NCBI GenBank assembly: GCA_029977705.1
Contig: JAPOKJ010000008.1
Location: 1 to 64,000 of the forward strand
DNA: 64,000 nt
Direction of reading: 5' to 3'
Origin: Burkholderiales bacterium
GTDB taxonomy: Bacteria > Pseudomonadota > Gammaproteobacteria > Burkholderiales > Burkholderiaceae_E
Notes under the pieces: generated by a model
The model's input: the letters and a program-made list of their open reading frames with translations, nothing else
What the model was told of the DNA's origin: nothing
The model's database searches: none
Shown here: positions 1-64,000 of the stretch, piece after piece
How positions within the stretch are numbered: the first letter of the stretch is position 1
Layout of the letters: each line of letters begins with the position of its first letter
Position numbers and translations under genes: made by a program

Positions 1-893
1 CCTTCCGTGACCCGCTCTGGCGCCGCGAATTCATCGAGAACGTTCAGATCCCCCTTGCGGAGGATCTGGGCGTGGAGCAGCGGGGAGGCTACTACGACAA
101 GAGCGGCGCCTTGCGCGACATGGTGCAGAATCACCTCCTGCAATTGCTGTGCATCGTCGCAATGGAGCCCCCTGCCTCGAGCGATCCGGATGCCATCCGG
201 GATGAAAAGCTCAAGGTGCTCCGAAGCCTGAGAGCCTTCAAGCCGCACGAGGTGGATCAGTTCGTGGTGCGCGGGCAATATCGCCAAGGCAGCGTCAACG
301 GAAATACTGTGCCAGGCTACCTGCAAGAGGCCGGCGTTCCCCCGGACAGCGAGACCGAAACCTATGCGGCGATTCGTGCCGAGATCTGCAACTGGCGCTG
401 GGCTGGGGTTCCGTTCTTCCTGCGGACGGGCAAGCGCCTGCCCCAGCGCCTGGCCGAAATTGTGATCAACTTCAAGCCCGTGCCTCATTCGATTTTCCCA
501 ATCCCGGACAGTGGTGCCCACAACCGCCTCGAAATCACCCTTCAGCCGGCAGACCGCATCGAATTGCACCTGTTGGCCAAGGACCCCAATCGCAGCGGCA
601 ACGACGCAGCGGCGCTGGCACCGGTTCGACTGGATCTGAATTTCAACGAAGTGTTCGGCGGTGCGGCCATGGACGCTTACGAACGCCTGTTGTTGAGGGT
701 GATCGAGGGCCGATTGGACCTGTTCGTACGCTTCGATGAGCAACAGGCCGCCTGGCAATGGGTGATGCCGATTCTGGAAGCGTGGGAGCAGGCGCGCGTC
801 GCCCCACGTCCCTACAGTGCAGGAACCTGGGGGCCGCCCGCTGCGAGCGTCCTGGTCGCACGGGAGAACGCGCTCTGGCCGGAAGAAGTGTGA
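1..893 (+). CDS. zwf: Glucose-6-phosphate 1-dehydrogenase, 3' part (5' end outside window)
   Basis: Oxidises glucose 6-phosphate to 6-phosphogluconolactone with NAD(P)+, the entry step of the oxidative pentose phosphate or Entner-Doudoroff route in the cytosol. The frame is open from base 3, so the N-terminal Rossmann part and probably the catalytic RIDHYLG motif lie upstream. What is visible matches the family's C-terminal two thirds: the RGGYYD and GALRDMVQNH segments near the start, VAMEPP, RTGKRLP, and the closing Y-x-AGTWGP motif before W and the TGA. About 296 codons are present out of a usual 480-500. The following gene is convergent, so zwf ends its transcription unit here. Confidence 0.96.
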   Translation, partial: FRDPLWRREFIENVQIPLAEDLGVEQRGGYYDKSGALRDMVQNHLLQLLCIVAMEPPASSDPDAIRDEKLKVLRSLRAFKPHEVDQFVVRGQYRQGSVNGNTVPGYLQEAGVPPDSETETYAAIRAEICNWRWAGVPFFLRTGKRLPQRLAEIVINFKPVPHSIFPIPDSGAHNRLEITLQPADRIELHLLAKDPNRSGNDAAALAPVRLDLNFNEVFGGAAMDAYERLLLRVIEGRLDLFVRFDEQQAAWQWVMPILEAWEQARVAPRPYSAGTWGPPAASVLVARENALWPEEV

Positions 894-969
894 AACCGAG
901 GGTATCAGGATCACAGGTCCCGACACCCTCGCAACGCTGGCGCCTCAAGTCTCAGCGCCCTGCCATTCC

Positions 970-1842
970 TTATCCCGCCTGACGCTTGTCCTCGGTATTG
1001 AGATCGAAATCCGAAGCCTCGTGGCGCTCGCGCAATTGCTTTGAAGGCTCACCGAAGGTGCGATTGACAATCGCGCCACGGCGCACGGCCGGTCGCTCCG
1101 CGATCTGGGCAGCCCAACGATTGACATGCTTGTAGTCCTGCACCTGCAGGAACTCGGCCGACCCATACAACAGCCCCCTGGCCAGGCCCCCATACCAGGG
1201 CCAGATGGCAATGTCGGCGATCGAGTACTGACCGCCGGCCATGTACTCGTGCTGTTCGAGGTGACGCTCCAGCACATCGAGCTGGCGCTTGGTTTCCATC
1301 GCAAAGCGGTCGATCGCATATTCGATCTTGACCGGTGCATATGCATAGAAGTGCCCAAAGCCGCCGCCCAGGTAGGGTGCCGAGCCCATCTGCCAGAACA
1401 GCCAGTTCAGGGCCTCGGTGCGTCCTGGCAGATCACGGGGAAGGAGCGCCCCGAATTTCTCGGCCAGGTAGAGCAGGATCGCCCCGCTTTCGAAGACACG
1501 CTGGTTGCCGGGCACGCTACGATCGAGCAGGGCCGGAATCTTCGAGTTGGGGTTGATATCGACAAAGCCGCTGCCAAACTGGTCGCCCGCCTGGATGTTG
1601 ATCAGCCAGGCATCGTATTCGGCACCGGCATGCCCGAGGGCCAGCAGTTCTTCGAGCGCGATCGTGACCTTCTGTCCATTGGGCGTGCCCAGCGAGTACA
1701 ACTGCAGGGGATGGCGTCCGACCGGCAGGGCCTTGTCATGGGTCGCACCGGCAATCGGGCGGTTGATGTTCGCAAAGCGGCCACCATTGGCCTTGTTCCA
1801 GACCCAGACACGGGGGGGTTCGTAAGGCTTGGTATCGCTCAT
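970..1842 (-). CDS. yghU: Glutathione S-transferase family, YghU-type disulfide-bond oxidoreductase
   Basis: Cytosolic thiol enzyme of the YghU/Nu-class glutathione transferases, which reduce disulfides with glutathione. The 290-residue length fits YghU rather than standard 200-residue GSTs: an N-terminal extension precedes the thioredoxin-like domain, which starts around LYSLGTPNGQKV, with INPNSKIPAL as the cis-Pro glutathione-binding turn. The C-terminal helical domain contains WPWYGGLA and a RPAVRRG tail typical of the family. GGAG sits a few bases before the ATG. It lies downstream of the pilY1 terminator and is probably transcribed alone. Family assignment is firm; the physiological substrate is unknown. 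Confidence 0.93.
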   Translation of the reverse strand: MSDTKPYEPPRVWVWNKANGGRFANINRPIAGATHDKALPVGRHPLQLYSLGTPNGQKVTIALEELLALGHAGAEYDAWLINIQAGDQFGSGFVDINPNSKIPALLDRSVPGNQRVFESGAILLYLAEKFGALLPRDLPGRTEALNWLFWQMGSAPYLGGGFGHFYAYAPVKIEYAIDRFAMETKRQLDVLERHLEQHEYMAGGQYSIADIAIWPWYGGLARGLLYGSAEFLQVQDYKHVNRWAAQIAERPAVRRGAIVNRTFGEPSKQLRERHEASDFDLNTEDKRQAG

Positions 1843-1855
1843 GGGGCTCTCCAGG

Positions 1856-1904
1856 AAAAAGGGGACGGACAGTCAAGCATAGAGGATGCCCGCCTGTCCG
1901 TCCC
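1856..1904 (-). terminator. Rho-independent terminator of the pilin/PilY1 operon
   Basis: On the minus strand an 11-bp perfect stem (arms 1894-1904 and 1862-1872) encloses a 21-nt loop with its own short GCAT/ATGC stem and is followed by CTTTTT. It lies between the pilY1 stop and the yghU start, so it should end the pilus transcript and isolate yghU. Confidence 0.85.
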
Positions 1905-1946
1905 TTACCCGGTCCGCAAGCAAGCCCTCAGGTCGCCCGCCCGCCT

Positions 1947-4900
1947 TTACTGCACCTGGACGTAGCGCAGATTGCTGCGCCCACCATAGAGCGGCGTCTT
2001 GAACGAGACGCTGGAGTTGGAATCGGTCTCGCCATCACCCCGATCGATCTTGAGCGTCACCGCCGCCTGCGAAGAGGCCACCGAATTGCTGGCCCGCTTG
2101 ACCTTGACCGTATCCACGCCGGTAAAGCCTCCGGGCACCGGCAGGCTGGTCCCGGTGGAGATCATGTTGCCACCGGAGCCCAGCGAACGTGCAAACAGGT
2201 AGCCGGCCATGCCATTGGTGCACAGGTCTGCGGTTGGCTTGTTCGTCCCCCACATCACGATGCCACGGCGTACCTGCGGCATGACGTTGATCTGTCCATA
2301 GCCGGCGGTGGCCATCGGGATGTACCAGCCTTTGACGGAATCCCCTTGCGCTGCCGCAGAGCTCACGTTAAGGGCCACGAGGTCACTCTTGGTCAGCGCC
2401 GGTGATGGCGTCGAGGGGGTCGTGCCCGAGCCGTCCTTGATCGCAAACATCGTGCTGCCGGTGCCGATGTTGCTCACATCGTCCTGGGACAGCAGCTTGC
2501 CGCTGCCAAACACCACCCAGCGCTCCTTCGGGTTGAACGGGTTCAGGGTCGGCACCGGCGCGGTGGTGATCGGCTCGCCGATCGAGGCCAGCTTCACTGC
2601 GCTCGTCGTCCAGTCGCCGGCTGCAGCACTGGAGACATCAAAGCGCCAAAGGTTGCCCTGCAGGTCACCGGCATAAATCTGCTCGGCCGTGTTGTCGCGC
2701 TCGGACTGGCGGAAGTAGTTGATCTGGCCCAGCCCCGAGGGCGAGGCAGCCGTGCCCGCGCCGGTGTCAAAGCGGTGCAGGATGGCACCGGTCTTGGGAT
2801 TGAGCAGCCACAGGTGGCCGGTCCCCGCCGCGTTGTTGTAGCCCGAGGTCACGCCCACCACCCAGCCAAAGCGCCGCGTCTTGAACACCATCGGCTCGCC
2901 AAAGGTATAGCCCATCTTGGCATCGTTGGCCGAATCGCCGGTGAACTCCCAAAGAACCTTGCCAGCCACGGCCGCCTCGTTGGCAGCCTCTGGATCGGTG
3001 ACATCCAGGGCAAAGTAGCCCTTGCCGCCCTTGTTCAGGCCGGCTACCAGCAAGGTACCCCAGTTGGTACTGCCCGAGGGGTTTCCTGCCTTGCCAAAGT
3101 CGACGTCGGCTACGGTAGGCGACTGGTCGACCCGGTAGCGGTGCGAAAATTTCTTGGGCAGCGGATCCGAGTACTTCCAGGCCCAGGACGCAAGACCGTC
3201 CACACCATCGCGGAACAGCATGCTCGGGATGTAGGCCCACTTCTCTTCGCCCGAGTCGGCATCGCCCACTGTCGCCTTGACCGCATGCAGCATGCCATCG
3301 CTGGCCCCGAAGTACAGCATCGGTGTGCGGTTGGCCTTGTTTGTCTGGAAGGCGGTGTAACCCGGATTGTAGGACTCGAGCAGGCCCGAGTTGGGTGCTG
3401 CCAGATAGGCCGGCCGCGAGTTGATGATGCTGCCCAGCACCGAGTTGCGGTCACGGAAAATACCGGTCGAAGAGGTGGGTGCCGGAATGGCGGTGGCCGG
3501 GGCATTATCCTCATAGGCCTGATCGCCGCGCAGGAATTGCAGAATACGCTGCGCCGTGGTGGTGTCCGAATCGAGCGAGGCCTGTTGCGCCGCCGACAGG
3601 CTGGCCCAGCGGAACGGCACCGCATTGCCGGTCGAAGTGTTGCGGGTGGCAATCATCCGCTTCGTATCCCAGCCGCTGCCCACCACCTGGGCGTCGAGCT
3701 TGGTACGCACATCCCACAGCGCGGCGCCCGTCACTGCACCGGTATAGGCATTGAGTGAGCGCGCCTCCAGCTTGCCGGTCCATTCGCCCGGGATGTAATT
3801 GGCCCGGAACAAGTAGGGCGCATTGCTGTATTCGTAGTCGGCCGAATTGCCCACCGAGGCGGTCCCCGAAGTCATGCGGCCCGAGATATCGGTCAGGGCT
3901 GCGCTCAACATGTTGAGCAAGTCCGATGGCGAAGAAACGTTGAAGTACTGGCCATGGCCGACGATGGCGGCCGCCCACAGGTCATCGACATAGGTCTGGC
4001 CAGAGCCCAGTGAGGGCCACTCCGACGTTCCGGCCTTGATGGCATTGATGCCATCGGGGAAGGGAACACTGCCCTGGGCAGAGAAAGCCAGCGTGAACTG
4101 GGTGACATGCTGCCAGCTGGCACTGTCCTTCGAGTTGACCGGTACGCTGTCGGCCATGGTGGGTCGCAGGTCGGTTTGCCAATAGTAGGCGGCAATGTCG
4201 GCCAGCGTATTGGTCGAATTGGAACCGGCCTTCTCACGGTAGGGTGCTGGCCAGGCCTGGCCCGCGGCAAACACCTGGTTGAACTCCGACCCCAAGGCCG
4301 TAAGCAGGGCCGTATTGTTGGGCAAGGTGTTGTTCCAGTTGGTGGAGCCCAAAGTGCCGGATGCACCCGCTCCGTTCCAGTACCCGTCGGTCGACAGGAT
4401 GTGGTAGTTCGGCTGGCAGGCATATTGCACCGGATCGGCGACGCTGCCACCAGCCGGCGAGGTCCCCGCCCGGTAATACTCACCGATGCGCTGCATGGCC
4501 GGACGCAACGGTGTCCCGTACCAGGCGTACTGGCGGTAGAACATGGTGTACCAGTCCGTACGCTGCTGGCCGCTGAAGGTTCCTACCGGAACGAAACCTC
4601 CGTAACTGTCGTTTCGGGTCTGGCCATCGATGGTGTGGAACCCGACACGGAACTCTTCGCCAATGGCCCGGAAGGCCTCACCTGCAGCCGACTTCATGGC
4701 CAGCAGACGGGTCCGGTAGTAACTGAACCAGTTGGCGAAATTCTGCTTCTCGGTGGCCGACGCCGCGTTCATGTCGACGATGGTGTACACCGAGTTGGCA
4801 TTGCAAGCGCCCGCCGTGTAGGTGCCGGTGCCGCTGTATGTGGCGTAGTAGGCACCCCGGTTCTGGGTGCCCATGTTGCCCATGTATGTCGGGTAGGTCC

Positions 4901-5312
4901 CCAGTTGGGAGTACTTGTTTTGCAGGTTGACTGTGCCATCGCCGGTATGAAAGCCATCTTCCCAGGCCGCGGTGTAGCTCGAGTTCGGCATCCGGCTACC
5001 ATCGCCCAGCACGGGCGGCAGGTAGGTGTAGTTGGGGTTGTAGTAGAGGCGGTTGTAACGATAGTCGTAGTAACAGTACTTTGACCAGTTGCCCCCGGTC
5101 TGTTCAGGCGCATAGGTCGCGTCCATAGACCCCGAGTTGTCCAGCGTGAACATCACATTGGGCTTGATCATCGAGGTCGTGTTGATCGGCTGGTCATCCA
5201 GCGACACTGGCACTGCCGGCGCCGTCGCTGCCTTGGCCATCACCGGCCATGCCAATTGCAGGCCGACCAGCAACCAGACGATGCTCTTGCGAATGATGGT
5301 GTACATGTTCAT
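1947..5312 (-). CDS. pilY1: Type IV pilus tip/biogenesis factor PilY1
   Basis: Large secreted adhesin-like protein (1121 aa) that sits at or near the tip of type IV pili with the minor pilins and supports pilus assembly, adhesion and surface sensing. A hydrophobic signal segment (IVWLLVGLQLAWPVMA) is followed by a von Willebrand A-like start with a MIDAS motif, LDNSGSM, near residue 57. The C-terminal half is the PilY1 beta-propeller: a FGASDGMLHAV repeat, GGKGYFALDVTDP and GNLWRFDVSSAA. I do not see the DxDxDG calcium-binding motif described for Pseudomonas PilY1. Last gene of the operon; start could also be the second ATG at 5306, which has better spacing from the GAGAGAG upstream. Confidence 0.95.
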   Translation of the reverse strand: MNMYTIIRKSIVWLLVGLQLAWPVMAKAATAPAVPVSLDDQPINTTSMIKPNVMFTLDNSGSMDATYAPEQTGGNWSKYCYYDYRYNRLYYNPNYTYLPPVLGDGSRMPNSSYTAAWEDGFHTGDGTVNLQNKYSQLGTYPTYMGNMGTQNRGAYYATYSGTGTYTAGACNANSVYTIVDMNAASATEKQNFANWFSYYRTRLLAMKSAAGEAFRAIGEEFRVGFHTIDGQTRNDSYGGFVPVGTFSGQQRTDWYTMFYRQYAWYGTPLRPAMQRIGEYYRAGTSPAGGSVADPVQYACQPNYHILSTDGYWNGAGASGTLGSTNWNNTLPNNTALLTALGSEFNQVFAAGQAWPAPYREKAGSNSTNTLADIAAYYWQTDLRPTMADSVPVNSKDSASWQHVTQFTLAFSAQGSVPFPDGINAIKAGTSEWPSLGSGQTYVDDLWAAAIVGHGQYFNVSSPSDLLNMLSAALTDISGRMTSGTASVGNSADYEYSNAPYLFRANYIPGEWTGKLEARSLNAYTGAVTGAALWDVRTKLDAQVVGSGWDTKRMIATRNTSTGNAVPFRWASLSAAQQASLDSDTTTAQRILQFLRGDQAYEDNAPATAIPAPTSSTGIFRDRNSVLGSIINSRPAYLAAPNSGLLESYNPGYTAFQTNKANRTPMLYFGASDGMLHAVKATVGDADSGEEKWAYIPSMLFRDGVDGLASWAWKYSDPLPKKFSHRYRVDQSPTVADVDFGKAGNPSGSTNWGTLLVAGLNKGGKGYFALDVTDPEAANEAAVAGKVLWEFTGDSANDAKMGYTFGEPMVFKTRRFGWVVGVTSGYNNAAGTGHLWLLNPKTGAILHRFDTGAGTAASPSGLGQINYFRQSERDNTAEQIYAGDLQGNLWRFDVSSAAAGDWTTSAVKLASIGEPITTAPVPTLNPFNPKERWVVFGSGKLLSQDDVSNIGTGSTMFAIKDGSGTTPSTPSPALTKSDLVALNVSSAAAQGDSVKGWYIPMATAGYGQINVMPQVRRGIVMWGTNKPTADLCTNGMAGYLFARSLGSGGNMISTGTSLPVPGGFTGVDTVKVKRASNSVASSQAAVTLKIDRGDGETDSNSSVSFKTPLYGGRSNLRYVQVQ

Positions 5313-5372
5313 CTCTCTCGTATTGCTTCGGTCTCTTACGTTTGCTTGCCCAGGTCGGGCAGGCTGCAGGGC

Positions 5373-5993
5373 TTACTCGCCTTTCATGAACATCTGCGCA
5401 TAACTGACTGCCCCCTTGGGCCCGTCAACTCGAACCGTGATGCGGATATAGGGCAGGTTGTCGGAATCCGAGGTACCGGTCCCCTTGCCGCCGTTGGAGG
5501 GGTACTCGAGGGTGTACATCTGGCAATTGTCGGCACTGGCCACGCCAGCGGCATTGCACAGTCGCTCGACGAAATAGCGCCGCAACTGTCGGGATTGGGT
5601 ATCGATCTGCTCACCCGCCCAACCAGTGGCTACCGGCCCGTTGGCATCCCAGCCAGGGGCCGCCAATGCGGTCAGCGCGGTCGGCAAGCCCTCTCCCCCT
5701 TGCGGCTGCTGCACCGCCCAGTAGGACACGCCCGGCGTGTTGTTGTTGCGGTCGACCATGTTCAGGCCCGCGGTCGGATGCGATTGAAGGTACGCCAGCA
5801 TGGCTTCGTTCAAAGCCATGTCGACGTTCTGGCTCGCACTTTGCTGCATTGAAAAATTGGCGGCCGCCTGATTGGCACTGTCCACCGAGCGCATCAAGGC
5901 CATGCCGGCAGTCATCATCGCCACCAATGCCACCATGGCCACCAGGAGCGAGGTGCCGGCTTGATGGATCCGGTTCGTTTGCAGGCGGCTCAT
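5373..5993 (-). CDS. pilX: Type IV pilus minor pilin PilX
   Basis: Minor pilin of the tip/priming complex, inserted in the inner membrane before assembly. The 206-aa product starts at an ATG that overlaps the pilW stop in an ATGA, which decides the start over an upstream in-frame codon. Just after a short basic leader is the hydrophobic helix (SLLVAMVALVAMMTAGMALMR) typical of PilX, here without a canonical Gly-Phe prepilin peptidase site: it reads QAG then TSLL. The following region resembles the PilX N-terminal family (multiple DMALNEAMLAYLQ-like residues). Identification rests on this segment plus position between pilW and pilY1. Confidence 0.88.
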   Translation of the reverse strand: MSRLQTNRIHQAGTSLLVAMVALVAMMTAGMALMRSVDSANQAAANFSMQQSASQNVDMALNEAMLAYLQSHPTAGLNMVDRNNNTPGVSYWAVQQPQGGEGLPTALTALAAPGWDANGPVATGWAGEQIDTQSRQLRRYFVERLCNAAGVASADNCQMYTLEYPSNGGKGTGTSDSDNLPYIRITVRVDGPKGAVSYAQMFMKGE

Positions 5994-7225
5994 AGCTGAC
6001 TCATGATCACGTTGCGCAGGGGAATGACCGAGTTGACGGTGCTGTAGCGAAAGCATCGGTCATCGCCAGCCAGGGTGTAGGCACCGCTGGTGGGCATGTC
6101 GGGAATGCGCTGGGCCGCATTGCCGGCAATCGCTTCAAGTACGGCATAGGGGCCCGCTGCCGTCACCTCGCAGGTCCCCCCCGCACCCGTCGCCCTCTCA
6201 AGGACTGGAGCCCGCACCAGCAGACCGACGCGCAAGGCTTTCATCTGATTCAGTGACCGTGCACCAGCCGCAACCGGAAGGGCGGGAATCGAAGGGATGG
6301 TGGCCACCGAATTCGGGTTCAGCCAGGTATTGGCCGCCGCCGGCGGGTTCATCCACTCGTCGATCAGGTCATCGTTGCTGACGTCCAGACCTACCTGCAC
6401 CTTCATGGCGACGACGTTCTCGGCCAGCACCTGGACCGGCAGGTTGTTGATCAGGTCGACGGCCTGAAGGCGGTTGTTGACCACCGAAATCTGCCAGGCC
6501 TCCGGGTTGGGTCCCAGGTTGGCCACCCGGGCCTGAGCGCCATACGCGGCCGCAGTCGGTACGGACAGTCGCACGACGGCATTGGCAATCGTCGGTGCCG
6601 AGGGCAGCGCAACGATCCGGGCATAGGTACAGGCAATCGGACGGGCATTGCCGGCATTGAGCGCAGCGTCCTGCTCATAGACCAGTACCCAATCTCCGAC
6701 CGCATAGCCGTAGGTGGTGGTGACCGTCAGATCGGTCACGCCGAGCGCTGCAGCCGCCACCAGTCTGGAGGGCATCGGCGAATTGGCGCTGCTGCCTTGC
6801 ATCACCGTGATCGTGTCACTGGCCAGTGCGCCGCCACCGGAGGTCACGAGGACCGGGGCCATGCGCACGCCGGCCTGCGTCGTGCAGCCCATCAGGAATT
6901 CCGGACTGACCGGATTGGCATTGATGATCGCCGCCGCCTGGCCCGGAATCACGAGCCGGTTGGGCAGCGACATCGTCGAATCCGTCGGTGTCACCATGTT
7001 GTAGCCTGCATCCTCGACCATCGTCTTGATGGCGGCCAGTCCCAGCGTGGCCGACTGCAGGCCCTCGCTGCCGCTGCCGGTGGTGCGGCGCTGCGACTCG
7101 TTCAGGGCGAAGGTCTGGAAGATGGCCAGGGAGGCAAACAGGGCAATGACCACCCCGACCATGAGCTCCACAACCCCCAGGCCCTTCTGACGATGGCGCA
7201 TGGCGCCCATGTTGACCGGATTCAT
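5990..7225 (-). CDS. pilW: Type IV pilus minor pilin PilW
   Basis: Minor pilin of the type IV pilus tip complex, 411 aa, within the usual range for PilW, the largest minor pilin. The start is the ATG overlapping the pilV stop (ATGA). A basic leader ends in RQKGLGVVELMVGVV: the prepilin peptidase site is G-LGVVE with the conserved Glu5, followed by a hydrophobic helix of about 20 residues. The body contains a long pseudopilin beta domain and Cys-containing segments (MGCTTQ, IACTYAR, GTCEVT, DRCFRY). It is translationally coupled on both sides, indicating fixed stoichiometry with PilV and PilX. Confidence 0.92.
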   Translation of the reverse strand: MNPVNMGAMRHRQKGLGVVELMVGVVIALFASLAIFQTFALNESQRRTTGSGSEGLQSATLGLAAIKTMVEDAGYNMVTPTDSTMSLPNRLVIPGQAAAIINANPVSPEFLMGCTTQAGVRMAPVLVTSGGGALASDTITVMQGSSANSPMPSRLVAAAALGVTDLTVTTTYGYAVGDWVLVYEQDAALNAGNARPIACTYARIVALPSAPTIANAVVRLSVPTAAAYGAQARVANLGPNPEAWQISVVNNRLQAVDLINNLPVQVLAENVVAMKVQVGLDVSNDDLIDEWMNPPAAANTWLNPNSVATIPSIPALPVAAGARSLNQMKALRVGLLVRAPVLERATGAGGTCEVTAAGPYAVLEAIAGNAAQRIPDMPTSGAYTLAGDDRCFRYSTVNSVIPLRNVIMSQL

Positions 7226-7752
7226 GATTGCGGCTCCAGCATGCGGGCGGTGGTCGTGTACTGGCTCACCGGTGTGCCTGCGGGCGCTCCCGGTGGCAGC
7301 CAGCGAATGGTTACCGTCACATTGGAAAAGGTGAAGTTCTGGCCTGGCAACATGGTGATCGGCTGCTGCACGGTGTTGACGGTGACAATCGGCGGATTGT
7401 CTGCAGCACCAGGCAAGCTGGTGGCGCCAGCGGTGACGCGGGCAGCCCAGGTGGTGTAGCGCGTACCGGCCGGGGTGCTGGCGTAGTTGGCGGCGCGCAG
7501 TCCAGGATCGACGGTCCACATTTCCGCGATCAACTGGCTGGCATGCTGAACGGCCTGTGAGCGGTAGCCGGCCTCGCCCATGCCCTGCACCGAGCGCGCC
7601 TGCAGGCCAACGATGCCGAGCACACCGATCGAGAAGATCATGATGGCGATCAATGCCTCGAGCATGACCACGCCCATTTGCTGACCACGCCGTACGCTCA
7701 CGCGGCGCAAGGCTGCATGGGGACGGTGTGAAAGAGAGTGCTGAGTGTTCAT
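7222..7752 (-). CDS. pilV: Type IV pilus modification/minor pilin PilV
   Basis: Minor pilin of 176 aa. The leader RRGQQMG is followed by VVMLEALIAIMIFSIGVLGIVGL, the prepilin peptidase substrate motif with the conserved Glu, and the PilV signature of LQARSVQG after the helix. I use the ATG at 7752 because it overlaps the fimT stop as ATGA; a TTG two codons earlier is also in frame. The family often carries a C-terminal prepilin-type region plus a short beta domain, as here. Neighbours fimT and pilW overlap it by four bases each. Confidence 0.93.
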   Translation of the reverse strand: MNTQHSLSHRPHAALRRVSVRRGQQMGVVMLEALIAIMIFSIGVLGIVGLQARSVQGMGEAGYRSQAVQHASQLIAEMWTVDPGLRAANYASTPAGTRYTTWAARVTAGATSLPGAADNPPIVTVNTVQQPITMLPGQNFTFSNVTVTIRWLPPGAPAGTPVSQYTTTARMLEPQS

Positions 7753-8363
7753 CCGCAAGTCCTCGGATCGGGGGCTACCGCTCGGGGATCGCAGGAGCGA
7801 ACGCCACCTCCCGCACCGATAACGATCACCAGGCGACGCTCATCGGCCGCCGGCAGACGCGTATTGCGCACATCGATGCGCACCGCATTGTTGAAACCTG
7901 CGGCGATTACCGGGCGTCCGCGACCTTCGAAGATCACGCCTCCGGGAATACCGCCGGCAGCAAGAGGCGCGGCCATCGCGCCGGCTGCGACGGTGCCAAG
8001 ATCCGCGGATACGCCGACAGTGACGGCGCCCGACTCCTCGCCCCCGTCGCGTGCCTCGATGACCGCTTGCGCCGGATCACAGACGATGGCCCCCTGCGCC
8101 ACCGGACAGATGCGCCAGGCCGAACCCATGGCAGCAGCGTCGGTGAGCTGGAACATGACCCGCCCGTTGCGCTTGAGCGCCTCGAGGCGCGCCTTGTTGA
8201 CGGCGCCAGTGATCGACTCGGCAGCCGCCCGGATCTGCTGATTGCCGATCCATGCGCCATAGCTGGGCATGCCCATGCGCACCATCACGGCGATGACCGC
8301 CATGACAATGATCACTTCGATCAGCGAGATTCCGGATTGACCCTTCTCTCTTGATGGTTCCAC
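7749..8363 (-). CDS. fimT: GspH/FimT-family pseudopilin
   Basis: Minor pseudopilin of 204 aa. After KGQSG comes the cleavage context ISLIEVIIVMAVIAVM, with Ile rather than Phe at +1 and Glu at +5. The start is a GTG (8363) eight bases after the stop of the preceding pilin, with AGGG just before it; no ATG occurs between that stop and the cleavage site, so a GTG start is needed. The globular part has the GspH pattern (RLEALKRNGRVMFQL). In other bacteria FimT/FimU primes pilus assembly and FimT has been linked to DNA binding in natural transformation; nothing here proves that for this copy. Confidence 0.88.
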   Translation of the reverse strand: MEPSREKGQSGISLIEVIIVMAVIAVMVRMGMPSYGAWIGNQQIRAAAESITGAVNKARLEALKRNGRVMFQLTDAAAMGSAWRICPVAQGAIVCDPAQAVIEARDGGEESGAVTVGVSADLGTVAAGAMAAPLAAGGIPGGVIFEGRGRPVIAAGFNNAVRIDVRNTRLPAADERRLVIVIGAGGGVRSCDPRAVAPDPRTCG

Positions 8364-8370
8364 GGCAGCC

Positions 8371-8838
8371 CTATTCTTTCTTGATAAGCCATCTGGTTGC
8401 CCCGGCTGCTGGAACGGTGCCCCAACCGGCACCCCATGACACCGTCGTACGGGTGTTCTGTTGATTTATGGTGTAGCTGAAACCATTGGTGCCGCCACCG
8501 CTGCCAGTGGCCGTGATCAGGTAGGCCTGACCGGCGTTTTGCGGCGCACAGGTCATCGTGAAGCGTTCGGTGTTGGCAATGGTGATGCCACATCCGCCAG
8601 TACCCCCACCTGCATAGGTGCGGTTGTCGGCATAGAACTGCTCGAGGCGGGTACGTGCATCCGACAGTGCGCCGGTGGCCTCGACGAGTGCGCCCCTGAC
8701 CAGATAGTCGCGGTAATTGGGCACTGCAACGGCGGCCAATATGGCACCGATGGCGACGACGATGAGCATCTCGATCAGCGTGAATCCTCGCGCTGGACCT
8801 CGATGGTTTCTGCGGGCAATGTGCTTGGGCATGTCCAT
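8371..8838 (-). CDS. pilE: Type IV pilin, PilE-like
   Basis: First gene of the minor pilin operon, 155 aa. Basic leader ending RGPARG, then FTLIEMLIVVAIGAILAAVA: a textbook prepilin peptidase site (Gly-Phe) with Glu5 and a hydrophobic polymerisation helix, then PNYRDYLVRG and a C-terminal Cys pair (GGCGI and TCAPQ) that can form the D-region disulfide. Start chosen at the first ATG, with GGAG eight bases upstream; a second ATG two codons later is poorly spaced. Its place in the operon suggests a minor pilin equivalent to PilE of Pseudomonas rather than the major subunit, which need not be in this window. Confidence 0.93.
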   Translation of the reverse strand: MDMPKHIARRNHRGPARGFTLIEMLIVVAIGAILAAVAVPNYRDYLVRGALVEATGALSDARTRLEQFYADNRTYAGGGTGGCGITIANTERFTMTCAPQNAGQAYLITATGSGGGTNGFSYTINQQNTRTTVSWGAGWGTVPAAGATRWLIKKE

Positions 8839-9018
8839 GACCTGGTCTCCGTTTGAGCCAAGTGTGCCGTTAAGGCAACACTATCGACAGCAGCGGCGGA
8901 TGGATGGACCACAGCGCGCCCTCAGCGGATGCCGGCGCTGCCTGTAGCGGACAGGCGGAAGTCAGAGGGAGATGGAAGGGCCGGACAGCGCCCGGGCGGG
9001 CCGCGCGGAACCGACCCT

Positions 9019-9948
9019 TCAGGGGTTGCCGGTCAGCCCCTTGGGAAGCGGAAAGGCAATGTGCTCCTCGACCCCCGGCAGGGTGCTGACCTGGGACACC
9101 CCCAGTTCACGAAGCCGAGCCACCAGGGCCTGCACCAGCACTTCAGGCGCCGACGCGCCGGCGGTGATGCCGATGCGCTTCTTGCCGTTCAGCCAGGCTG
9201 CATCGAGCTCATCGGCCGAGCGGATCATATAGGCCTCGCAACCCATCTTCTGGGCGACCTCCCGCAGCCGGTTCGAGTTTGAACTGGACGGCGATCCGAT
9301 CACCAGCACCAGGTCGCAGCGCGGCACCATGAACTTGACGGCGTCCTGGCGGTTCTGGGTGGCATAGCAGATGTCCTGTTTCTTGGGTTCCTGGATGGCC
9401 GGAAAGCGCTGCCGGAGTGCCGCGATGATCGCTGCACAATCGTCGACCGACAGGGTAGTCTGGGACACATAGGCCAGCCGCTCGGGCTGGCTTACCGCCA
9501 CACGGGCGACATCGGCCACCGACTCGACCAGGTAAATGCCATCGTCGGCCTGCCCCATCGTGCCCTCGACCTCGGGATGACCGGCATGGCCGATCATCAC
9601 CACCTCGTAACCCTCACGGCGCATCTTCGAGACCTCGACATGCACCTTGGTCACCAGGGGGCAGGTGGCATCGAAGACCCGCAGGCCGCGCGCCTCGGCC
9701 TCGCTGCGCACCTGGCGCGAGACGCCATGCGCGGAGAAGATGACGGTGGCACCAGAGGGGACATCATCGAGTTCGTCCACGAATACCGCCCCCTTGGCAC
9801 GCAGGTCGTTCACGACATGTTCGTTGTGGACAATCTCGTGACGCACATAGATCGGCGCGCCATGACGCTGCAAGGCCCGCTCGACGATGTCGATCGCCCG
9901 GTCAACGCCGGCGCAAAAACCACGGGGTTGGGCGAGCAGTACTTCCAT
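9019..9948 (-). CDS. ispH: 4-hydroxy-3-methylbut-2-enyl diphosphate reductase
   Basis: Last enzyme of the MEP isoprenoid pathway, reducing HMBPP to IPP and DMAPP with a [4Fe-4S] cluster. The three cluster cysteines are visible in RGFCAGV near residue 12, [11 protein letters not shown] near 95 and [11 protein letters not shown] near 193, and the substrate-binding [16 protein letters not shown] and SSSNSNRL segments are present. Length (309 aa) is normal. The ATG at 9948 shares its first base with the slpA stop; a GTG one codon upstream is possible. Coupling to slpA is the usual proteobacterial arrangement. dxs of the same pathway lies at the far end of this window. Confidence 0.97.
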
Positions 9949-10436
9949 CACAGCACTCCCAGCAGTTTCACCTCGAAGCGCAGGGCACGCCCGGCCAGGG
10001 GATGGTTGAAGTCGAACAGCGCCGAATCCTCATCGATCTGCTTGAGCACACCGGCAAAGCGGCTGCCATCGGGCGCCGGAAAGTCGACCAGGTCGCCGGG
10101 GGCGAAACTTTCTTCGCTGCTGTTGGCCCGCAGCGTCTCGTGGCTGATGCGACGAAGCAACTCAGGGTTGCGCTGCCCGAAGGCCTGCTCCGGGGCCAGC
10201 TCGAACACCTCGTGGGTGCCTTCCGTCAGACCGAGCAGGCGGCTTTCCAGAAATTCGGCCAACTGGCCTATGCCCAACTGCAGCGTCGCCGGGCGGTCCT
10301 TGAAGGTATTCATGACATCCTCATCGCCATCGGCCAGCGACAGCCGGAAATGCAGGGTGACATGCGATTGCGGACCCACCTGGGGCAGCGACGCGGCGCC
10401 TGGCGATGAACCGGCAGCAGAGGGTGAGGAGGACAT
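9948..10436 (-). CDS. slpA: FKBP-type peptidyl-prolyl cis-trans isomerase, SlpA-like
   Basis: FKBP-type prolyl isomerase and chaperone of the SlyD/SlpA class, cytosolic. [18 protein letters not shown] begins the FKBP fold and the inserted-flap region lies around RNPELLRRI; the closing [18 protein letters not shown] motif is diagnostic of the SlyD/SlpA group, and no His-rich tail follows, favouring SlpA over SlyD. Start is uncertain: ATGs occur at 10451, 10442 and 10436; I take 10436 because the longer forms run into the divergent radC start. Forms the usual pair with ispH. Confidence 0.92.
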
Positions 10437-10440
10437 GGAC

Positions 10441-11202
10441 ATGACCCGCATTGTACGAAAGGGCGAGCACGCCCCCCGGCCAAGGCCCCAGGCGGCGCAG
10501 CCCCGGGCAGGCGCCCCCCTGCCCAGCCTGAAGGACTGGCCGGCCCGCGAGCGGCCGCGCGAACGCCTGATGGCCCTGGGGGCCGCAGCGCTGAGCGATG
10601 CCGAGTTGCTGGCGGTCTTCCTGCGGACCGGTCACCGCGGCGTACATGCCCTCGACCTGGCCCGCCAACTGCTAGGCGAATTCGGCAGCCTGTCGGACCT
10701 GTTCCAGGCCGATTGGGCGCGTAGCGGCCGCGTCGCCGGGCTCGGTCCGGCCAAATGGGCCAGCCTGCGGGCCGCGCTGGAGTTGTCGGTACGGGCGGGT
10801 CTGGAGGATCTGCGCGACACCCCCCTGATGAATCACCCCGAGGCCGCCGAGAGCTTTCTGCGGCAGTGGCTGCGCTTTCGGCCCTACGAAGTGTTCGCGG
10901 CGCTGTTTCTCGATGCTGCCCATCGCCTGATCGCCTGCGAGGAACTGTTCCGCGGCACGGTCAACCAGACGGCGGTCTATCCCCGCGAGGTCATCCGCCG
11001 CAGTCTGGACCTGAATGCCAGTGCCTTGATCCTGGTCCACAACCATCCTTCTGGCGCGACCGAACCCAGCCGCGCCGACGAATTGCTGACCCAGAACCTG
11101 CGAAAATCCCTCTCCTCGGTCGGGGTCGAGGTGCTCGATCACTTGATCGTGGCGGGTCCGACCTGCACCTCGCTTGCCCGGCGGGGTGTTTTTGCCTTAT
11201 AA
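10441..11202 (+). CDS. radC: RadC family JAB/MPN domain protein
   Basis: UPF0758/RadC protein, 253 aa. An N-terminal helix-hairpin-helix region (RPRERLMALGAAALSDAELLAVFLR) precedes a JAMM metal-binding core with HNHPSG, the following AD at the expected spacing, and LDHLIVAG. The family was once linked to DNA repair but its role is not settled. The ATG at 10441 lies eight bases after GAGGAGG; an in-frame ATG two codons earlier is too close to it. Divergent from slpA with almost no gap. Its TAA stop lies inside the -10 box of the rpmB promoter. Confidence 0.93.
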   Translation: MTRIVRKGEHAPRPRPQAAQPRAGAPLPSLKDWPARERPRERLMALGAAALSDAELLAVFLRTGHRGVHALDLARQLLGEFGSLSDLFQADWARSGRVAGLGPAKWASLRAALELSVRAGLEDLRDTPLMNHPEAAESFLRQWLRFRPYEVFAALFLDAAHRLIACEELFRGTVNQTAVYPREVIRRSLDLNASALILVHNHPSGATEPSRADELLTQNLRKSLSSVGVEVLDHLIVAGPTCTSLARRGVFAL

Positions 11203-11203
11203 T
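11174..11203 (+). promoter_or_regulatory. Putative sigma-70 promoter for rpmB-rpmG
   Basis: TTGCCC (11174-11179), an 18-base spacer and a perfect TATAAT (11198-11203) that overlaps the radC stop codon. The -10 continues as TATAATCAAAGGC, a context repeated before efp, ribF and yajQ. It would leave a leader of about 135 nt before rpmB. Confidence 0.65.
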
Positions 11204-11347
11204 CAAAGGCTTTGCTGGATTTGCCCCAGCTTTTGAGCAGGATTTTCCCATTGCCTGGGTCCCCGATGGGGCTCGGGCCACCCGAAACGTCCCGCCCTTT
11301 TTACGAGCGCTGCGCCTTGCCAGCGCCAAGATGCCAAAGGATCAATC

Positions 11348-11584
11348 ATGGCCCGCGTCTGTCAAGTCACCGGAAAAGCCCCGATGGTCGGGAACAATGT
11401 TTCCCACGCCAACAACAAAACCAAGCGCCGCTTCATGCCCAACCTGCAGTACCGCAAGTTCTGGGTCGAGTCCGAGAACCGCTGGGTGCGCCTGCGCCTG
11501 ACCAACGCCGGCCTGCGCCTGATCGACAAGAACGGCATCGATGCCGTTCTGGCCGATGTGCGTGCCCGCGGCCTGTCTGTCTGA
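11348..11584 (+). CDS. rpmB: 50S ribosomal protein L28
   Basis: Large-subunit ribosomal protein of 78 aa. [10 protein letters not shown] at the N terminus, the [15 protein letters not shown] stretch and the closing [11 protein letters not shown] are standard L28 features. AAAGGA lies six bases before the ATG. Only one N-terminal Cys is seen, so this is the zinc-free form. Paired with rpmG 32 bases downstream, as in most proteobacteria, and preceded by a strong -10 box and a 145-base leader with no other gene. Confidence 0.98.
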
Positions 11585-11616
11585 AGACGGGTCCGTCTTC
11601 ACCTTAGGAATTCATC

Positions 11617-11772
11617 ATGCGTGACAAGATCAAGCTCGAATCGAGCGCTGGCACCGGCCACTTCTACACCACCACCAAGAACAAGCGCACCAAGCCCGAA
11701 AAGCTGGAGATCAAGAAGTTCGATCCGGTGGCGCGCAAGCACGTGGTGTACAAGGAAACCAAGATCAAGTAA
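11617..11772 (+). CDS. rpmG: 50S ribosomal protein L33
   Basis: Short ribosomal protein of 51 aa located directly after rpm[21 protein letters not shown] followed by [16 protein letters not shown] is a clear L33 sequence, ending in KETKIK. It lacks the CxxC pairs of zinc-binding L33, so it is the C-minus form. TAGGAA precedes the ATG. The transcript probably ends at the hairpin with a T run at 11914-11946; between lies a short GTGGCC-TCA-GGCCAC palindrome (11781-11795). Confidence 0.98.
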
Positions 11773-11913
11773 GTCGGCAAGTGGCCTCAGGCCACCGGCC
11801 GGACCGTGCTGGAGGAGATCAAAGGCAAGGCTTGAGGGCAAAGCCTGGTGTTCCCTGGCAGGCCTGCACCAGCCCTCGCAGCCTCCACTTGGGGGCGGCG
11901 CCACGCGGCGAAA

Positions 11914-11946
11914 CAAAAAAGCGACCTTGATGGTCGCTTTTTTTGT
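11914..11946. terminator. Bidirectional rho-independent terminator
   Basis: Six-base stem GCGACC/GGTCGC (11921-11926 and 11932-11937) with a five-base loop, an A run on the left and seven T on the right. It can stop rpmB-rpmG on the plus strand and the desaturase transcript on the minus strand. Confidence 0.9.
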
Positions 11947-11997
11947 TGCACCGGCTGGCGGGTCTACAGGGACCGGGCCCCGGCGGACAAGGTCTGC

Positions 11998-13230
11998 TCA
12001 GACTGACGGGGCATAACGCCTCATCCGCAAGGCGACCTCCTCGAGGGCGCGGATGCCGCTGGCCTCGGCCTTCTGGCACCACTGCTGCAACTGTTCCAGC
12101 AGCTGCTCCTTGGTCAGCGTCGAGCGCTCCCAGAGGCGGGCCAGCTCGTTGCGCATCTCGACCAGACGGCGCAGCGCATCGCTGGCGGCCATGGCCTGCG
12201 ACAGCATGGCCCGCTGCTGGGGCTGCAGGGCGGCCTGCTCCAGGTGGAGCCAGGCCTTGATATCCTTGACAGCCGCGAACTCGGGACGCTTGAGCCCCTT
12301 CAGACGCGAGGCTTCCTCGCGCGCCGTGCGGCGCAGCGAGCTGGCGTAGGCCGCCATCAGGTCATAGCGGTTGGAAATCACCGCCTGCAGGGTCTCCAGA
12401 TCGATTCGCGATTTCGGCGCCACAAAGCGCGGCACCGGTGCCAGCCGGCGCACCGTCGCCAGACGGAAGAACGACAGCACGCGCAGGTAGAGCCAGCCGA
12501 TGTCAAATTCCCAGGGCTTCATCGAGAACTTGGCCGAGGTGGCGAAGGCGTGGTGGTTGTTGTGCAGCTCTTCGCCCCCGATCAGCAGGCCCCAGGGCAT
12601 CAGGTTGGTGCTGGCATCGGGGCTCTCGAAATTGCGGTAGCCCTTGGCATGGCCCAGACCATTGATGACGCCAGCGGCCAGCACCGGAATCCACAGCATC
12701 TGGATGCCGAACACGATCAGTCCGGCAAAGCCGAACATCAGCAAACAGGCCACCAGGGTGACATACACCCCCATGGTCGAGTACGGGGTGTAGAGGTGGC
12801 GCTCGATCCAGTCATCGGGGGCACCGGTGCCGTACTTGAGCTTGGTCTGCTCATTGGCGGCTTCGGCCCGGTACAACTCGGCCCCTTCCAGCAAGACCTT
12901 GCGCAGGCCGCGCGTGACCGGGCTGTGCGGATCTTCCTCGGTTTCACATTTGGCGTGGTGCTTGCGATGGATGCTCATCCAGTCACGCGTCACCATGCCG
13001 GTGCTCAGCCACAGCCAGGCCCGAAACACATGCGAGACCAGCGGATGGAAATCCACCGCGCGATGCGCCATGCCACGATGAAGATATAGGGTGACACCCA
13101 TGATGGTCAGGTGGGTGGCGGCCAGGGTATACAGCGCGATCTGCCAGCCGCTGGCATCCAGCAGGCCCTTGTCCATGAAACTGAGGATGGCCTGCGCAAA
13201 ATCGGATTGAAACAAGACGACGTTCTCCAC
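11998..13230 (-). CDS. Membrane fatty acid desaturase (acyl-CoA delta-9 type)
   Basis: Integral-membrane di-iron desaturase that introduces a cis double bond into fatty acyl chains and so tunes membrane fluidity. The three His boxes are present: HRGMAH near residue 52, HRKHH near 88, and HNNHH within GGEELHNNHHAF near 221, with hydrophobic stretches between. A basic helical tail of about 140 residues follows, longer than minimal desaturases. The start is uncertain: GTG at 13230 gives 410 aa with no clear ribosome site, TTG at 13215 has GGAG nine bases upstream, and an ATG lies at 13179. Convergent with rpmG. Confidence 0.92.
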   Translation of the reverse strand: MENVVLFQSDFAQAILSFMDKGLLDASGWQIALYTLAATHLTIMGVTLYLHRGMAHRAVDFHPLVSHVFRAWLWLSTGMVTRDWMSIHRKHHAKCETEEDPHSPVTRGLRKVLLEGAELYRAEAANEQTKLKYGTGAPDDWIERHLYTPYSTMGVYVTLVACLLMFGFAGLIVFGIQMLWIPVLAAGVINGLGHAKGYRNFESPDASTNLMPWGLLIGGEELHNNHHAFATSAKFSMKPWEFDIGWLYLRVLSFFRLATVRRLAPVPRFVAPKSRIDLETLQAVISNRYDLMAAYASSLRRTAREEASRLKGLKRPEFAAVKDIKAWLHLEQAALQPQQRAMLSQAMAASDALRRLVEMRNELARLWERSTLTKEQLLEQLQQWCQKAEASGIRALEEVALRMRRYAPSV

Positions 13231-13312
13231 GGATCGGCGAGTGCTCGCCGGACGACCCGAACTCTACCCTTTCCGGGGAGCACGGGCAATGCCGGGGCAC
13301 CCCCCGGCGGAC

Positions 13313-14674
13313 TCAACTGCGACGACGCCAGCGGGCGCCGAAAAAGCCGTCGCTGCCGTGTATATGGGGCCACAGGCGCAGGAAATCACCCTCGCAGGCG
13401 GCCTGCGGGACCCACTGGGCGGCGTTTTCACGCTCGAAATCAGGATGGGTGCGCTCGAAAGCCTCGGCGATGACCTGATTTTCTTCGTCGAGCAGGCTGC
13501 AGGTTCCATACACCAGGGCACCACCGGGCTTGACCAGTTGCGCGGCGGCCGCCAGGATGCCCGCCTGCAAGGTGGTCAGGCGCTGCAGGGCGTCTTCGGA
13601 GCCACGCCATTTCAGGTCCGGGTTGCGCCGCAGCGTCCCGGTGCCGGAACAGGGTGCATCCACCAGTACCAAATCGGCCCGCTGGGCCAGCCGGCGCAGC
13701 TTGGGGTCGGTTTCGCTGTCGATGGCAAAGCTTTGCACATTGCTCAGGCCGGAACGGGCCAGGCGCGGCTTCATCCGCGCCAGCCGTGCACGTGAGGTGT
13801 CGCAGGCATAGACCTGGCCGGAGCTGCGCATCAGGTCGGCCAGGGCCAGGGTCTTGCCGCCAGCCCCGGCACAGAAGTCGATCACGGTCTGGCCCCGCTT
13901 GGGCGCACACAGCTGCACCAGCAGTTGCGATCCCCGATCCTGCACCTCGAACAGCCCCTGGGCGAACGCCGCACTGCGCTCGAGGGCGGGATGACCTTCG
14001 ATGGCCAGGGCCGTGTCGATGCCCGCGACGGGCGCAGTCTGGATGCCCTGCCCGGCCAGTTGGGCCACCAGCGCCTCGCGGTCGGTACGGCTGCCGCTGA
14101 TGCGGATGTCCATGCCCGCTGGTGCAAGCAGGCTTTGCGCCAGTGCGGCCACATCCAGGCCCTGATGGGCCTGCAGACGCTGCACCAGCCAGGACGGCAG
14201 GCTGCAGCGCAACTCGAGGGGCAGGCTTGCCACGTCCTCGCCTGCAATCCGCTCCAGCCAGCGCTGCTCGCCCTCGGTCAGGCGCGGCAGCCAGTCGGTG
14301 ACGCGCAGGCCGAGCAGGCCCATGCGGCGCAGGTCACCCCCCGGCTCCAGGGTGTGTGCCCAATGCCGGTACAGGCTCAGATTGCGCAGCACATCGAAGC
14401 TGGCATCGGCCAGGGTGGCGCGCTCGCGCGGGCCCCAGCCGGGGTTGTCCTTGAAGTACTGGCTCAGGCAGCGATCGGCCGCCTGCTCGAAGCGCAGCAT
14501 CTGATCGAGCAGGTCGACCAGCGACTGCTCCAGCCGGCTGGCGCCGCTGACCTGAGGCACGCGCGCCTTGCGCAACTCGCGCACCCGGTCACGACGGCGC
14601 TTGCTGCCACCGGCCGGCGGTGAGGCCATCGCCTTGCGCAGTGGCGAGGATTTGCGCCCGGAGGACTCGCTCAT
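13313..14674 (-). CDS. rsmB: RsmB/NOP-family 16S rRNA (cytosine-5) methyltransferase
   Basis: SAM-dependent methyltransferase of the RsmB/NOP family, expected to make m5C967 in 16S rRNA. An N-terminal NusB-like helical region precedes the Rossmann domain with the SAM motif DFCAGAGGKTLAL, and the two catalytic Cys motifs DAPCSGTG and YGTCSLL. The 453-aa length includes a basic N-terminal stretch (GGSKRRRDRVRELRK). Starts with an ATGA overlap on purN. Related NOP proteins such as RsmF cannot be fully excluded, but length and placement favour an RsmB-like enzyme. Confidence 0.9.
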   Translation of the reverse strand: MSESSGRKSSPLRKAMASPPAGGSKRRRDRVRELRKARVPQVSGASRLEQSLVDLLDQMLRFEQAADRCLSQYFKDNPGWGPRERATLADASFDVLRNLSLYRHWAHTLEPGGDLRRMGLLGLRVTDWLPRLTEGEQRWLERIAGEDVASLPLELRCSLPSWLVQRLQAHQGLDVAALAQSLLAPAGMDIRISGSRTDREALVAQLAGQGIQTAPVAGIDTALAIEGHPALERSAAFAQGLFEVQDRGSQLLVQLCAPKRGQTVIDFCAGAGGKTLALADLMRSSGQVYACDTSRARLARMKPRLARSGLSNVQSFAIDSETDPKLRRLAQRADLVLVDAPCSGTGTLRRNPDLKWRGSEDALQRLTTLQAGILAAAAQLVKPGGALVYGTCSLLDEENQVIAEAFERTHPDFERENAAQWVPQAACEGDFLRLWPHIHGSDGFFGARWRRRS

Positions 14675-15303
14675 GTCAGGGCTCCAACTGTGCTGTCGCG
14701 CGCACCTTGCTGCTTGGGGCCATCGCCGGGTCGCAGTTGTCCCTCGAGCAACTCGCCCACGATGCGGGGATACAGCCGGTGCTCCAGGGCCAACACCCGG
14801 GCCGCGAGACTGCGCTCATCCTCGCCCGGCGCGATGCTCAGGCTGTCCTGGCCCAGGATGGGGCCAGCATCGAGGGCCGGGATCACCAGGTGAACGGTCG
14901 CCCCATGACGGGTGGCGCCGGCCTGCAAGGCCTGGCGATGGGTGTGCAGGCCCGGAAAGGCGGGCAGGAGGGAGGGGTGGATATTGATGATGCGTCCAGT
15001 AAATCGCCGGATCAGGGGCTCGCCCAGGATGCGCATGAACCCGGCCAGCAGGATCCAGTCCGGCGCCAGGGCCTCCAGGGCTTGCGCCAGGCGCTCGTCA
15101 TAGGCCAGGCGGGACTCGCCCGGCAGCGGCTCGATCACACCGGTGGGCAGCCCCAGGTCACGGGCCTTCGCAAGGCCCGGCGCCTGCGACTTGTCGGAAA
15201 GGACGGCCACCCATTGGGCCGGCCAGCGTTCGCGCCGGGCAGCTTCAGCCAGCGCCAGCATGTTGCTGCCCTGCCCTGAAATCAGCACCACGAGTCTTTG
15301 CAT
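14671..15303 (-). CDS. purN: Phosphoribosylglycinamide formyltransferase (GART)
   Basis: Third step of purine biosynthesis: transfers a formyl group from 10-formyl-THF to GAR. 210 aa with the N-terminal LISGQGSNM phosphate-binding loop, the AGFMRILGEPL segment, the catalytic INIHPSLLPAF (Asn and His), GLHTHRQAL, and the Asp of DAGPILGQ. Start is the ATG before MQRLVVLISG. Transcribed first with rsmB coupled behind it. Divergent from ribF across 250 bases. Confidence 0.97.
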   Translation of the reverse strand: MQRLVVLISGQGSNMLALAEAARRERWPAQWVAVLSDKSQAPGLAKARDLGLPTGVIEPLPGESRLAYDERLAQALEALAPDWILLAGFMRILGEPLIRRFTGRIINIHPSLLPAFPGLHTHRQALQAGATRHGATVHLVIPALDAGPILGQDSLSIAPGEDERSLAARVLALEHRLYPRIVGELLEGQLRPGDGPKQQGARDSTVGALT

Positions 15304-15372
15304 GGGGGCGCAGTTTACTCCACCGCTTTCGGGCCTGCGGTCCTGCAACCGGCCGGAGACAGGGCTGCGCCT

Positions 15373-15378
15373 TATAAT
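15373..15378 (+). promoter_or_regulatory. -10 element in the purN-ribF intergenic region
   Basis: Perfect TATAAT followed by CGATGGCTGG, the same extended context as at rpmB, efp and yajQ. No good -35 is seen. Likely drives ribF with a leader of about 170 nt; the remaining intergenic bases show no other clear element. Confidence 0.5.
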
Positions 15379-15554
15379 CGATGGCTGGCCCCGGATCGCT
15401 TGACCCCAAACGCTCGGCCATGTGTTCGAACAATCTTTCCTGACAAGCTTCCGGCACACCACACTAGGTCCCGACCCACTCAAAGGCACCGACCCGTCCG
15501 AGACGCCGCGCGCAGCGCTGTGCCTGCCAGGGTCCCCTACACATACCGAACATC

Positions 15555-16589
15555 ATGGAGGTCTTCCGGAGAGTCCCGCCCAGCCCGTCGCGCCAGCCCT
15601 GTGCGCTTGCGATCGGCAATTTCGATGGCGTCCACCTGGGCCACCAGGCCATGCTCAGGCAATTGCGCGCCAGCGCCCAGGCGCGGGGACTGAACACCTG
15701 CGTGCTCACCTTCGAGCCGCATCCGCGTGAATACTTTGCGGCCATCAATCCGGCCATGCAGGCGCCAGCCCGGATCTATGGCGAACGCGACAAGATCGAT
15801 GCCATGGCCGAGTGCGGCATCGACCAGGTCTGCATCGCCCATTTCAACGAGACGCTGGCCTCGCAGTCCCCGGAAGCCTTTGTCGAGCAGACCCTGATCG
15901 ACGAACTGCAGACCCGCCACCTGCTGATCGGCGATGATTTCCGCTTCGGTGCCCGCCGTGCTGGCGATTTCGCCCTCCTGCAGCGCTATGCCGACCGCGG
16001 CGCCTTCAGCCTGGCGCGGATGGACAGCGTGCGGGTGCAGTTGGACACACCGCTTGCGGCGAGCGCCCTGGGCGAACCGGTTGCAGCGGCTGCGGCGCTG
16101 CACCAGCAGACCCAGGAAAGCGGCCTGCGGGTCTCCAGTTCGCTGGTCCGTGAAGCCCTGGCGGCAGCCGACTTTCAGCGCGCCCGGGTGTTGCTGGGTC
16201 GGCCCTACCGGCTCTCCGGCCATGTCATCCATGGCCGCAAGCTGGGCCGCACCCTGGGCTTTCCGACCCTGAACCTCAAAGTCCCGGGCGACCGGCCGGC
16301 GGTCAAGGGGATCTTCGTGGTGCGCGTCGATGGCCTGGCCGAACAGCCGCTGGCCGGCGTGGCCAGCCTCGGTACGAGGCCCGCGGTCGAAAGCGATGGC
16401 CGCCCCCTGCTGGAGGTCCATGTGCTCGACTACGCCGGCGATGCCTACGGCAAGTTGGTGCGGGTAGAATTCCTGGCCAAGCTGCGTGACGAGGCGCACT
16501 ACGCCAGTCTGGACCTGCTCACCGCCCAGATCCGGCGCGATGCCCAGGATGCCCGCGAGCATTTCGCGCGCACCGTCTCCCGAATTTGA
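15555..16589 (+). CDS. ribF: Bifunctional riboflavin kinase/FAD synthetase
   Basis: Makes FMN from riboflavin and then FAD. The N-terminal adenylyltransferase domain shows IGNFDGVHLGHQ, TFEPHPREYF and the GDDFRFG motif; the C-terminal kinase domain starts near GHVIHGRKLGRTLGFPTLNL and has GIFVV and LDYAGDAYGK. 344 aa, slightly longer than usual: an Ala-rich segment of about 20 residues is inserted before the RVSSSLVREAL motif. First gene of a plus-strand run ribF-ileS-lspA-coaBC-dut that is conserved in betaproteobacteria. Confidence 0.97.
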   Translation: MEVFRRVPPSPSRQPCALAIGNFDGVHLGHQAMLRQLRASAQARGLNTCVLTFEPHPREYFAAINPAMQAPARIYGERDKIDAMAECGIDQVCIAHFNETLASQSPEAFVEQTLIDELQTRHLLIGDDFRFGARRAGDFALLQRYADRGAFSLARMDSVRVQLDTPLAASALGEPVAAAAALHQQTQESGLRVSSSLVREALAAADFQRARVLLGRPYRLSGHVIHGRKLGRTLGFPTLNLKVPGDRPAVKGIFVVRVDGLAEQPLAGVASLGTRPAVESDGRPLLEVHVLDYAGDAYGKLVRVEFLAKLRDEAHYASLDLLTAQIRRDAQDAREHFARTVSRI

Positions 16590-16590
16590 A

Positions 16591-16639
16591 GGCCGCAGGC
16601 GCCCGGTGATCCCGGCACGGGACGCACCGGCCTGCGGCC
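16591..16639 (+). repeat. Long inverted repeat between ribF and ileS
   Basis: Perfect 10-base arms (16591-16600 and 16630-16639) begin right after the ribF stop; inside are further CGGTG/CACCG and CCCG/CGGG pairings, so the RNA could fold into a long stem. It is followed by two direct copies of CCCGGCGCCCGA (near 16653 and 16668) and a T7 run at 16686-16692 just before ileS. May be an attenuator or a processing site; no homologue recognised. Confidence 0.55.
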
Positions 16640-16705
16640 GAAACCCGCTAGCCCCGGCGCCCGAATCCCGGCGCCCGAGACCCACCTTTTTTGCTGATGC
16701 CTGCA

Positions 16706-19555
16706 ATGACTGATTCTTCCTACCGAAGCACCCTGAACCTGCCCGACACCGCCTTTCCGATGCGCGGCGACCTGCCCAAGCGCGAACCCAAATGGGTCAA
16801 GGAATGGCAGGACAAGGGCGTCTACAAACGCATCAGGGCCGCCGTCAAGGGCCGCCCGCTGTGGCAGCTGCATGATGGCCCGCCCTTTGCCAATGGCGAC
16901 CTGCACAACGGCCATGCGGTCAACAAGATCCTCAAGGACCTGGTCGTCAAGACGAGGCTGATGGCCGGCTTTGATGCGCGCTACATCCCGGGTTGGGACT
17001 GCCATGGCATGCCGATCGAGATCCGCATCGAGAAGGAACATGGTCGCGGCCTGCCGGCCGCACAGGTCCAGGCCAAGTCGCGCGCCTATGCGACCGAGCA
17101 GGTGGCACGCCAGAAGGAGCAGTTCATCCGCATGGGCGTACTGGGCCAGTGGGACGACCCCTACCTGACGATGGCGCCGCGCAATGAGGCCGACGAGCTG
17201 CGTGCGCTGGGCCGCATCCTCGAGATGGGCTATGTCTACCGCGGCCTGAAGCCGGTCAACTGGTGCTTTGACTGCGGTTCTGCCCTGGCTGAGGCCGAGG
17301 TCGAGTATGCGGACAAGACCGATCCGGCCGTCGATGTCGCCTTCCCCTTCGTGCCTGCCGAACTGCCCCGCCTGGCCAAGGCCTTCGGTCTGGCGCAACT
17401 GCCGGTCACGCGCGGCTATGCGGTCATCTGGACCACCACCCCCTGGACGCTGCCCGCCAACCAGGCCCTGAACCTGCACCCGGAGTTCGACTACGCCTTG
17501 GTGCAGGCCGACTGGCAAGGTGCGCCCGCCCTGTTCATCTTCGCCAAGGACCGGGTCGAAGCCTGTCTCAAGGACTACGGTCTCGAGGGTCGTATCATCG
17601 CCCAGTGCAAGGGCGCGGCGCTCGAGCAGGTCGCCTTCCAGCATCCCTTCTACGACCGCCTCTCGCCGGTCTATCTGGGCGACTACGTGACGCTCGATAC
17701 CGGCACCGGCATCGTCCACTCCTCGCCGGCCTATGGCATCGAGGACTTCATCTCCTGCAAGCGCTACGGGATGAAGGATGACCAGGTCCTGCAACCGGTG
17801 ATGGGCAATGGCGTGTATGTCGATGACCTGCCCGAGTTCGGCGGCCAGATGATCTGGAAGGCCAACCCCAAGGTGGTCGAGCACCTGCGTGCCAAGGGAC
17901 ACCTGCTGCGCGCGCAGAACCATCCGCACAGCTACATGCATTGCTGGCGCCACAAGACGCCGATCATCTACCGCGCCTCCTCGCAATGGTTTGCCAGCCT
18001 CGACAACACGCCCAAGGCGGGCGGCAAGTCGCTGCGCGAGACGGCACTGGCCGGCATCGAGGCCACCGCCTTCTATCCGGCCTGGGGCAAGCCCCGCCTG
18101 TACAACATGATCGCCAACCGGCCGGACTGGACGCTGTCCCGGCAGCGTCAGTGGGGCGTGCCGATGGCCTTCCTGCTCAATGCCGCCACCGGCCAGTTGC
18201 ATCCGCGCACCAGCGAACTGATCGAGGTCGTGGCCCGGCGTATCGAGAAAGGCGGCATCGAAGCCTGGCAGACGCTGCCGATCGCCGAGATGCTGGCCGA
18301 GATCGGAGAGCCGCACAGCGAGGCCGATTGCGCCCGCTGGGTCAAGAACAAGGACACGCTCGATGTCTGGTTCGACTCGGGCACCACCCACCAGACGGTG
18401 CTGCGCGGCTCGCATGCCGAAAACTCCGCCTTCCCGGCGGACATGTACCTGGAGGGCAGCGACCAGCACCGCGGCTGGTTCCACTCGTCGCTGCTCACCT
18501 CGTCGATGCTCAATGGCGTGCCGCCCTACAAGGCCCTGCTCACCCATGGCTGGGTGGTCGACGGCCAGGGCCGCAAGATGTCCAAGTCGCTGGGCAACGG
18601 CATCAATCCCGACGAGATCTGGAACAAGCTGGGCGCCGAGATCCTGCGCCTGTGGGTGGCGGCCACCGATTACTCGGGCGACCTGAACCTGTCCGACGAG
18701 ATCCTCAAGCGGGTGGTCGACGTGTATCGCCGTATCCGCAACACGCTGCGCTTCCTGCTGGCCAATGTCTCGGACTTCGATCCGGCCACCGACCTGGTCG
18801 CGCCTGATCAACTGTTCGAGATCGACCGCTATGCGCTGGCGATGACGGCGCGCTGGAGCAGCGAGTGCCAGGCCAGCTACGCCAAGTTCGAGTTCCATCC
18901 GGTGGTGGCCAGCCTGCAGATCTTCTGCTCCGAAGATCTGGGCGCCTTCTACCTGGACATCCTCAAGGACCGCCTCTACACCACAGCGCCCAAGTCGCTG
19001 GCAAGGCGCAGCGCGCAGACGGCCCTCTATCACATCACCCGCGCCGTGCTCACCCTGATGGCGCCTGTCCTCTCCTTCACCGCCGAGGAGGCCTGGGCGG
19101 TGTTCTCGCCGTCCCTCTACAAGGCCAGCCAGGAAACCATCTTCACCGAAACCTATTACGCGGTCCCGGCCGTTGCAGATGGCCCTGCCCTGCTCGAAAA
19201 GTGGGCCCGGCTGCGCGATTGGCGGGCCGAGGCCCTGCGCAAGCTGGAAGATCAGCGCGCTGCAGGCGCCATCGGCTCGTCGCTGCAGGCCGAGTTGGAC
19301 ATCCACGCCGACCCCGACCTGCATGCCCTGCTGGCCAGCCTGGGCGATGACCTGCGCTTTGTCACCATCACCTCACAGGCGCGCCTGCACGCGGCCGCGG
19401 GCAATGACCTGAGGGTTGCGGCGAGCAGTCACACCAAGTGCGAGCGTTGCTGGCATTATCGCGAGGAGGTCGGCAAGCATGCCGCGCATCCGCAACTGTG
19501 CGGCCGCTGCGTTGCCAACCTCGAGGGCGCGGGCGAAGCGCGGCGCTTTGCCTGA
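16706..19555 (+). CDS. ileS: Isoleucyl-tRNA synthetase
   Basis: Class I synthetase charging tRNA-Ile, 949 aa from the ATG before [11 protein letters not shown] 16697 and TTG 16691 upstream are alternatives without a clear ribosome site. The catalytic signature that normally reads HIGH is HNGH here (residues 67-70); KMSKS is intact in [10 protein letters not shown]. The CP1 editing domain ([26 protein letters not shown]) is present, and the C-terminal zinc-binding CERCWHY/CGRC knuckle identifies the eubacterial mupirocin-sensitive type. Adjacent to lspA, as is usual. Confidence 0.98.
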
Positions 19556-19562
19556 GTCCGCC

Positions 19563-19588
19563 CGTCCGGCCGCTCACCCGGCCGGACG
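19563..19588 (+). other. GC-rich hairpin between ileS and lspA
   Basis: Ten-base perfect stem (19563-19572 with 19579-19588) and a six-base loop, starting eight bases after the ileS stop. There is no U tract, so it is more likely a 3'-end stabiliser or an intra-operon processing element than a full terminator. Confidence 0.55.
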
Positions 19589-19654
19589 CCCCAACTTTTC
19601 GGGAGCGGGCCGTGATGGGCCCCGACCAACGATCCACCCCAAGCCCTTTGCAAC

Positions 19655-20161
19655 GTGGCCAAGACCAAGAAATCCTCACGATCCCTGACCCTCACCCCCT
19701 GGCTGCTGCTGGCCATTGTGGTGATCCTGCTCGACCAGATCAGCAAGATCGCGATCGAGCGACGCTTTCGGCTGGGCGAGCGCCTGAACATCCTCCCGGA
19801 TTACTTCGACCTGACCCTGGTCTACAACAAGGGGGCGGCCTTCAATTTCCTGGCCAGCGCCGGTGGCTGGCAGCGCTGGTTCTTCATCGGGCTGGGCGTG
19901 GCCGCCACCATCTTCCTGATCTACCTGCTGGTCCGGCATGCCTCGCAGACCCTGTTCTGCTTCGGGCTGGCCATGATCATGGGCGGCGCGATCGGCAATG
20001 TCATCGACCGTGTCTGGCGCGGCCAGGTGGTCGACTTTCTGCTCGCCTACTACCAGGGCTGGTACTGGCCGGCCTTCAATATCGCCGACAGCGCGATTAC
20101 ACTGGGTGCCATCTGCCTGATTATTGATGAAATTCGTCGCGTGCGATCCTCGCGCGGGTGA
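19655..20161 (+). CDS. lspA: Lipoprotein signal peptidase (signal peptidase II)
   Basis: Inner-membrane aspartyl protease that cleaves the signal peptide of diacylglyceryl-prolipoproteins; target of globomycin. 168 aa, starting at a GTG with no in-frame ATG before the first membrane helix. Four hydrophobic segments are visible, with conserved VYNKGAAFNF, GNVIDR, and the catalytic Asp pair in VVDFL (D127) and FNIADSAIT (D145). Follows ileS by about 100 bases and precedes coaBC by 46. Confidence 0.97.
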   Translation: MAKTKKSSRSLTLTPWLLLAIVVILLDQISKIAIERRFRLGERLNILPDYFDLTLVYNKGAAFNFLASAGGWQRWFFIGLGVAATIFLIYLLVRHASQTLFCFGLAMIMGGAIGNVIDRVWRGQVVDFLLAYYQGWYWPAFNIADSAITLGAICLIIDEIRRVRSSRG

Positions 20162-20207
20162 AGATCCCCCTTCGTCCATCAACGGCCCGCCCTTCGCCCT
20201 GTCCGCC

Positions 20208-21407
20208 ATGCCCAATGCCCTGAACGGAAAGAAGATCCTGCTCGGAGTCACCGGTGGCGTTGCCGCCTTCAAGGCCTGCGAACTGGTGCGCGAATTGCAG
20301 CGCTGGGGCGCCTCGGTCCAGGTGGTCATGACCGAGGCGGCCACCCATTTCATCGGCACCGCCAGTTTTCAGGCCCTGAGCGGGCAACCGGTCTTCACCG
20401 ATCAATGGGACGGACGCATTGCCAACAACATGGCCCATATCGAACTGAGCCGTCAGGCCGATGCCATTCTCATCGCGCCCTGCTCGACCGACATGATGGC
20501 CAAGCTCGCCCACGGGCTGTGTGACGACCTGCTCAGCACCCTGTGCATGGCCCGCGACAAGCCGCTGCTGATCGCCCCGGCAATGAACCGCCAGATGTGG
20601 ATGCATCCGGCCACCCAGCGCAACGCGCGCCAGTTGCGCGACGATGGTGTCGCGATTCTGGGACCCGGCAACGGCGACCAGGCCTGCGGCGAGACCGGTG
20701 ATGGCCGCATGCTCGAGGCGGTGCAACTGACCGAGGCGATGGAGGCGTTCTTCACGCCCAAGTCGCTGGCCGGCAAGTCGGTGCTGCTGACGGCAGGCCC
20801 GACCCAGGAGCCGATCGATCCGGTTCGGGTCATCAGCAACCTTTCTTCGGGCAAGATGGGCTTTGCCATCGCCCAGGCCTGCCAGCGCGCTGGTGCCCAG
20901 GTCACCCTGGTGGCCGGCCCCTGTGCCCTGCCAACACCGGATGGCGTGCAACGCATCGACGTGCGCACCGCGCAGCAGATGCATGATGCAGTCCACGCGC
21001 TGATGCAGCCGCGTCCGGATGTCTTCATCGCGGTGGCTGCCGTTGCCGACTGGCGGGTCGCGCAGGTCTCCGACCAGAAGATCAAGAAAACCGGCGACGA
21101 TGACGTCCCGACCCTGCAGTTCGTGCAGAACCCGGACATCCTGGCCTCGGTCGCGCGCCTGCCCGACGCCCCGTTCTGCGTCGGCTTTGCCGCCGAAAGC
21201 GAGGATCTCGAAAAGCACGGGGAGGAAAAGCGCCGGCGCAAGGGCATTCCGCTGCTGGTGGCCAACATCGGGCACGCCACCTTCGGCCGCGATGACAACG
21301 AGTTGCTGCTCATCGACGCCAAGGGTCATACCCGCATGCCCCTGGCTGCCAAGACCGACCTGGCACGCGCGCTGGTCCTGCACCTGGCCGGTCAGTTGCC
21401 TGCCTGA
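20208..21407 (+). CDS. coaBC: Bifunctional phosphopantothenoylcysteine decarboxylase/phosphopantothenate-cysteine ligase
   Basis: Two steps of coenzyme A synthesis in one 399-aa protein. The N-terminal FMN-dependent decarboxylase (CoaC) shows [11 protein letters not shown], the catalytic His in [16 protein letters not shown] and the CGETGDGRM motif. The C-terminal ligase (CoaB) has [29 protein letters not shown], the KIKK motif and [13 protein letters not shown] at 20208 matches the usual N terminus ([12 protein letters not shown]); upstream in-frame codons overlapping lspA are not needed. Confidence 0.98.
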
Positions 21408-21485
21408 AGGCCCACCCCTGCATCAACGACCGCCAAGACGGCCCCCTGCATCCGCGCCCACTCGAGCCACACCCGCCTGACCACC

Positions 21486-21932
21486 ATGAAGATCGACGTC
21501 CGCATCCTCGATGAACGCATGCGCCAGCAATTGCCCACCCATGCCACTGCCGGCAGTGCCGGTCTGGACATGCGGGCCTGCCTGGACCAGGCCCTGGAGA
21601 TCGCGCCCGGCCAGACCGTGCTGATCCCCACCGGCCTGGCCATCCATGTGGCCGACCCCGGCTATGCGGCGGTGCTGCTGCCGCGCTCCGGCCTGGGTCA
21701 CAAGCACGGCATCGTGCTGGGCAATCTGGTGGGTCTCATCGACTCGGACTATCAGGGGCCGCTGATGGTCTCGTGCTGGAACCGCAGCAACCAGACCTTC
21801 CGGATCGAGCCGATGGAACGTATCGCGCAGCTGGTCGTGATTCCCGTCATGCGGGCCGAGTTCAACATCGTCGACAGCTTCGAGGCCAGCGAGCGCGGCG
21901 CGGGGGGCTTCGGCAGTACGGGCCGAAGCTAG
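21486..21932 (+). CDS. dut: dUTP diphosphatase
   Basis: Homotrimeric dUTPase, hydrolysing dUTP to dUMP to keep uracil out of DNA. 148 aa with the five motifs in order: [10 protein letters not shown] (I), [10 protein letters not shown] (II), [11 protein letters not shown] (III, catalytic Asp), ERIAQLVV (IV) and the C-terminal [12 protein letters not shown] (V). The coaBC-dut adjacency is standard in betaproteobacteria and gammaproteobacteria. The next gene starts 12 bases downstream. Confidence 0.98.
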
Positions 21933-21944
21933 CCGGACGGGGCG

Positions 21945-22799
21945 ATGATGGCGGAACTGCTGCTGGCCTGGGTGCTTGGCTTCAAGCACGGGCTCGATGC
22001 CGACCATCTGGCACTGATCGACAACCTGGGGCGCGCGCTGCGCGGACCGTCGCCGCGCAGTGCCAAGTACTGCGGCCTGCTGTTCTCGCTGGGACACAGC
22101 CTGGCCGTCCTGGCGATGACCCTGGCTGCCGTCCTGCTCGGACAACGCTATGGCGCCATCCTGCCGCACTGGCTGGAGGGCGCCGGCTCGGTGCTGGCGG
22201 CGACCACCCTGATCCTGCTGGCGCTGGTCAACCTGCGCAGCCTTATGGGCCGCGACGTGGCCTCACGAGGCGATCCGGCGCATCAGCGCCTGCTCACCCG
22301 CTGGGGGCCGGTGCCACGTGGCCGCCGGGCCGCGCTGGCCGTGATGGCACTGGGAGGCTTGTTCGCCTTCTCCTTTGACACCATGACCCAGGCCGCGCTC
22401 TTTGCCAGCCTTGGCCATCACAGCAGCCAACCCCTGCTCGCAGCCACTGCCCTGAGCGCCCTGTTCGGTCTGGGCATGATCTGCTCCGACACCCTCAATG
22501 GCCTCGTGGTCAACCGCCTGCTCGATCACCTGTCCGCCCGACAGGCCTGCGAAGCGTCCGCCCGTCAGGCACGCCGCAGGGCGATGAATTTCATGACACT
22601 GAGTCTGGCGCTGCTCAGCCTGCTGGTTGCTGCGTTGGCCCTGGCTCGCCTGGCTGGCGGTGCTGCCGTGCAGCGCCTGGAAGGCCATGAACTGGTCCTG
22701 GGCCTGGGCGTGATCGCCTGGGTACTGTGCAGCTACGCCATCGCTGCCTGGCTGAGCTGGAACGGACAGCGCAGCCCGGTCCTTCGCCGCACGGCCTGA
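21945..22799 (+). CDS. NiCoT-family nickel/cobalt permease (HoxN/NixA-like)
   Basis: Inner-membrane permease for Ni2+ or Co2+. The metal-binding signature near the N terminus, FKHGLDADHLALIDN (H-x4-DH), is followed by LLFSLGHSLAV, FSFDTMTQA and GMICSDTLNGL, which correspond to the four NiCoT signature motifs, and there are about seven or eight hydrophobic segments. 284 aa is a little short for NiCoT (300-350). No hydrogenase, urease or cobalamin genes are nearby, so substrate preference cannot be inferred. Start at 21945 or the next ATG; probably coupled to dut. Confidence 0.88.
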   Translation: MMAELLLAWVLGFKHGLDADHLALIDNLGRALRGPSPRSAKYCGLLFSLGHSLAVLAMTLAAVLLGQRYGAILPHWLEGAGSVLAATTLILLALVNLRSLMGRDVASRGDPAHQRLLTRWGPVPRGRRAALAVMALGGLFAFSFDTMTQAALFASLGHHSSQPLLAATALSALFGLGMICSDTLNGLVVNRLLDHLSARQACEASARQARRRAMNFMTLSLALLSLLVAALALARLAGGAAVQRLEGHELVLGLGVIAWVLCSYAIAAWLSWNGQRSPVLRRTA

Positions 22800-22812
22800 G
22801 CCGGAGCGGCCG

Positions 22813-22829
22813 GCCGGCCTCAGGCCGGC
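22813..22829. other. Perfect hairpin centred on the tal stop codon
   Basis: GCCGGCC (22813-22819), loop TCA (22820-22822, which is the tal TGA on the minus strand), GGCCGGC (22823-22829). It lies where the permease gene and tal converge and may serve both as a U-less terminator or 3'-end stabiliser. Confidence 0.6.
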
Positions 22830-23761
22830 AGCGCAGCCTTCACGAGCTGGTCCAGCTTGAGCGCATCGGACACGAAGGCACGGATGCCCTCTGCCAGCTT
22901 CTCGGTGCCCATGGCGTCTTCATTGAGGGCAAAGCGGAAGGCCTTTTCATCAAAGCGAACCCGCTCGATGCTCATCTGGCGCGCTGCCTGGGCATCCAGT
23001 GCGGCCGAAAAATCGCCCTCGCGTTCCTGCAATTGCTTGAGCAGGTCCGGGCTGATGGTGAGCAGGTCGCAGCCCGCCAGATGGATGATCTGGCCGATGT
23101 TGCGGAAACTGGCGCCCATCACCTCGGTCGGATAACCGAACTTCTTGAAGTACTGGTAGATGCGCGATACCGACTGCACACCGGGATCCTCGGCACCCTG
23201 GAAGTCCTTGCCGTCACGCTTCTTGTACCAGTCATAGATGCGACCGACAAAGGGCGAGATCAGGGTAACCCCGGCATCGGCACAGGCCACCGCCTGGGCA
23301 AAACTGAACAACAGCGTCAGATTGCAATGGATGCCGTCGCGCTCCAGTTTTTCGGCGGCGCGAATGCCTTCCCAGGTGGCCGCGATCTTGATCAGCACCC
23401 GTTCACGGCCGATGCCGCGTGCCTCGTACAGGGCAATCAGCTTGCGCGCCTTGGCAATGGTCGCCTCGGTATCGAATGAGTGGCGGGCGTCGACCTCGGT
23501 GGACACCCGGCCCGGAATGATCGACAGGATCTGCTGCCCGAAGCGCACCAGCAGGTCATCGACCACCTCATCGAGCGCCTTGCCGCTCCCGGCCGTTGCC
23601 GCTTCGTCGAGCAGGCGCCGGTACTCGGGCATTTGCACCGCCTTGAGGATGAGCGTCGGATTGGTGGTGGCATCGCGCGGCGCAAAAGCCTTCATGGCAT
23701 TGAAGTCACCGGTATCGGCAACCACCACGGTCATGGACTTGAGGGTGTCGAGCGCGTTCAT
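22820..23761 (-). CDS. tal: Transaldolase
   Basis: Non-oxidative pentose phosphate enzyme exchanging dihydroxyacetone units between sedoheptulose 7-phosphate and glyceraldehyde 3-phosphate. 313 aa, TalB-type (subfamily 1) length. [10 protein letters not shown] near the N terminus, the Schiff-base Lys in [23 protein letters not shown], and the SPFVGRI phosphate-binding motif are all present. Start taken at the ATG before NALDTLKS; an ATG three codons upstream is also possible. It lies 45 bases behind dsbB and could be read through from that operon. Confidence 0.97.
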
Positions 23762-23806
23762 GGCAGTCATTCCAGCATTGCAGATGGACAAGGGGCGGGT
23801 GGCGTG

Positions 23807-24322
23807 TCAGCGCCGGCGCATCAGGCGCATGGACCCGAGCAGGCAGACGATCAGCAAGAAGGTGAAGGCTGTCGCGCTCCACAGCGCGAAGGGCACGCCG
23901 AACAAGGGCAGGTTGGCGTCGGCGCAGGAGGCATTGGCGCGAAACAGCCAGGGCATGGCCGAATCCAGCCTGAGCGTCATCAGGATCCGGTCGGCGAGGG
24001 TCAGGTCGCAGGAATCCTGCGCGGCGGCCACGAACTGCTGGTGCAGCGCGGCCGCCAGGCCGGCGCCACTGCAGAGCAAGGCAAACACGGCCAGCCCCAC
24101 GCTGGCACCGCGCCGCGGTTGCGGCACCATCAACAGCCGCGAGGCGACCAGTAGCAGGACACCGGTCACGATGTAGAGCAGGCGCTGGACAGTACACCAG
24201 GGACAGGGCTTCATGCCAAAGCCATGCTGCAGCACCAAGGCCAGGACCACCGCCAGGATGCTGGCGATGCCTGCCCAGAAGAAGGCGCGGCCGATCGCGA
24301 CCGAATGGCGGTGCGGGGCCAT
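23807..24322 (-). CDS. dsbB: Disulfide bond formation protein B (DsbB family)
   Basis: Inner-membrane quinone reductase that reoxidises a periplasmic DsbA-like thiol oxidase. 171 aa with four membrane helices. The quinone-side CxxC is in KPCPWC (C40, C43), and the second periplasmic pair is C105 (DSCDLT) and C133 (ASCAD). The ATG overlaps the stop of the flavoprotein gene by one base (TGATG), so it is translationally coupled to a sulfide-dehydrogenase-like operon rather than to dsbA. That placement suggests, but does not prove, a role in the redox chemistry of that system. Confidence 0.94.
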   Translation of the reverse strand: MAPHRHSVAIGRAFFWAGIASILAVVLALVLQHGFGMKPCPWCTVQRLLYIVTGVLLLVASRLLMVPQPRRGASVGLAVFALLCSGAGLAAALHQQFVAAAQDSCDLTLADRILMTLRLDSAMPWLFRANASCADANLPLFGVPFALWSATAFTFLLIVCLLGSMRLMRRR

Positions 24323-25650
24323 CAGGACAGCATGTCGTTCCAGATGGTCTTGGCCCACATGTTGGCATAGACCCCTTCAAGGGCATTGGCCTCGCTGGAC
24401 AGGCCTCCAGAACCTGGTACGGCTTCCATGGTCTTCTTGGTGGCATCGTAGCGATGGACCGAGGCCACATGCGCGACCTGGCTGTCGTCCATGAAGCTGT
24501 AACAGGTGTTGGCCATCATGGGGGCCACCGGCGCCCGGCCATTGAAGGCTTCAAGGATCGCCGCAGCGGCCGCCTTGCCATGCTGGTTGGCCATGTGGCC
24601 GGACTTGGGCATGGCCGGCGCCGAGAGGGTGGCATCGCCCAGCACGTGCACGCCCGGCGCCGCCGTCGACTCCATCGTCATCCAGTCGACACTGCACCAG
24701 CGGTTGTTGGCATTGACCAGGCCTGCCTTGCGGGCGATCGCGCCGGCCGACATCTGTGGCAGCACATTGAGCACGTTGCCCTTGATGACCTCACCCAGCT
24801 CGGTGGTGACGGTACGGGCACGGGCATCGAGTTCGGTGACGCGATGATTGGGCCGGTACTCGATAATGCCCTTGTACATGTCGTTGAAGGCCTTGCGGAA
24901 CAGGCCGGCCTTGGACACGATGTCCGGATTGGCATCGAGCACCAGCACCTTCGAGCGGGGCTTGAACTTCTTGAAATACCAGGCCACCTGGCAAGCCCGC
25001 TCGTACGGTCCCGGCGGGCAGCGGTAGGGCGCCAGCGGCACGGCAATCACGAAGACGCCCCCATCGGGCATCGCCTCCAGTTGCGCGCGCAGCGCCTGGG
25101 TTTCAGGTCCGGCCTTCCAGGCATGCAGCACTGTTTTCTGGGCCTCGGCATCGTAGCCCCGGATGGTGGCATAGTCCATGTCCACGCCGGGCGACAGGAT
25201 GATCCGGTCGAAGCTCTGGTCGGCGATCTTGTTGAAGCTGGCACGGCGCTTGGCGGCATCGATGCCCAGGACCTCGTCGTTGACCACCACCACGCCATTG
25301 CGGCGCAGCCCTTCATAGCCGATCGTGATGTCGGCCATTGACCGGCTGCCGCCCAACACCAGGTTGGACATCGGGCATGAGATGAACTGGCTCTGGCGAT
25401 CGACCAGCAGCACCTCGACACTGTCGCCGCCCCACAGCTTCAGATACTTGGCGGCCGTCGCTCCGCCAAAGCCTGCACCGACCACCAGCACGCGGCCGAG
25501 CAGTTTGGTGGGCGGGGGTGATCCCGCGCCAGGGGTGGCGCAGGCACCGAGCCCGCCCAGTCCCGCCAGGGCGGTACCGGCGGCGAGCGCCTGGGTGAAG
25601 CGCCGGCGCGAGGCCTGAGCGAGGTCGGGGCGGATGGGACGTCGGTTCAT
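24322..25650 (-). CDS. fccB: Flavocytochrome c sulfide dehydrogenase-type flavoprotein (FccB/SoxF-like)
   Basis: Periplasmic FAD protein of the FCSD family, which oxidises sulfide and passes electrons to a cytochrome c. 442 aa, with a twin-arginine signal (RRRFTQALAAGTALAGL) ending near a lipobox-like GACA, an FAD-binding VVGAGFGGATAAKYL, and the two redox cysteines in QFISCPMSN and YRCPPGPYERAC. The late HVLGDAT motif closes the FAD site, and a C-terminal FCSD-type domain runs from ANTCYSF. It overlaps the upstream cytochrome gene by ATGA and dsbB by TGATG. A SoxF-like thiol oxidoreductase is an alternative name. Confidence 0.92.
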   Translation of the reverse strand: MNRRPIRPDLAQASRRRFTQALAAGTALAGLGGLGACATPGAGSPPPTKLLGRVLVVGAGFGGATAAKYLKLWGGDSVEVLLVDRQSQFISCPMSNLVLGGSRSMADITIGYEGLRRNGVVVVNDEVLGIDAAKRRASFNKIADQSFDRIILSPGVDMDYATIRGYDAEAQKTVLHAWKAGPETQALRAQLEAMPDGGVFVIAVPLAPYRCPPGPYERACQVAWYFKKFKPRSKVLVLDANPDIVSKAGLFRKAFNDMYKGIIEYRPNHRVTELDARARTVTTELGEVIKGNVLNVLPQMSAGAIARKAGLVNANNRWCSVDWMTMESTAAPGVHVLGDATLSAPAMPKSGHMANQHGKAAAAAILEAFNGRAPVAPMMANTCYSFMDDSQVAHVASVHRYDATKKTMEAVPGSGGLSSEANALEGVYANMWAKTIWNDMLS

Positions 25651-25979
25651 TTGCGCACCTGTTTGGAGAAGTAGGCAGCCATCGCCTTGATCTGCTCGTC
25701 ACTGTATCCCTTGGCGATCTGGTGCATCAGCGTCGCACTGCGCTGGCCGCCCTTGAAAGCCTGCATCTTGGCAATGAACTCGTCGGCCTTCATGCCAGCC
25801 AGCGCGATGCCGGGTTCGGCCGTGCTGATCCCGTTGGTGCCATGGCAGTTGGCACAGTTGGCGGCCAGATAGCGGCTGGGATCGGCGCTGGCCTGACCTT
25901 GGGCACAGACGATGCCGGAGGTCAACATCAAGGCGGCCACAGGCAGTCGCATCAGCGCCCGTGCGATGGCTTGGTTCAT
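25647..25979 (-). CDS. Periplasmic monoheme class I cytochrome c
   Basis: 110-aa exported cytochrome likely to be the electron acceptor of the adjacent flavoprotein. The signal peptide (LMRLPVAALMLTSGIVCAQG) is followed by the heme c site CANCH (C42, C45, H46), and the distal Met is in SATLMHQIAKGYSDEQI. The start is the ATG at 25979, six bases after GGAG; ATG at 25991 lies inside the ribosome site itself. FccA subunits are often diheme, so a single heme makes this a smaller partner. Preceded by its own leader after the clpA terminator. Confidence 0.93.
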   Translation of the reverse strand: MNQAIARALMRLPVAALMLTSGIVCAQGQASADPSRYLAANCANCHGTNGISTAEPGIALAGMKADEFIAKMQAFKGGQRSATLMHQIAKGYSDEQIKAMAAYFSKQVRK

Positions 25980-26036
25980 GAAGGTCTCCATTTTTTTGAT
26001 TACAGATACAGTCGGGGACGCGCCCGAGGATACCCC

Positions 26037-26069
26037 AAAAACAACGCCCTGCGTGATGCAGGGCGTTGT
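26037..26069 (-). terminator. Rho-independent terminator of clpS-clpA
   Basis: Twelve-base perfect stem (26041-26052 with 26058-26069), five-base loop, and on the minus strand a T5 run after the stem. It lies 60 bases past the clpA stop and separates clpA from the cytochrome gene. Confidence 0.92.
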
Positions 26070-26129
26070 CTGGTTCATCACCAAGGATGCCATGCAAAGC
26101 ACCTTTGGATGGCTTGCCGCAGGCGGCAC

Positions 26130-28447
<2,318 letters not shown>

Positions 28448-28451
<4 letters not shown>

Positions 28452-28756
28452 GCTTCCTCCATCACGCATTGCAGCGGATGTTGATGTTGACGGGCGTACT
28501 CGCTGACCTGATCGACCTTGGTCGCGGCAACGTCCCTGGGAAAGAGGCCACAAACACCTCGCCCCTCGCGATGCACCTTGAGCATGACCTGGGTGGATTT
28601 CTCCCGGCTCATGCCAAAGAACTTCTGCAAGACGCTGACCACAAATTCCATCGGCGTGAAGTCATCGTTCAGCAACAGCACCTGGAACATCGGTGGCGGC
28701 TTGACCTTGGCCTCCTGGCGCTCCAATACGGTGGAATGTTCAAACTTGTCGGTCAT
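28448..28756 (-). CDS. clpS: ClpA adaptor protein ClpS
   Basis: Small N-recognin (102 aa) that binds N-end-rule degrons and hands them to ClpA. A disordered N terminus is followed by [20 protein letters not shown], which carries the conserved NDD of the degron pocket, and by [16 protein letters not shown]. It overlaps clpA by four bases, so the pair is co-translated. A TAGAAT box ends only six bases before the ATG, so transcripts from it would be nearly leaderless. Confidence 0.98.
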
Positions 28757-28762
28757 GACCTG

Positions 28763-28790
28763 ATTCTAGCGAAGCTTGGCGGCGTTGCAA
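28763..28790 (-). promoter_or_regulatory. Putative clpS-clpA promoter
   Basis: On the minus strand TTGCAA (28790-28785), a 16-base spacer and TAGAAT (28768-28763). The -10 ends six bases before the clpS ATG, which would place the transcription start at or next to the start codon. Confidence 0.5.
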
Positions 28791-28818
28791 CAAACCCCCC
28801 GGACTAAAGCGCGGTTTG

Positions 28819-28834
28819 TGTGATTCGAATCACA
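28819..28834. promoter_or_regulatory. Perfect CRP-type palindrome between clpS and cspA
   Basis: TGTGATTCGAATCACA is a 16-base perfect palindrome and matches the TGTGA-N6-TCACA consensus of CRP/Vfr-family regulators. It is about 60 bases upstream of the clpS start and 205 bases upstream of cspA. Functional assignment is by consensus only. Confidence 0.6.
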
Positions 28835-28933
28835 AGCCCCGTCTACATGGGGCCGGGTCACCGCAATTAAAGGCGCAGCCACCGCCGAGGCCGCACTTTT
28901 GGTTCAGATTACGGACCGCGACCGCCCGCTTTC

Positions 28934-28962
28934 TTGACGGACAAGGCATTCTTCGTGAGAAT
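28934..28962 (+). promoter_or_regulatory. Candidate cspA promoter
   Basis: TTGACG (28934-28939), 17 bases, GAGAAT (28957-28962). It would give a leader of about 70 nt ending in an A-rich stretch and the AGAGAGGA ribosome site, consistent with the leader-dependent control of cold-shock genes. A second -10-like GATAATC lies near 28987. Confidence 0.5.
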
Positions 28963-29039
28963 CGGCCGGTTTTGGATCGGTTGATCGATAATCAAAATAA
29001 AAAAAGTAAAACGAAGTTTGTTCAAGAGAGGATTTTTCA

Positions 29040-29243
29040 ATGGCTACAGGCACGGTGAAGTGGTTCAATGACGCCAAAGGTTTTGGCTTCATTACCCCTG
29101 ATGAAGGCGGAGAAGACTTGTTCGCGCATTACTCGGCGATCAAGATGGACGGGTTTCGCACCCTCAAGGAAGGTCAGAAGGTGCAATTTGACGTGGTGAG
29201 CGGCCCCAAGGGCAAGCAGGCCGCGAACATTTCGGAGCCCTGA
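29040..29243 (+). CDS. cspA: Cold-shock domain protein (CspA family)
   Basis: Single cold-shock domain, 67 aa, a nucleic-acid chaperone that melts RNA structure. RNP1 is KGFGFITP and RNP2 DLFAHYSAI, preceded by GTVKWFNDA. The ribosome site AGAGAGGA lies seven bases before the ATG. Divergent from clpS across 283 bases, a layout common in Burkholderiales. Followed by a GCAA-loop hairpin. It may be constitutive rather than cold-induced; the sequence alone cannot tell. Confidence 0.98.
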
Positions 29244-29286
29244 GCAGCCCGCAAGGCCGGAGATCACCCCGGCCCTGCAGGTCGCC

Positions 29287-29314
29287 AAGCCCCCGCAAGG
29301 GGGCTTGTTGCTTT
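29287..29314 (+). terminator. cspA terminator hairpin
   Basis: AAGCCCCC-GCAA-GGGGGCTT (29287-29306): eight-base stem capped by a GNRA tetraloop, followed by TTG-rich sequence rather than a pure T run. Confidence 0.75.
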
Positions 29315-29589
29315 CAACGGATCAGTGGTCGTGGCAGGCCGATCGGCGGTACCCGCCAGGCTCTCCTGCAAAGCGGTCCGACACTGTTGGCGCCCTGCCA
29401 CTGCGCGGCGCAGGGCCCGCTTTTTGTCATATCATCGCGCTGCTTCATCGCCGAGGGGAAAGGATCCAGGGGGCCATTGAAGGCCCTCACCGGCCGGTGA
29501 ATGCCCGGGCGGGAAACCGTCAACCGAAAGCAATGGCGCACGTTGAATCACCTGACCGCTTTGGTCAGTCCACTTAATCAGAGGTAAAC
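29315..29589 (+). other. Non-coding stretch before the micro-gene: hairpins, possible small RNA or long leader
   Basis: No protein-coding frame of any quality. In order: a short GGCGG/CCGCC hairpin (29345-29357); a GCCCTGC/GCAGGGC stem (29392-29416) followed four bases later by TTTTT, a weak terminator; TATCATCGCGC (29430), resembling the local -10 context; then four compact palindromic elements, GGGCC/GGCCC near 29473, the 12-base palindrome CACCGGCCGGTG near 29489, GCCCGGGC near 29507 and CTGACC/GGTCAG near 29552. The last lies just before the ribosome site of the 15-codon gene. It could be a structured 5' leader of that gene, with a separate short RNA upstream. Confidence 0.4.
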
Positions 29590-29637
29590 ATGGCTGGTAA
29601 AAAAGGCAAAAAAGGCAAAGCTGCTCCCAAGAAGTAA
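29590..29637 (+). CDS. 15-residue Lys/Gly/Ala-rich small protein
   Basis: A complete micro-gene: ATG, 14 further codons and TAA, preceded by AGAGG with a five-base spacer and followed 46 bases later by a strong terminator. The product is MAGKKGKKGKAAPKK: eight Lys, no acidic or aromatic residue, and a repeated GKK unit. I do not recognise a characterised family. The basic, tail-like composition would suit nucleic-acid or ribosome binding, which is inference. It sits alone between cspA and the DUF192 gene with a structured 160-base leader. Confidence 0.65.
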   Translation: MAGKKGKKGKAAPKK

Positions 29638-29682
29638 GCTTGAGCTTGCACGTCGGCCGGGTCTACTTCGGTACAGGCGTTC

Positions 29683-29709
29683 AAAGGGCAGACCGAGGTC
29701 TGCCCTTTT
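29683..29709 (+). terminator. Terminator downstream of the 15-codon gene
   Basis: Eleven-base perfect stem (29683-29693 with 29698-29708), four-base loop CGAG, ending in TTTT. It closes a self-contained unit around the micro-gene. Confidence 0.9.
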
Positions 29710-29869
29710 GCATTGCGCACCGGCACAGGGCTCCCCTGGCCACGCGACGAGCCGCTACCATCCCACCGGCCGCAATGGCGGCTACCATCGCTTCAAGACC
29801 GTCCAGGACCTGCCTTCCTACGACCTTTTTTCATCCCTGCCCTCATTGCCGGGCCCCGCGGAGACCCTC

Positions 29870-30376
29870 ATGATGACGCCCACCTTGTCGATTCCGGCCT
29901 TCCGTTCCCTTCGCCATGCCTTCGTGCTGCTGCTGGCAGCACTGGCCCTGACAGCTGCAGGCGTTCGTGCACAATCGGCCGACGACCAGCCCAATCCGCG
30001 CCTGCCCGGCGTCAAGCTGCAGGCCGGCATGCACCTGATCACGGCCGAGGTGGCCAGCGAACCGGGGACGCGGGCCAAGGGCCTGATGCATCGCACCCAG
30101 CTGGGCAATAACGAGGGCATGCTGTTCATCTTCGAGCGCAAGGCCCAGCACTGCTTCTGGATGCGCAACACCCTGATCCCCCTGTCGATCGCCTTCATCG
30201 ACGATGACGGCCTGATCGTCAACATCGAGGACATGGCGGCCCGCACCGAGGACAGCCACTGCCCCCTGCGGGCGATCCGCTACGCCCTGGAAATGGAAAA
30301 AGGCTGGTTCGCCCGCAAAGGCATCCAGGCAGGCACCCGGCTCGGGCCCAAGACCTTCTTCGCCGCGAAGCCCTGA
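29870..30376 (+). CDS. Exported DUF192 protein
   Basis: 168-aa protein with an N-terminal signal peptide (HAFVLLLAALALTAAGVRAQ) and a DUF192 domain: AEVASEPGTRAKGLMHR, NEGMLFIFE, CFWMRNTLIPLSIAFID and the closing ALEMEKGWFARKGI are its conserved blocks. The biochemical function of DUF192 is not established. Start is the first of two tandem ATGs, six bases after GGAG. Convergent with icd; the shared hairpin at 30432-30464 ends both transcripts. Found near cspA and icd in other Burkholderiales as well. Confidence 0.9.
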   Translation: MMTPTLSIPAFRSLRHAFVLLLAALALTAAGVRAQSADDQPNPRLPGVKLQAGMHLITAEVASEPGTRAKGLMHRTQLGNNEGMLFIFERKAQHCFWMRNTLIPLSIAFIDDDGLIVNIEDMAARTEDSHCPLRAIRYALEMEKGWFARKGIQAGTRLGPKTFFAAKP

Positions 30377-30431
30377 GCGGGTGTCGCCCACCGGGTGGTG
30401 GCCCCGGCCTTGCAGGCTGAGTTCACCGCAT

Positions 30432-30464
30432 AAAAAAAGGCAGACTCTGCAGCCTGCCTTTTCT
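30432..30464. terminator. Bidirectional terminator between DUF192 gene and icd
   Basis: AAAAAAAGGCAG and CTGCCTTTT arms enclose an about ten-base loop, giving an A run on one side and a T run on the other. It lies between two convergent genes. Confidence 0.8.
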
Positions 30465-30485
30465 GGGAAACCACACCGCAGAGGG

Positions 30486-32723
30486 TCAGGCCTTGGCTGC
30501 CTCCAGGATGGCATTGAGCGTCTTGCTCGGGCGCATCACGGCCTCGAGCTTGGCCGGGTCCGGGCGATAGTAGCCGCCGATATCGGCCGGCTTGCCCTGC
30601 ACCGCCGACAACTCGGCCACGATCGCAGCCTCATTCTCGGTCAGGCTCTTGGCAAGGCCGGCAAAACGGGCTGCCAGTTCCTTGTCCTCGCTCTGGGCCG
30701 CCAGTTCCTGGGCCCAGTACATGGCCAGGTAGAACGAGCTGCCGCGGTTGTCCAGCTGGCCCGTCTTGGGCGAGGGATTCTTGGTGTTGTCGAGCAGCTT
30801 GCCGGTGGCGGCATCGAGGGTCTTGGCCAGCAGCTTGGCTTTGTTGTTGCCGGTCTTGATGCCCAGGTCCTCGAGCGAGACCGCCAGGGCCATGTACTCA
30901 CCCAGCGAGTCCCAGCGCAGGTGATTTTCCTCGACCAGTTGCTGCACATGCTTGGGCGCCGAACCGCCGGCACCGGTTTCGTACATGCCACCGCCCGCCA
31001 TCAGGGGCACGATCGACAACATCTTGGCACTGGTGCCCAGTTCCATGATCGGGAACAGGTCGGTCAGGTAGTCGCGCAGGATGTTGCCGGTCACCGAGAT
31101 CGTGTCCAGCCCCCGGATCACACGCTCGAGCGTGTACCGCATGGCGCGCACCTGCGACATGATGAAGATGTCCAGGCCTTCGGTGTCGTGGTCCTTCAGG
31201 TAGGTGCGGACCTTCTTGATCAGCTCGGCCTCATGGGGACGATAGGGATCGAGCCAGAACACGGCCGGCATGCCCGAATTGCGGGCGCGGGTGACCGCCA
31301 GCTTGACCCAGTCGCGGATCGGGGCGTCCTTGACCTGGCACATGCGCCAGATGTCGCCGGTTTCCACATTCTGCGACAGCAGCACTTCGCCGGTGGCCAG
31401 GTCCGTGATGTTGGCGACACCGTCTTCGGGCACCTCGAAGGTCTTGTCATGCGAGCCGTACTCCTCGGCCTGCTGGGCCATCAGGCCGACATTGGGCACC
31501 GTGCCCATGGTGCGGGGATCAAAGGCGCCGTGCCATTTGCAGAAATTGATCATCTCCTGGTAGATGCGGGCAAAGGTGCTCTCGGGCATGACCGCCTTGA
31601 CATCCTTGAGACGGCCGTCGGCCCCATACATCTTGCCTCCGTTGCGGATCATGGCCGGCATGGAAGCATCGACGATCACATCGCTGGGCGAGTGGAAATT
31701 GGTAATGCCCTTGGCCGAATCCACCATGGCCAGTTCGGGGCGGTTCTCGTGGCAGGCGTGCAGGTCGCGCATGATCTCCTCGCGCTTGGACTGCGGCAGC
31801 TTCTCGATCTTGTCGTAGAGGTTGACCATGCCGTTGTTGACATTCACCCCCAGTTCCTCGAACAGCTTGGCGTGCTTGGCAAAGGCCTCCTTGTAGAAGA
31901 TGCGCACGCAATGGCCGAACACGATCGGGTGTGACACCTTCATCATCGTGGCCTTGACGTGCAGGGAGAACATCACGCCGTACTTGCTGGCGTCCTCGAT
32001 TTCGCGCTCATAGAACTCCAGCAGGGCCTTCTTGCTCATGAACATGCTGTCGATGACCTCGGCAGCCTGCAGCGAGACCTTGGGCTTGAGGACGATCGTC
32101 TTGCCGGACTTGGTGATCAGTTCCATCTTGACGTCGCGGGCGCGATCCAGCGTCATCGACTTTTCACCATGATAGAAGTCACCATGGTGCATGTGCGAGA
32201 CATGGGTGCGGGAGGCTTGCGCCCATTCGGCCATCGAGTGCGGGTTCTTGCGTGCGTATTCCTTGACGGCACGCGGGGCGCGACGATCAGAGTTGCCCTC
32301 GCGCAGCACCGGATTGACAGCGCTGCCCAGGATCTTCGAGTAGCGCTGGCGGATCGCCTTTTCCTCGTCGCTCTTGGGGTCTTCCGGGTAGTTGGGCACC
32401 TTGCAGCCCTTGCCCTGCAGTTCCTTGATGGTGGCCAGCAACTGCGGCAGCGAGGCCGAGATGTTGGGCAGCTTGATGATGTTGGTATCAGGCAGCAGGG
32501 TGAGACGGCCAAGCTCGGCCAGGTTGTCCGGGACCCTCTGTTCCTCTGTCAGGTACTCGGGAAACTCCCCGAGGACCCGGGCCGCCACCGAGATGTCGCT
32601 GGTGGTGACATTGATGCCAGCTGGCGCGGTAAAGGTGCGGATGATGGGCAGCAGCGAACCGGTCGCGAGCAGCGGTGCCTCGTCGGTCAGGGTGTAGATG
32701 ATGGTGGGGGGCGGGGTACTCAT
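30486..32723 (-). CDS. icd: NADP-dependent isocitrate dehydrogenase, monomeric type
   Basis: TCA-cycle enzyme converting isocitrate and NADP+ to 2-oxoglutarate, CO2 and NADPH. 745 aa, the normal size of the monomeric class (IDH-II), unrelated in length to the 415-residue dimeric enzyme. Typical segments include [12 protein letters not shown] at the N terminus, [29 protein letters not shown], and [17 protein letters not shown], part of the substrate and metal site. Preceded by a 300-base intergenic region with a TAGAAT box and a GAAATT-C-AATTTC inverted repeat. Transcribed leftwards on its own. Confidence 0.98.
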
Positions 32724-33023
32724 CGCTCTTAGCTCCGGAAATCGGGAAGGGAAAGCCAGCGGTGGGGCGGGCGCACCACCGTCATGACCGAAGTGTGGCT
32801 GATTTGTCTTTCAGGGGACTGACCGGGATCGATATTCCTGAAATTCAATTTCATGATGCGAATTCTAGCCCGAATATCCGGCCCGATGCGCCGACTCGAT
32901 ACGCCGCCGGTCAGGGCACGGGCAGCGAGAGGACGAAAAAAAGGCAGCAAGGCCCTCAGGCCTGCTGCCCCTGCTCCGCCGCGACGGGCTGCAGCGCCCG
33001 CTACAACGGCCTTGTGCCCTCGG
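32724..33023 (-). other. icd upstream region: promoter candidate and inverted repeat
   Basis: No gene seen. On the minus strand it starts with the sodB terminator (32936-32969), then a TAGAAT -10 candidate (32867-32862) without a clear -35, then the perfect inverted repeat GAAATT-C-AATTTC (32840-32852) about 115 bases upstream of the icd ATG. The repeat would lie within the icd leader and could be an operator or RNA stem; nothing ties it to a known regulator. Confidence 0.45.
32936..32969 (-). terminator. Rho-independent terminator of sodB
   Basis: On the minus strand GGCAGCAGGCC, loop TGAG, GGCCTTGCTGCC, then TTTTTTT. The stem has one bulge. It lies 55 bases past the sodB stop. Confidence 0.92.
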
Positions 33024-33602
33024 TCAGGCGAAGTTGCGTGCGGCAAAGTCCCAGTTCACCAGGGCCCAGAAGGCCTTCAGGTAATCGGGACGACGGTTGC
33101 GGTAGTCGATGTAGTAGGCGTGTTCCCACAGGTCGCAGGTCAGCAGCGGCTTGTCGGCAGTGGTCAGCGGAGTGGCGGCATTGCTGGTGTTGACGATGTC
33201 CAGGCTGCCATCGGCCTTCTTGACCAGCCAGGTCCAGCTCGACCCGAAATTGCCCACGGCCATCTTGTTGAAGGCTTCGACGAAGGCATCGAACGAGCCC
33301 CACTTGGCATCGATCGCGGCGGCCAGGGCGCCGGCAGGCTTGCCGCCCCCATTGGGCTTCAGGCCGTTCCAGTAGAAGGTGTGGTTCCAGATCTGGGCCG
33401 AGTTGTTGAACAGGCCACCGCTGGATTTCTTGACGATGGTTTCCAGGTCGGCATTTTCGAATTCGGTGCCCTTGACCAGGTTGTTCAGGTTGGTGACATA
33501 GGTCTGGTGGTGCTTGCCGTAGTGGAACTCAAGGGTCTCCTTGGAGATGTGCGGGGCCAGGGCGTCCATGGCGTACGGCAGGGCGGGCAGGGTGTGTTCC
33601 AT
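33024..33602 (-). CDS. sodB: Superoxide dismutase [Fe]
   Basis: Cytosolic Fe-superoxide dismutase, 192 aa. The metal ligands are recognisable: H in [13 protein letters not shown] in NHTFYWN, and D and H in [15 protein letters not shown]. The N terminus [19 protein letters not shown] is typical of the Fe-type, and the Gln of the FGSSWTWLV region context supports Fe over Mn. AAAGGA lies five to six bases before the ATG. A TACAATCGCG box at 33716-33711 (minus) may be its -10, inside the intergenic space after xseA. Confidence 0.97.
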
Positions 33603-33735
33603 GAGATTCCTTTGGAAAAGTGTCAGGGGAGTCAGGGTGTAGGGAGCATGAGCGCCCGCGCGGGGCGTGCATCCCGCACGCGGGCACGCGCGCCCGGACA
33701 GCAAGACGCGATTGTAACGAGGATGCGCGAAAACC

Positions 33736-35034
33736 CTACTCAGGGCTCAATCGCAGGCGGACCTGGCCCTGGGCCAGCCGGGCCTCGATGGGACGCGAGG
33801 GATCGATGTCATCGGGCCGCCGGATGATGTGCTCCTGGGACAGGATGGCATAGCCACGGTCCAGCACGGCGAGCGGGCTGATCAGTTGCAACTGGGCGGC
33901 CAGCGCATCGCAGCGCTGCTCCTGCTGGCGCAGGCGCTGTCCTGCGGCCAGGGCCATTCGCCGGGCGAGGCGCTCGATGCCGGCATCGGGCTCGACCAGG
34001 CCCTTGCCCGCTGCACCCAGGCGGTGGCGGGCGGCCTGCAGTCGCTGGGCCTGCAGGCGAAGGCGATCGAGCGGCGATCGGAGCCGGCGTGTGGCCAGGT
34101 CAAGGCCCTGCTCGGCGTCGAGCAACTGCCGCTGCATCGCCCGCTGCAGATCCCGCGCTGCGCCAGCAATCCGCTGGCGCTGGCCGGCCATGTCGGGACT
34201 GGCGGCCACGGCGGCCGCAGTCGGCGTGGCGGCACGCAGGTCGGCAGCAAAGTCGGCGATCGTGACATCACTTTCATGACCGACACCGCAGATCACCGGC
34301 AAGGCACTGGCGCGAATGGCGCGCGCCAAAGCCTCGTCGTTGAAGGCCCACAAGTCCTCGATGGCACCGCCACCACGCACCAGCAGCAGCACCTGTGGTG
34401 CCACCTCCCCGGGGGGCGGGGCCAGTGCAAAACGGTTGGCCGCTTCCAGGGCCCGGATCAGGGCCGCCGGCGCCTGGGCGCCCTGCACAAGGGCCGGAAA
34501 GAGCGTGACCGGTATCTGAGGGGCCCGCCGCCGCAGGGTCACCAGCACATCGCGCAAGGCCGCCGCCTGCGCCGAACTGACCACTGCAATGGCGGCGGGG
34601 CGCTCCGGCGGGCTGCGCTTGAGTGCGGCATCGAACAGGCCCTCGGCCTGCAGTCGGGCCTTGAGCCTCAGGAATTGCTGATACAGGTCGCCCGCGCCCG
34701 CCTGGCGCATCGACTCGACCTGCAGCTGGAAGTCGCCCCGCGCCGGGTACAGGCTGGCACTGGCATAGATTTCGACCTTCAGGCCTTCCCGGGGAGCGAA
34801 GTCCAGCGCCTGGGCCCGCCCGCGAAACATCACCGCCCGCACCTGGGCGCCAGGATCCTTGAGCGTGAAATAGCAGTGGCCGCTGGCGGCGCGCACGAAA
34901 TTGGAAATCTCGCCGCGCACTGACACCATCGGGAGACTGCGTTCGATGAGCCCTGCAACCATGCGGTTCAATTCGGAAACCGTGACGCTATCCCGCGCCA
35001 ATCCTGGCTTTGCGGTCGGAAAGTCAGTATCCAT
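33736..35034 (-). CDS. xseA: Exodeoxyribonuclease VII large subunit
   Basis: Catalytic subunit of exonuclease VII, degrading single-stranded DNA from both ends to short oligonucleotides. 432 aa. The N-terminal OB-fold includes [24 protein letters not shown], followed by the catalytic core with [35 protein letters not shown] and [26 protein letters not shown]. The coiled, Gln/Arg-rich C-terminal half binds XseB. xseB is not adjacent. Usually associated with sodB in betaproteobacteria, as here. Divergent from exbB. Confidence 0.97.
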
Positions 35035-35366
35035 GCGGGTTCCCGGGTGAATCTATCCACACGAAGGGAATTCCACCCACCTCTGTGACAGACTGTAATA
35101 TTGGCCAAGGAAACAACTCAAGCCCTTGAATTCATTGAATTAATTTTTGAACGTTCGATGACAGGATGAAAAACGCGTGGCTGATGACGCAGGCTCCAGG
35201 CCAGACTTGTCAAGTTTCCACAGAGTTATCCACAGCTTGCTGCAAAGTCCCGAAAAACCGACAATCCGGGACGTCGGCATGGGCGTGCCGTCGGCCCGGC
35301 TGAACACGGCGCGGCAACACTTTACTCTCATCCCTCCCCCGTCCCGCACGCTTTCGGAGCGCATCC
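35035..35366. other. xseA-exbB divergent intergenic region with DnaA boxes and an AT-rich patch
   Basis: 332 bases with no gene. CTATCCACA (35053-35061, one mismatch to the DnaA box), an AT-rich stretch at about 35126-35152 with repeated TTGAATT/ATTGAATT words, then TTTCCACA next to an exact TTATCCACA (35226-35234). The left part should hold the xseA promoter, the right part the exbB promoter, but no convincing -35/-10 pair stands out. The GGAG for exbB lies at 35356. Confidence 0.5.
35226..35234 (+). promoter_or_regulatory. Exact DnaA box
   Basis: TTATCCACA, the strong DnaA consensus, six bases after a weaker TTTCCACA. A single exact 9-mer can occur by chance, but two related boxes in tandem plus a third 170 bases away are less expected. 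Confidence 0.5.
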
Positions 35367-35975
35367 TTGTTTTCCCTGATTCAAGCCGCCGGCTGGCCCA
35401 TCTGGTTCCTGATCATCACCTCGCTTGTCGCGGTGGCCCTGATCGTTGAACGCTTCATTGCCTTGTCGCAGCGCAAGATCCTGCCGGAGGGGCTGGCCGA
35501 GGAAGTGTTGCTGCTGGCCCGCAACCAGCAATTGGGCAACGAAAACGCCAACCGGATCGCGCAGGGCTCACCCCTGGGCAAGGTACTGGCCGCCGGCATC
35601 CGCGCCCGCAGCGGGGGGCGCGTGGCCACCCGTGAGGCGATGGAATCCGCCGGACGCCTGGTCGCCCACCAGCTGGAGCGCTTTCTGCCCGCATTGGGCA
35701 CCATCGCCACGGTAGCCCCGCTGCTCGGGCTGTTCGGCACGGTGGTCGGCATGATCGAGATCTTTCACGCCCAGGGTCCGACCGGCACCAACCCGCAGCA
35801 ATTGGGTCAGGGCATCTCCACTGCGCTCTACAACACCGCCTTCGGCATCCTGATCGCGGTGCCCTGCATGATTTTCTATCGCTATTTCCGCTCCCGCGTG
35901 GACGGCTTCCTGATGGAGATGGAACAGGCTGCAGCCCGCGTCGCCGATGCCCTCACAACAGGCCAGAAGCCATGA
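35367..35975 (+). CDS. exbB: ExbB/TolQ/MotA-family proton channel protein
   Basis: Inner-membrane subunit of an ExbB-ExbD (TonB-type) energy-transducing complex. 202 aa starting at a TTG, six bases after GGAG; no ATG is available before the first helix. Three hydrophobic segments: WPIWFLIITSLVAVALIVERF, the central LPALGTIATVAPLLGLFGTVVGMIEIF with the conserved channel-lining residues, and TALYNTAFGILIAVPCMIFYRYF. Overlaps exbD as ATGA. No tonB is near; the next genes make lipid A and Kdo, an arrangement shared by many Burkholderiales. Confidence 0.95.
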   Translation: MFSLIQAAGWPIWFLIITSLVAVALIVERFIALSQRKILPEGLAEEVLLLARNQQLGNENANRIAQGSPLGKVLAAGIRARSGGRVATREAMESAGRLVAHQLERFLPALGTIATVAPLLGLFGTVVGMIEIFHAQGPTGTNPQQLGQGISTALYNTAFGILIAVPCMIFYRYFRSRVDGFLMEMEQAAARVADALTTGQKP

Positions 35976-36406
35976 ATTTCCGGCGCGGCTTCGGCACCAG
36001 CAGGGACGATCCGGAGATCAATTTCATTCCCCTGATCGACCTGCTGCTGGTCATCCTGATCTTCCTGATGGTGACGACCACCTACACCCGCTTCAATGAG
36101 CTGAAGGTGGAACTGCCCAGTGTGCGCAACCAGACAGGATCCACCAAGCCGGCAGAGTTGACCGTGGTGGTGGCCAATGACGGCCAGGCCAGCCTGCGCG
36201 GCCCGGATGGCCAGGCGGCGGGCAGCTTCAATGCCCCTGCCCCGCTGGCGGCGGCCATGCGCCGCCTGGCAGCCGCCCACAAGGAAGCCGTGGTGCTGAT
36301 CTACGCCGATGCCGGCGCCAGTCACCAGGCGGTGGTGAGCGTGATGGACGCCGCCCGGCAGGCTGGCCTCGAACGGGTCAGCATCGCCGCCCAGGCGCCC
36401 CGTTGA
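35972..36406 (+). CDS. exbD: ExbD/TolR-family protein
   Basis: Partner of ExbB, 144 aa. A short cytosolic N terminus ends in DPEINFIPLIDLLLVILIFLMVTTTY, a single membrane helix carrying the essential Asp (PLIDLLLV), followed by a periplasmic domain (VVLIYADAGASHQAVVSVMDAA). Translational coupling to exbB by ATGA. Its stop lies just upstream of lpxK. Whether the pair energises TonB or a Tol-like partner cannot be read from this window. Confidence 0.95.
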   Translation: MNFRRGFGTSRDDPEINFIPLIDLLLVILIFLMVTTTYTRFNELKVELPSVRNQTGSTKPAELTVVVANDGQASLRGPDGQAAGSFNAPAPLAAAMRRLAAAHKEAVVLIYADAGASHQAVVSVMDAARQAGLERVSIAAQAPR

Positions 36407-36435
36407 GTTCGGCGCGCAGGCCGGAGCCAGTGCCG

Positions 36436-37572
36436 ATGGGGCGATTCCTGCAGCGACAGATCGAAACCCTTTGGTTCAACAAGCCGGCCGGCGTCTTCGG
36501 GCGCAGCCTGGCAGCCCTGCTCCATCCTTTGGCAACCCTGGCCGGACCGCGCATCGAGCGCGTCCAGTCGCAGCGTCGCAGGCAGGCGCCACCCCTGCCC
36601 CTGGTGGTGGTGGGCAACCTGCTGGCGGGCGGTGCCGGCAAGACGCCGGTGACCCTGGCCCTGGCCCTTCAGCTTCGCGATGCCGGCTGGCGTACCGGCC
36701 TGCTGAGCAGCGGTTATGGCTCGCCCGCCTACCGGCACAAGGGCCGGGCGAGCGTGCTCGGACCGCGCAGTCCGGCCGCCGCGGTGGGTGATGAAGCCGC
36801 GCTGCTGGCGCGTCGCACCGGGCTGCCGGTGGCCAGCGGCGGCGCCCGGCGGCGGGCACTCGAGGCCCTGCTCGAGGCCCACCCCGGACTGCAGGTCGTG
36901 TTGTCAGACGATGGGCTGCAGCATGCGGCCCTGCCGCGCAGTATCGAATTGTGCGTGCTCGATGCACGCGGCTTCGGCAATGGCCGGGTGCTCCCGGCCG
37001 GTCCCCTGCGCGAGCCTGTCGCCGGCCTGGCCCGGGTCGATGCGCTGATCCTGCACGAACTCGCGGACTCGCCGGAGCTGGAGCAGGCCCTGCGCCAGGC
37101 ACTGGCCGATCAGCCCGGCGCACTGGCCGAGGTCCTGGCCAAACCCCGTTTCAGGATGGGTCACGGACCGACACGGTTCATGGCCCTGCGCGACTGGCGC
37201 AAGGCCGGTGCTGCCCTGGACCCTGCGCTCGGCCTGGATGCCGCCGGCCTGCTGGCGCTTGCCGCTGGCCGCCCGATCGGGGCACTGGCTGCAACCGCCA
37301 CGCCGGAGCGCTTTTTCAACGGACTTCGGCAAGCCGGCCTGGAGGTTCGCCCCCATGCCCTGCCCGACCATGCCCCGCTGGGCGAGCGGCAATTGCGTGG
37401 CGTCGAGGAGCCCTTCATCGTGATGACCGAGAAGGACGCCGTAAAATGGCCCTCCGGGCGTGCCCAGCGCGCCTACGTGGCGGTACGCCAGCCCGAGCTG
37501 GACGAGCGCCTGCTTCCCTGGCTGCTGCAACACTGGTGCGGACATGATGACGATCGACTCCCGACTGCTTGA
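36436..37572 (+). CDS. lpxK: Tetraacyldisaccharide 4'-kinase
   Basis: Inner-membrane-associated kinase adding the 4'-phosphate of lipid A. 378 aa from the ATG before GRFLQRQIETLWF, which has GGAG nine bases upstream; a TTG at 36403 overlapping the exbD stop would add 11 residues. A membrane-associating N-terminal stretch is followed by the P-loop GNLLAGGAGKTP, SSGYG, the VGDEAALLARR motif, SDDGLQH and the late TEKDAVKW. The 3' end overlaps the Trm112-like gene by 29 bases. Confidence 0.95.
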   Translation: MGRFLQRQIETLWFNKPAGVFGRSLAALLHPLATLAGPRIERVQSQRRRQAPPLPLVVVGNLLAGGAGKTPVTLALALQLRDAGWRTGLLSSGYGSPAYRHKGRASVLGPRSPAAAVGDEAALLARRTGLPVASGGARRRALEALLEAHPGLQVVLSDDGLQHAALPRSIELCVLDARGFGNGRVLPAGPLREPVAGLARVDALILHELADSPELEQALRQALADQPGALAEVLAKPRFRMGHGPTRFMALRDWRKAGAALDPALGLDAAGLLALAAGRPIGALAATATPERFFNGLRQAGLEVRPHALPDHAPLGERQLRGVEEPFIVMTEKDAVKWPSGRAQRAYVAVRQPELDERLLPWLLQHWCGHDDDRLPTA

Positions 37573-37750
37573 CACCCTGGTGTGCCCGATCTGCAAGGTC
37601 CCCCTCAAGACTTCCCGCGGCGGCGAGGCCGAGGCGGCCTTGCCCGAAGGGGTGGAGGCCGAACTGGTGTGCCCGGCCGATCGCCTGGCCTTCCCGATCA
37701 AGGACGGCATTGCAAGAATGCTCGTCGATGAAGCCCGCAGCCTGGCCTGA
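37544..37750 (+). CDS. Trm112-family small protein (YcaR-like)
   Basis: 68 aa, Trm112/UPF0434 family. LLDTLVCPICKVPLK carries a CxxC and a third Cys sits in AELVCPADRLAFPIKDGIARML, the conserved end. In eukaryotes and archaea Trm112 activates methyltransferases; in bacteria its role is not fixed, though it is nearly always next to lpxK and kdsB, as here. Either of two tandem ATGs (37544, 37547) may start it. The reading frame overlaps the last 29 bases of lpxK. Confidence 0.93.
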   Translation: MMTIDSRLLDTLVCPICKVPLKTSRGGEAEAALPEGVEAELVCPADRLAFPIKDGIARMLVDEARSLA

Positions 37751-37759
37751 GGTCCGGCC

Positions 37760-39236
<1,477 letters not shown>

Positions 39237-39326
39237 GCCCGCATCAACGCACTGCAACAATTCCCCCGATGCGGGGCGGCGGGCCACAGCCTGAATGACC
39301 TGCGATCGAATCCCGCCTCGCTGAAG

Positions 39327-39332
39327 TAGAAT
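39327..39332 (+). promoter_or_regulatory. -10 element upstream of hppA
   Basis: TAGAAT followed by CGCGGGGTTTTT, matching the extended -10 context found elsewhere in the window. A leader of about 40 nt would remain before hppA, including the GGAGG ribosome site. Confidence 0.45.
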
Positions 39333-39380
39333 CGCGGGGTTTTTCTCTTTCTTATAAGACCCATCCTGGAGGATTCAACA

Positions 39381-41936
39381 ATGACTGGAGTCGCATCAAG
39401 CGCCATTTGGCTCGCCTTGATCTGCGGCGTTCTGGCCGTGGTCTACGGGCTCTTTACGAGCAAGTCGATCCTGAGCCTGGACGCCGGCAATGCGCGCATG
39501 CAGGAGATCGCAGCCGCGATCCAGACCGGCGCCAAGGCCTATCTGTCCAAGCAGTACCGCACCATCACCATCGTGGGCGTCATCCTGTTCATCGTGATCG
39601 CCATCGTGCCCGGCCTGGGCACCATGACCGCGATCGGTTTTGCCATCGGTGCCATCCTCTCCGGTCTGGCCGGTTTCATCGGCATGAACGTGTCAGTGCG
39701 CGCCAATGTGCGCACTACCCAGGCCGCCACGCGCGGCCTGAACGAGGCCCTGCAGGTCGCCTTCAAGGGCGGCGCCGTCACCGGCATGCTGGTGGTGGGT
39801 CTGGGCCTGCTGGGCGTGACGCTGTTCTTCTGGGTGCTGGTGGGCTCCGCCCCCCTCGGCCTGGGCAAGACGGTGTCTCTGCATGACGTCATCAAGCCCC
39901 TCATCGGACTGGCCTTCGGCTCGTCGCTGATCTCGATCTTCGCGCGTCTGGGCGGCGGCATCTTCACCAAGGGCGCCGACGTCGGCGCCGACCTGGTGGG
40001 CAAGGTTGAAGCCGGCATCCCCGAAGACGATCCCCGCAATCCTGCGGTGATCGCCGACAACGTCGGTGACAACGTCGGCGACTGCGCCGGCATGGCGGCC
40101 GACCTGTTCGAGACCTATGCCGTGACCCTGATCGCGACCATGCTGCTGGGCGCGCTGATGGTCAAGGGCGCCGAAATGCAGGGCGTGGTGTACCCGCTGG
40201 CCCTGGGCGGCATCTCGATCATCGCCTCGATCTTCGGCACCTACTTCGTGAAGGCCTCGCCCGGCATGACCAACGTCATGCCCGCGCTGTACCGCGGCCT
40301 GATCGTCGCCGGCGTGCTGGCCACGATCGCCTCGTACTTCGTCACCGGCTGGGTGTTCGGCTCGGGGGCCATCGGCGGCACCGACCTGAGCGTCAACAAG
40401 CTGTTCGGCTGCGTGCTGGTCGGCATGGTGCTCACCGGCGCGATCGTCTGGGTCACCGAGTACTACACCGGCACCCAGTACCATCCGGTCAAGTATGTGG
40501 CCCAGGCCTCGACCACGGGCCATGCCACCAACATCATCGCCGGTATCGCGGTGTCGATGAAGTCGACCGCCTACCCGGTGCTGCTGGTGTGCGCGGCCAT
40601 CCTGGCCGCCTTCAACCTGGCTGGCCTGTATGGCATTGCCACCGCTGCCACCGCCATGCTGTCGATGGCCGGCATCATCGTGGCCCTGGACGCCTACGGT
40701 CCGATCACCGACAACGCCGGTGGCATTGCCGAGATGTCCGAGTTGCCTGATTCGGTGCGCAACATCACCGACCCGCTCGACGCCGTGGGCAACACCACCA
40801 AGGCCGTGACCAAGGGCTACGCCATTGGTTCTGCCGGTCTGGCTGCCCTGGTGCTGTTCGCGGACTACACCCATGCGCTGGAGGGCGTGGGCCTGAGCAC
40901 CGCCTTCGACCTGTCTGACCACAAGGTCATCGTCGGCCTGTTCATCGGCGGCCTGATCCCCTTCCTGTTCGCCGCCATGGCGATGGAAGCGGTGGGCCGT
41001 GCGGCCGGTTCGGTCGTCGAGGAAGTGCGTCGCCAGTTCCGCGAGATCAAGGGCATCATGGAAGGCACCGCCAAGCCGGATTACTCCCGTGCCGTGGGCC
41101 TGCTGACCACCGCCGCGATCAAGGAAATGATGATCCCCTCGATCCTGCCGGTGATCATCCCGATCCTGGTGGCGGTCTTCCTGGGCCCGGCAGCCGTCGG
41201 CGGCATGCTGATGGGCACCATCGTGACCGGCCTGTTCGTGGCCATCTCGATGTGTACCGGTGGCGGTGCCTGGGACAATGCCAAGAAGTACATCGAGGAA
41301 GGTCATCATGGTGGCAAGGGTTCGGATGCCCACAAGGCAGCCGTGACCGGTGACACCGTCGGCGACCCGTACAAGGACACCGCCGGCCCCGCCGTCAACC
41401 CGCTGATCAAGATCATCAACATCGTCGCCATCCTGCTCGTGCCGGTCATGGGCTCGATCCACGGTGGCAAGCCCGGCGCTGCGGCCCATGGCGCCGCTCC
41501 GGCGGCGGCCAGCGCAGCGGCTTCGGCTTCGGCCGCGGCCGCTGCCGCCCCTGCTGCCGCACCGGCTGCGGCTGCCGAGGTCGACAAGGCGCCCGAAGTG
41601 CTCAAGGGTGCCGGTTTCCCGGAAAGTGTCAGCCTGTATTTCGACGCTGGCAAGGCTGACATGCCGGCCGACGCCACCGCGCAGCTGGCCAAGGTGGTCG
41701 AATGGGCCAAATCCGGCCCCAACACCAAGGTGGGCCTGTCCGGCTACCACGACACCACCGGTGATCCGAAAGCCAATGCCGAACTGGCCAAGAACCGTGC
41801 CCGCGCCGCCCGCGAAGCCCTGGTCAAGGCCGGTGTTCCGGAAGACCGCATGATCATGGTCAAGCCGGTCTCGATGGCCGCCGGTGGCGCGGATGACAAG
41901 CAGGCCCGTCGCGTCGACGTCTACCCTGCACAATAA
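39381..41936 (+). CDS. hppA: Membrane proton-pumping pyrophosphatase fused to a C-terminal OmpA-like domain
   Basis: H+-translocating pyrophosphatase: hydrolyses PPi and exports protons. Residues 1 to about 690 hold the multi-helix pump with the PPi-binding [38 protein letters not shown] region and the second acidic block [16 protein letters not shown]. The GNTTKA motif has Lys at the position that distinguishes the K+-independent class. Unusually, a roughly 50-residue Ala/Pro-rich linker (from about 695) leads to an OmpA_C-like domain (about 746-851) with [13 protein letters not shown] and [21 protein letters not shown]. The total of 851 aa exceeds the usual 670-720. GGAGG lies upstream of the ATG. 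Confidence 0.96.
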
Positions 41937-41960
41937 TCCGTCCCGACCGGGGCACAATGA

Positions 41961-41987
41961 AGGGGTGTCCAAGGGCACCCCTTTTTC
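41961..41987 (+). terminator. hppA terminator
   Basis: AGGGGTGTCC and GGCACCCCT arms around an AAG loop, followed by TTTTTC, starting 25 bases after the hppA stop. Confidence 0.85.
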
Positions 41988-42053
41988 TTGGCGCTCCGGC
42001 ACTGCCGACGCCTGTCCCCACCCTTCATCCATCCATCATCAAGGACTGACAAC

Positions 42054-42818
42054 ATGCAAATCAAGGACGCAGTCACGCTCGTGACCGGCGGTGCTTCCGG
42101 ACTAGGAGGCGCCACCACGGAAATGATCGTCCAGAACGGCGGCAAGGTGCTGATCGCCGACCTGAACGAGGCCCTGGGCAATGAAATGGTGGCCAAGCTG
42201 GGCGCCAATGCCCGCTTCGTCAAGTGCGACGTCGCATCGGAAGCCGACGGCCAGAAGGCCGTCGCTGAAGCCCTGAAAATGGGCACCCTGGTCGGTTGCA
42301 TCAACTGCGCCGGCATCGGTGGTGCACAAAAGACCGTGGGCAAGGATGGCCCGGCCGACCTGGAGAAATTCAAGAAGGTGGTCAACGTCAACCTGTTCGG
42401 CACCTTCAACATGATCCGTCTGGCTGCCCATGCCATGACCCAGAACACGCCCAACGAGGACGGTGAGCGCGGCGTGATCGTCAACACCGCATCGGTCGCC
42501 GCCTTTGACGGCCAGATCGGCCAGGCCGCCTACTCGGCCTCCAAGGGGGGCATCGTCGGCATGACCCTGCCGATCGCCCGTGACCTCGCCCGCGACGGCA
42601 TCCGCGTCGTGACCATCGCCCCCGGCCTGTTCCTGACCCCGCTGCTCAAGGGTCTGCCGCAGGAGGCGCAAGACTCGCTCGGCCGCCAGGTGCCCTTCCC
42701 CCCGCGCCTGGGCCGCCCCAACGAGTATGCGATCCTGGTCAAGCAGATCATGACCAACCCGATGCTCAATGGCGAAACCATCCGTCTGGATGGCGCCATC
42801 CGGATGGCTCCGAAGTAA
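42054..42818 (+). CDS. SDR-family 3-hydroxyacyl-CoA dehydrogenase (HSD17B10-like)
   Basis: Short-chain dehydrogenase of 254 aa related to type-10 hydroxyacyl-CoA dehydrogenase, which oxidises 3-hydroxyacyl-CoA or 2-methyl-3-hydroxybutyryl-CoA with NAD+ in fatty acid or isoleucine breakdown. The NAD-binding [18 protein letters not shown], catalytic Ser in [15 protein letters not shown] and YSASKGG are seen, and the long [19 protein letters not shown] segment is typical of this subgroup. AAGGA precedes the ATG by eight bases. Stands alone between hppA and the regulator gene. Confidence 0.9.
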
Positions 42819-42948
42819 GCCCGCAACGACCCGACACCGGCCCGCCAGGGGGTGACAAGATCACGCCTGCCGGGTCCGTGTCACCCCGATGTCGTGGCGC
42901 CCCGAACCGATTCCGCCCAAGATTGTGACTGGTGAACAAGGAGTCGAC

Positions 42949-43446
42949 GTGCTGATCCAGAAACTCAGATTGCGGAAAGGCTGGTCGCAGGAGCAACTGG
43001 CCGAATTGAGTGGCCTGAGCGTGCGCACCATCCAGCGCATCGAGCAAGGCCACAAGGCCAGCGCGGAAACCCTGAAATCACTGGCATCGGTCTTTGAGAC
43101 CGATTTTTCCAGTCTTCAAGCGGAGTCCGACATGAACCCATCCCTTCCTGCCCGGGGCATTGCCAACGATGAGGCCCTGGCCCTGCGCCAAGTGCGACGC
43201 ATCCGGGGCTTTTACAAGCACCTGATGATCTACGTGCTGGTGATCGGAGGCCTGTGCATCTATGGGCTGCTCATCCAGCCGCTCACCGGCCGCACCAGCC
43301 ATGCCGCCTGGTGGCCCCTGTGGCCCGCCTTCGGCTGGGGCATCGGCCTGCTCGCCCATGGGCTGAGCGCCTTCGAGACCCTGCCCTTCCTTGGCGCCGA
43401 CTGGGAAAAGCGCCAGGTCGAAAAGCGCCTGGGACGCAAACTCTGA
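42949..43446 (+). CDS. XRE-type HTH protein with C-terminal 2TM domain
   Basis: 165 aa. An N-terminal Cro/CI helix-turn-helix (RKGWSQEQLAELSGLSVRTIQRIEQG) is joined to a 2TM domain with two membrane helices (HLMIYVLVIGGLCIYGLLIQPL and WWPLWPAFGWGIGLLAHGL). Such proteins are presumed membrane-tethered regulators, though targets are unknown. I choose the GTG at 42949 because AAGGAG lies five bases before it; an ATG 20 codons upstream lacks a ribosome site. A TACAATGGGGG box sits just downstream and probably belongs to the next gene. Confidence 0.88.
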   Translation: MLIQKLRLRKGWSQEQLAELSGLSVRTIQRIEQGHKASAETLKSLASVFETDFSSLQAESDMNPSLPARGIANDEALALRQVRRIRGFYKHLMIYVLVIGGLCIYGLLIQPLTGRTSHAAWWPLWPAFGWGIGLLAHGLSAFETLPFLGADWEKRQVEKRLGRKL

Positions 43447-43514
43447 GGGCGCGGCGTTTTACAATGGGGGATGCGACATGATGTTCGCGTCGCTTCGCGC
43501 GGCCCGCGGCGGAT

Positions 43515-43560
43515 TTGCCCTTCCCCGGCCTTGCCCTTCCCCGGCCTTGCCCTTCCCCTT
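43515..43560. repeat. Short tandem repeat, 16-base unit
   Basis: TTGCCCTTCCCCGGCC twice (43515-43530, 43531-43546) plus a third partial copy, between the XRE-2TM gene and the DUF442 gene. Likely replication-slippage sequence; it spaces the upstream -10 candidate from the next ATG. Confidence 0.85.
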
Positions 43561-43580
43561 TTTGACCGGCCCAGACTCCC

Positions 43581-43931
43581 ATGACCACGCCCAGCTTTCC
43601 GATCGCTCCCGTCAACAGTGGCTTTGCCACCTGCCCGCAACTGACCCCTGAGCACATGGCCGAAGTCAAGGCCCTGGGCTTCAAGTCGGTGATCAACAGC
43701 CGACCCGATGGCGAGGGCGGTCCAGAGCAGCCGCTCAATGCCGCGGTCGAAGCCGCTGCCCGAGCACTGGGGCTGGACTATGCCTACATCCCGATCCCTT
43801 CGGCCAGCCAGACCGATGCGGATATTCTTGCCATGAAGGCCGCCATCGGCCGCATGCCGCAGCCGGTCCTCGGCTTTTGCCGCAGCGGCGCGCGCATCAA
43901 GCGCCTATACGACCTGGCGCAATCGCGCTGA
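43581..43931 (+). CDS. DUF442/TIGR01244-family phosphatase-like protein
   Basis: 116-aa protein of the beta-lactamase-hydrolase-like (Blh N-terminal) family, built on a tyrosine-phosphatase-like fold. GFATCPQLTPEHM, FKSVINSRPDGEGGPEQP and the presumed active loop in LGFCRSGARIKRLY are recognisable. The Cys and Arg of the CRSGAR loop are present. Substrate unknown; some homologues are tied to sulfide or persulfide handling, which I mention only as context. The KTSC gene begins five bases after its stop, indicating co-transcription. Confidence 0.88.
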   Translation: MTTPSFPIAPVNSGFATCPQLTPEHMAEVKALGFKSVINSRPDGEGGPEQPLNAAVEAAARALGLDYAYIPIPSASQTDADILAMKAAIGRMPQPVLGFCRSGARIKRLYDLAQSR

Positions 43932-43936
43932 GCGCC

Positions 43937-44254
43937 ATGGAGCGGCGTCCCCTCAAGGGCGGTCGCCTCATCGAAGGCGGCTATGACCAGGCCGATCGCA
44001 TCCTTGAGATCGTCTTTGCCGACCTGAGCGTGCGCCGCTTCAGCGCCGTGCCGCTCGAGGTCTGGAAACGGCTGCAGGCCGCACCCAATGCAGCGGTGTA
44101 CTACGAGGACCGCATCCAGGATGAATATCCCTGGAGCCAGGCGCCCAAATTGAGCGCCCGTCCCGCGTCTGCATCCGCAGCCGCAGACGACCGCACGGGA
44201 TCGGCCAAGGCAAGGCTCGATGCGCTGTTCGGCAAGCCTGACGAGCCCGCCTGA
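43937..44254 (+). CDS. KTSC-domain small protein
   Basis: 105 aa. The first 75 residues fit the KTSC domain: GGYDQADRILEIVFADLSVRRFSAVP, LEVWKRLQAAPNAAVYYEDRIQDEYPW. The domain's name-giving Lys-Thr-Ser-Cys are not all obvious here. Its function is unknown; it has been suggested to bind RNA or act as a small modular domain. The remaining tail is Ala/Ser-rich and ends in ARLDALFGKPDEPA. Overlapping promoter signals are not visible, and it likely shares an mRNA with the DUF442 gene. Confidence 0.82.
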   Translation: MERRPLKGGRLIEGGYDQADRILEIVFADLSVRRFSAVPLEVWKRLQAAPNAAVYYEDRIQDEYPWSQAPKLSARPASASAAADDRTGSAKARLDALFGKPDEPA

Positions 44255-44326
44255 ACGCGCTCAGCTTGGACGCACTGGCTGCGGGCTTGCTTGCCTGAGT
44301 GACTCACACGTGGTATTGAACAGGGC

Positions 44327-44929
44327 ATGACCTCCTCCTGCCTTGCCCACGACGTCCTCAGGCGCGCGCGCCGATCCTCCCTGCTGCTGCCGCTTTGCAG
44401 CCTGCTGGCGCTGGCCAGCCCCGCGGCGCAAGGCGCCACGCCTCCGGCCTGCCCGGCGGTGCTGAATCACGCCCTCAAGCCGCTCATCGGTGACCAGCCC
44501 GAGAGCCTGTGCCAGCATGCCGGCAAGGTGGTGCTGGTGGTCAACACCGCCAGTGCCTGCGGTTTCACGCCGCAGTACGAAGGGCTGGAAAAGCTCTGGA
44601 AGACCTACGCCGCCCGTGGGTTGGTCGTCGTGGGCGTGCCCGCCAATGATTTCGGCCAGCAGGAAAAAGGCAGCAACCAGGAAATCGCCGCCTTCTGCAA
44701 GGCCAACTATGGCGTCAGTTTTCCAATGACCAGCAAGCTGGAGACCCCGCTTCGCCAAAGCCCCTTGTTCGCCGGCCTGATCAAGGCCACCGGCCAGGCG
44801 CCCCAATGGAACTTCCACAAGTACCTGATCGACCGCAATGGCAAGGTCATCAGCTTTGCCACCAGTGTCGAGCCGGGGGCCCAGCCCCTGGTCTCGGCGA
44901 TTGAACAGGCCCTGAAGGCACGTCCCTGA
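44327..44929 (+). CDS. Exported glutathione peroxidase family protein
   Basis: Thiol peroxidase of the glutathione peroxidase family, 200 aa, with an N-terminal signal (SSLLLPLCSLLALASPAAQGA) that directs it to the periplasm; most bacterial members lack one. Catalytic tetrad: Cys78 in NTASACGFTPQYEGLE, Gln in NDFGQQEKGSNQEI, and Trp and Asn in QWNFHKYLID. A Cys rather than selenocysteine is encoded. In the periplasm thioredoxin-like or DsbD-type donors would be more plausible than glutathione (inference). earP starts four bases after the stop. Confidence 0.92.
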   Translation: MTSSCLAHDVLRRARRSSLLLPLCSLLALASPAAQGATPPACPAVLNHALKPLIGDQPESLCQHAGKVVLVVNTASACGFTPQYEGLEKLWKTYAARGLVVVGVPANDFGQQEKGSNQEIAAFCKANYGVSFPMTSKLETPLRQSPLFAGLIKATGQAPQWNFHKYLIDRNGKVISFATSVEPGAQPLVSAIEQALKARP

Positions 44930-44933
44930 GGCG

Positions 44934-46208
44934 ATGGCCCGCGGCCTGCGCCTGCCCCCGGAGCGGGGCCTGAGCATCGACCTGTTCTGCCAGGTCATCG
45001 ACAACTTCGGAGATGCCGGCGTGTGCTGGCGCCTGGCTCGTCAATTGAGCCGGGAGCATGGCTGCCGGGTGCGCCTGATCATCGACCAGCCCGAGGTCCT
45101 GGCCCGAATGCTTCCGGCCCTGGCACGACGCCTGCAACGAGGAGGCGCACGCCACCAGAAGCGCCTGCTGCCCTGGCATATAGAGGGCGTCACGATCATC
45201 GCCTGGCGGCAGCCCTGCGGACAGGCCAAGTCCGGATCCGGACATTCGGCCCACCCGCTGCGCAAGCTGAAACCGGCCGACGCCGTGATCTCGGCCTTCG
45301 GCTGCGATCTGCCCGCCGATTATCGTGCGCGCATGCGCGGCCAGCCACGCTTCATGCAGCCGCAGGGCCAGGACGCCGCAAGCGCCTCCCGCTGGATCAA
45401 TCTCGAATACCTGAGCGCCGAGCCCTGGGTAGACAGCCATCACCTGTTGACCTCGCCGAAGAACGACGGCCTGCTGCAAACCTTTTTCTTTCCCGGTTTC
45501 AGTCCGGCCACCGGAGGCCTGCTGCGCGAGCGCGACCTGCTGCAGCGGCGTCAGGCATTCGGTCGCAACCCGGCGGCGCAAGACCGCCTGGCGCGCGACC
45601 TGGGCCTGGCGGACTTGCTGTGCGCCCGGCGCCAGGACCTGCTGCTGGTGTTCGTGTTCTGCTATCGGGATGCGCCGGTTCAGACCCTGCTCGAGGCCCT
45701 GGTCAAAGGCGCGCCCGGGCGACGCATTCACCTGCTGCTGCCCGAAGGCATGACCCTGACGCAGGAACCGGTCTCACCGGCGCCCGAGCACGCACGGGTG
45801 CACCGCATCCCGCCACTGCCGCAGGCCCGCTTCGACGAAGTGCTGTGGTGGTGTGACCTGAGCATCGTGCGCGGGGAGGACTCGCTGGTACGGGCCGTTT
45901 GGGCCGGACGGCCGATGCTCTGGCAACCCTATCCTCAGGCCGAGGCGGCCCACCTGGACAAGCTGGAGGCCTTCCTGCGCCTGCGGCCGCAGGCTGAACA
46001 GGCACCGGCACGGGCCTGGAACCAGGCACCCGCCGCCCCGCCACTGGCCGAGGCCCTGCGCCCCCTGCTGCAGACCCTGGGCGAGCCCTGGGTCAGGTCG
46101 GGCGAGCCGGCCCTCACGGCGGCGGGTGAAAGGGCCAGCAACCTGGCGGCCCATCAGGATCTGGCCTCGCAGCTGATGCGGCTGTGGTCGGCCGCTCCGC
46201 GTCGCTGA
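44934..46208 (+). CDS. earP: EF-P arginine rhamnosyltransferase
   Basis: Transfers rhamnose from dTDP-rhamnose to Arg32 of elongation factor P, which relieves ribosome stalling at polyproline. 424 aa, longer than average because of Pro/Ala-rich stretches near the C terminus. The N-terminal DLFCQVIDNFGDAGVCWRLARQL holds the catalytic Asp pair, and the donor-binding RGEDSLVRAVWAGRPMLWQPYPQ is intact. The efp gene follows 138 bases downstream and encodes Arg at position 32, supporting the call. Confidence 0.96.
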   Translation: MARGLRLPPERGLSIDLFCQVIDNFGDAGVCWRLARQLSREHGCRVRLIIDQPEVLARMLPALARRLQRGGARHQKRLLPWHIEGVTIIAWRQPCGQAKSGSGHSAHPLRKLKPADAVISAFGCDLPADYRARMRGQPRFMQPQGQDAASASRWINLEYLSAEPWVDSHHLLTSPKNDGLLQTFFFPGFSPATGGLLRERDLLQRRQAFGRNPAAQDRLARDLGLADLLCARRQDLLLVFVFCYRDAPVQTLLEALVKGAPGRRIHLLLPEGMTLTQEPVSPAPEHARVHRIPPLPQARFDEVLWWCDLSIVRGEDSLVRAVWAGRPMLWQPYPQAEAAHLDKLEAFLRLRPQAEQAPARAWNQAPAAPPLAEALRPLLQTLGEPWVRSGEPALTAAGERASNLAAHQDLASQLMRLWSAAPRR

Positions 46209-46256
46209 ACCGCGCCCTGCGCGCCCGAGCCGCTGGCCTATCGGGCGGGCGCCAGC

Positions 46257-46262
46257 TATAAT
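46257..46262 (+). promoter_or_regulatory. -10 element of the efp promoter
   Basis: Perfect TATAAT followed by CGAGGGCTTTGG; a poor -35 (TGGCCT at 46234) precedes it by 17 bases. Indicates that efp can be transcribed independently of earP. Confidence 0.6.
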
Positions 46263-46346
46263 CGAGGGCTTTGGTCAGTCGCGGCCTCGTTGCGCCCGCT
46301 CCGACCTGAACCCCGAACTGCGACGACGAACTCCCCGGAACCCCCC

Positions 46347-46907
46347 ATGAAACTCGCCCAAGAACTCCGCGCCGGCAATGTTGTGATGATCAATGGCAGC
46401 CCGATGGTCGTGCTGCGCGCCGAATACAACAAGTCCGGTCGCAACGCCGCCGTGGTCAAGGCCAAGCTGAAGAACCTGCTCAATGCCTCCGGCACCGAGA
46501 CCGTGTTCAAGGCCGACGAGAAATTCGACGTGCTGGTGCTGGACAAGAAGGAAGTGGCCTACTCGTATTTCGCCGATCCGATGTACGTCTTCATGGACAG
46601 CGAATACAACCAGTACGAGATCGAGAGCGAGTCGATGGGCGATGCCCTCAACTACCTGGATGACGGCATGCCTTGCGAAATCACCTTCTACGAAGGCCGT
46701 GCGATTTCGGTCGAGATGCCCAACAGCGTGGTCCGCGAAGTCGAGTACACCGAGCCTGCCGTGCGTGGCGATACCTCCGGCAAGGTCATGAAGCCGGCCC
46801 GCATCAAGCCCACCGGCTTCGAAATGCCCGTGCCCGCCTTCGTCGAGATCGGTGACAAGATCGAGATCGACACCCGTACCGGCGAGTACAAGGCGCGCGT
46901 CAAGTAA
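46347..46907 (+). CDS. efp: Elongation factor P
   Basis: Three-domain translation factor (186 aa) that stimulates peptide bond formation at consecutive prolines. [21 protein letters not shown] begins domain I; the modified loop reads KSGRN with Arg at residue 32, the target of EarP, rather than the lysylated Lys34 type. Domain III ends in [18 protein letters not shown]. Start ATG matches the family N terminus, although only a weak GGAA precedes it. Followed by a GCCCGCC/GGCGGGC hairpin. Confidence 0.98.
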
Positions 46908-46914
46908 GTCTGCG

Positions 46915-46931
46915 GCCCGCCCCCGGCGGGC
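46915..46931 (+). terminator. Terminator-like hairpin after efp
   Basis: GCCCGCC-CCC-GGCGGGC perfect stem with a three-base loop, eight bases after the efp stop, followed by TTGCTC. No T run. Same design as the hairpin after the hemerythrin gene. Confidence 0.55.
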
Positions 46932-46955
46932 TTGCTCACGGTGTGGAACCCGGCC

Positions 46956-47840
46956 TCAGGCCGAGACCATCCCGGTATCCGGACCCTGCTGCTGGCGACG
47001 TGCCAGCACCCGCTTGAGGTGGCGCATCGTGACGGCGCGCAGGGTCTGCATCGTGGTCGGCTTGACCAGATAACTGTTGGTGCCGGCGAGGGCGCCGCGC
47101 ACCAGATCGAAGGGCGAGGACTTGCTGGTCAGCATCACCACCGGCAGGCCGCGCAGCGCCAGATCCCGCTTGATCTCCCGGGTCAGCTTGTAGCCGTCCA
47201 TCTCCGGCATCATCACATCGGCAAAGACGATCTCGTAACTGCGCATGGCCAGGGTGTCGAGGGCTTCGAACGCGCTCGATACCGTCTCGGCATCCACGCC
47301 CAGCTGGTTGAGCGCAATCGACATCTGCTTGCGAACCGTCGGGCTGTCATCGACCACGAGGGCACGCGGGCGGCGGATCTCGCCATCCTCGAACAGGGTC
47401 AGACCCGGGACGATCGGCCGGCTCCAGGCCTGCAGCGGCGACACCTTGAAGTAGCGCTCGACGAACTGGTTCAGGGTGGCGACCAGGCTGGCAGTGAAGC
47501 GCTGGAACATCAGGTCGTCCTTGGGGCGGGTGTCGTCGCAGCGACGCCCCACCTTCACGATGCCACGGCCGCTCAGCAAGCGATCCAGGGTCTGGGCCAC
47601 CTCCGGACCACCGGCAATCGTCATGTCGACCAGGGCGATGTCAAACTCCCCCTGCTCGCGGGAATTGGACAGTACGAAGCGATAGGGATTGTGGCGGGCG
47701 TGCTTGAGAACGATTTCGAGCAGGCGCTGGAACTTGGGACCGAGCCCGAAATGGGCCACCCGGAATTCCGGGCGCGGATCGTCGGCAGTGGGCGGAAGGG
47801 TCCTGATTCCCGTGTGCGACCGAACATCCGCCTGAAACAT
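46956..47840 (-). CDS. Response regulator with N-terminal pseudo-receiver and C-terminal receiver domain
   Basis: 294 aa. Residues about 158-290 form a clear receiver: acidic pair DD164-165, phospho-acceptor Asp208 in FADVMMPEMDGY, Thr in MLTSK and Lys260 in YLVKP. Residues 25-130 look like a second, diverged alpha/beta domain (FDIALVDMTIAG) without the acidic pocket. There is no output domain, so it probably acts by protein-protein contact, as chemotaxis or twitching regulators do (inference). Its TGA lies in the centre of a CGGCC-TCA-GGCCG palindrome. No kinase is adjacent. Confidence 0.85.
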   Translation of the reverse strand: MFQADVRSHTGIRTLPPTADDPRPEFRVAHFGLGPKFQRLLEIVLKHARHNPYRFVLSNSREQGEFDIALVDMTIAGGPEVAQTLDRLLSGRGIVKVGRRCDDTRPKDDLMFQRFTASLVATLNQFVERYFKVSPLQAWSRPIVPGLTLFEDGEIRRPRALVVDDSPTVRKQMSIALNQLGVDAETVSSAFEALDTLAMRSYEIVFADVMMPEMDGYKLTREIKRDLALRGLPVVMLTSKSSPFDLVRGALAGTNSYLVKPTTMQTLRAVTMRHLKRVLARRQQQGPDTGMVSA

Positions 47841-47998
47841 GAGCCACCCCCTGCCATCTGGTCCCGGTCATCAGGCTGAGCGCCGCTGCCGGAAATATTC
47901 TTGCCGTGTGCGGCCACCCCGACATGCCCCGAAGGATTGCTCCGGGACCCTGCCGACCAGCCGCAAGGATCGGCGGCTGCTACAACCGCACGTCTTTT

Positions 47999-48014
47999 GA
48001 TTGTAACCACAATC
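47999..48014. promoter_or_regulatory. Inverted repeat in the response regulator/DUF3579 intergenic region
   Basis: GATTGT-AACC-ACAATC, six-base arms and four-base spacer, in the 296-base gap 47841-48136. That gap otherwise has no gene; a GC-rich GGCGCC hairpin lies right after the DUF3579 stop. The repeat may be an operator for the response regulator gene; no regulator can be named. Confidence 0.35.
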
Positions 48015-48136
48015 GCCCGGCAGGCGCCAGCGACGACCGAAAATTTTCTCTGCTGCAGCAACAACTTAGCGGCGCTATCTCACCCTTTGTCTCGAAATGG
48101 GCCAACGGGCGCCAGCGCGCCCGGGCGGCGCCGGTC

Positions 48137-48463
48137 TCAGGTCGGGTCGATCGCCGGAACGGTGGCCAACTGGTTGTCACGCACGAAACTGACCAAAAAC
48201 TTGTAGGCCAGCGGTTCGACCAGGTGGATGCTGCCATCGACATGGACGCATTTGTAGCCGTCGCGCTGGCCCGGCATCACATAGGGCGAATAGGCGATGC
48301 GGTTGCCCTGCATCCCGGGCGGCTGGAACTGCGCCATGATGCCGCACAGCCGTTCGGCCCAATCACTGGGCCGGAAGGTCTGGCCCGCGGCCGTCACGCC
48401 CAGGATCGTGAACGAGGGCTTGGGTGATCGGGCATCCGAATCCACATAGGCATCGAGTGGCAT
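48137..48463 (-). CDS. DUF3579 family protein
   Basis: 108 aa, a family found mainly in betaproteobacteria. FTILGVTAAGQTFRPSDWAERLCGIMAQF, YSPYVMPGQRDGYKCVHVD and FLVSFVRDNQLATVP are its conserved blocks. Function unknown. I take the ATG at 48463; a TATAAT on the minus strand at 48475-48470 ends six bases before it, so the mRNA would be nearly leaderless, or a downstream start may be used. Divergent from argD, with which it is conserved in this order. Confidence 0.86.
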   Translation of the reverse strand: MPLDAYVDSDARSPKPSFTILGVTAAGQTFRPSDWAERLCGIMAQFQPPGMQGNRIAYSPYVMPGQRDGYKCVHVDGSIHLVEPLAYKFLVSFVRDNQLATVPAIDPT

Positions 48464-48469
48464 GCGCGA

Positions 48470-48492
48470 ATTATACGTTTTGCCTCTAAAAT
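48470..48492. promoter_or_regulatory. Face-to-face -10 boxes of DUF3579 and argD
   Basis: Minus-strand TATAAT at 48475-48470 and plus-strand TAAAAT at 48487-48492, 11 bases apart. RNA polymerase could hardly occupy both at once, so the two transcripts should compete. The -35 boxes are not obvious. Confidence 0.5.
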
Positions 48493-48539
48493 CCAGTCTT
48501 GCCAACAAAAGGCGCAAAGGCGCCCTCACGGAGATTTGC

Positions 48540-49733
48540 ATGACCGCCCCCTTGATGAACACCTACGGACGTCAGCCGATTGCGTTTTCGCATGGCGACG
48601 GCGTGTGGCTGTACGACACTGCGGGCAGGCGCTACCTCGATTGCCTGGCGGGCATCGCCGTCAACACCCTGGGCCACAACCATCCGCGCCTGGTGGCGGC
48701 CTTGCGGGAGCAGGTCGGCCGCATCATCCACAGCTCGAACCTGTTTGAAATCCCCCTGCAGACCGAGCTGGGCCAGAAGCTGGTTGACCTGTCCGGCATG
48801 CACAACGCCTTCTTCTGCTCGACCGGCCTGGAGGCCAACGAGGCCGCGATCAAGATTGCCCGCAAATACGGCCACGACAAGGGCATCGAGATGCCCGAGA
48901 TCATCGTCTATGAGAAGGCCTTCCACGGCCGTTCGCTGGCCACCCTGTCGGCCACCGGCAATGCCAAGGTCCAGAAAGGTTTCGAGCCGCTGGTACCCGG
49001 TTTCATCCGCGTGCCGCTCAACGATGCCGATGCCCTCCGCAGGATCGCCAGCGAGCGGCCGAACGTGGTCGCCGTCTTTCTCGAGGCGGTGCAGGGCGAG
49101 GGCGGCATCGTGCCGGCCCGTGCCGAATACCTCAAGACCGTGCGCGAGCTGTGCGACCAGCACGGCTGGCTGATGATGGTCGACGAAGTGCAATGCGGCA
49201 CCGGACGCACCGGCAAGTGGTTCGCCCACCAGTGGGCGGGTATCCAGGCCGACGTCATGCCGCTGGCCAAGGGCCTGTCCTCGGGCGTGCCGGTCGGAGC
49301 TGTCGTGGCCCGTGGCGCTGCGGCCGACGTCTTCCAGCCCGGCAATCATGGCACCACCTTCGGGGGCAACCCGCTGGCGATGCGCGCCGGTCTGACGACC
49401 CTCCAGGTCATGGAAGAAGACGGCCTGCTCGAGAACGCCGCCAAGGTCGGCAACTTCATCATGGACACCGTCCGCCAGGAGCTGGCCGGCCATGCCGGAC
49501 TGCGCGAGGTGCGCGGCATGGGTCTGATGATCGGCATCGAACTGGATCGGCCCTGCGGCGATGTCGTCAAGAAAGCGCTCGATGCCGGTCTGGTGCTCAA
49601 CGTCACCGCCGATTCGGTGGTGCGCCTGCTCCCGCCCCTGATTTTCAGCCAGGCCCATGCCGAGCTGATGCTCGACAAACTGCTGCCGATCATCCGCTCG
49701 GTGATCGAGCAGCCGCTCGCCCAGGCGGCCTGA
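48540..49733 (+). CDS. argD: Acetylornithine transaminase
   Basis: PLP enzyme of arginine biosynthesis converting N-acetylglutamate semialdehyde to N-acetylornithine; may also serve in lysine (succinyldiaminopimelate) synthesis. 397 aa, class III aminotransferase. STGLEANEAAIKIAR, FHGRSLATLSATGN, VDEVQCGTGRTGKWFA and the PLP-Lys in PLAKGLSSGVPVGA are intact, with GTTFGGNPLA. GGAG lies six bases before the ATG. argF follows 81 bases later in the same direction. Confidence 0.97.
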   Translation: MTAPLMNTYGRQPIAFSHGDGVWLYDTAGRRYLDCLAGIAVNTLGHNHPRLVAALREQVGRIIHSSNLFEIPLQTELGQKLVDLSGMHNAFFCSTGLEANEAAIKIARKYGHDKGIEMPEIIVYEKAFHGRSLATLSATGNAKVQKGFEPLVPGFIRVPLNDADALRRIASERPNVVAVFLEAVQGEGGIVPARAEYLKTVRELCDQHGWLMMVDEVQCGTGRTGKWFAHQWAGIQADVMPLAKGLSSGVPVGAVVARGAAADVFQPGNHGTTFGGNPLAMRAGLTTLQVMEEDGLLENAAKVGNFIMDTVRQELAGHAGLREVRGMGLMIGIELDRPCGDVVKKALDAGLVLNVTADSVVRLLPPLIFSQAHAELMLDKLLPIIRSVIEQPLAQAA

Positions 49734-49814
49734 CGGCCCCGCTCCTGAGTCGCCCTGTCCGGGGCGCCAGCAACCCAATCGGCTGGTGATCCGGCCGGTG
49801 ATCGGTATTTCGTC

Positions 49815-50741
49815 ATGAGTTCTGCCCTCAAACACTTTCTGCAATTCAAGGACCTGGACCAGGAGGAGGTGGCCTACCTCTTCGAGCGTGCGCGCCAGAT
49901 CAAGCAGATGTTCAAGGCCTACAAGCCCTATCACCCACTGCTCGACCGCACCCTGGTGATGATCTTCGAGAAGGCCAGCACGCGCACGCGCCTGTCCTTC
50001 GAGGCGGGGATGACCCAGATGGGCGGCTCGGCCATCTACCTGAACACGCGCGACTCGCAACTGGGGCGTGGCGAGCCGGTGGAGGACGCCGCCGAGGTGA
50101 TCTCGCGCATGTGCGACATCGTGATGATCCGCACCTTTGAGCAGGACATCATCGAGCGCTTTGCCCGGCATTCAAGGGTCCCGGTCATCAATGGCCTGAC
50201 CAATGAATACCACCCCTGCCAGATCCTGGCCGACATCTTCACCTTCATCGAGCATCGCGGCCCGATCAAGGGCAAGACCGTCACCTGGATCGGCGACTCC
50301 AACAACATGTGCAACACCTGGCTGCAGGCTGCCGAGCTGCTCGATTTCAATGTGCATGTCTCGACCCCGCCGGGCTACGAGATCGAACCGGAGCGCGCCG
50401 GACTGTTCGGCACCGCACACTTCGAAGAATTCGAAGACCCGATGCAGGCCTGCAAGGGGGCCCACCTGGTGACCACCGATGTGTGGACCAGCATGGGTTT
50501 TGAGGCCGAAAACGAGGCCCGGAAAAAGGCCTTTGCCGACTGGTGCGTGGATGAGGACATGATGGCCGTGGCCGACCCGCAGGCCCTGTTCATGCACTGC
50601 CTGCCGGCCCATCGTGGCGAGGAGGTCACGGCTGGCGTGATCGACGGCCCGCAGTCGGTGGTCTGGGACGAAGCGGAAAACCGCATGCATGCCCAGAAGG
50701 CCTTGCTCGAGTATCTGCTGCTGGGCCGTCTCGGCCACTGA
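49815..50741 (+). CDS. argF: Ornithine carbamoyltransferase
   Basis: Makes citrulline from ornithine and carbamoyl phosphate. 308 aa. Carbamoyl phosphate-binding [12 protein letters not shown], the HPCQILAD motif, ornithine-binding [11 protein letters not shown] region and the catalytic [12 protein letters not shown] are all present. Together with argD it forms an arginine pair; other arg genes are elsewhere. Convergent with the NUDIX gene across 68 GC-rich bases. Confidence 0.98.
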
Positions 50742-50809
50742 GGCGCCGGATACAGCCCCGGACCGGGCGGGCCCCGGGCAACATCAGGCCGCAGGGGGCG
50801 CCGGCGCGC

Positions 50810-51601
50810 TCAGTCCAGGTTGACGAAGAAGCCCTCGAAGCCCCCCTCGACCGGCTCGAAGCGCTGGTTCAGGTTGCGCAGCCGGGTCGGGCCGGGCAGC
50901 ATGCGCTGCGCGATGCTGTGGCGCGGATCGCCCGGATAGGCCAGCACCCGCACCGCGTCCTCCTCGAAGGGCTCAGGGTGGATGTGCGGCGCCGGACGGC
51001 CACGGCCAACGCTCAGCGCGTGATCGACCGACGAAAAGCGCGACAGATCCACCAGCGACATCACCTGCACCGGCGCCATGTCGATCTCGAGTGCCCAGTA
51101 GCGGCGCAGGGCCTCGCGCGGTGCCAGCCAGTCACTGGCCACGGCCTCATGATCATCATGCAGGGCCTGCTGGCCCTTGGGCATCTCGGCAGCGAAGAAC
51201 AGGGTATCGAAACGCCGCTTCATGAAGGACGAGAGCACGGGCGTGGTCCAGCGCGACCAGGCCACCAGTTGGGCCAGCGGCACATGCACACCGCACTCTT
51301 CGCGGGTCTCGCGCTGTGCCGCCACGAAGAAGGCTGCCGCCTCATCGGCCGCCAGGCCGCCTTGTCCGCTGCGCAGGAGCAGCGATTCGGCCGACTCCTC
51401 GAGGCTTTCCAGGCGTGCGGGCGCCCGGTCGGCTGCGTCGACCTTGCCGCCAGGAAAGACATAAACGCCACCAAGCACTGCCGAGGCCTGCGAGCGTTTG
51501 AGCATCAGTACTTCGACGCCGCCAGGGGCGTCGCGCAGCAGCATGGTGGTAGAGGCCGGAACCGGCGCCGAGAGGATGGGGGTGGTGTTAAGCTCAAGCA
51601 T
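50810..51601 (-). CDS. NUDIX hydrolase (NUDT7/NUDT19-like)
   Basis: 263-aa NUDIX protein. [15 protein letters not shown] provides the start of the box and [15 protein letters not shown] supplies the catalytic RExxEE core; as in CoA-type NUDT7/19 relatives a long segment separates the two halves. [19 protein letters not shown] also suits that subgroup, which hydrolyses CoA or acyl-CoA derivatives; this is inference from resemblance. The ATG at 51601 abuts the queF ATG within a CATATG palindrome; a second ATG at 51613 would overlap queF. Confidence 0.87.
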
Positions 51602-52477
51602 ATGGATGAACATAACATGCCGCTGGGCCGGATCAGCACGTACAAGGACCAGTACGATCCCGGCCTGCTCTATCCGATCGCACGCGCGGTCAAACGCGCC
51701 GAGATCGGCATCAAGACCCTGCCCTTCTTTGGCGTCGACATCTGGAACTGCTACGAACTGGGCTGGCTCAATCCGCGCGGCAAGCCGCAGGTGGCGATCG
51801 CCATCGTGACCGTCCCGGCCGATTCACCCAACATCATCGAGAGCAAGAGTCTCAAGCTCTACCTGAACAGCTTCAACAACACCCGGCTCGAGAGCGAGCA
51901 GGCCCTGCACCTGCTGCTGCAGGCCGACCTGAGCGAAGCCTGTGGGGCGACGGTGAGTGTGCGACTGCTGCCGGCGGAGGCCTTCGGTGCTGGTCCGGAC
52001 AAGATGGTCGATGGCCAATTGCTGCGCAAGGACCTCGATCCCTTCCTGTCCGTTGCCGAACCGGAGGGTCTGAGCCTGGACCGGCTGGACATCGACTGCG
52101 AACATTTCACCCCGGCACCCCAGTTGCTCAGCGCCGACCGCGAGGAACGCCCGGTCACCGAGACCCTGCGCTCGAACCTGCTCAAGTCCAACTGCCTGGT
52201 CACCGGGCAGCCGGATTGGGGCAGTATCCAGATCCATTACAGCGGCCATCCGATCCGTCAGGAAGGCCTGCTGCAATATCTGGTGAGCTTTCGCAACCAC
52301 AATGAGTTCCACGAGCAATGCGTGGAGCGCATTTTTGTGGATATCCAGCGCCAATGCGCGCCTCACCGCCTGGCGGTGATGGCGCGCTATACGCGGCGCG
52401 GCGGCATCGACATCAATCCGTTTCGTGCCAACTTCAGCCTGCCGCTGCCCGCGAACATCCGGACGGCGCGCCAGTAA
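51602..52477 (+). CDS. queF: NADPH-dependent 7-cyano-7-deazaguanine reductase
   Basis: Reduces preQ0 to preQ1 in queuosine tRNA modification. 291 aa, the long two-domain form. The N-terminal half has [18 protein letters not shown] and the QueF motif [15 protein letters not shown]; the C-terminal half holds the catalytic Cys in [19 protein letters not shown] and the Glu of [13 protein letters not shown]. Start at 51602; an ATG five codons later is a reasonable alternative. Other queuosine genes are not in the window. Confidence 0.96.
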
Positions 52478-52521
52478 GGCCGGCGCGCCTCAGGCGTTGC
52501 GCCCGGAGCTGCTCGACCGAC

Positions 52522-53097
52522 TCAATTCAGGTGGCCCTGCATGCGTTCAGCCAGGCGCTTGCGGGCCCGATGCAGGCGCACCCAGCAGTTGGCCTCGCTG
52601 ATGTTCAGGCGCTGGCAGACTTCCTCGGTGGACACGCCCTCAAGCACCTGCAGCTTGAACACTTCACGCAGGCTGGCGGGCAGATCCTCGATCTCCTGGG
52701 ACAGGCGGGCATGCATGCGCTCGCGGGCCACCACCGAGGCCGGATCCTCACCGTGCTCGCCCAGGCTCTCGGCCATCCGCTCGAGGGTTTCCTCGGCACT
52801 GGCGTCCTCGCCATCAGCGACCGGGCGGTAGCGCGATTCACGGCGGAAGATGTCCTGGATCTTGTGGTTCAGGATGCCCAGCAGCCAGGTCTTGAGGGCC
52901 GATTGGCCCTGAAAGGACTTCAGGCCCGAGATCGCCGACATCAGGGCATCCTGGACCGCATCCTCGGCCAGATCGGCATCGCGGATCTTGCGCCGTGCAA
53001 AGCGCAGCATGTCATTGCGATACTTGGCCAGATCTGTAATGGCCGGCAGGACGAATCCGACCGGACCGGGAAAGGCTTGGGCGACAGCAGCAACCAT
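52522..53097 (-). CDS. ECF-like sigma-70 family RNA polymerase sigma factor
   Basis: 191 aa. Region 2 reads MLRFARRKIRDADLAEDAVQDALMSAISG with KTWLLGILNHKIQDIFRRESRY, and region 4 is LPASLREVFKLQVLEGVSTEEVCQRLNISEANCWVRLHRARKRL. The pattern fits the proteobacterial TIGR02943-like sigma group. AAGGAG lies six bases before the ATG. These factors are often followed by a small zinc-finger anti-sigma gene, but here the next gene downstream is convergent queF, so none is present. Divergent from the two-component pair. Confidence 0.9.
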   Translation of the reverse strand: MVAAVAQAFPGPVGFVLPAITDLAKYRNDMLRFARRKIRDADLAEDAVQDALMSAISGLKSFQGQSALKTWLLGILNHKIQDIFRRESRYRPVADGEDASAEETLERMAESLGEHGEDPASVVARERMHARLSQEIEDLPASLREVFKLQVLEGVSTEEVCQRLNISEANCWVRLHRARKRLAERMQGHLN

Positions 53098-53265
53098 GGG
53101 GCGACTCCTTAGAGGCGTTGATCGATGGCGCCAGTGTGGCGAGCCGGCTTTACCGTCTGATCTCGCAAAGATAACGATTTGATAACAAATGCAGTGCCCG
53201 GCAGCGCCGGCGCTGCGCCCCGGGGAGCATCTCTGGGCACCCCGGACGTACAATCGCACAGCACC

Positions 53266-54003
53266 ATGACCGATGTTTCTGCCCCTGTCCCCACCCCCGC
53301 CCTGCGGCGCGTGCTGGTCGTCGAAGACCAGCGCGACATCGCCGACCTGATCGCGCTGCACCTGCGTGATCTGGGCCTGGAGGTGCAGGTTTGTCTGGAC
53401 GGCATCAGCGGCGAGCGCGCAGCCTGTGGCGAGCCCTTCGATGCGCTGGTGCTGGACATCATGCTGCCGGGCAAGGACGGCCTGGATGTGCTGCGCAGCC
53501 TGCGCCAGCAGGGGATCGAGACCCCGGTGCTGATGCTGACCGCGCGCGCCACCGAACTGGACCGGGTGCTGGGCCTGGAACTGGGCGCCGATGACTATCT
53601 CACCAAGCCCTTCTCGGTGCCCGAGCTGCAGGCCCGGGTCAAGGCCTTGCTGCGTCGGGCCGGCATTCAGAAGAAAGGCCCTCTGGCAGCCCCTGCCGAT
53701 CGCGCCCGCCTGGTCTTCGACGATCTGAGCATCGACCCGGTGTCTCGGGTCGTCACCCTGGCCGGCAAGCCGATCGAGTTGACCGCAAAGGAATTCGACC
53801 TGCTGCTGCATTTTGCCCGCCAGCCGGGGCGCGCCTTCACGCGCCTGCAGCTGCTCGATGCGGTGTGGGGCACCACCTTCGAGGGCTACGAGCACAACGT
53901 CAACACCCATATCAACCGCCTGCGCAACAAGATCGAGCGCAATCCTGCTGAGCCGCGCTTCGTGATCACGGTGCGCGGCGTGGGCTACCGGTTCATGGCA
54001 TGA
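53266..54003 (+). CDS. OmpR/PhoB-family response regulator
   Basis: 245 aa. The receiver domain has the acidic pocket VVEDQRD, phospho-acceptor Asp64 in LVLDIMLPGKDG, Thr92 and Lys114 in YLTKPF. The C-terminal winged helix includes IELTAKEFDLLLHFARQPGRAFTRLQLLDAVW and HINRLRNKIE, ending VRGVGYRF. Start is the ATG before TDVSAPV; a TACAATCGCA box lies just upstream. The kinase gene follows 16 bases later, so the pair is co-transcribed. Target genes are unknown. Confidence 0.95.
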   Translation: MTDVSAPVPTPALRRVLVVEDQRDIADLIALHLRDLGLEVQVCLDGISGERAACGEPFDALVLDIMLPGKDGLDVLRSLRQQGIETPVLMLTARATELDRVLGLELGADDYLTKPFSVPELQARVKALLRRAGIQKKGPLAAPADRARLVFDDLSIDPVSRVVTLAGKPIELTAKEFDLLLHFARQPGRAFTRLQLLDAVWGTTFEGYEHNVNTHINRLRNKIERNPAEPRFVITVRGVGYRFMA

Positions 54004-54019
54004 CCGCAGGCTCCGCGCC

Positions 54020-55579
54020 ATGATCCGCTCGCTGCGCGCCAAGGTCCTGCTGCTGACGGCGGCCTTCGGCCTGATGCTGGCGGCCGGCCTGGCCACGGTG
54101 ATGTATGGCTCGGTGTTCTCCTACTACTCGGACTGGCAATACCAGCGTACCCAGCAGTTCCTCGAGCGCATCGCCTCGGCCCACCCCGAACTCTGGCGCG
54201 AGTACAACAGCGCGGGCAGCAGCTTCGGACAGACCCTGCGCCAGTACATTCTCTACTCGCCCAATACCGGGCTTTACCTGATCGACAAGGAAGGCCGGGT
54301 GCTGGCCAGCGCAGGCGAAGGCCGCCTGTTCTGGAGCAGCTTCCGCATCTCGCTCGAGCCGCTGCTGAGCAGTCACCAGAGCGACCCGCGCCAGCCCACC
54401 TATGGTGACGATCCCGATGTCCAGAACGGTACTTGCATCGTGGCGATCTATCCTGTGCTCGATGGCGAGGAGGTCAAGGGCTACCTCTATGCGGTGGCCC
54501 GGGATGCGGTCATCCAGTTGCAGGCCTCGCGGCTGCTGGGCAGTTATGCGATCCGCACCTCCCTCAAGGTGGCCCTGATCACGATGGTGATCGGTCTGGC
54601 CCTGACCGCTGCCGTGCTGGCCTCCTTCACCGGCCCCCTGGCGCGCCTGACGCAGGCCTTGGAGGCCATCAAGGCCAAGGGCTTCGCGCTGGAGGACGAG
54701 GGCCAGGGTACGGCCGAACCACGCAAGTCGACCGCCAGGAATGCCGAGCCGGCCTCGATGGGGCTGCCGCATCTCGAACGCAATGACGAGATCGGGCAGT
54801 TGTCGCGCGCCTTCCTGGGCCTGTTCGAGCGGCTCAAGGAAGAAATGCGCACCGTCAAGCGGGTCGATCGCCAGCGCCGCGACATGATTGCCAGCGTGTC
54901 CCATGACCTTCGCACGCCGCTGACTGCCCTGTCTGGTCAGCTCGAGACCATTCGTCTGAAGGGGGCCAACCTGACGGCGCAGGAACAGCAAAAGTATGTC
55001 GATCTGGCCTTCAACAATGCCCAGCACCTCAAACGCCTGACCGACTCGCTGGCCGATCTGGCCAAGCTGGACAATCCCGACTTCGAAGCCCGGCGCGAGC
55101 CGCTGGCGCTGGGCGAACTGGCCGATGACCTGGTGCAGCGCTTTCGCCTTCGCGCCGAGCAGCAGGGCCTGGCATTGCAGGTCGACTATCCGGACGGCCT
55201 GCCCCTGATCGCGCTGGATGCCAGCCTGATCGAGCGGGCGCTGGCCAATCTGCTGGACAACGCGCTGCGGGTCACGCCCCGCGGCGGTCAGATCAGCGTC
55301 TGTGTGCGGGCCGAGCCGGCCGCGACGGACACGACACCGCCGCGCCCCGCCGCCCAGACGCTCTCGGTCAGCGATACCGGGCCGGGCGTGGCCGTGGCCG
55401 AGCGCGAGCGCATCTTCGAGAAGTTCTACCAGACCGAGCAGCATCGCGAACTGCGCGGCAGTGCCGGCCTGGGACTGGCGATCGTGCGCCGTGTGGCCGA
55501 ACTGCACGGTGGACAGGTGGTGCTGGAATGCCCGGAGGGCGGAGGCTCGCGCTTCACCTTGATCTTTCCCGCCGGCTGA
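54020..55579 (+). CDS. Sensor histidine kinase
   Basis: 519-aa inner-membrane kinase partner of the upstream regulator. First membrane helix near residues 9-30, a periplasmic sensor region of about 140 residues, second helix (SLKVALITMVIGLALTAAVLASF) and a HAMP-like linker. The H box is SVSHDLRTPLTAL with His295, N box LANLLDNALR, G boxes SDTGPGVAVAERERIFEKFYQ and GSAGLGLAIVRR. The HAMP region carries an insertion with GQGTAEPRKSTAR. The signal is unknown. Confidence 0.95.
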   Translation: MIRSLRAKVLLLTAAFGLMLAAGLATVMYGSVFSYYSDWQYQRTQQFLERIASAHPELWREYNSAGSSFGQTLRQYILYSPNTGLYLIDKEGRVLASAGEGRLFWSSFRISLEPLLSSHQSDPRQPTYGDDPDVQNGTCIVAIYPVLDGEEVKGYLYAVARDAVIQLQASRLLGSYAIRTSLKVALITMVIGLALTAAVLASFTGPLARLTQALEAIKAKGFALEDEGQGTAEPRKSTARNAEPASMGLPHLERNDEIGQLSRAFLGLFERLKEEMRTVKRVDRQRRDMIASVSHDLRTPLTALSGQLETIRLKGANLTAQEQQKYVDLAFNNAQHLKRLTDSLADLAKLDNPDFEARREPLALGELADDLVQRFRLRAEQQGLALQVDYPDGLPLIALDASLIERALANLLDNALRVTPRGGQISVCVRAEPAATDTTPPRPAAQTLSVSDTGPGVAVAERERIFEKFYQTEQHRELRGSAGLGLAIVRRVAELHGGQVVLECPEGGGSRFTLIFPAG

Positions 55580-55715
55580 GCCCCATGTGCCGGGCGGCGC
55601 GCGGGCGCGCAGGCCGCCCATGTCGCTGCTACACTGCCAGCCCGAACCGGCCGGGCCCGAGCTGTCATTGAACAGGGCACCCGGCCCCCTTCCGAGCAAA
55701 TCCCATCGAGCCGAC

Positions 55716-56924
55716 ATGACCGCACCCGCCCTGTCCCGCCGCGCCAACAGTCTTGGCACCGAAAACGCCTTCGTCGTCCTGGCTGAGGTCAATGAGCTGA
55801 TCCGCCAGGGCAAGGACGTGATTTCCTTCTGCATCGGGCAGCCCGATTTCCCGGCGCCGGCGCACGTGCAGCAGGCCGGCATCGAGGCCATCAAGGGCGG
55901 GCGTCACGGCTACACCCCCAGCGCCGGCATCGTCGAACTGCGCGAGGCCGCCGCCCGCTACATGGGCCAGATGCGCGGCATCACGCTCGATCCGGATGAC
56001 ATCGTCGTGGGGGCCGGCGCCAAGCCTTTCATCGCTTACGCGATCCTCTCGACCACCGATTACGGCAGCGGCGACGAGGTCATCTACCCGGTGCCCGGCT
56101 TTCCGATCTATGAGTCCCAGATCCAGGCCAACGGGGCGGTTCCGGTCCCCCTGTACCTGCGCGAGTCGCGCAACTTCGCCTTTGATCCGGCGGAACTGGA
56201 AGCCAAGATCACGCCGCGCACCAAGCTGCTGATCCTCAATTCACCTCAGAACCCGACCGGCGGCATCCTGACGCGCCAGGACCTCGAAGCGATCGCCGCC
56301 ATCCTGCGCAAGCACCCGCAGATCTGGATCTACGCCGACGAGATCTACTCACGTCTGGTCTTTGAAGGCGAGTTCGCCTCGATCGCCTCGTTGCCTGGCA
56401 TGCTCGAGCGCACCATCATCTCGGATGGCTGTTCCAAGACCTGGGCCATGACCGGCTGGCGCATCGGCATGACCGCCTCCAAGGCCCTGGCCCCGATGTT
56501 CACCAAGTGGGTGACCAACACCGATTCCTGCGCCTCGCACATCTCGCAGTGGGCTGCAGTGGCAGCAATCAACGGCCCGCAGGATGATGCCGAGATGATG
56601 CGTGCCAGGTTTCTGGAGCGCCGTGACCTGATCGTCAGCCTGCTCAACCAGGTGCCCGGCATCCATTGCCAGCCCTCGGGAGGCGCCTTCTATGCCTGGC
56701 CCAATGTCACCGAGGCCTGCGCCCTGACCGGCTGCAAGGATTCGGAAGAGTTCCGCAAGCGCCTCCTGCACGAGGCAGGCGTGGCGGTGCTGGCCGACAT
56801 CCATTTTGGCCATCGGGTGCCCGGCGAGGGCCAGCACATCCGCTTCAGCTACGCCACCCAGAACGAGAACATCATCAAGGGTGTGGCCAGAATCGCCGAT
56901 TTCGTGGCCCGCAACCGCAAGTGA
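55716..56924 (+). CDS. Pyridoxal phosphate-dependent class I aminotransferase
   Basis: 402 aa, fold type I, resembling aspartate/aromatic aminotransferases of the AspC/AspB group. [49 protein letters not shown] and the PLP-Lys in [16 protein letters not shown] are recognised, with [13 protein letters not shown] near the end (carboxylate-binding Arg). The exact substrate is not fixed by sequence. Chosen ATG is the one before [13 protein letters not shown]. The next gene, a hydratase, starts 73 bases later and may share the transcript. Confidence 0.92.
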
Positions 56925-56997
56925 ACCGGGGCTGCGGCGCCGGATGGCCGCCATGCGGCCCCCGGCCCGCGGGCCGATACCGACTCAGGAGACCTTC

Positions 56998-57798
56998 ATG
57001 CAAGCCAAGACCTTGAAAGCCCTCGCACAGCGACTGAACCAGGCCGAAAAGACCCGGGTGCAGGTGCGCCAGTTCAGCCTCGAACATCCGGATATGACGA
57101 TCGCCGATGCCTACGCCGTGCAGAAGGCCTGGGTGGACCTCAAGCTCAAGGAGGGACGCAAGATGATCGGCCACAAGATCGGCCTGACCTCGCGTGCCAT
57201 GCAGCGGGCCTCGAACATCACCGAACCGGACTTCGGCGCCCTGCTCGATGACATGCTCTTCAAGGAAGGCAGCACGATCCCGACCGACCGCTTCATCCTG
57301 CCGCGCATCGAGGTTGAACTGGCTTTCATCCTGGCCAAGCCGCTGCGCGGCCCGAACTGCACCATCTTCGATGTGCTCAACGCTACCGACTACGTCACGC
57401 CGGCCCTGGAGTTGATCGATGCCCGCATCCACCAGATCGACCCCGACACCAAGGTCACCCGCAAGGTCTTCGACACCATCTCGGACAATGCCGCCAATGC
57501 TGGCATCATTCTGGGCGGACGCCCCTTCAAGCCCGAGGCGGTGGACATGCGCTGGGTAGCGGCGCTGCTGTATCGCAACGGGGTGATCGAGGAGTCGGGC
57601 GTGGCGGCAGCCGTGCTGAACCACCCGGCCTACGGGGTCGCCTGGCTGGCCAACAAGCTGGCCGATCATGGCGAGGAACTGAAAGCCGGCGAGATCGTGC
57701 TCAGCGGTTCCTTCACCAGCCCGGTGCCGGCCCGCAAGGGCGACACTTTCCAGGCCGACTATGGGCCTTGCGGCTCGATCGCCGTCCACTTCGGATGA
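56998..57798 (+). CDS. HpaH-like 2-oxo-hept-3-ene-1,7-dioate hydratase (FAH superfamily)
   Basis: 266 aa, fumarylacetoacetase-like hydratase that adds water to 2-oxo-alkenoates in meta-cleavage of homoprotocatechuate or similar catechols. [31 protein letters not shown] is strongly HpaH-like; [16 protein letters not shown] provides the metal-binding Glu pair and ends with [20 protein letters not shown] lies six bases before the ATG. None of the other hpa genes is nearby, so its pathway in this organism is uncertain; related MhpD/DmpE hydratases are possible. Confidence 0.87.
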
Positions 57799-57860
57799 TG
57801 CCCCTGACTGCATCGCAGCGGCCGGCGTGATCACCGCTCGCCGGGCCCTGTCGCCACTTA

Positions 57861-57866
57861 TATAAT
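57861..57866 (+). promoter_or_regulatory. -10 element of yajQ
   Basis: Perfect TATAAT followed by CGGCCGCTG, matching the local extended -10 context. The yajQ ATG is 28 bases downstream, with AGGA in between. Confidence 0.6.
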
Positions 57867-57893
57867 CGGCCGCTGACTGAACAGGAACCTGCC

Positions 57894-58379
57894 ATGCCTT
57901 CTTTCGATTTCGCCTGCGAAGCCAACATGGTCGAGGTGAAGAACGCCATCGACCAGATCAACAAGGAAGTCTCCACGCGCTTTGACTTCAAGGGCTCCGA
58001 CGCCCGCGTCGAGTTCAAGGACAAGGAGATGACCGCGTTCGCCGATGATGACTTCAAGCTGAGCCAGATCCGCGACATCCTGCTGGCCAAGTTTGCCAAG
58101 CGGGGCGTCGACATCCGCTTCCTGGAATACGGCGATCCGCAAAAGATCGGCGGCGACAAGGTCAAGCAGATCATCACCGTGCGCCATGGCGTATCCGGCG
58201 ATGTGGCCAAGAAGATCGTCAAGCTGGTCAAGGACAGCAAGCTCAAGTGCCAGGCCAGCATCCAGGGCGACGTGGTGCGCATCACCGGGGCCAAGCGCGA
58301 TGACCTGCAGGCCGTCATGGCCCTGGTCCGCAAGGACATCGCCGACCAGCCGCTCACCTCGACCAATTTCCGCGACTGA
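57894..58379 (+). CDS. yajQ: YajQ family nucleotide-binding protein
   Basis: 161 aa, UPF0234/YajQ family with two ferredoxin-like halves. MPSFDF at the start, [24 protein letters not shown], and [50 protein letters not shown] are conserved. Members bind nucleic acids and, in Xanthomonas and Pseudomonas, cyclic di-GMP as regulators; this copy's ligand is not known. Own promoter; transcribed toward the hydrolase gene. Confidence 0.97.
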
Positions 58380-58448
58380 GTGTGGTATTTCCTCGCCTGG
58401 GAACTAGTTCACCCCATCGGGGCTGATTCTGTGCGATAAGAGGGGACG

Positions 58449-59501
58449 ATGTCAGCCGTTGTTCTTTCCGAAAGCAGGCGCGAGCCCCACGAATTGCCCG
58501 GTCTCAAGGAACGGGTCAACGTCGCCTTCGAACTGGGCTTGCTGGCGATGCGCAACCGCGAGTTGGCCATCTCCTTTGCCACCCACCTGTACTGCACGCC
58601 GCGTGGACGCCGCGGCGAGCCGGAATCCGACCAGGTCTTCCGCGATGCACGCGATGCCTGCGGCCCCGACCTGGCCACCTCCCTGCCCTCGGTCGATGAG
58701 GTCGGCAAGCTGCTGGCCGGCTGCAAGATGGGCAATCTGGACATCGATGGCGAGCGCATCCGCTGCTACCTGTGGATGCGTTCCCGGGAGTCGAAGGCCC
58801 CGGTGATGGTGTTTGCCCATGGCTGGGAAAGCCAAGGCATGGCGGCCTACCCCCTGATCCGTGCCTTCATCCGGGCGGGCTGGCAGGTGGTCACCTTCGA
58901 CCAGCGGGCGCACGGCGCCAGTTCAGGCCACCATGCGGCCCTGCCAGAGTTCGCCAGAACCTTGCGCACCGTGCTCGGCAAAGTCGGTCAGGTCGACCTG
59001 CTGGTCGGTCATTGCCTGGGAGCCACCGCCGCCACCTACCTGCTGTCGCGCGGGCAGATCCAGGTCCGGCAACTGGCCATGATTTCGCCGCAATCGGACG
59101 CCGTCAGCGGCACCTATGATTTTGCCCGGCGCTGGCTGATCCCGGAGGGTATCCGCAAGGGCATGCTCAGCAATATCGAGTCGAGCTTCCGGATGGAGTT
59201 CCGCCATGTCGTTCCCGAAATCGTCGGCCCGAAACTGGACCTGCCGATGCTGGCCCTGCACGACCCCAGGGACCGCTTTGTCCCGGTGCGCTACAGCCAG
59301 CGACTGGCGCGCCATTGCCGCAGGCTGAAGCTGGTCGAAATGCCCGGCATCGGGCACTTTGGCGGCCTGGTCAGCCCGCAGGCCCAGGAGCAGATTCTGC
59401 GCTTTGCCGACCCGCGCCTGAACGACGACGACAGCGGCGCCCAGCGCGACAGCACCCTGGCCCGGGGCAACCGCTTCAGCCGCAACCGCAAGGCCGCCTG
59501 A
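58449..59501 (+). CDS. Alpha/beta hydrolase with Cys at the nucleophile elbow
   Basis: 350 aa. The hydrolase fold is clear: HGWESQGMAAYPL (oxyanion region), a nucleophile elbow that reads GHCLGA with Cys189 instead of Ser, Asp275 in LHDPRDRFVP and His303 in MPGIGHFGG. Roughly 100 extra N-terminal residues precede the fold and a charged tail follows. A Cys-His-Asp triad is seen in dienelactone hydrolases, but the overall sequence does not look like DLH. Substrate unknown. Starts 69 bases after yajQ. Confidence 0.85.
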   Translation: MSAVVLSESRREPHELPGLKERVNVAFELGLLAMRNRELAISFATHLYCTPRGRRGEPESDQVFRDARDACGPDLATSLPSVDEVGKLLAGCKMGNLDIDGERIRCYLWMRSRESKAPVMVFAHGWESQGMAAYPLIRAFIRAGWQVVTFDQRAHGASSGHHAALPEFARTLRTVLGKVGQVDLLVGHCLGATAATYLLSRGQIQVRQLAMISPQSDAVSGTYDFARRWLIPEGIRKGMLSNIESSFRMEFRHVVPEIVGPKLDLPMLALHDPRDRFVPVRYSQRLARHCRRLKLVEMPGIGHFGGLVSPQAQEQILRFADPRLNDDDSGAQRDSTLARGNRFSRNRKAA

Positions 59502-59643
59502 GGCCTGCCAGGGCGCGGCGGCGGCCCGCGACCCGCCGTCTGTCGACTGGCCCTTCAGGCCGGGCGCTGGAATGCCGACAATCCGGGCAGAGCATCCATC
59601 CCGGGTGCCCCTGCGCCCTGCGCCATTTCGCTGGAACCGTCCC

Positions 59644-60123
59644 ATGACTGACATCGCCACCCGCAAGGAGCCCTTCCACGTCGAATGGCGCGACGGCTTC
59701 AAGATCCATCTGGGTCAGTTGGACCGCGAACACAAGCATCTGTTCACGCTGGTGCGCAAGCTCGAGCTGGAAACCGTCGACAAGACCATCCAGGAGCTGC
59801 TCAATTACGTTGTCACCCATTTCACCAACGAGCACAAGCTGATGGAGGAAGCCGGCTATCCGGCCTTTGCCGACCATCTCAAGCTGCACGAAGCCTTCAG
59901 CAATGAACTGGCCGACTTCCTGGCCAGCAATGAGGAATGGAACGACGATCGGGTCCAGGTGCTGCGCAAGTTCCTGAACAAGTGGCTGATCGGTCACATC
60001 ATGGTGCACGACCTTCGCTTCGGCAACTGGTATCGCGAGCATCAGGGCGACGATGCCGTCGATCCCAATGCCAACGACACGCCGCGCCCCGGCTGGATCG
60101 ACCGCCTGCTGTCGCGCATCTGA
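59644..60123 (+). CDS. Bacteriohemerythrin
   Basis: 159 aa, non-heme di-iron oxygen-binding protein. The ligands of the hemerythrin site can be placed at His30 (QLDREHKHLF), His59 and Glu63 (THFTNEHKLM), His78 and His82 (ADHLKLHEAF), His118 and Asp123 (IGHIMVHDLRFG). A single domain with a short tail, so an oxygen carrier or sensor role is likely; no methyl-accepting or other domain is attached. A strong GC hairpin without T run follows the stop. Confidence 0.94.
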   Translation: MTDIATRKEPFHVEWRDGFKIHLGQLDREHKHLFTLVRKLELETVDKTIQELLNYVVTHFTNEHKLMEEAGYPAFADHLKLHEAFSNELADFLASNEEWNDDRVQVLRKFLNKWLIGHIMVHDLRFGNWYREHQGDDAVDPNANDTPRPGWIDRLLSRI

Positions 60124-60142
60124 GCCCGCGCCCCGCGCGGGC
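60124..60142. other. GC-only hairpin between hemerythrin and SDR genes
   Basis: GCCCGCGC-CCC-GCGCGGGC: eight-base stem and three-base loop directly after the hemerythrin stop, between convergent genes, without a T run. Similar in form to the hairpin after efp. Confidence 0.55.
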
Positions 60143-60157
60143 CCCTCGCAGCGCCGT

Positions 60158-60958
60158 TCAGCGCCCTCCGGCCACGTCCAGCAGGGCCCCAGTGACATAG
60201 CTGGCCTGGCCCGACGCCAGCCAGACGATGGCCTGGGCCACCTCCAGGGCACTGCCCCCGCGCTGCATCGGAATCTGCGGCGCCAGCCTGACCATGCGGT
60301 CGGGCTGCCCGCTGCTGGCATGGATGTCAGTATCGATCAGGCCGGGCCTGACCGCATTGACCCGGATGCCCTGTTCGGCCAGCTCGCGGGACAGGCCCAG
60401 CGTCAGTGTATCGACCGCCCCCTTGCTGGCGGCATAGTCGACGTATTCATTGGGTGAGCCCAGGCGCGCCGCGGCCGAGGACAGGTTGACGATCGAGGCC
60501 CCCGCGGCCATGCGCCGGACCGCCTCGCGGGAACACAGCAGGGTGCCCAGCACATTGATCCCGAAAACTGCCTGCCAGCGCGCCATGTCCATGTCGCGCA
60601 GGGCGCTCTTGCGCGCCACCACGCCAGCGTTGTTGACCAGAACATCGAGCCGCCCGAAGGCTTCATCCAGCACCGCGAAAAGGCGCAGGACGTCCGCCTC
60701 GCTCGACACGTCCGCCTGCACCGCCTGCACGTTGACACCCAACGGACGGATCTGATCGACCAGGGCCTGCGCGGCACCGGCATCACGGGCATAGTTGAGC
60801 AGCAGGTCGTAGCCCGCCTGCGCCGCCAGCAGCGCGGTGGCCGCACCGATGCCACGGCTGGCGCCGGTGATCAGCATCACCGGCCGCGAAGGGGTGGTCG
60901 CCGACGAAACAGGGGGCGTCGACGTGCCTTGAGAGGCTGGCGGGGTTGGATCGTTCAC
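60158..60958 (-). CDS. SDR-family oxidoreductase
   Basis: 266-aa short-chain dehydrogenase. TGASRGIGAA near residue 31 binds the nucleotide, NNAGVV, the catalytic Ser in VNLSSAAARLGSP and YAASKGA are present, and the C terminus is VTGALLDVAGGR, a glucose/3-oxoacyl reductase-like pattern. Extra N-terminal Pro/Thr-rich residues precede the fold. It starts with a GTG that overlaps the ABC transporter stop (GTGA), so it is coupled to that gene. Substrate unknown. Confidence 0.9.
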   Translation of the reverse strand: MNDPTPPASQGTSTPPVSSATTPSRPVMLITGASRGIGAATALLAAQAGYDLLLNYARDAGAAQALVDQIRPLGVNVQAVQADVSSEADVLRLFAVLDEAFGRLDVLVNNAGVVARKSALRDMDMARWQAVFGINVLGTLLCSREAVRRMAAGASIVNLSSAAARLGSPNEYVDYAASKGAVDTLTLGLSRELAEQGIRVNAVRPGLIDTDIHASSGQPDRMVRLAPQIPMQRGGSALEVAQAIVWLASGQASYVTGALLDVAGGR

Positions 60959-62751
60959 GCGGGCTCCGAAGAAGGGATCGTTTCACGGCGCAACTGCGAC
61001 GGGGCACCATCGCGATCGGTTTCAAGGATCAGCCGCTGGCGGTGAAAGCGGGCGACCTGGGGGCGGTGGGCAATCGAGATCAGGGTGGTCTGCGGCAGGT
61101 CCTGGCGCAACAGCCCGTAAAGGCGCAGTTCCATGGCCTCATCGACGGCGCTGGTCGCCTCGTCGAGGAACAGCCAGCGCGGCCTGACCAGCAGGGCACG
61201 GGCCAGGGCCAGCCGCTGCTGCTCCCCGCCCGAGAGGATCTGGGCCCAGGACGCCTCCTCGTCCAGGCGCTGCGCCAGTGCGGGCAACTCCACCGCGTGC
61301 AGGGCCTGCGCGATGCGCTCGTCCGGCTGCAAGGCGCCTGGATAGCAGACCACCGAGCGCAGGTTGCCCAGCGGCAGGTAGGGCTTCTGGGGCAGGAACA
61401 GGACCTGGTCCGGTGCCGGAAAGGACATCTGGCCCTGGGCAAACGGCCAGATCCCGGCCAGGGTGCGGAACAGCAGGCTCTTGCCAGAACCCGAACTGCC
61501 TTCGATCAGGGTATGTTCGAGCGGCGCGATCTGCTCGGCATCGGCCTGCACCAGCAGACGACCCATCAGGCCGGAACCCGCCTCGGGGGCCTGTGGCAGG
61601 TGGACCGCCACATCACCCAGTCCGATGCGATCGGCCGGATCGCGACGCATGCCCTCGCCCAGGGCCTGGGCGCGATCAATCGCGCTCATGAAACCGCGCA
61701 GGCGATGGATCGAGGCACGCCAGGCGGCGATCCGGGCATAGGCATCCACGAACCAGGACAAGGCATCCTGCACCTCGCCAAAGGCATTGCTGATCTGCAC
61801 CAGGCCACCGAGTTGGAGCGCGCCAGAGAAGTAGCGCGGCGCTGCCACCAGGATCGGAAAAACCACCGCCAGCTGGCCATAAAACGACGAGAACCAGTTC
61901 AGTCGCCGCTGGCTCTTCATGATCGCCCACCAGTTGCCGATCAGGTGGCCGAAGCGTTGCCGGAAGTTGGCCAGCTCGCCCGCCTCTCCCCGGTACAGCG
62001 CCACGCCTTCAGCGTTCTCGCGCACCCTCAGCAAGGCGTAGCGGAAATCCGCCTCGTAGCGCTCCTTCAGAAAGTTGAGGCGGATCAGGGGCTTGCCGAT
62101 CGCATGGGTGAGCAGGCTGCCGACCAGGGCATAGGCCAGGGCCACCCAGACCATGTAGCCCGGAATGACCACACCTCCCACTTCGAGCGGCCCGCTCAGG
62201 GCCCATAGAATGCCGACGAAGGCGACAAAGCTGGCCACGGCCTTGAGCAGGCCGAAAAACAGATCGAGGCTGCTGAAGATGAAATCGCGAAGATCTTCGG
62301 CAATGCGCTGGTCGGGGTTGTCAGAACCCAGATCGACCAGGCCGATGCGGTAGAAGGCGGCCGCCTCCATCCAGCGCACCAGATAGACATCGGTCATCCA
62401 GCGGCGCCAGCGCATCTGCAGCATCTGCGTCAGGTATTGGGCATAAACCACGAGAGCGATGTAGGCAAAGGCCCAGCCGGCGAATTCGAGCAGCAGTCTC
62501 TGGAAGGTTTCGAATTTCTTGTCCTGCAGGGCATTGTAGAAATCGCCGCTCCAGCTGTTCAGGCGCACATTGACCCAGACGGTGGCCAGGGTCAGTGCGG
62601 TGATTGCCAGGAACAGGCCCCAAGCCCTGAAGCGGTCCTCCGACACCCAGTAAGGGCTGATCAGCGGCCACATCGAGCGGTCTGCCCGCCGCGATGAAGG
62701 GGTCGCGGGCGTGACCTGCTCCGGGACGACGCCGTCGAGCCCGGCGCCCAT
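60955..62751 (-). CDS. ABC transporter, fused TMD-NBD of the SbmA/BacA-YddA type
   Basis: 598-aa half transporter. The N-terminal part has about six membrane helices and the SbmA/BacA-like WSGDFYNALQDKKF and WRRWMTDVYLVRWM motifs. The C-terminal ATPase shows Walker A EGSSGSGKSLLFR, the signature LSGGEQQRLALARALL, Walker B RWLFLDEATSAVDE and the switch IAHR. YddA-like proteins of this type have been linked to export of peptides or to cobalamin-related uptake in other bacteria; substrate here unknown. Its ATG shares a base with the dxs stop (TGATG). Confidence 0.92.
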   Translation of the reverse strand: MGAGLDGVVPEQVTPATPSSRRADRSMWPLISPYWVSEDRFRAWGLFLAITALTLATVWVNVRLNSWSGDFYNALQDKKFETFQRLLLEFAGWAFAYIALVVYAQYLTQMLQMRWRRWMTDVYLVRWMEAAAFYRIGLVDLGSDNPDQRIAEDLRDFIFSSLDLFFGLLKAVASFVAFVGILWALSGPLEVGGVVIPGYMVWVALAYALVGSLLTHAIGKPLIRLNFLKERYEADFRYALLRVRENAEGVALYRGEAGELANFRQRFGHLIGNWWAIMKSQRRLNWFSSFYGQLAVVFPILVAAPRYFSGALQLGGLVQISNAFGEVQDALSWFVDAYARIAAWRASIHRLRGFMSAIDRAQALGEGMRRDPADRIGLGDVAVHLPQAPEAGSGLMGRLLVQADAEQIAPLEHTLIEGSSGSGKSLLFRTLAGIWPFAQGQMSFPAPDQVLFLPQKPYLPLGNLRSVVCYPGALQPDERIAQALHAVELPALAQRLDEEASWAQILSGGEQQRLALARALLVRPRWLFLDEATSAVDEAMELRLYGLLRQDLPQTTLISIAHRPQVARFHRQRLILETDRDGAPSQLRRETIPSSEPA

Positions 62752-64000
62752 CAGCGGTTGACGACCAGTCGCGGCGTCACACCGGCCAGCAGGTTGTCGC
62801 CAAAGCGCTGGCGGATGCTGGCTTCGATGCCTGCCGCGTCCAGGCCCTCCAGCCTGAGCATGGCCTGCTGCTCGCCATGGTCGACGAAGTGGTCGGGAAG
62901 ACCCAGTTGCAGCAGCGGCTTGACGACGCCCAGGCGGGCCATGGCCTCGCCAACAGCACTGCCGGCACCGCCCTGGATGACATGCTCCTCGACGGTGACA
63001 AAGCCCTCATGGTTGCGGGCCAGCTCCTGCAGCAGCTCGGTGTCCAGCGGCTTGACAAAGCGCATGTTGACGACCGTGGCGTCAAGGGCCTCGCCGGCGG
63101 CCAGGGCCGGGGTCAGCATCGTGCCGAAGGCCAGCACGGCCAGCCGCCGCCCCTGGCGGCGCACCTCGGCCTTGCCGATCGGCAGGGCCACCAGATCCTT
63201 GCGGACCTCGGCCCCGGTGCCGGCACCCCGCGGATAACGCACGGCGCTGGGCCCCGGGTGCTGGAAGGCGGTGAACAGCATCTGCCGGCATTCGTTCTCG
63301 TCGCTGGGCGCCAGCACGATCATGTTCGGCACGCAACGCAGGAAGGCGTAGTCAAAGGTGCCCTGATGCGTGGCGCCGTCGGCCCCCACCAGACCGGCCC
63401 GGTCGATGGCGAACATCACCGGCAGGTTTTGAAGGGCGACATCGTGGATGAACTGGTCATAGCCGCGCTGCAGGAAGGTCGAGTAGATCGCGACCACCGG
63501 CTTGAGGCCCTCGCAGGCCATGCCGGCGGCAAAGGTGACCGCATGCTGCTCAGCAATCCCGACGTCGAAATAACGCTTCGGAAAGCGCTTCTCGAACTCG
63601 ACCAGGCCGGAGCCTTCACGCATGGCCGGCGTCACTGCGATCAGGCGATCATCGAGCGCCCCCATGTCGCAGATCCAGTCGGAAAAGACCTGGGTGTAGG
63701 TGGGCTTGGCGGGTGCCGCGGGCTTCTTGATACCCTGGCTGGGATCGAACTTGCCCGGCCCGTGATAAAGCACCGGATCGGCCTCGGCCAGTTCATATCC
63801 CTGGCCCTTGCGGGTGACGATGTGCAGGAAGCGCGGGCCCCGCAGTTCGCGAAGGTTCTGCAGGGTGGCCACCAGGGTATCCATGTCGTGGCCATCGATC
63901 GGCCCCACGTAACTGAGGCCGAATTCCTCGAACATCGTGCCCGGGGTCACCATGCCCTTGGCATGTTCCTCGAAGCGCTTGGCCAGATCGAACATCGGCG
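62751..64000 (-). CDS. dxs: 1-deoxy-D-xylulose-5-phosphate synthase, 3' part (5' end outside window)
   Basis: First enzyme of the MEP isoprenoid pathway, condensing pyruvate and glyceraldehyde 3-phosphate with thiamine diphosphate. The frame runs off the window end. Present are [16 protein letters not shown], the transketolase central domain with [20 protein letters not shown] (catalytic Glu), [19 protein letters not shown], and the C-terminal domain ending in RLVVNR. About 415 residues of the usual 620 are here. It heads a coupled run dxs-ABC-SDR. ispH, the last enzyme of the pathway, lies at 9 kb. Confidence 0.97.

Follow-up and report, generated by a model that had tools for sequence, protein, structure and literature searches.

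A lysine-rich 15-codon mini-gene with a predicted SigAb-like/NF006550 ECF σ factor promoter in a Burkholderiales genome

A 64,000-nucleotide stretch of a Burkholderiales genome (GenBank assembly GCA_029977705.1, contig JAPOKJ010000008.1, positions 1 to 64,000; hereafter the window) carries at 29519-29710 what is, with a probability that we put at roughly 0.78, a complete transcription unit, in which a SigAb-like/NF006550 ECF σ factor would drive a transcript of approximately 160 nt for a member of a family of small Lys-rich exported proteins that is without its signal peptide. In the mechanism we propose, the NF006550 ECF σ factor of the same genome would recognize GTCAAC-N16-CGTT at 29519-29544, and the transcript would carry a hairpin at its start and end at an intrinsic terminator. 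The product in relatives is presumably an exported, disordered protein connected with envelope or metal stress; here the signal-peptide part would be gone, with the start codon, the ribosome site and a Lys-rich 15-mer left behind. A retained, regulated transcript with an exported product that has been lost or reduced in this genome is the most likely description of the unit, the features of which are collected in Table 1.

Table 1. Positions of the mini-gene, its signals and its neighbours in the window, and of the NF006550 gene elsewhere in the same genome
Feature	Position	Strand	Remarks
cspA, upstream neighbour	29040..29243	+	cold-shock domain (Pfam CSD)
cspA terminator	29286-29307		terminator scan
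-35 box GTCAAC	29519..29524	+	identical in the window and 10/10 family relatives
-10 box CGTT	29541..29544	+	16 nt 3' of the -35 box
Predicted transcript start region and 5' hairpin CTGACC-GCTTT-GGTCAG	29552..29568	+	fold
Ribosome-binding site AGAGG	29580..29584	+	sequence; ends 5 nt before the ATG
15-codon ORF	29590..29637	+	MAGKKGKKGKAAPKK; Lys-rich 15-mer, then TAA
Intrinsic terminator	29683..29708	+	fold; 11-pair stem, then TTTT
DUF192 gene, downstream neighbour	29870..30376	+	Pfam PF02643; marks the common position in relatives
Own NF006550 (PRK09047) ECF gene	G000:C127:19094-19666		272-273.5 bits; cut-off 173

The 15-codon frame and its expression signals

The 15-codon frame (codons ATG GCT GGT AAA AAA GGC AAA AAA GGC AAA GCT GCT CCC AAG AAG TAA) is a genuine feature of the sequence that chance translation does not explain. 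The initial annotation had called its composition unlike chance translation of a G+C-rich region, and this was borne out when all mini-ORFs of the window (ATG or GTG start, 10-40 codons, both strands; n = 1181) were compared, as this frame alone contained at least 30% Lys in a window with 65% G+C; among 103,937 mini-ORFs from 60 simulated Markov-1 windows, 30% Lys was reached by 3 and 40% by none. The 8 Lys of 15 reported earlier are to be corrected to 7, encoded by five AAA and two AAG codons. The 15-mer has a net charge of about +7 and contains neither Asp nor Glu, and no hydrophobic stretch or signal peptide was seen in it. An in-frame TAA is located five codons 5' of the ATG, and a longer form of the ORF is therefore ruled out.

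The ribosome site had been described as good; AGAGG is indeed present, with GAGG in 8 and AAGG in 2 of the 10 relatives described below at the matching place (by eye). The terminator, located 46 bases after the stop codon, also deserves the word strong given to it, with a stem of -21.2 kcal/mol (z -3.84), and a hairpin followed by a T-run is found 3' of the gene in all 10 relatives (by eye); the list from a consensus terminator scan of the window does not contain this stem. For the structured leader that had been claimed, the hairpin exists but its strength does not stand out, as the 41-nt leader (its start predicted from where the -10 box lies) folds at -8.8 kcal/mol with a z of -1.07, which is unexceptional alone. 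Two related stems were observed elsewhere: a nearly identical copy of the terminator stem is found 3' of another gene in family genome G057, and a related stem is found at G000:C21:8562.

Together, these signals and a promoter that the initial annotation had not mentioned support a separately transcribed small gene, at least as far as it can be recognized in the DNA, and one that routine annotation would miss. A nucleic-acid related role had been suggested from adjacency to cspA; this suggestion is unsupported because cspA has its own terminator and the mini-gene its own promoter, and because the relatives' proteins start with signal-peptide-like N-termini.

Relatives at the DUF192 position

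The exact coding pattern occurs in 1 of 74 family genomes, i.e., its own, and is absent from the 73 others; allowing up to 3 mismatches yields 3 of 74 (the own genome, L096 and L098). The surrounding 331-base region has matches in 2 of 101 genomes, the second consisting of nothing but a terminator-like piece 3' of another gene. As the exact pattern is absent from relatives, neighbour genes were used to find the position, with DUF192 (65 of 74 genomes) and ClpS (62 of 74) as anchors at 30 loci each, plus 40 stretches selected by place. The stretch upstream of DUF192 was examined in 48 relatives, with no genomes of the same genus among them. A short gene for an export-like, Lys-rich protein is located directly 5' of DUF192 in 10 of these 48 (genera g3, g10 and g16); the encoded proteins have 38-95 residues, a signal-peptide-like N-terminus (10/10, by eye) and a Lys-rich tail (e.g., MKKLIAILMASMFAVGAAYASDAKKDDKKADAKKEQKK). 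cspA is found on the same stretch in seven of the ten, and the contigs are unconnected in the other three. Neither a small gene nor the promoter was found 5' of DUF192 in the remaining 38 relatives, and the gene is therefore patchy in its distribution.

These small exported proteins share with the window copy the promoter, the position, the ribosome site, the Lys-rich end and the terminator, and differ from it in having a signal peptide and acidic residues; the window copy, at 15 codons, is the only one without a signal peptide and roughly matches in length the mature portion of the shortest relatives' proteins. Two of the 10 relatives (L030 and L132) end in KKAE; the remaining 8, like the window copy, have a C-terminal KK before TAA. 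With regard to conservation of the ATG, the frame and the ribosome site, which the initial annotation had made the measure of a true gene, start position and ribosome site are conserved, but the reading frame recurs merely as the Lys-rich end because the relatives' signal peptide is missing from the window copy. The mini-gene thus looks like a shrunken family member without an export signal, and the absence of the signal peptide may be due to deletion, decay or an assembly error.

We found no name for this protein family; in a Pfam and NCBIfam profile search the relatives' proteins all scored under the curated cut-offs, and one relative's protein gave no match among plasmid records. The acid-shock protein Asr is an exported, basic, low-complexity protein linked to stress, and the relatives' proteins are likewise exported-like, basic and of low complexity; the best of them nevertheless scored 19.8 bits against the Asr model (NCBIfam NF033636; cut-off 50), and they are not members. 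Among named genomes, the first 24-base pattern of the frame was found in 54 stretches, none titled Burkholderiales, many of which are the starts or insides of longer frames such as those for ribosomal proteins (by eye). Two other Lys-rich frames that start with MAGKKGKK, both in unrelated named genomes and both without a clear ribosome site, were seen in L046 at about 1890-1940 (18 codons; MAGKKGKKDKKAVPSGGK) and in L082 at about 359-410 (17 codons).

The promoter element and the NF006550 σ factor group

All 11 family sites (the window and 10 relatives) have a spacer of exactly 16 nt between the two boxes, and the spacer letters are unconserved; this combination of fixed length and free letters is therefore promoter-like and not that of an RNA structure. 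In a leave-one-out matrix from which the window was excluded, the window site ranked first of the window's 127,930 positions (18.2 bits; next 11.3), and it also ranked first (18.9 versus 5.7) with a matrix made from ECF loci only (75 sites). When the ECF-locus matrix was applied to 98 family loci, scores above 13 were obtained for sites before small genes only; two exact boxes antisense near cspA with no small gene behind them, both in one genome (L114/L137), scored under 13. Three family boxes (L159-L161) have a spacer of 17. A promoter-model scan of the own genome, in which 150 of 3226 candidates were scored, matched at least 5 sites with an E of 10 or less, with the window as the best (0.02).

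Searches beyond the family used two models. R1, which models the 58-base element from sequence alone, was searched against 399 genomes of the order and matched in 181 at E up to 0.1, mostly weakly. The best 30 places were inspected, four of which were the window and family members already in the model; among the other 26, the element precedes a small export-like Lys-rich protein in 8 (L180, L184, L191, L193, L194, L199, L201 and L204, with a spacer of 17 in L184), a cytochrome-c-like protein in 1 and neither in 17. At least 4 of the 8 are beside a recognizable clpS/cspA/DUF192/mnmA-type neighbourhood, with cspA/clpS near L199 and L201, DUF192 near L199 and L204, and mnmA-like frames (by eye) near L180, L191, L194 and L201. 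The small cytochrome-c-like frame behind the element is located around 1500 in L186, a family genome. R3, a model with more members built from small-gene promoters only, was searched against 369 class genomes at E up to 0.003 and matched in 10, including that of the window. Four of its 10 non-own matches are directly 5' of an ECF σ gene (L212, L217, L220 and L221), and a fifth (L215) precedes a secreted-protein frame with an ECF gene behind it.

Among these loci, L212, L217 and L220 encode ECF proteins with 38-43% identity to one of the own ECF factors (E 7e-45 to 2e-34), versus a best E of 6e-13 to the other three. The L212 protein passes the NCBIfam model NF006550, as does this own factor (Table 1), which has DUF3619 and DUF3106 genes behind its gene; the three other own ECF-type genes fail. 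NF006550 is present in 95 of 369 class genomes, and in 8 of the 9 non-own genomes matched by R3 versus 86 of 359 others (p 1e-4). The model itself names a σ factor only, without a promoter or target, and no papers naming NF006550 were found. The ECF Hub may list a promoter for it.

A reverse test started from the 90 strongest of the 102 listed NF006550 places, with the genes located by tblastn; motif searching located ECF genes in 26 of 89 cases only. The exact GTCAAC-N16-CGTT element was found in sense orientation within -600 to +90 of 60 of the 90 genes, and was not found at the other 30; five of the 60 had turned up in the motif search beforehand, and 55 of 85 remain without them. The spacer was 16 in 60 sites and 17 in 5, with none at 12-15 or 18-20; there were 5 antisense sites (four with spacer 16) and 3 downstream sense sites. 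Most NF006550 genes thus have the same element as the mini-gene, and by their sequence the two boxes in the window are a predicted ECF σ promoter. Autoregulation was considered as a route to the own σ factor and rejected, since the element is absent at all four own ECF loci: it was not found upstream of the own NF006550 gene (L223, -600 to +90), and it was likewise not found upstream of the ECF gene in G164, the one other member of the order among the NF006550-bearing genomes. The σ-promoter link proposed here therefore rests on group resemblance, and expression of the own NF006550 gene would be controlled otherwise.

At ECF loci in other orders (L222-L311), frames behind the element code for highly charged secreted repeat proteins (type GDRIEERLDARGD) or for secreted EF-hand proteins, at times divergent from the ECF gene; the antisense sites L278 and L306 face such divergent EF-hand frames. 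As these products are charged and secreted, the common theme appears to be a small charged exported protein. In addition, an antisense exact element in L248 and L249 (two genomes) faces a frame starting MSDSLRDQLIKAGF, possibly a further σ target.

Relation to SigAb, competing explanations and meaning

The element has a published counterpart. In the published account (PMC12153292), core boxes GTCAAC (-35) and CGTT (-10) were defined by mutagenesis for SigAb, a copper-responsive ECF factor of Acinetobacter that is termed Acinetobacter-specific, with a spacer of 17 and tolerance of 16; its direct targets are three, the operon sigAb-aabA-aabB (σ factor, membrane anti-σ factor and exported protein), relA and the small RNA SabS. 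SigAb has the same core boxes as the window, with a spacer of 17 there and 16 here, and a very small direct regulon with a small transcript among its members, as with the mini-gene; in both systems genes for a small membrane anti-σ factor and an exported protein seem to follow the σ gene, if the own DUF3619 and DUF3106 genes are read in this way. The likeness of SigAb to the NF006550 system here is one of promoter boxes and operon layout, and, in contrast to sigAb, the own NF006550 gene is without the element. The comparison suggests that SigAb-type promoter specificity may be much wider than Acinetobacter. A more far-reaching idea, which we consider doubtful at present, is that the ECF system is widespread, with SigAb as one of its branches, and that its conserved output is a very small transcript, closed by a terminator, which encodes a tiny exported protein of high charge; the window product would then stand between small mRNA and small RNA, having kept promoter and transcript and lost the export signal, and SabS may share this origin.

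The strongest competitor to a shrunken exported-protein gene is the possibility that the RNA itself is the product, i.e., a small regulatory RNA under the same σ factor with the 15-codon frame as a relic. Such an RNA would account for the recurrence of promoter, leader and terminator although no more than 15 codons of coding sequence are left, and has a precedent in SabS, which SigAb drives directly (PMC12153292). However, ribosome site and start position have been kept, and the window has no Rfam match at the gathering score (at E up to 5, chance-level matches only). Conserved RNA structure in the leader was also considered and rejected: 11 of 19 leaders have a perfect stem of 5 or more pairs close to the start, but all of these, except that of L180, are weak relative to shuffled sequences, and RNAalifold found no consensus structure in the leaders, leaving at most a minor feature. 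We thus regard an RNA product as possible and clearly less probable than the shrunken gene.

It is unlikely that the 15-mer serves as a functional cytosolic polycationic peptide that binds, for example, RNA, DNA or polyphosphate. The charge, the clean codon run, the good ribosome site and a Lys run far beyond chance would all suit such a role; on the other hand, the exact form is missing from 73 family genomes, and the relatives' proteins have a signal-peptide-like N-terminus, and the family would therefore act outside the cytosol. If the 15-mer is synthesized at all, it would presumably stay in the cytosol.

We consider it very improbable that the signal peptide is missing merely from this assembly and that the true gene is full length; the assembly comprises 143 contigs and low-complexity genes can misassemble, but the site is inside a 90-kb contig, the spacing of ribosome site and ATG is correct, and the residue pattern, with Asp and Glu absent, is unlike that of the relatives. 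Least credible of all is a chance frame within an intergenic stretch, which could draw on the absence of a sister-species copy from the comparison set and on a 331-base region otherwise unmatched in 100 relatives bar the terminator-like piece, and which is contradicted by the composition control, the first rank of the promoter and the position and signals common to 10 relatives.

Read as a shrunken member of the exported family, the unannotated mini-gene is tied by independent lines of evidence to a specific σ group and to a promoter that would be active under that group's control, and it provides an example of a small mRNA with a shrunken coding part and retained regulation. For an ECF group known at NCBI simply as 'RNA polymerase sigma factor', within a little-studied family of bacterial stress σ factors, the sites described here furnish a set of candidate targets, and small transcripts of SigAb-type promoters may turn out to act as small mRNAs that encode charged proteins for export.
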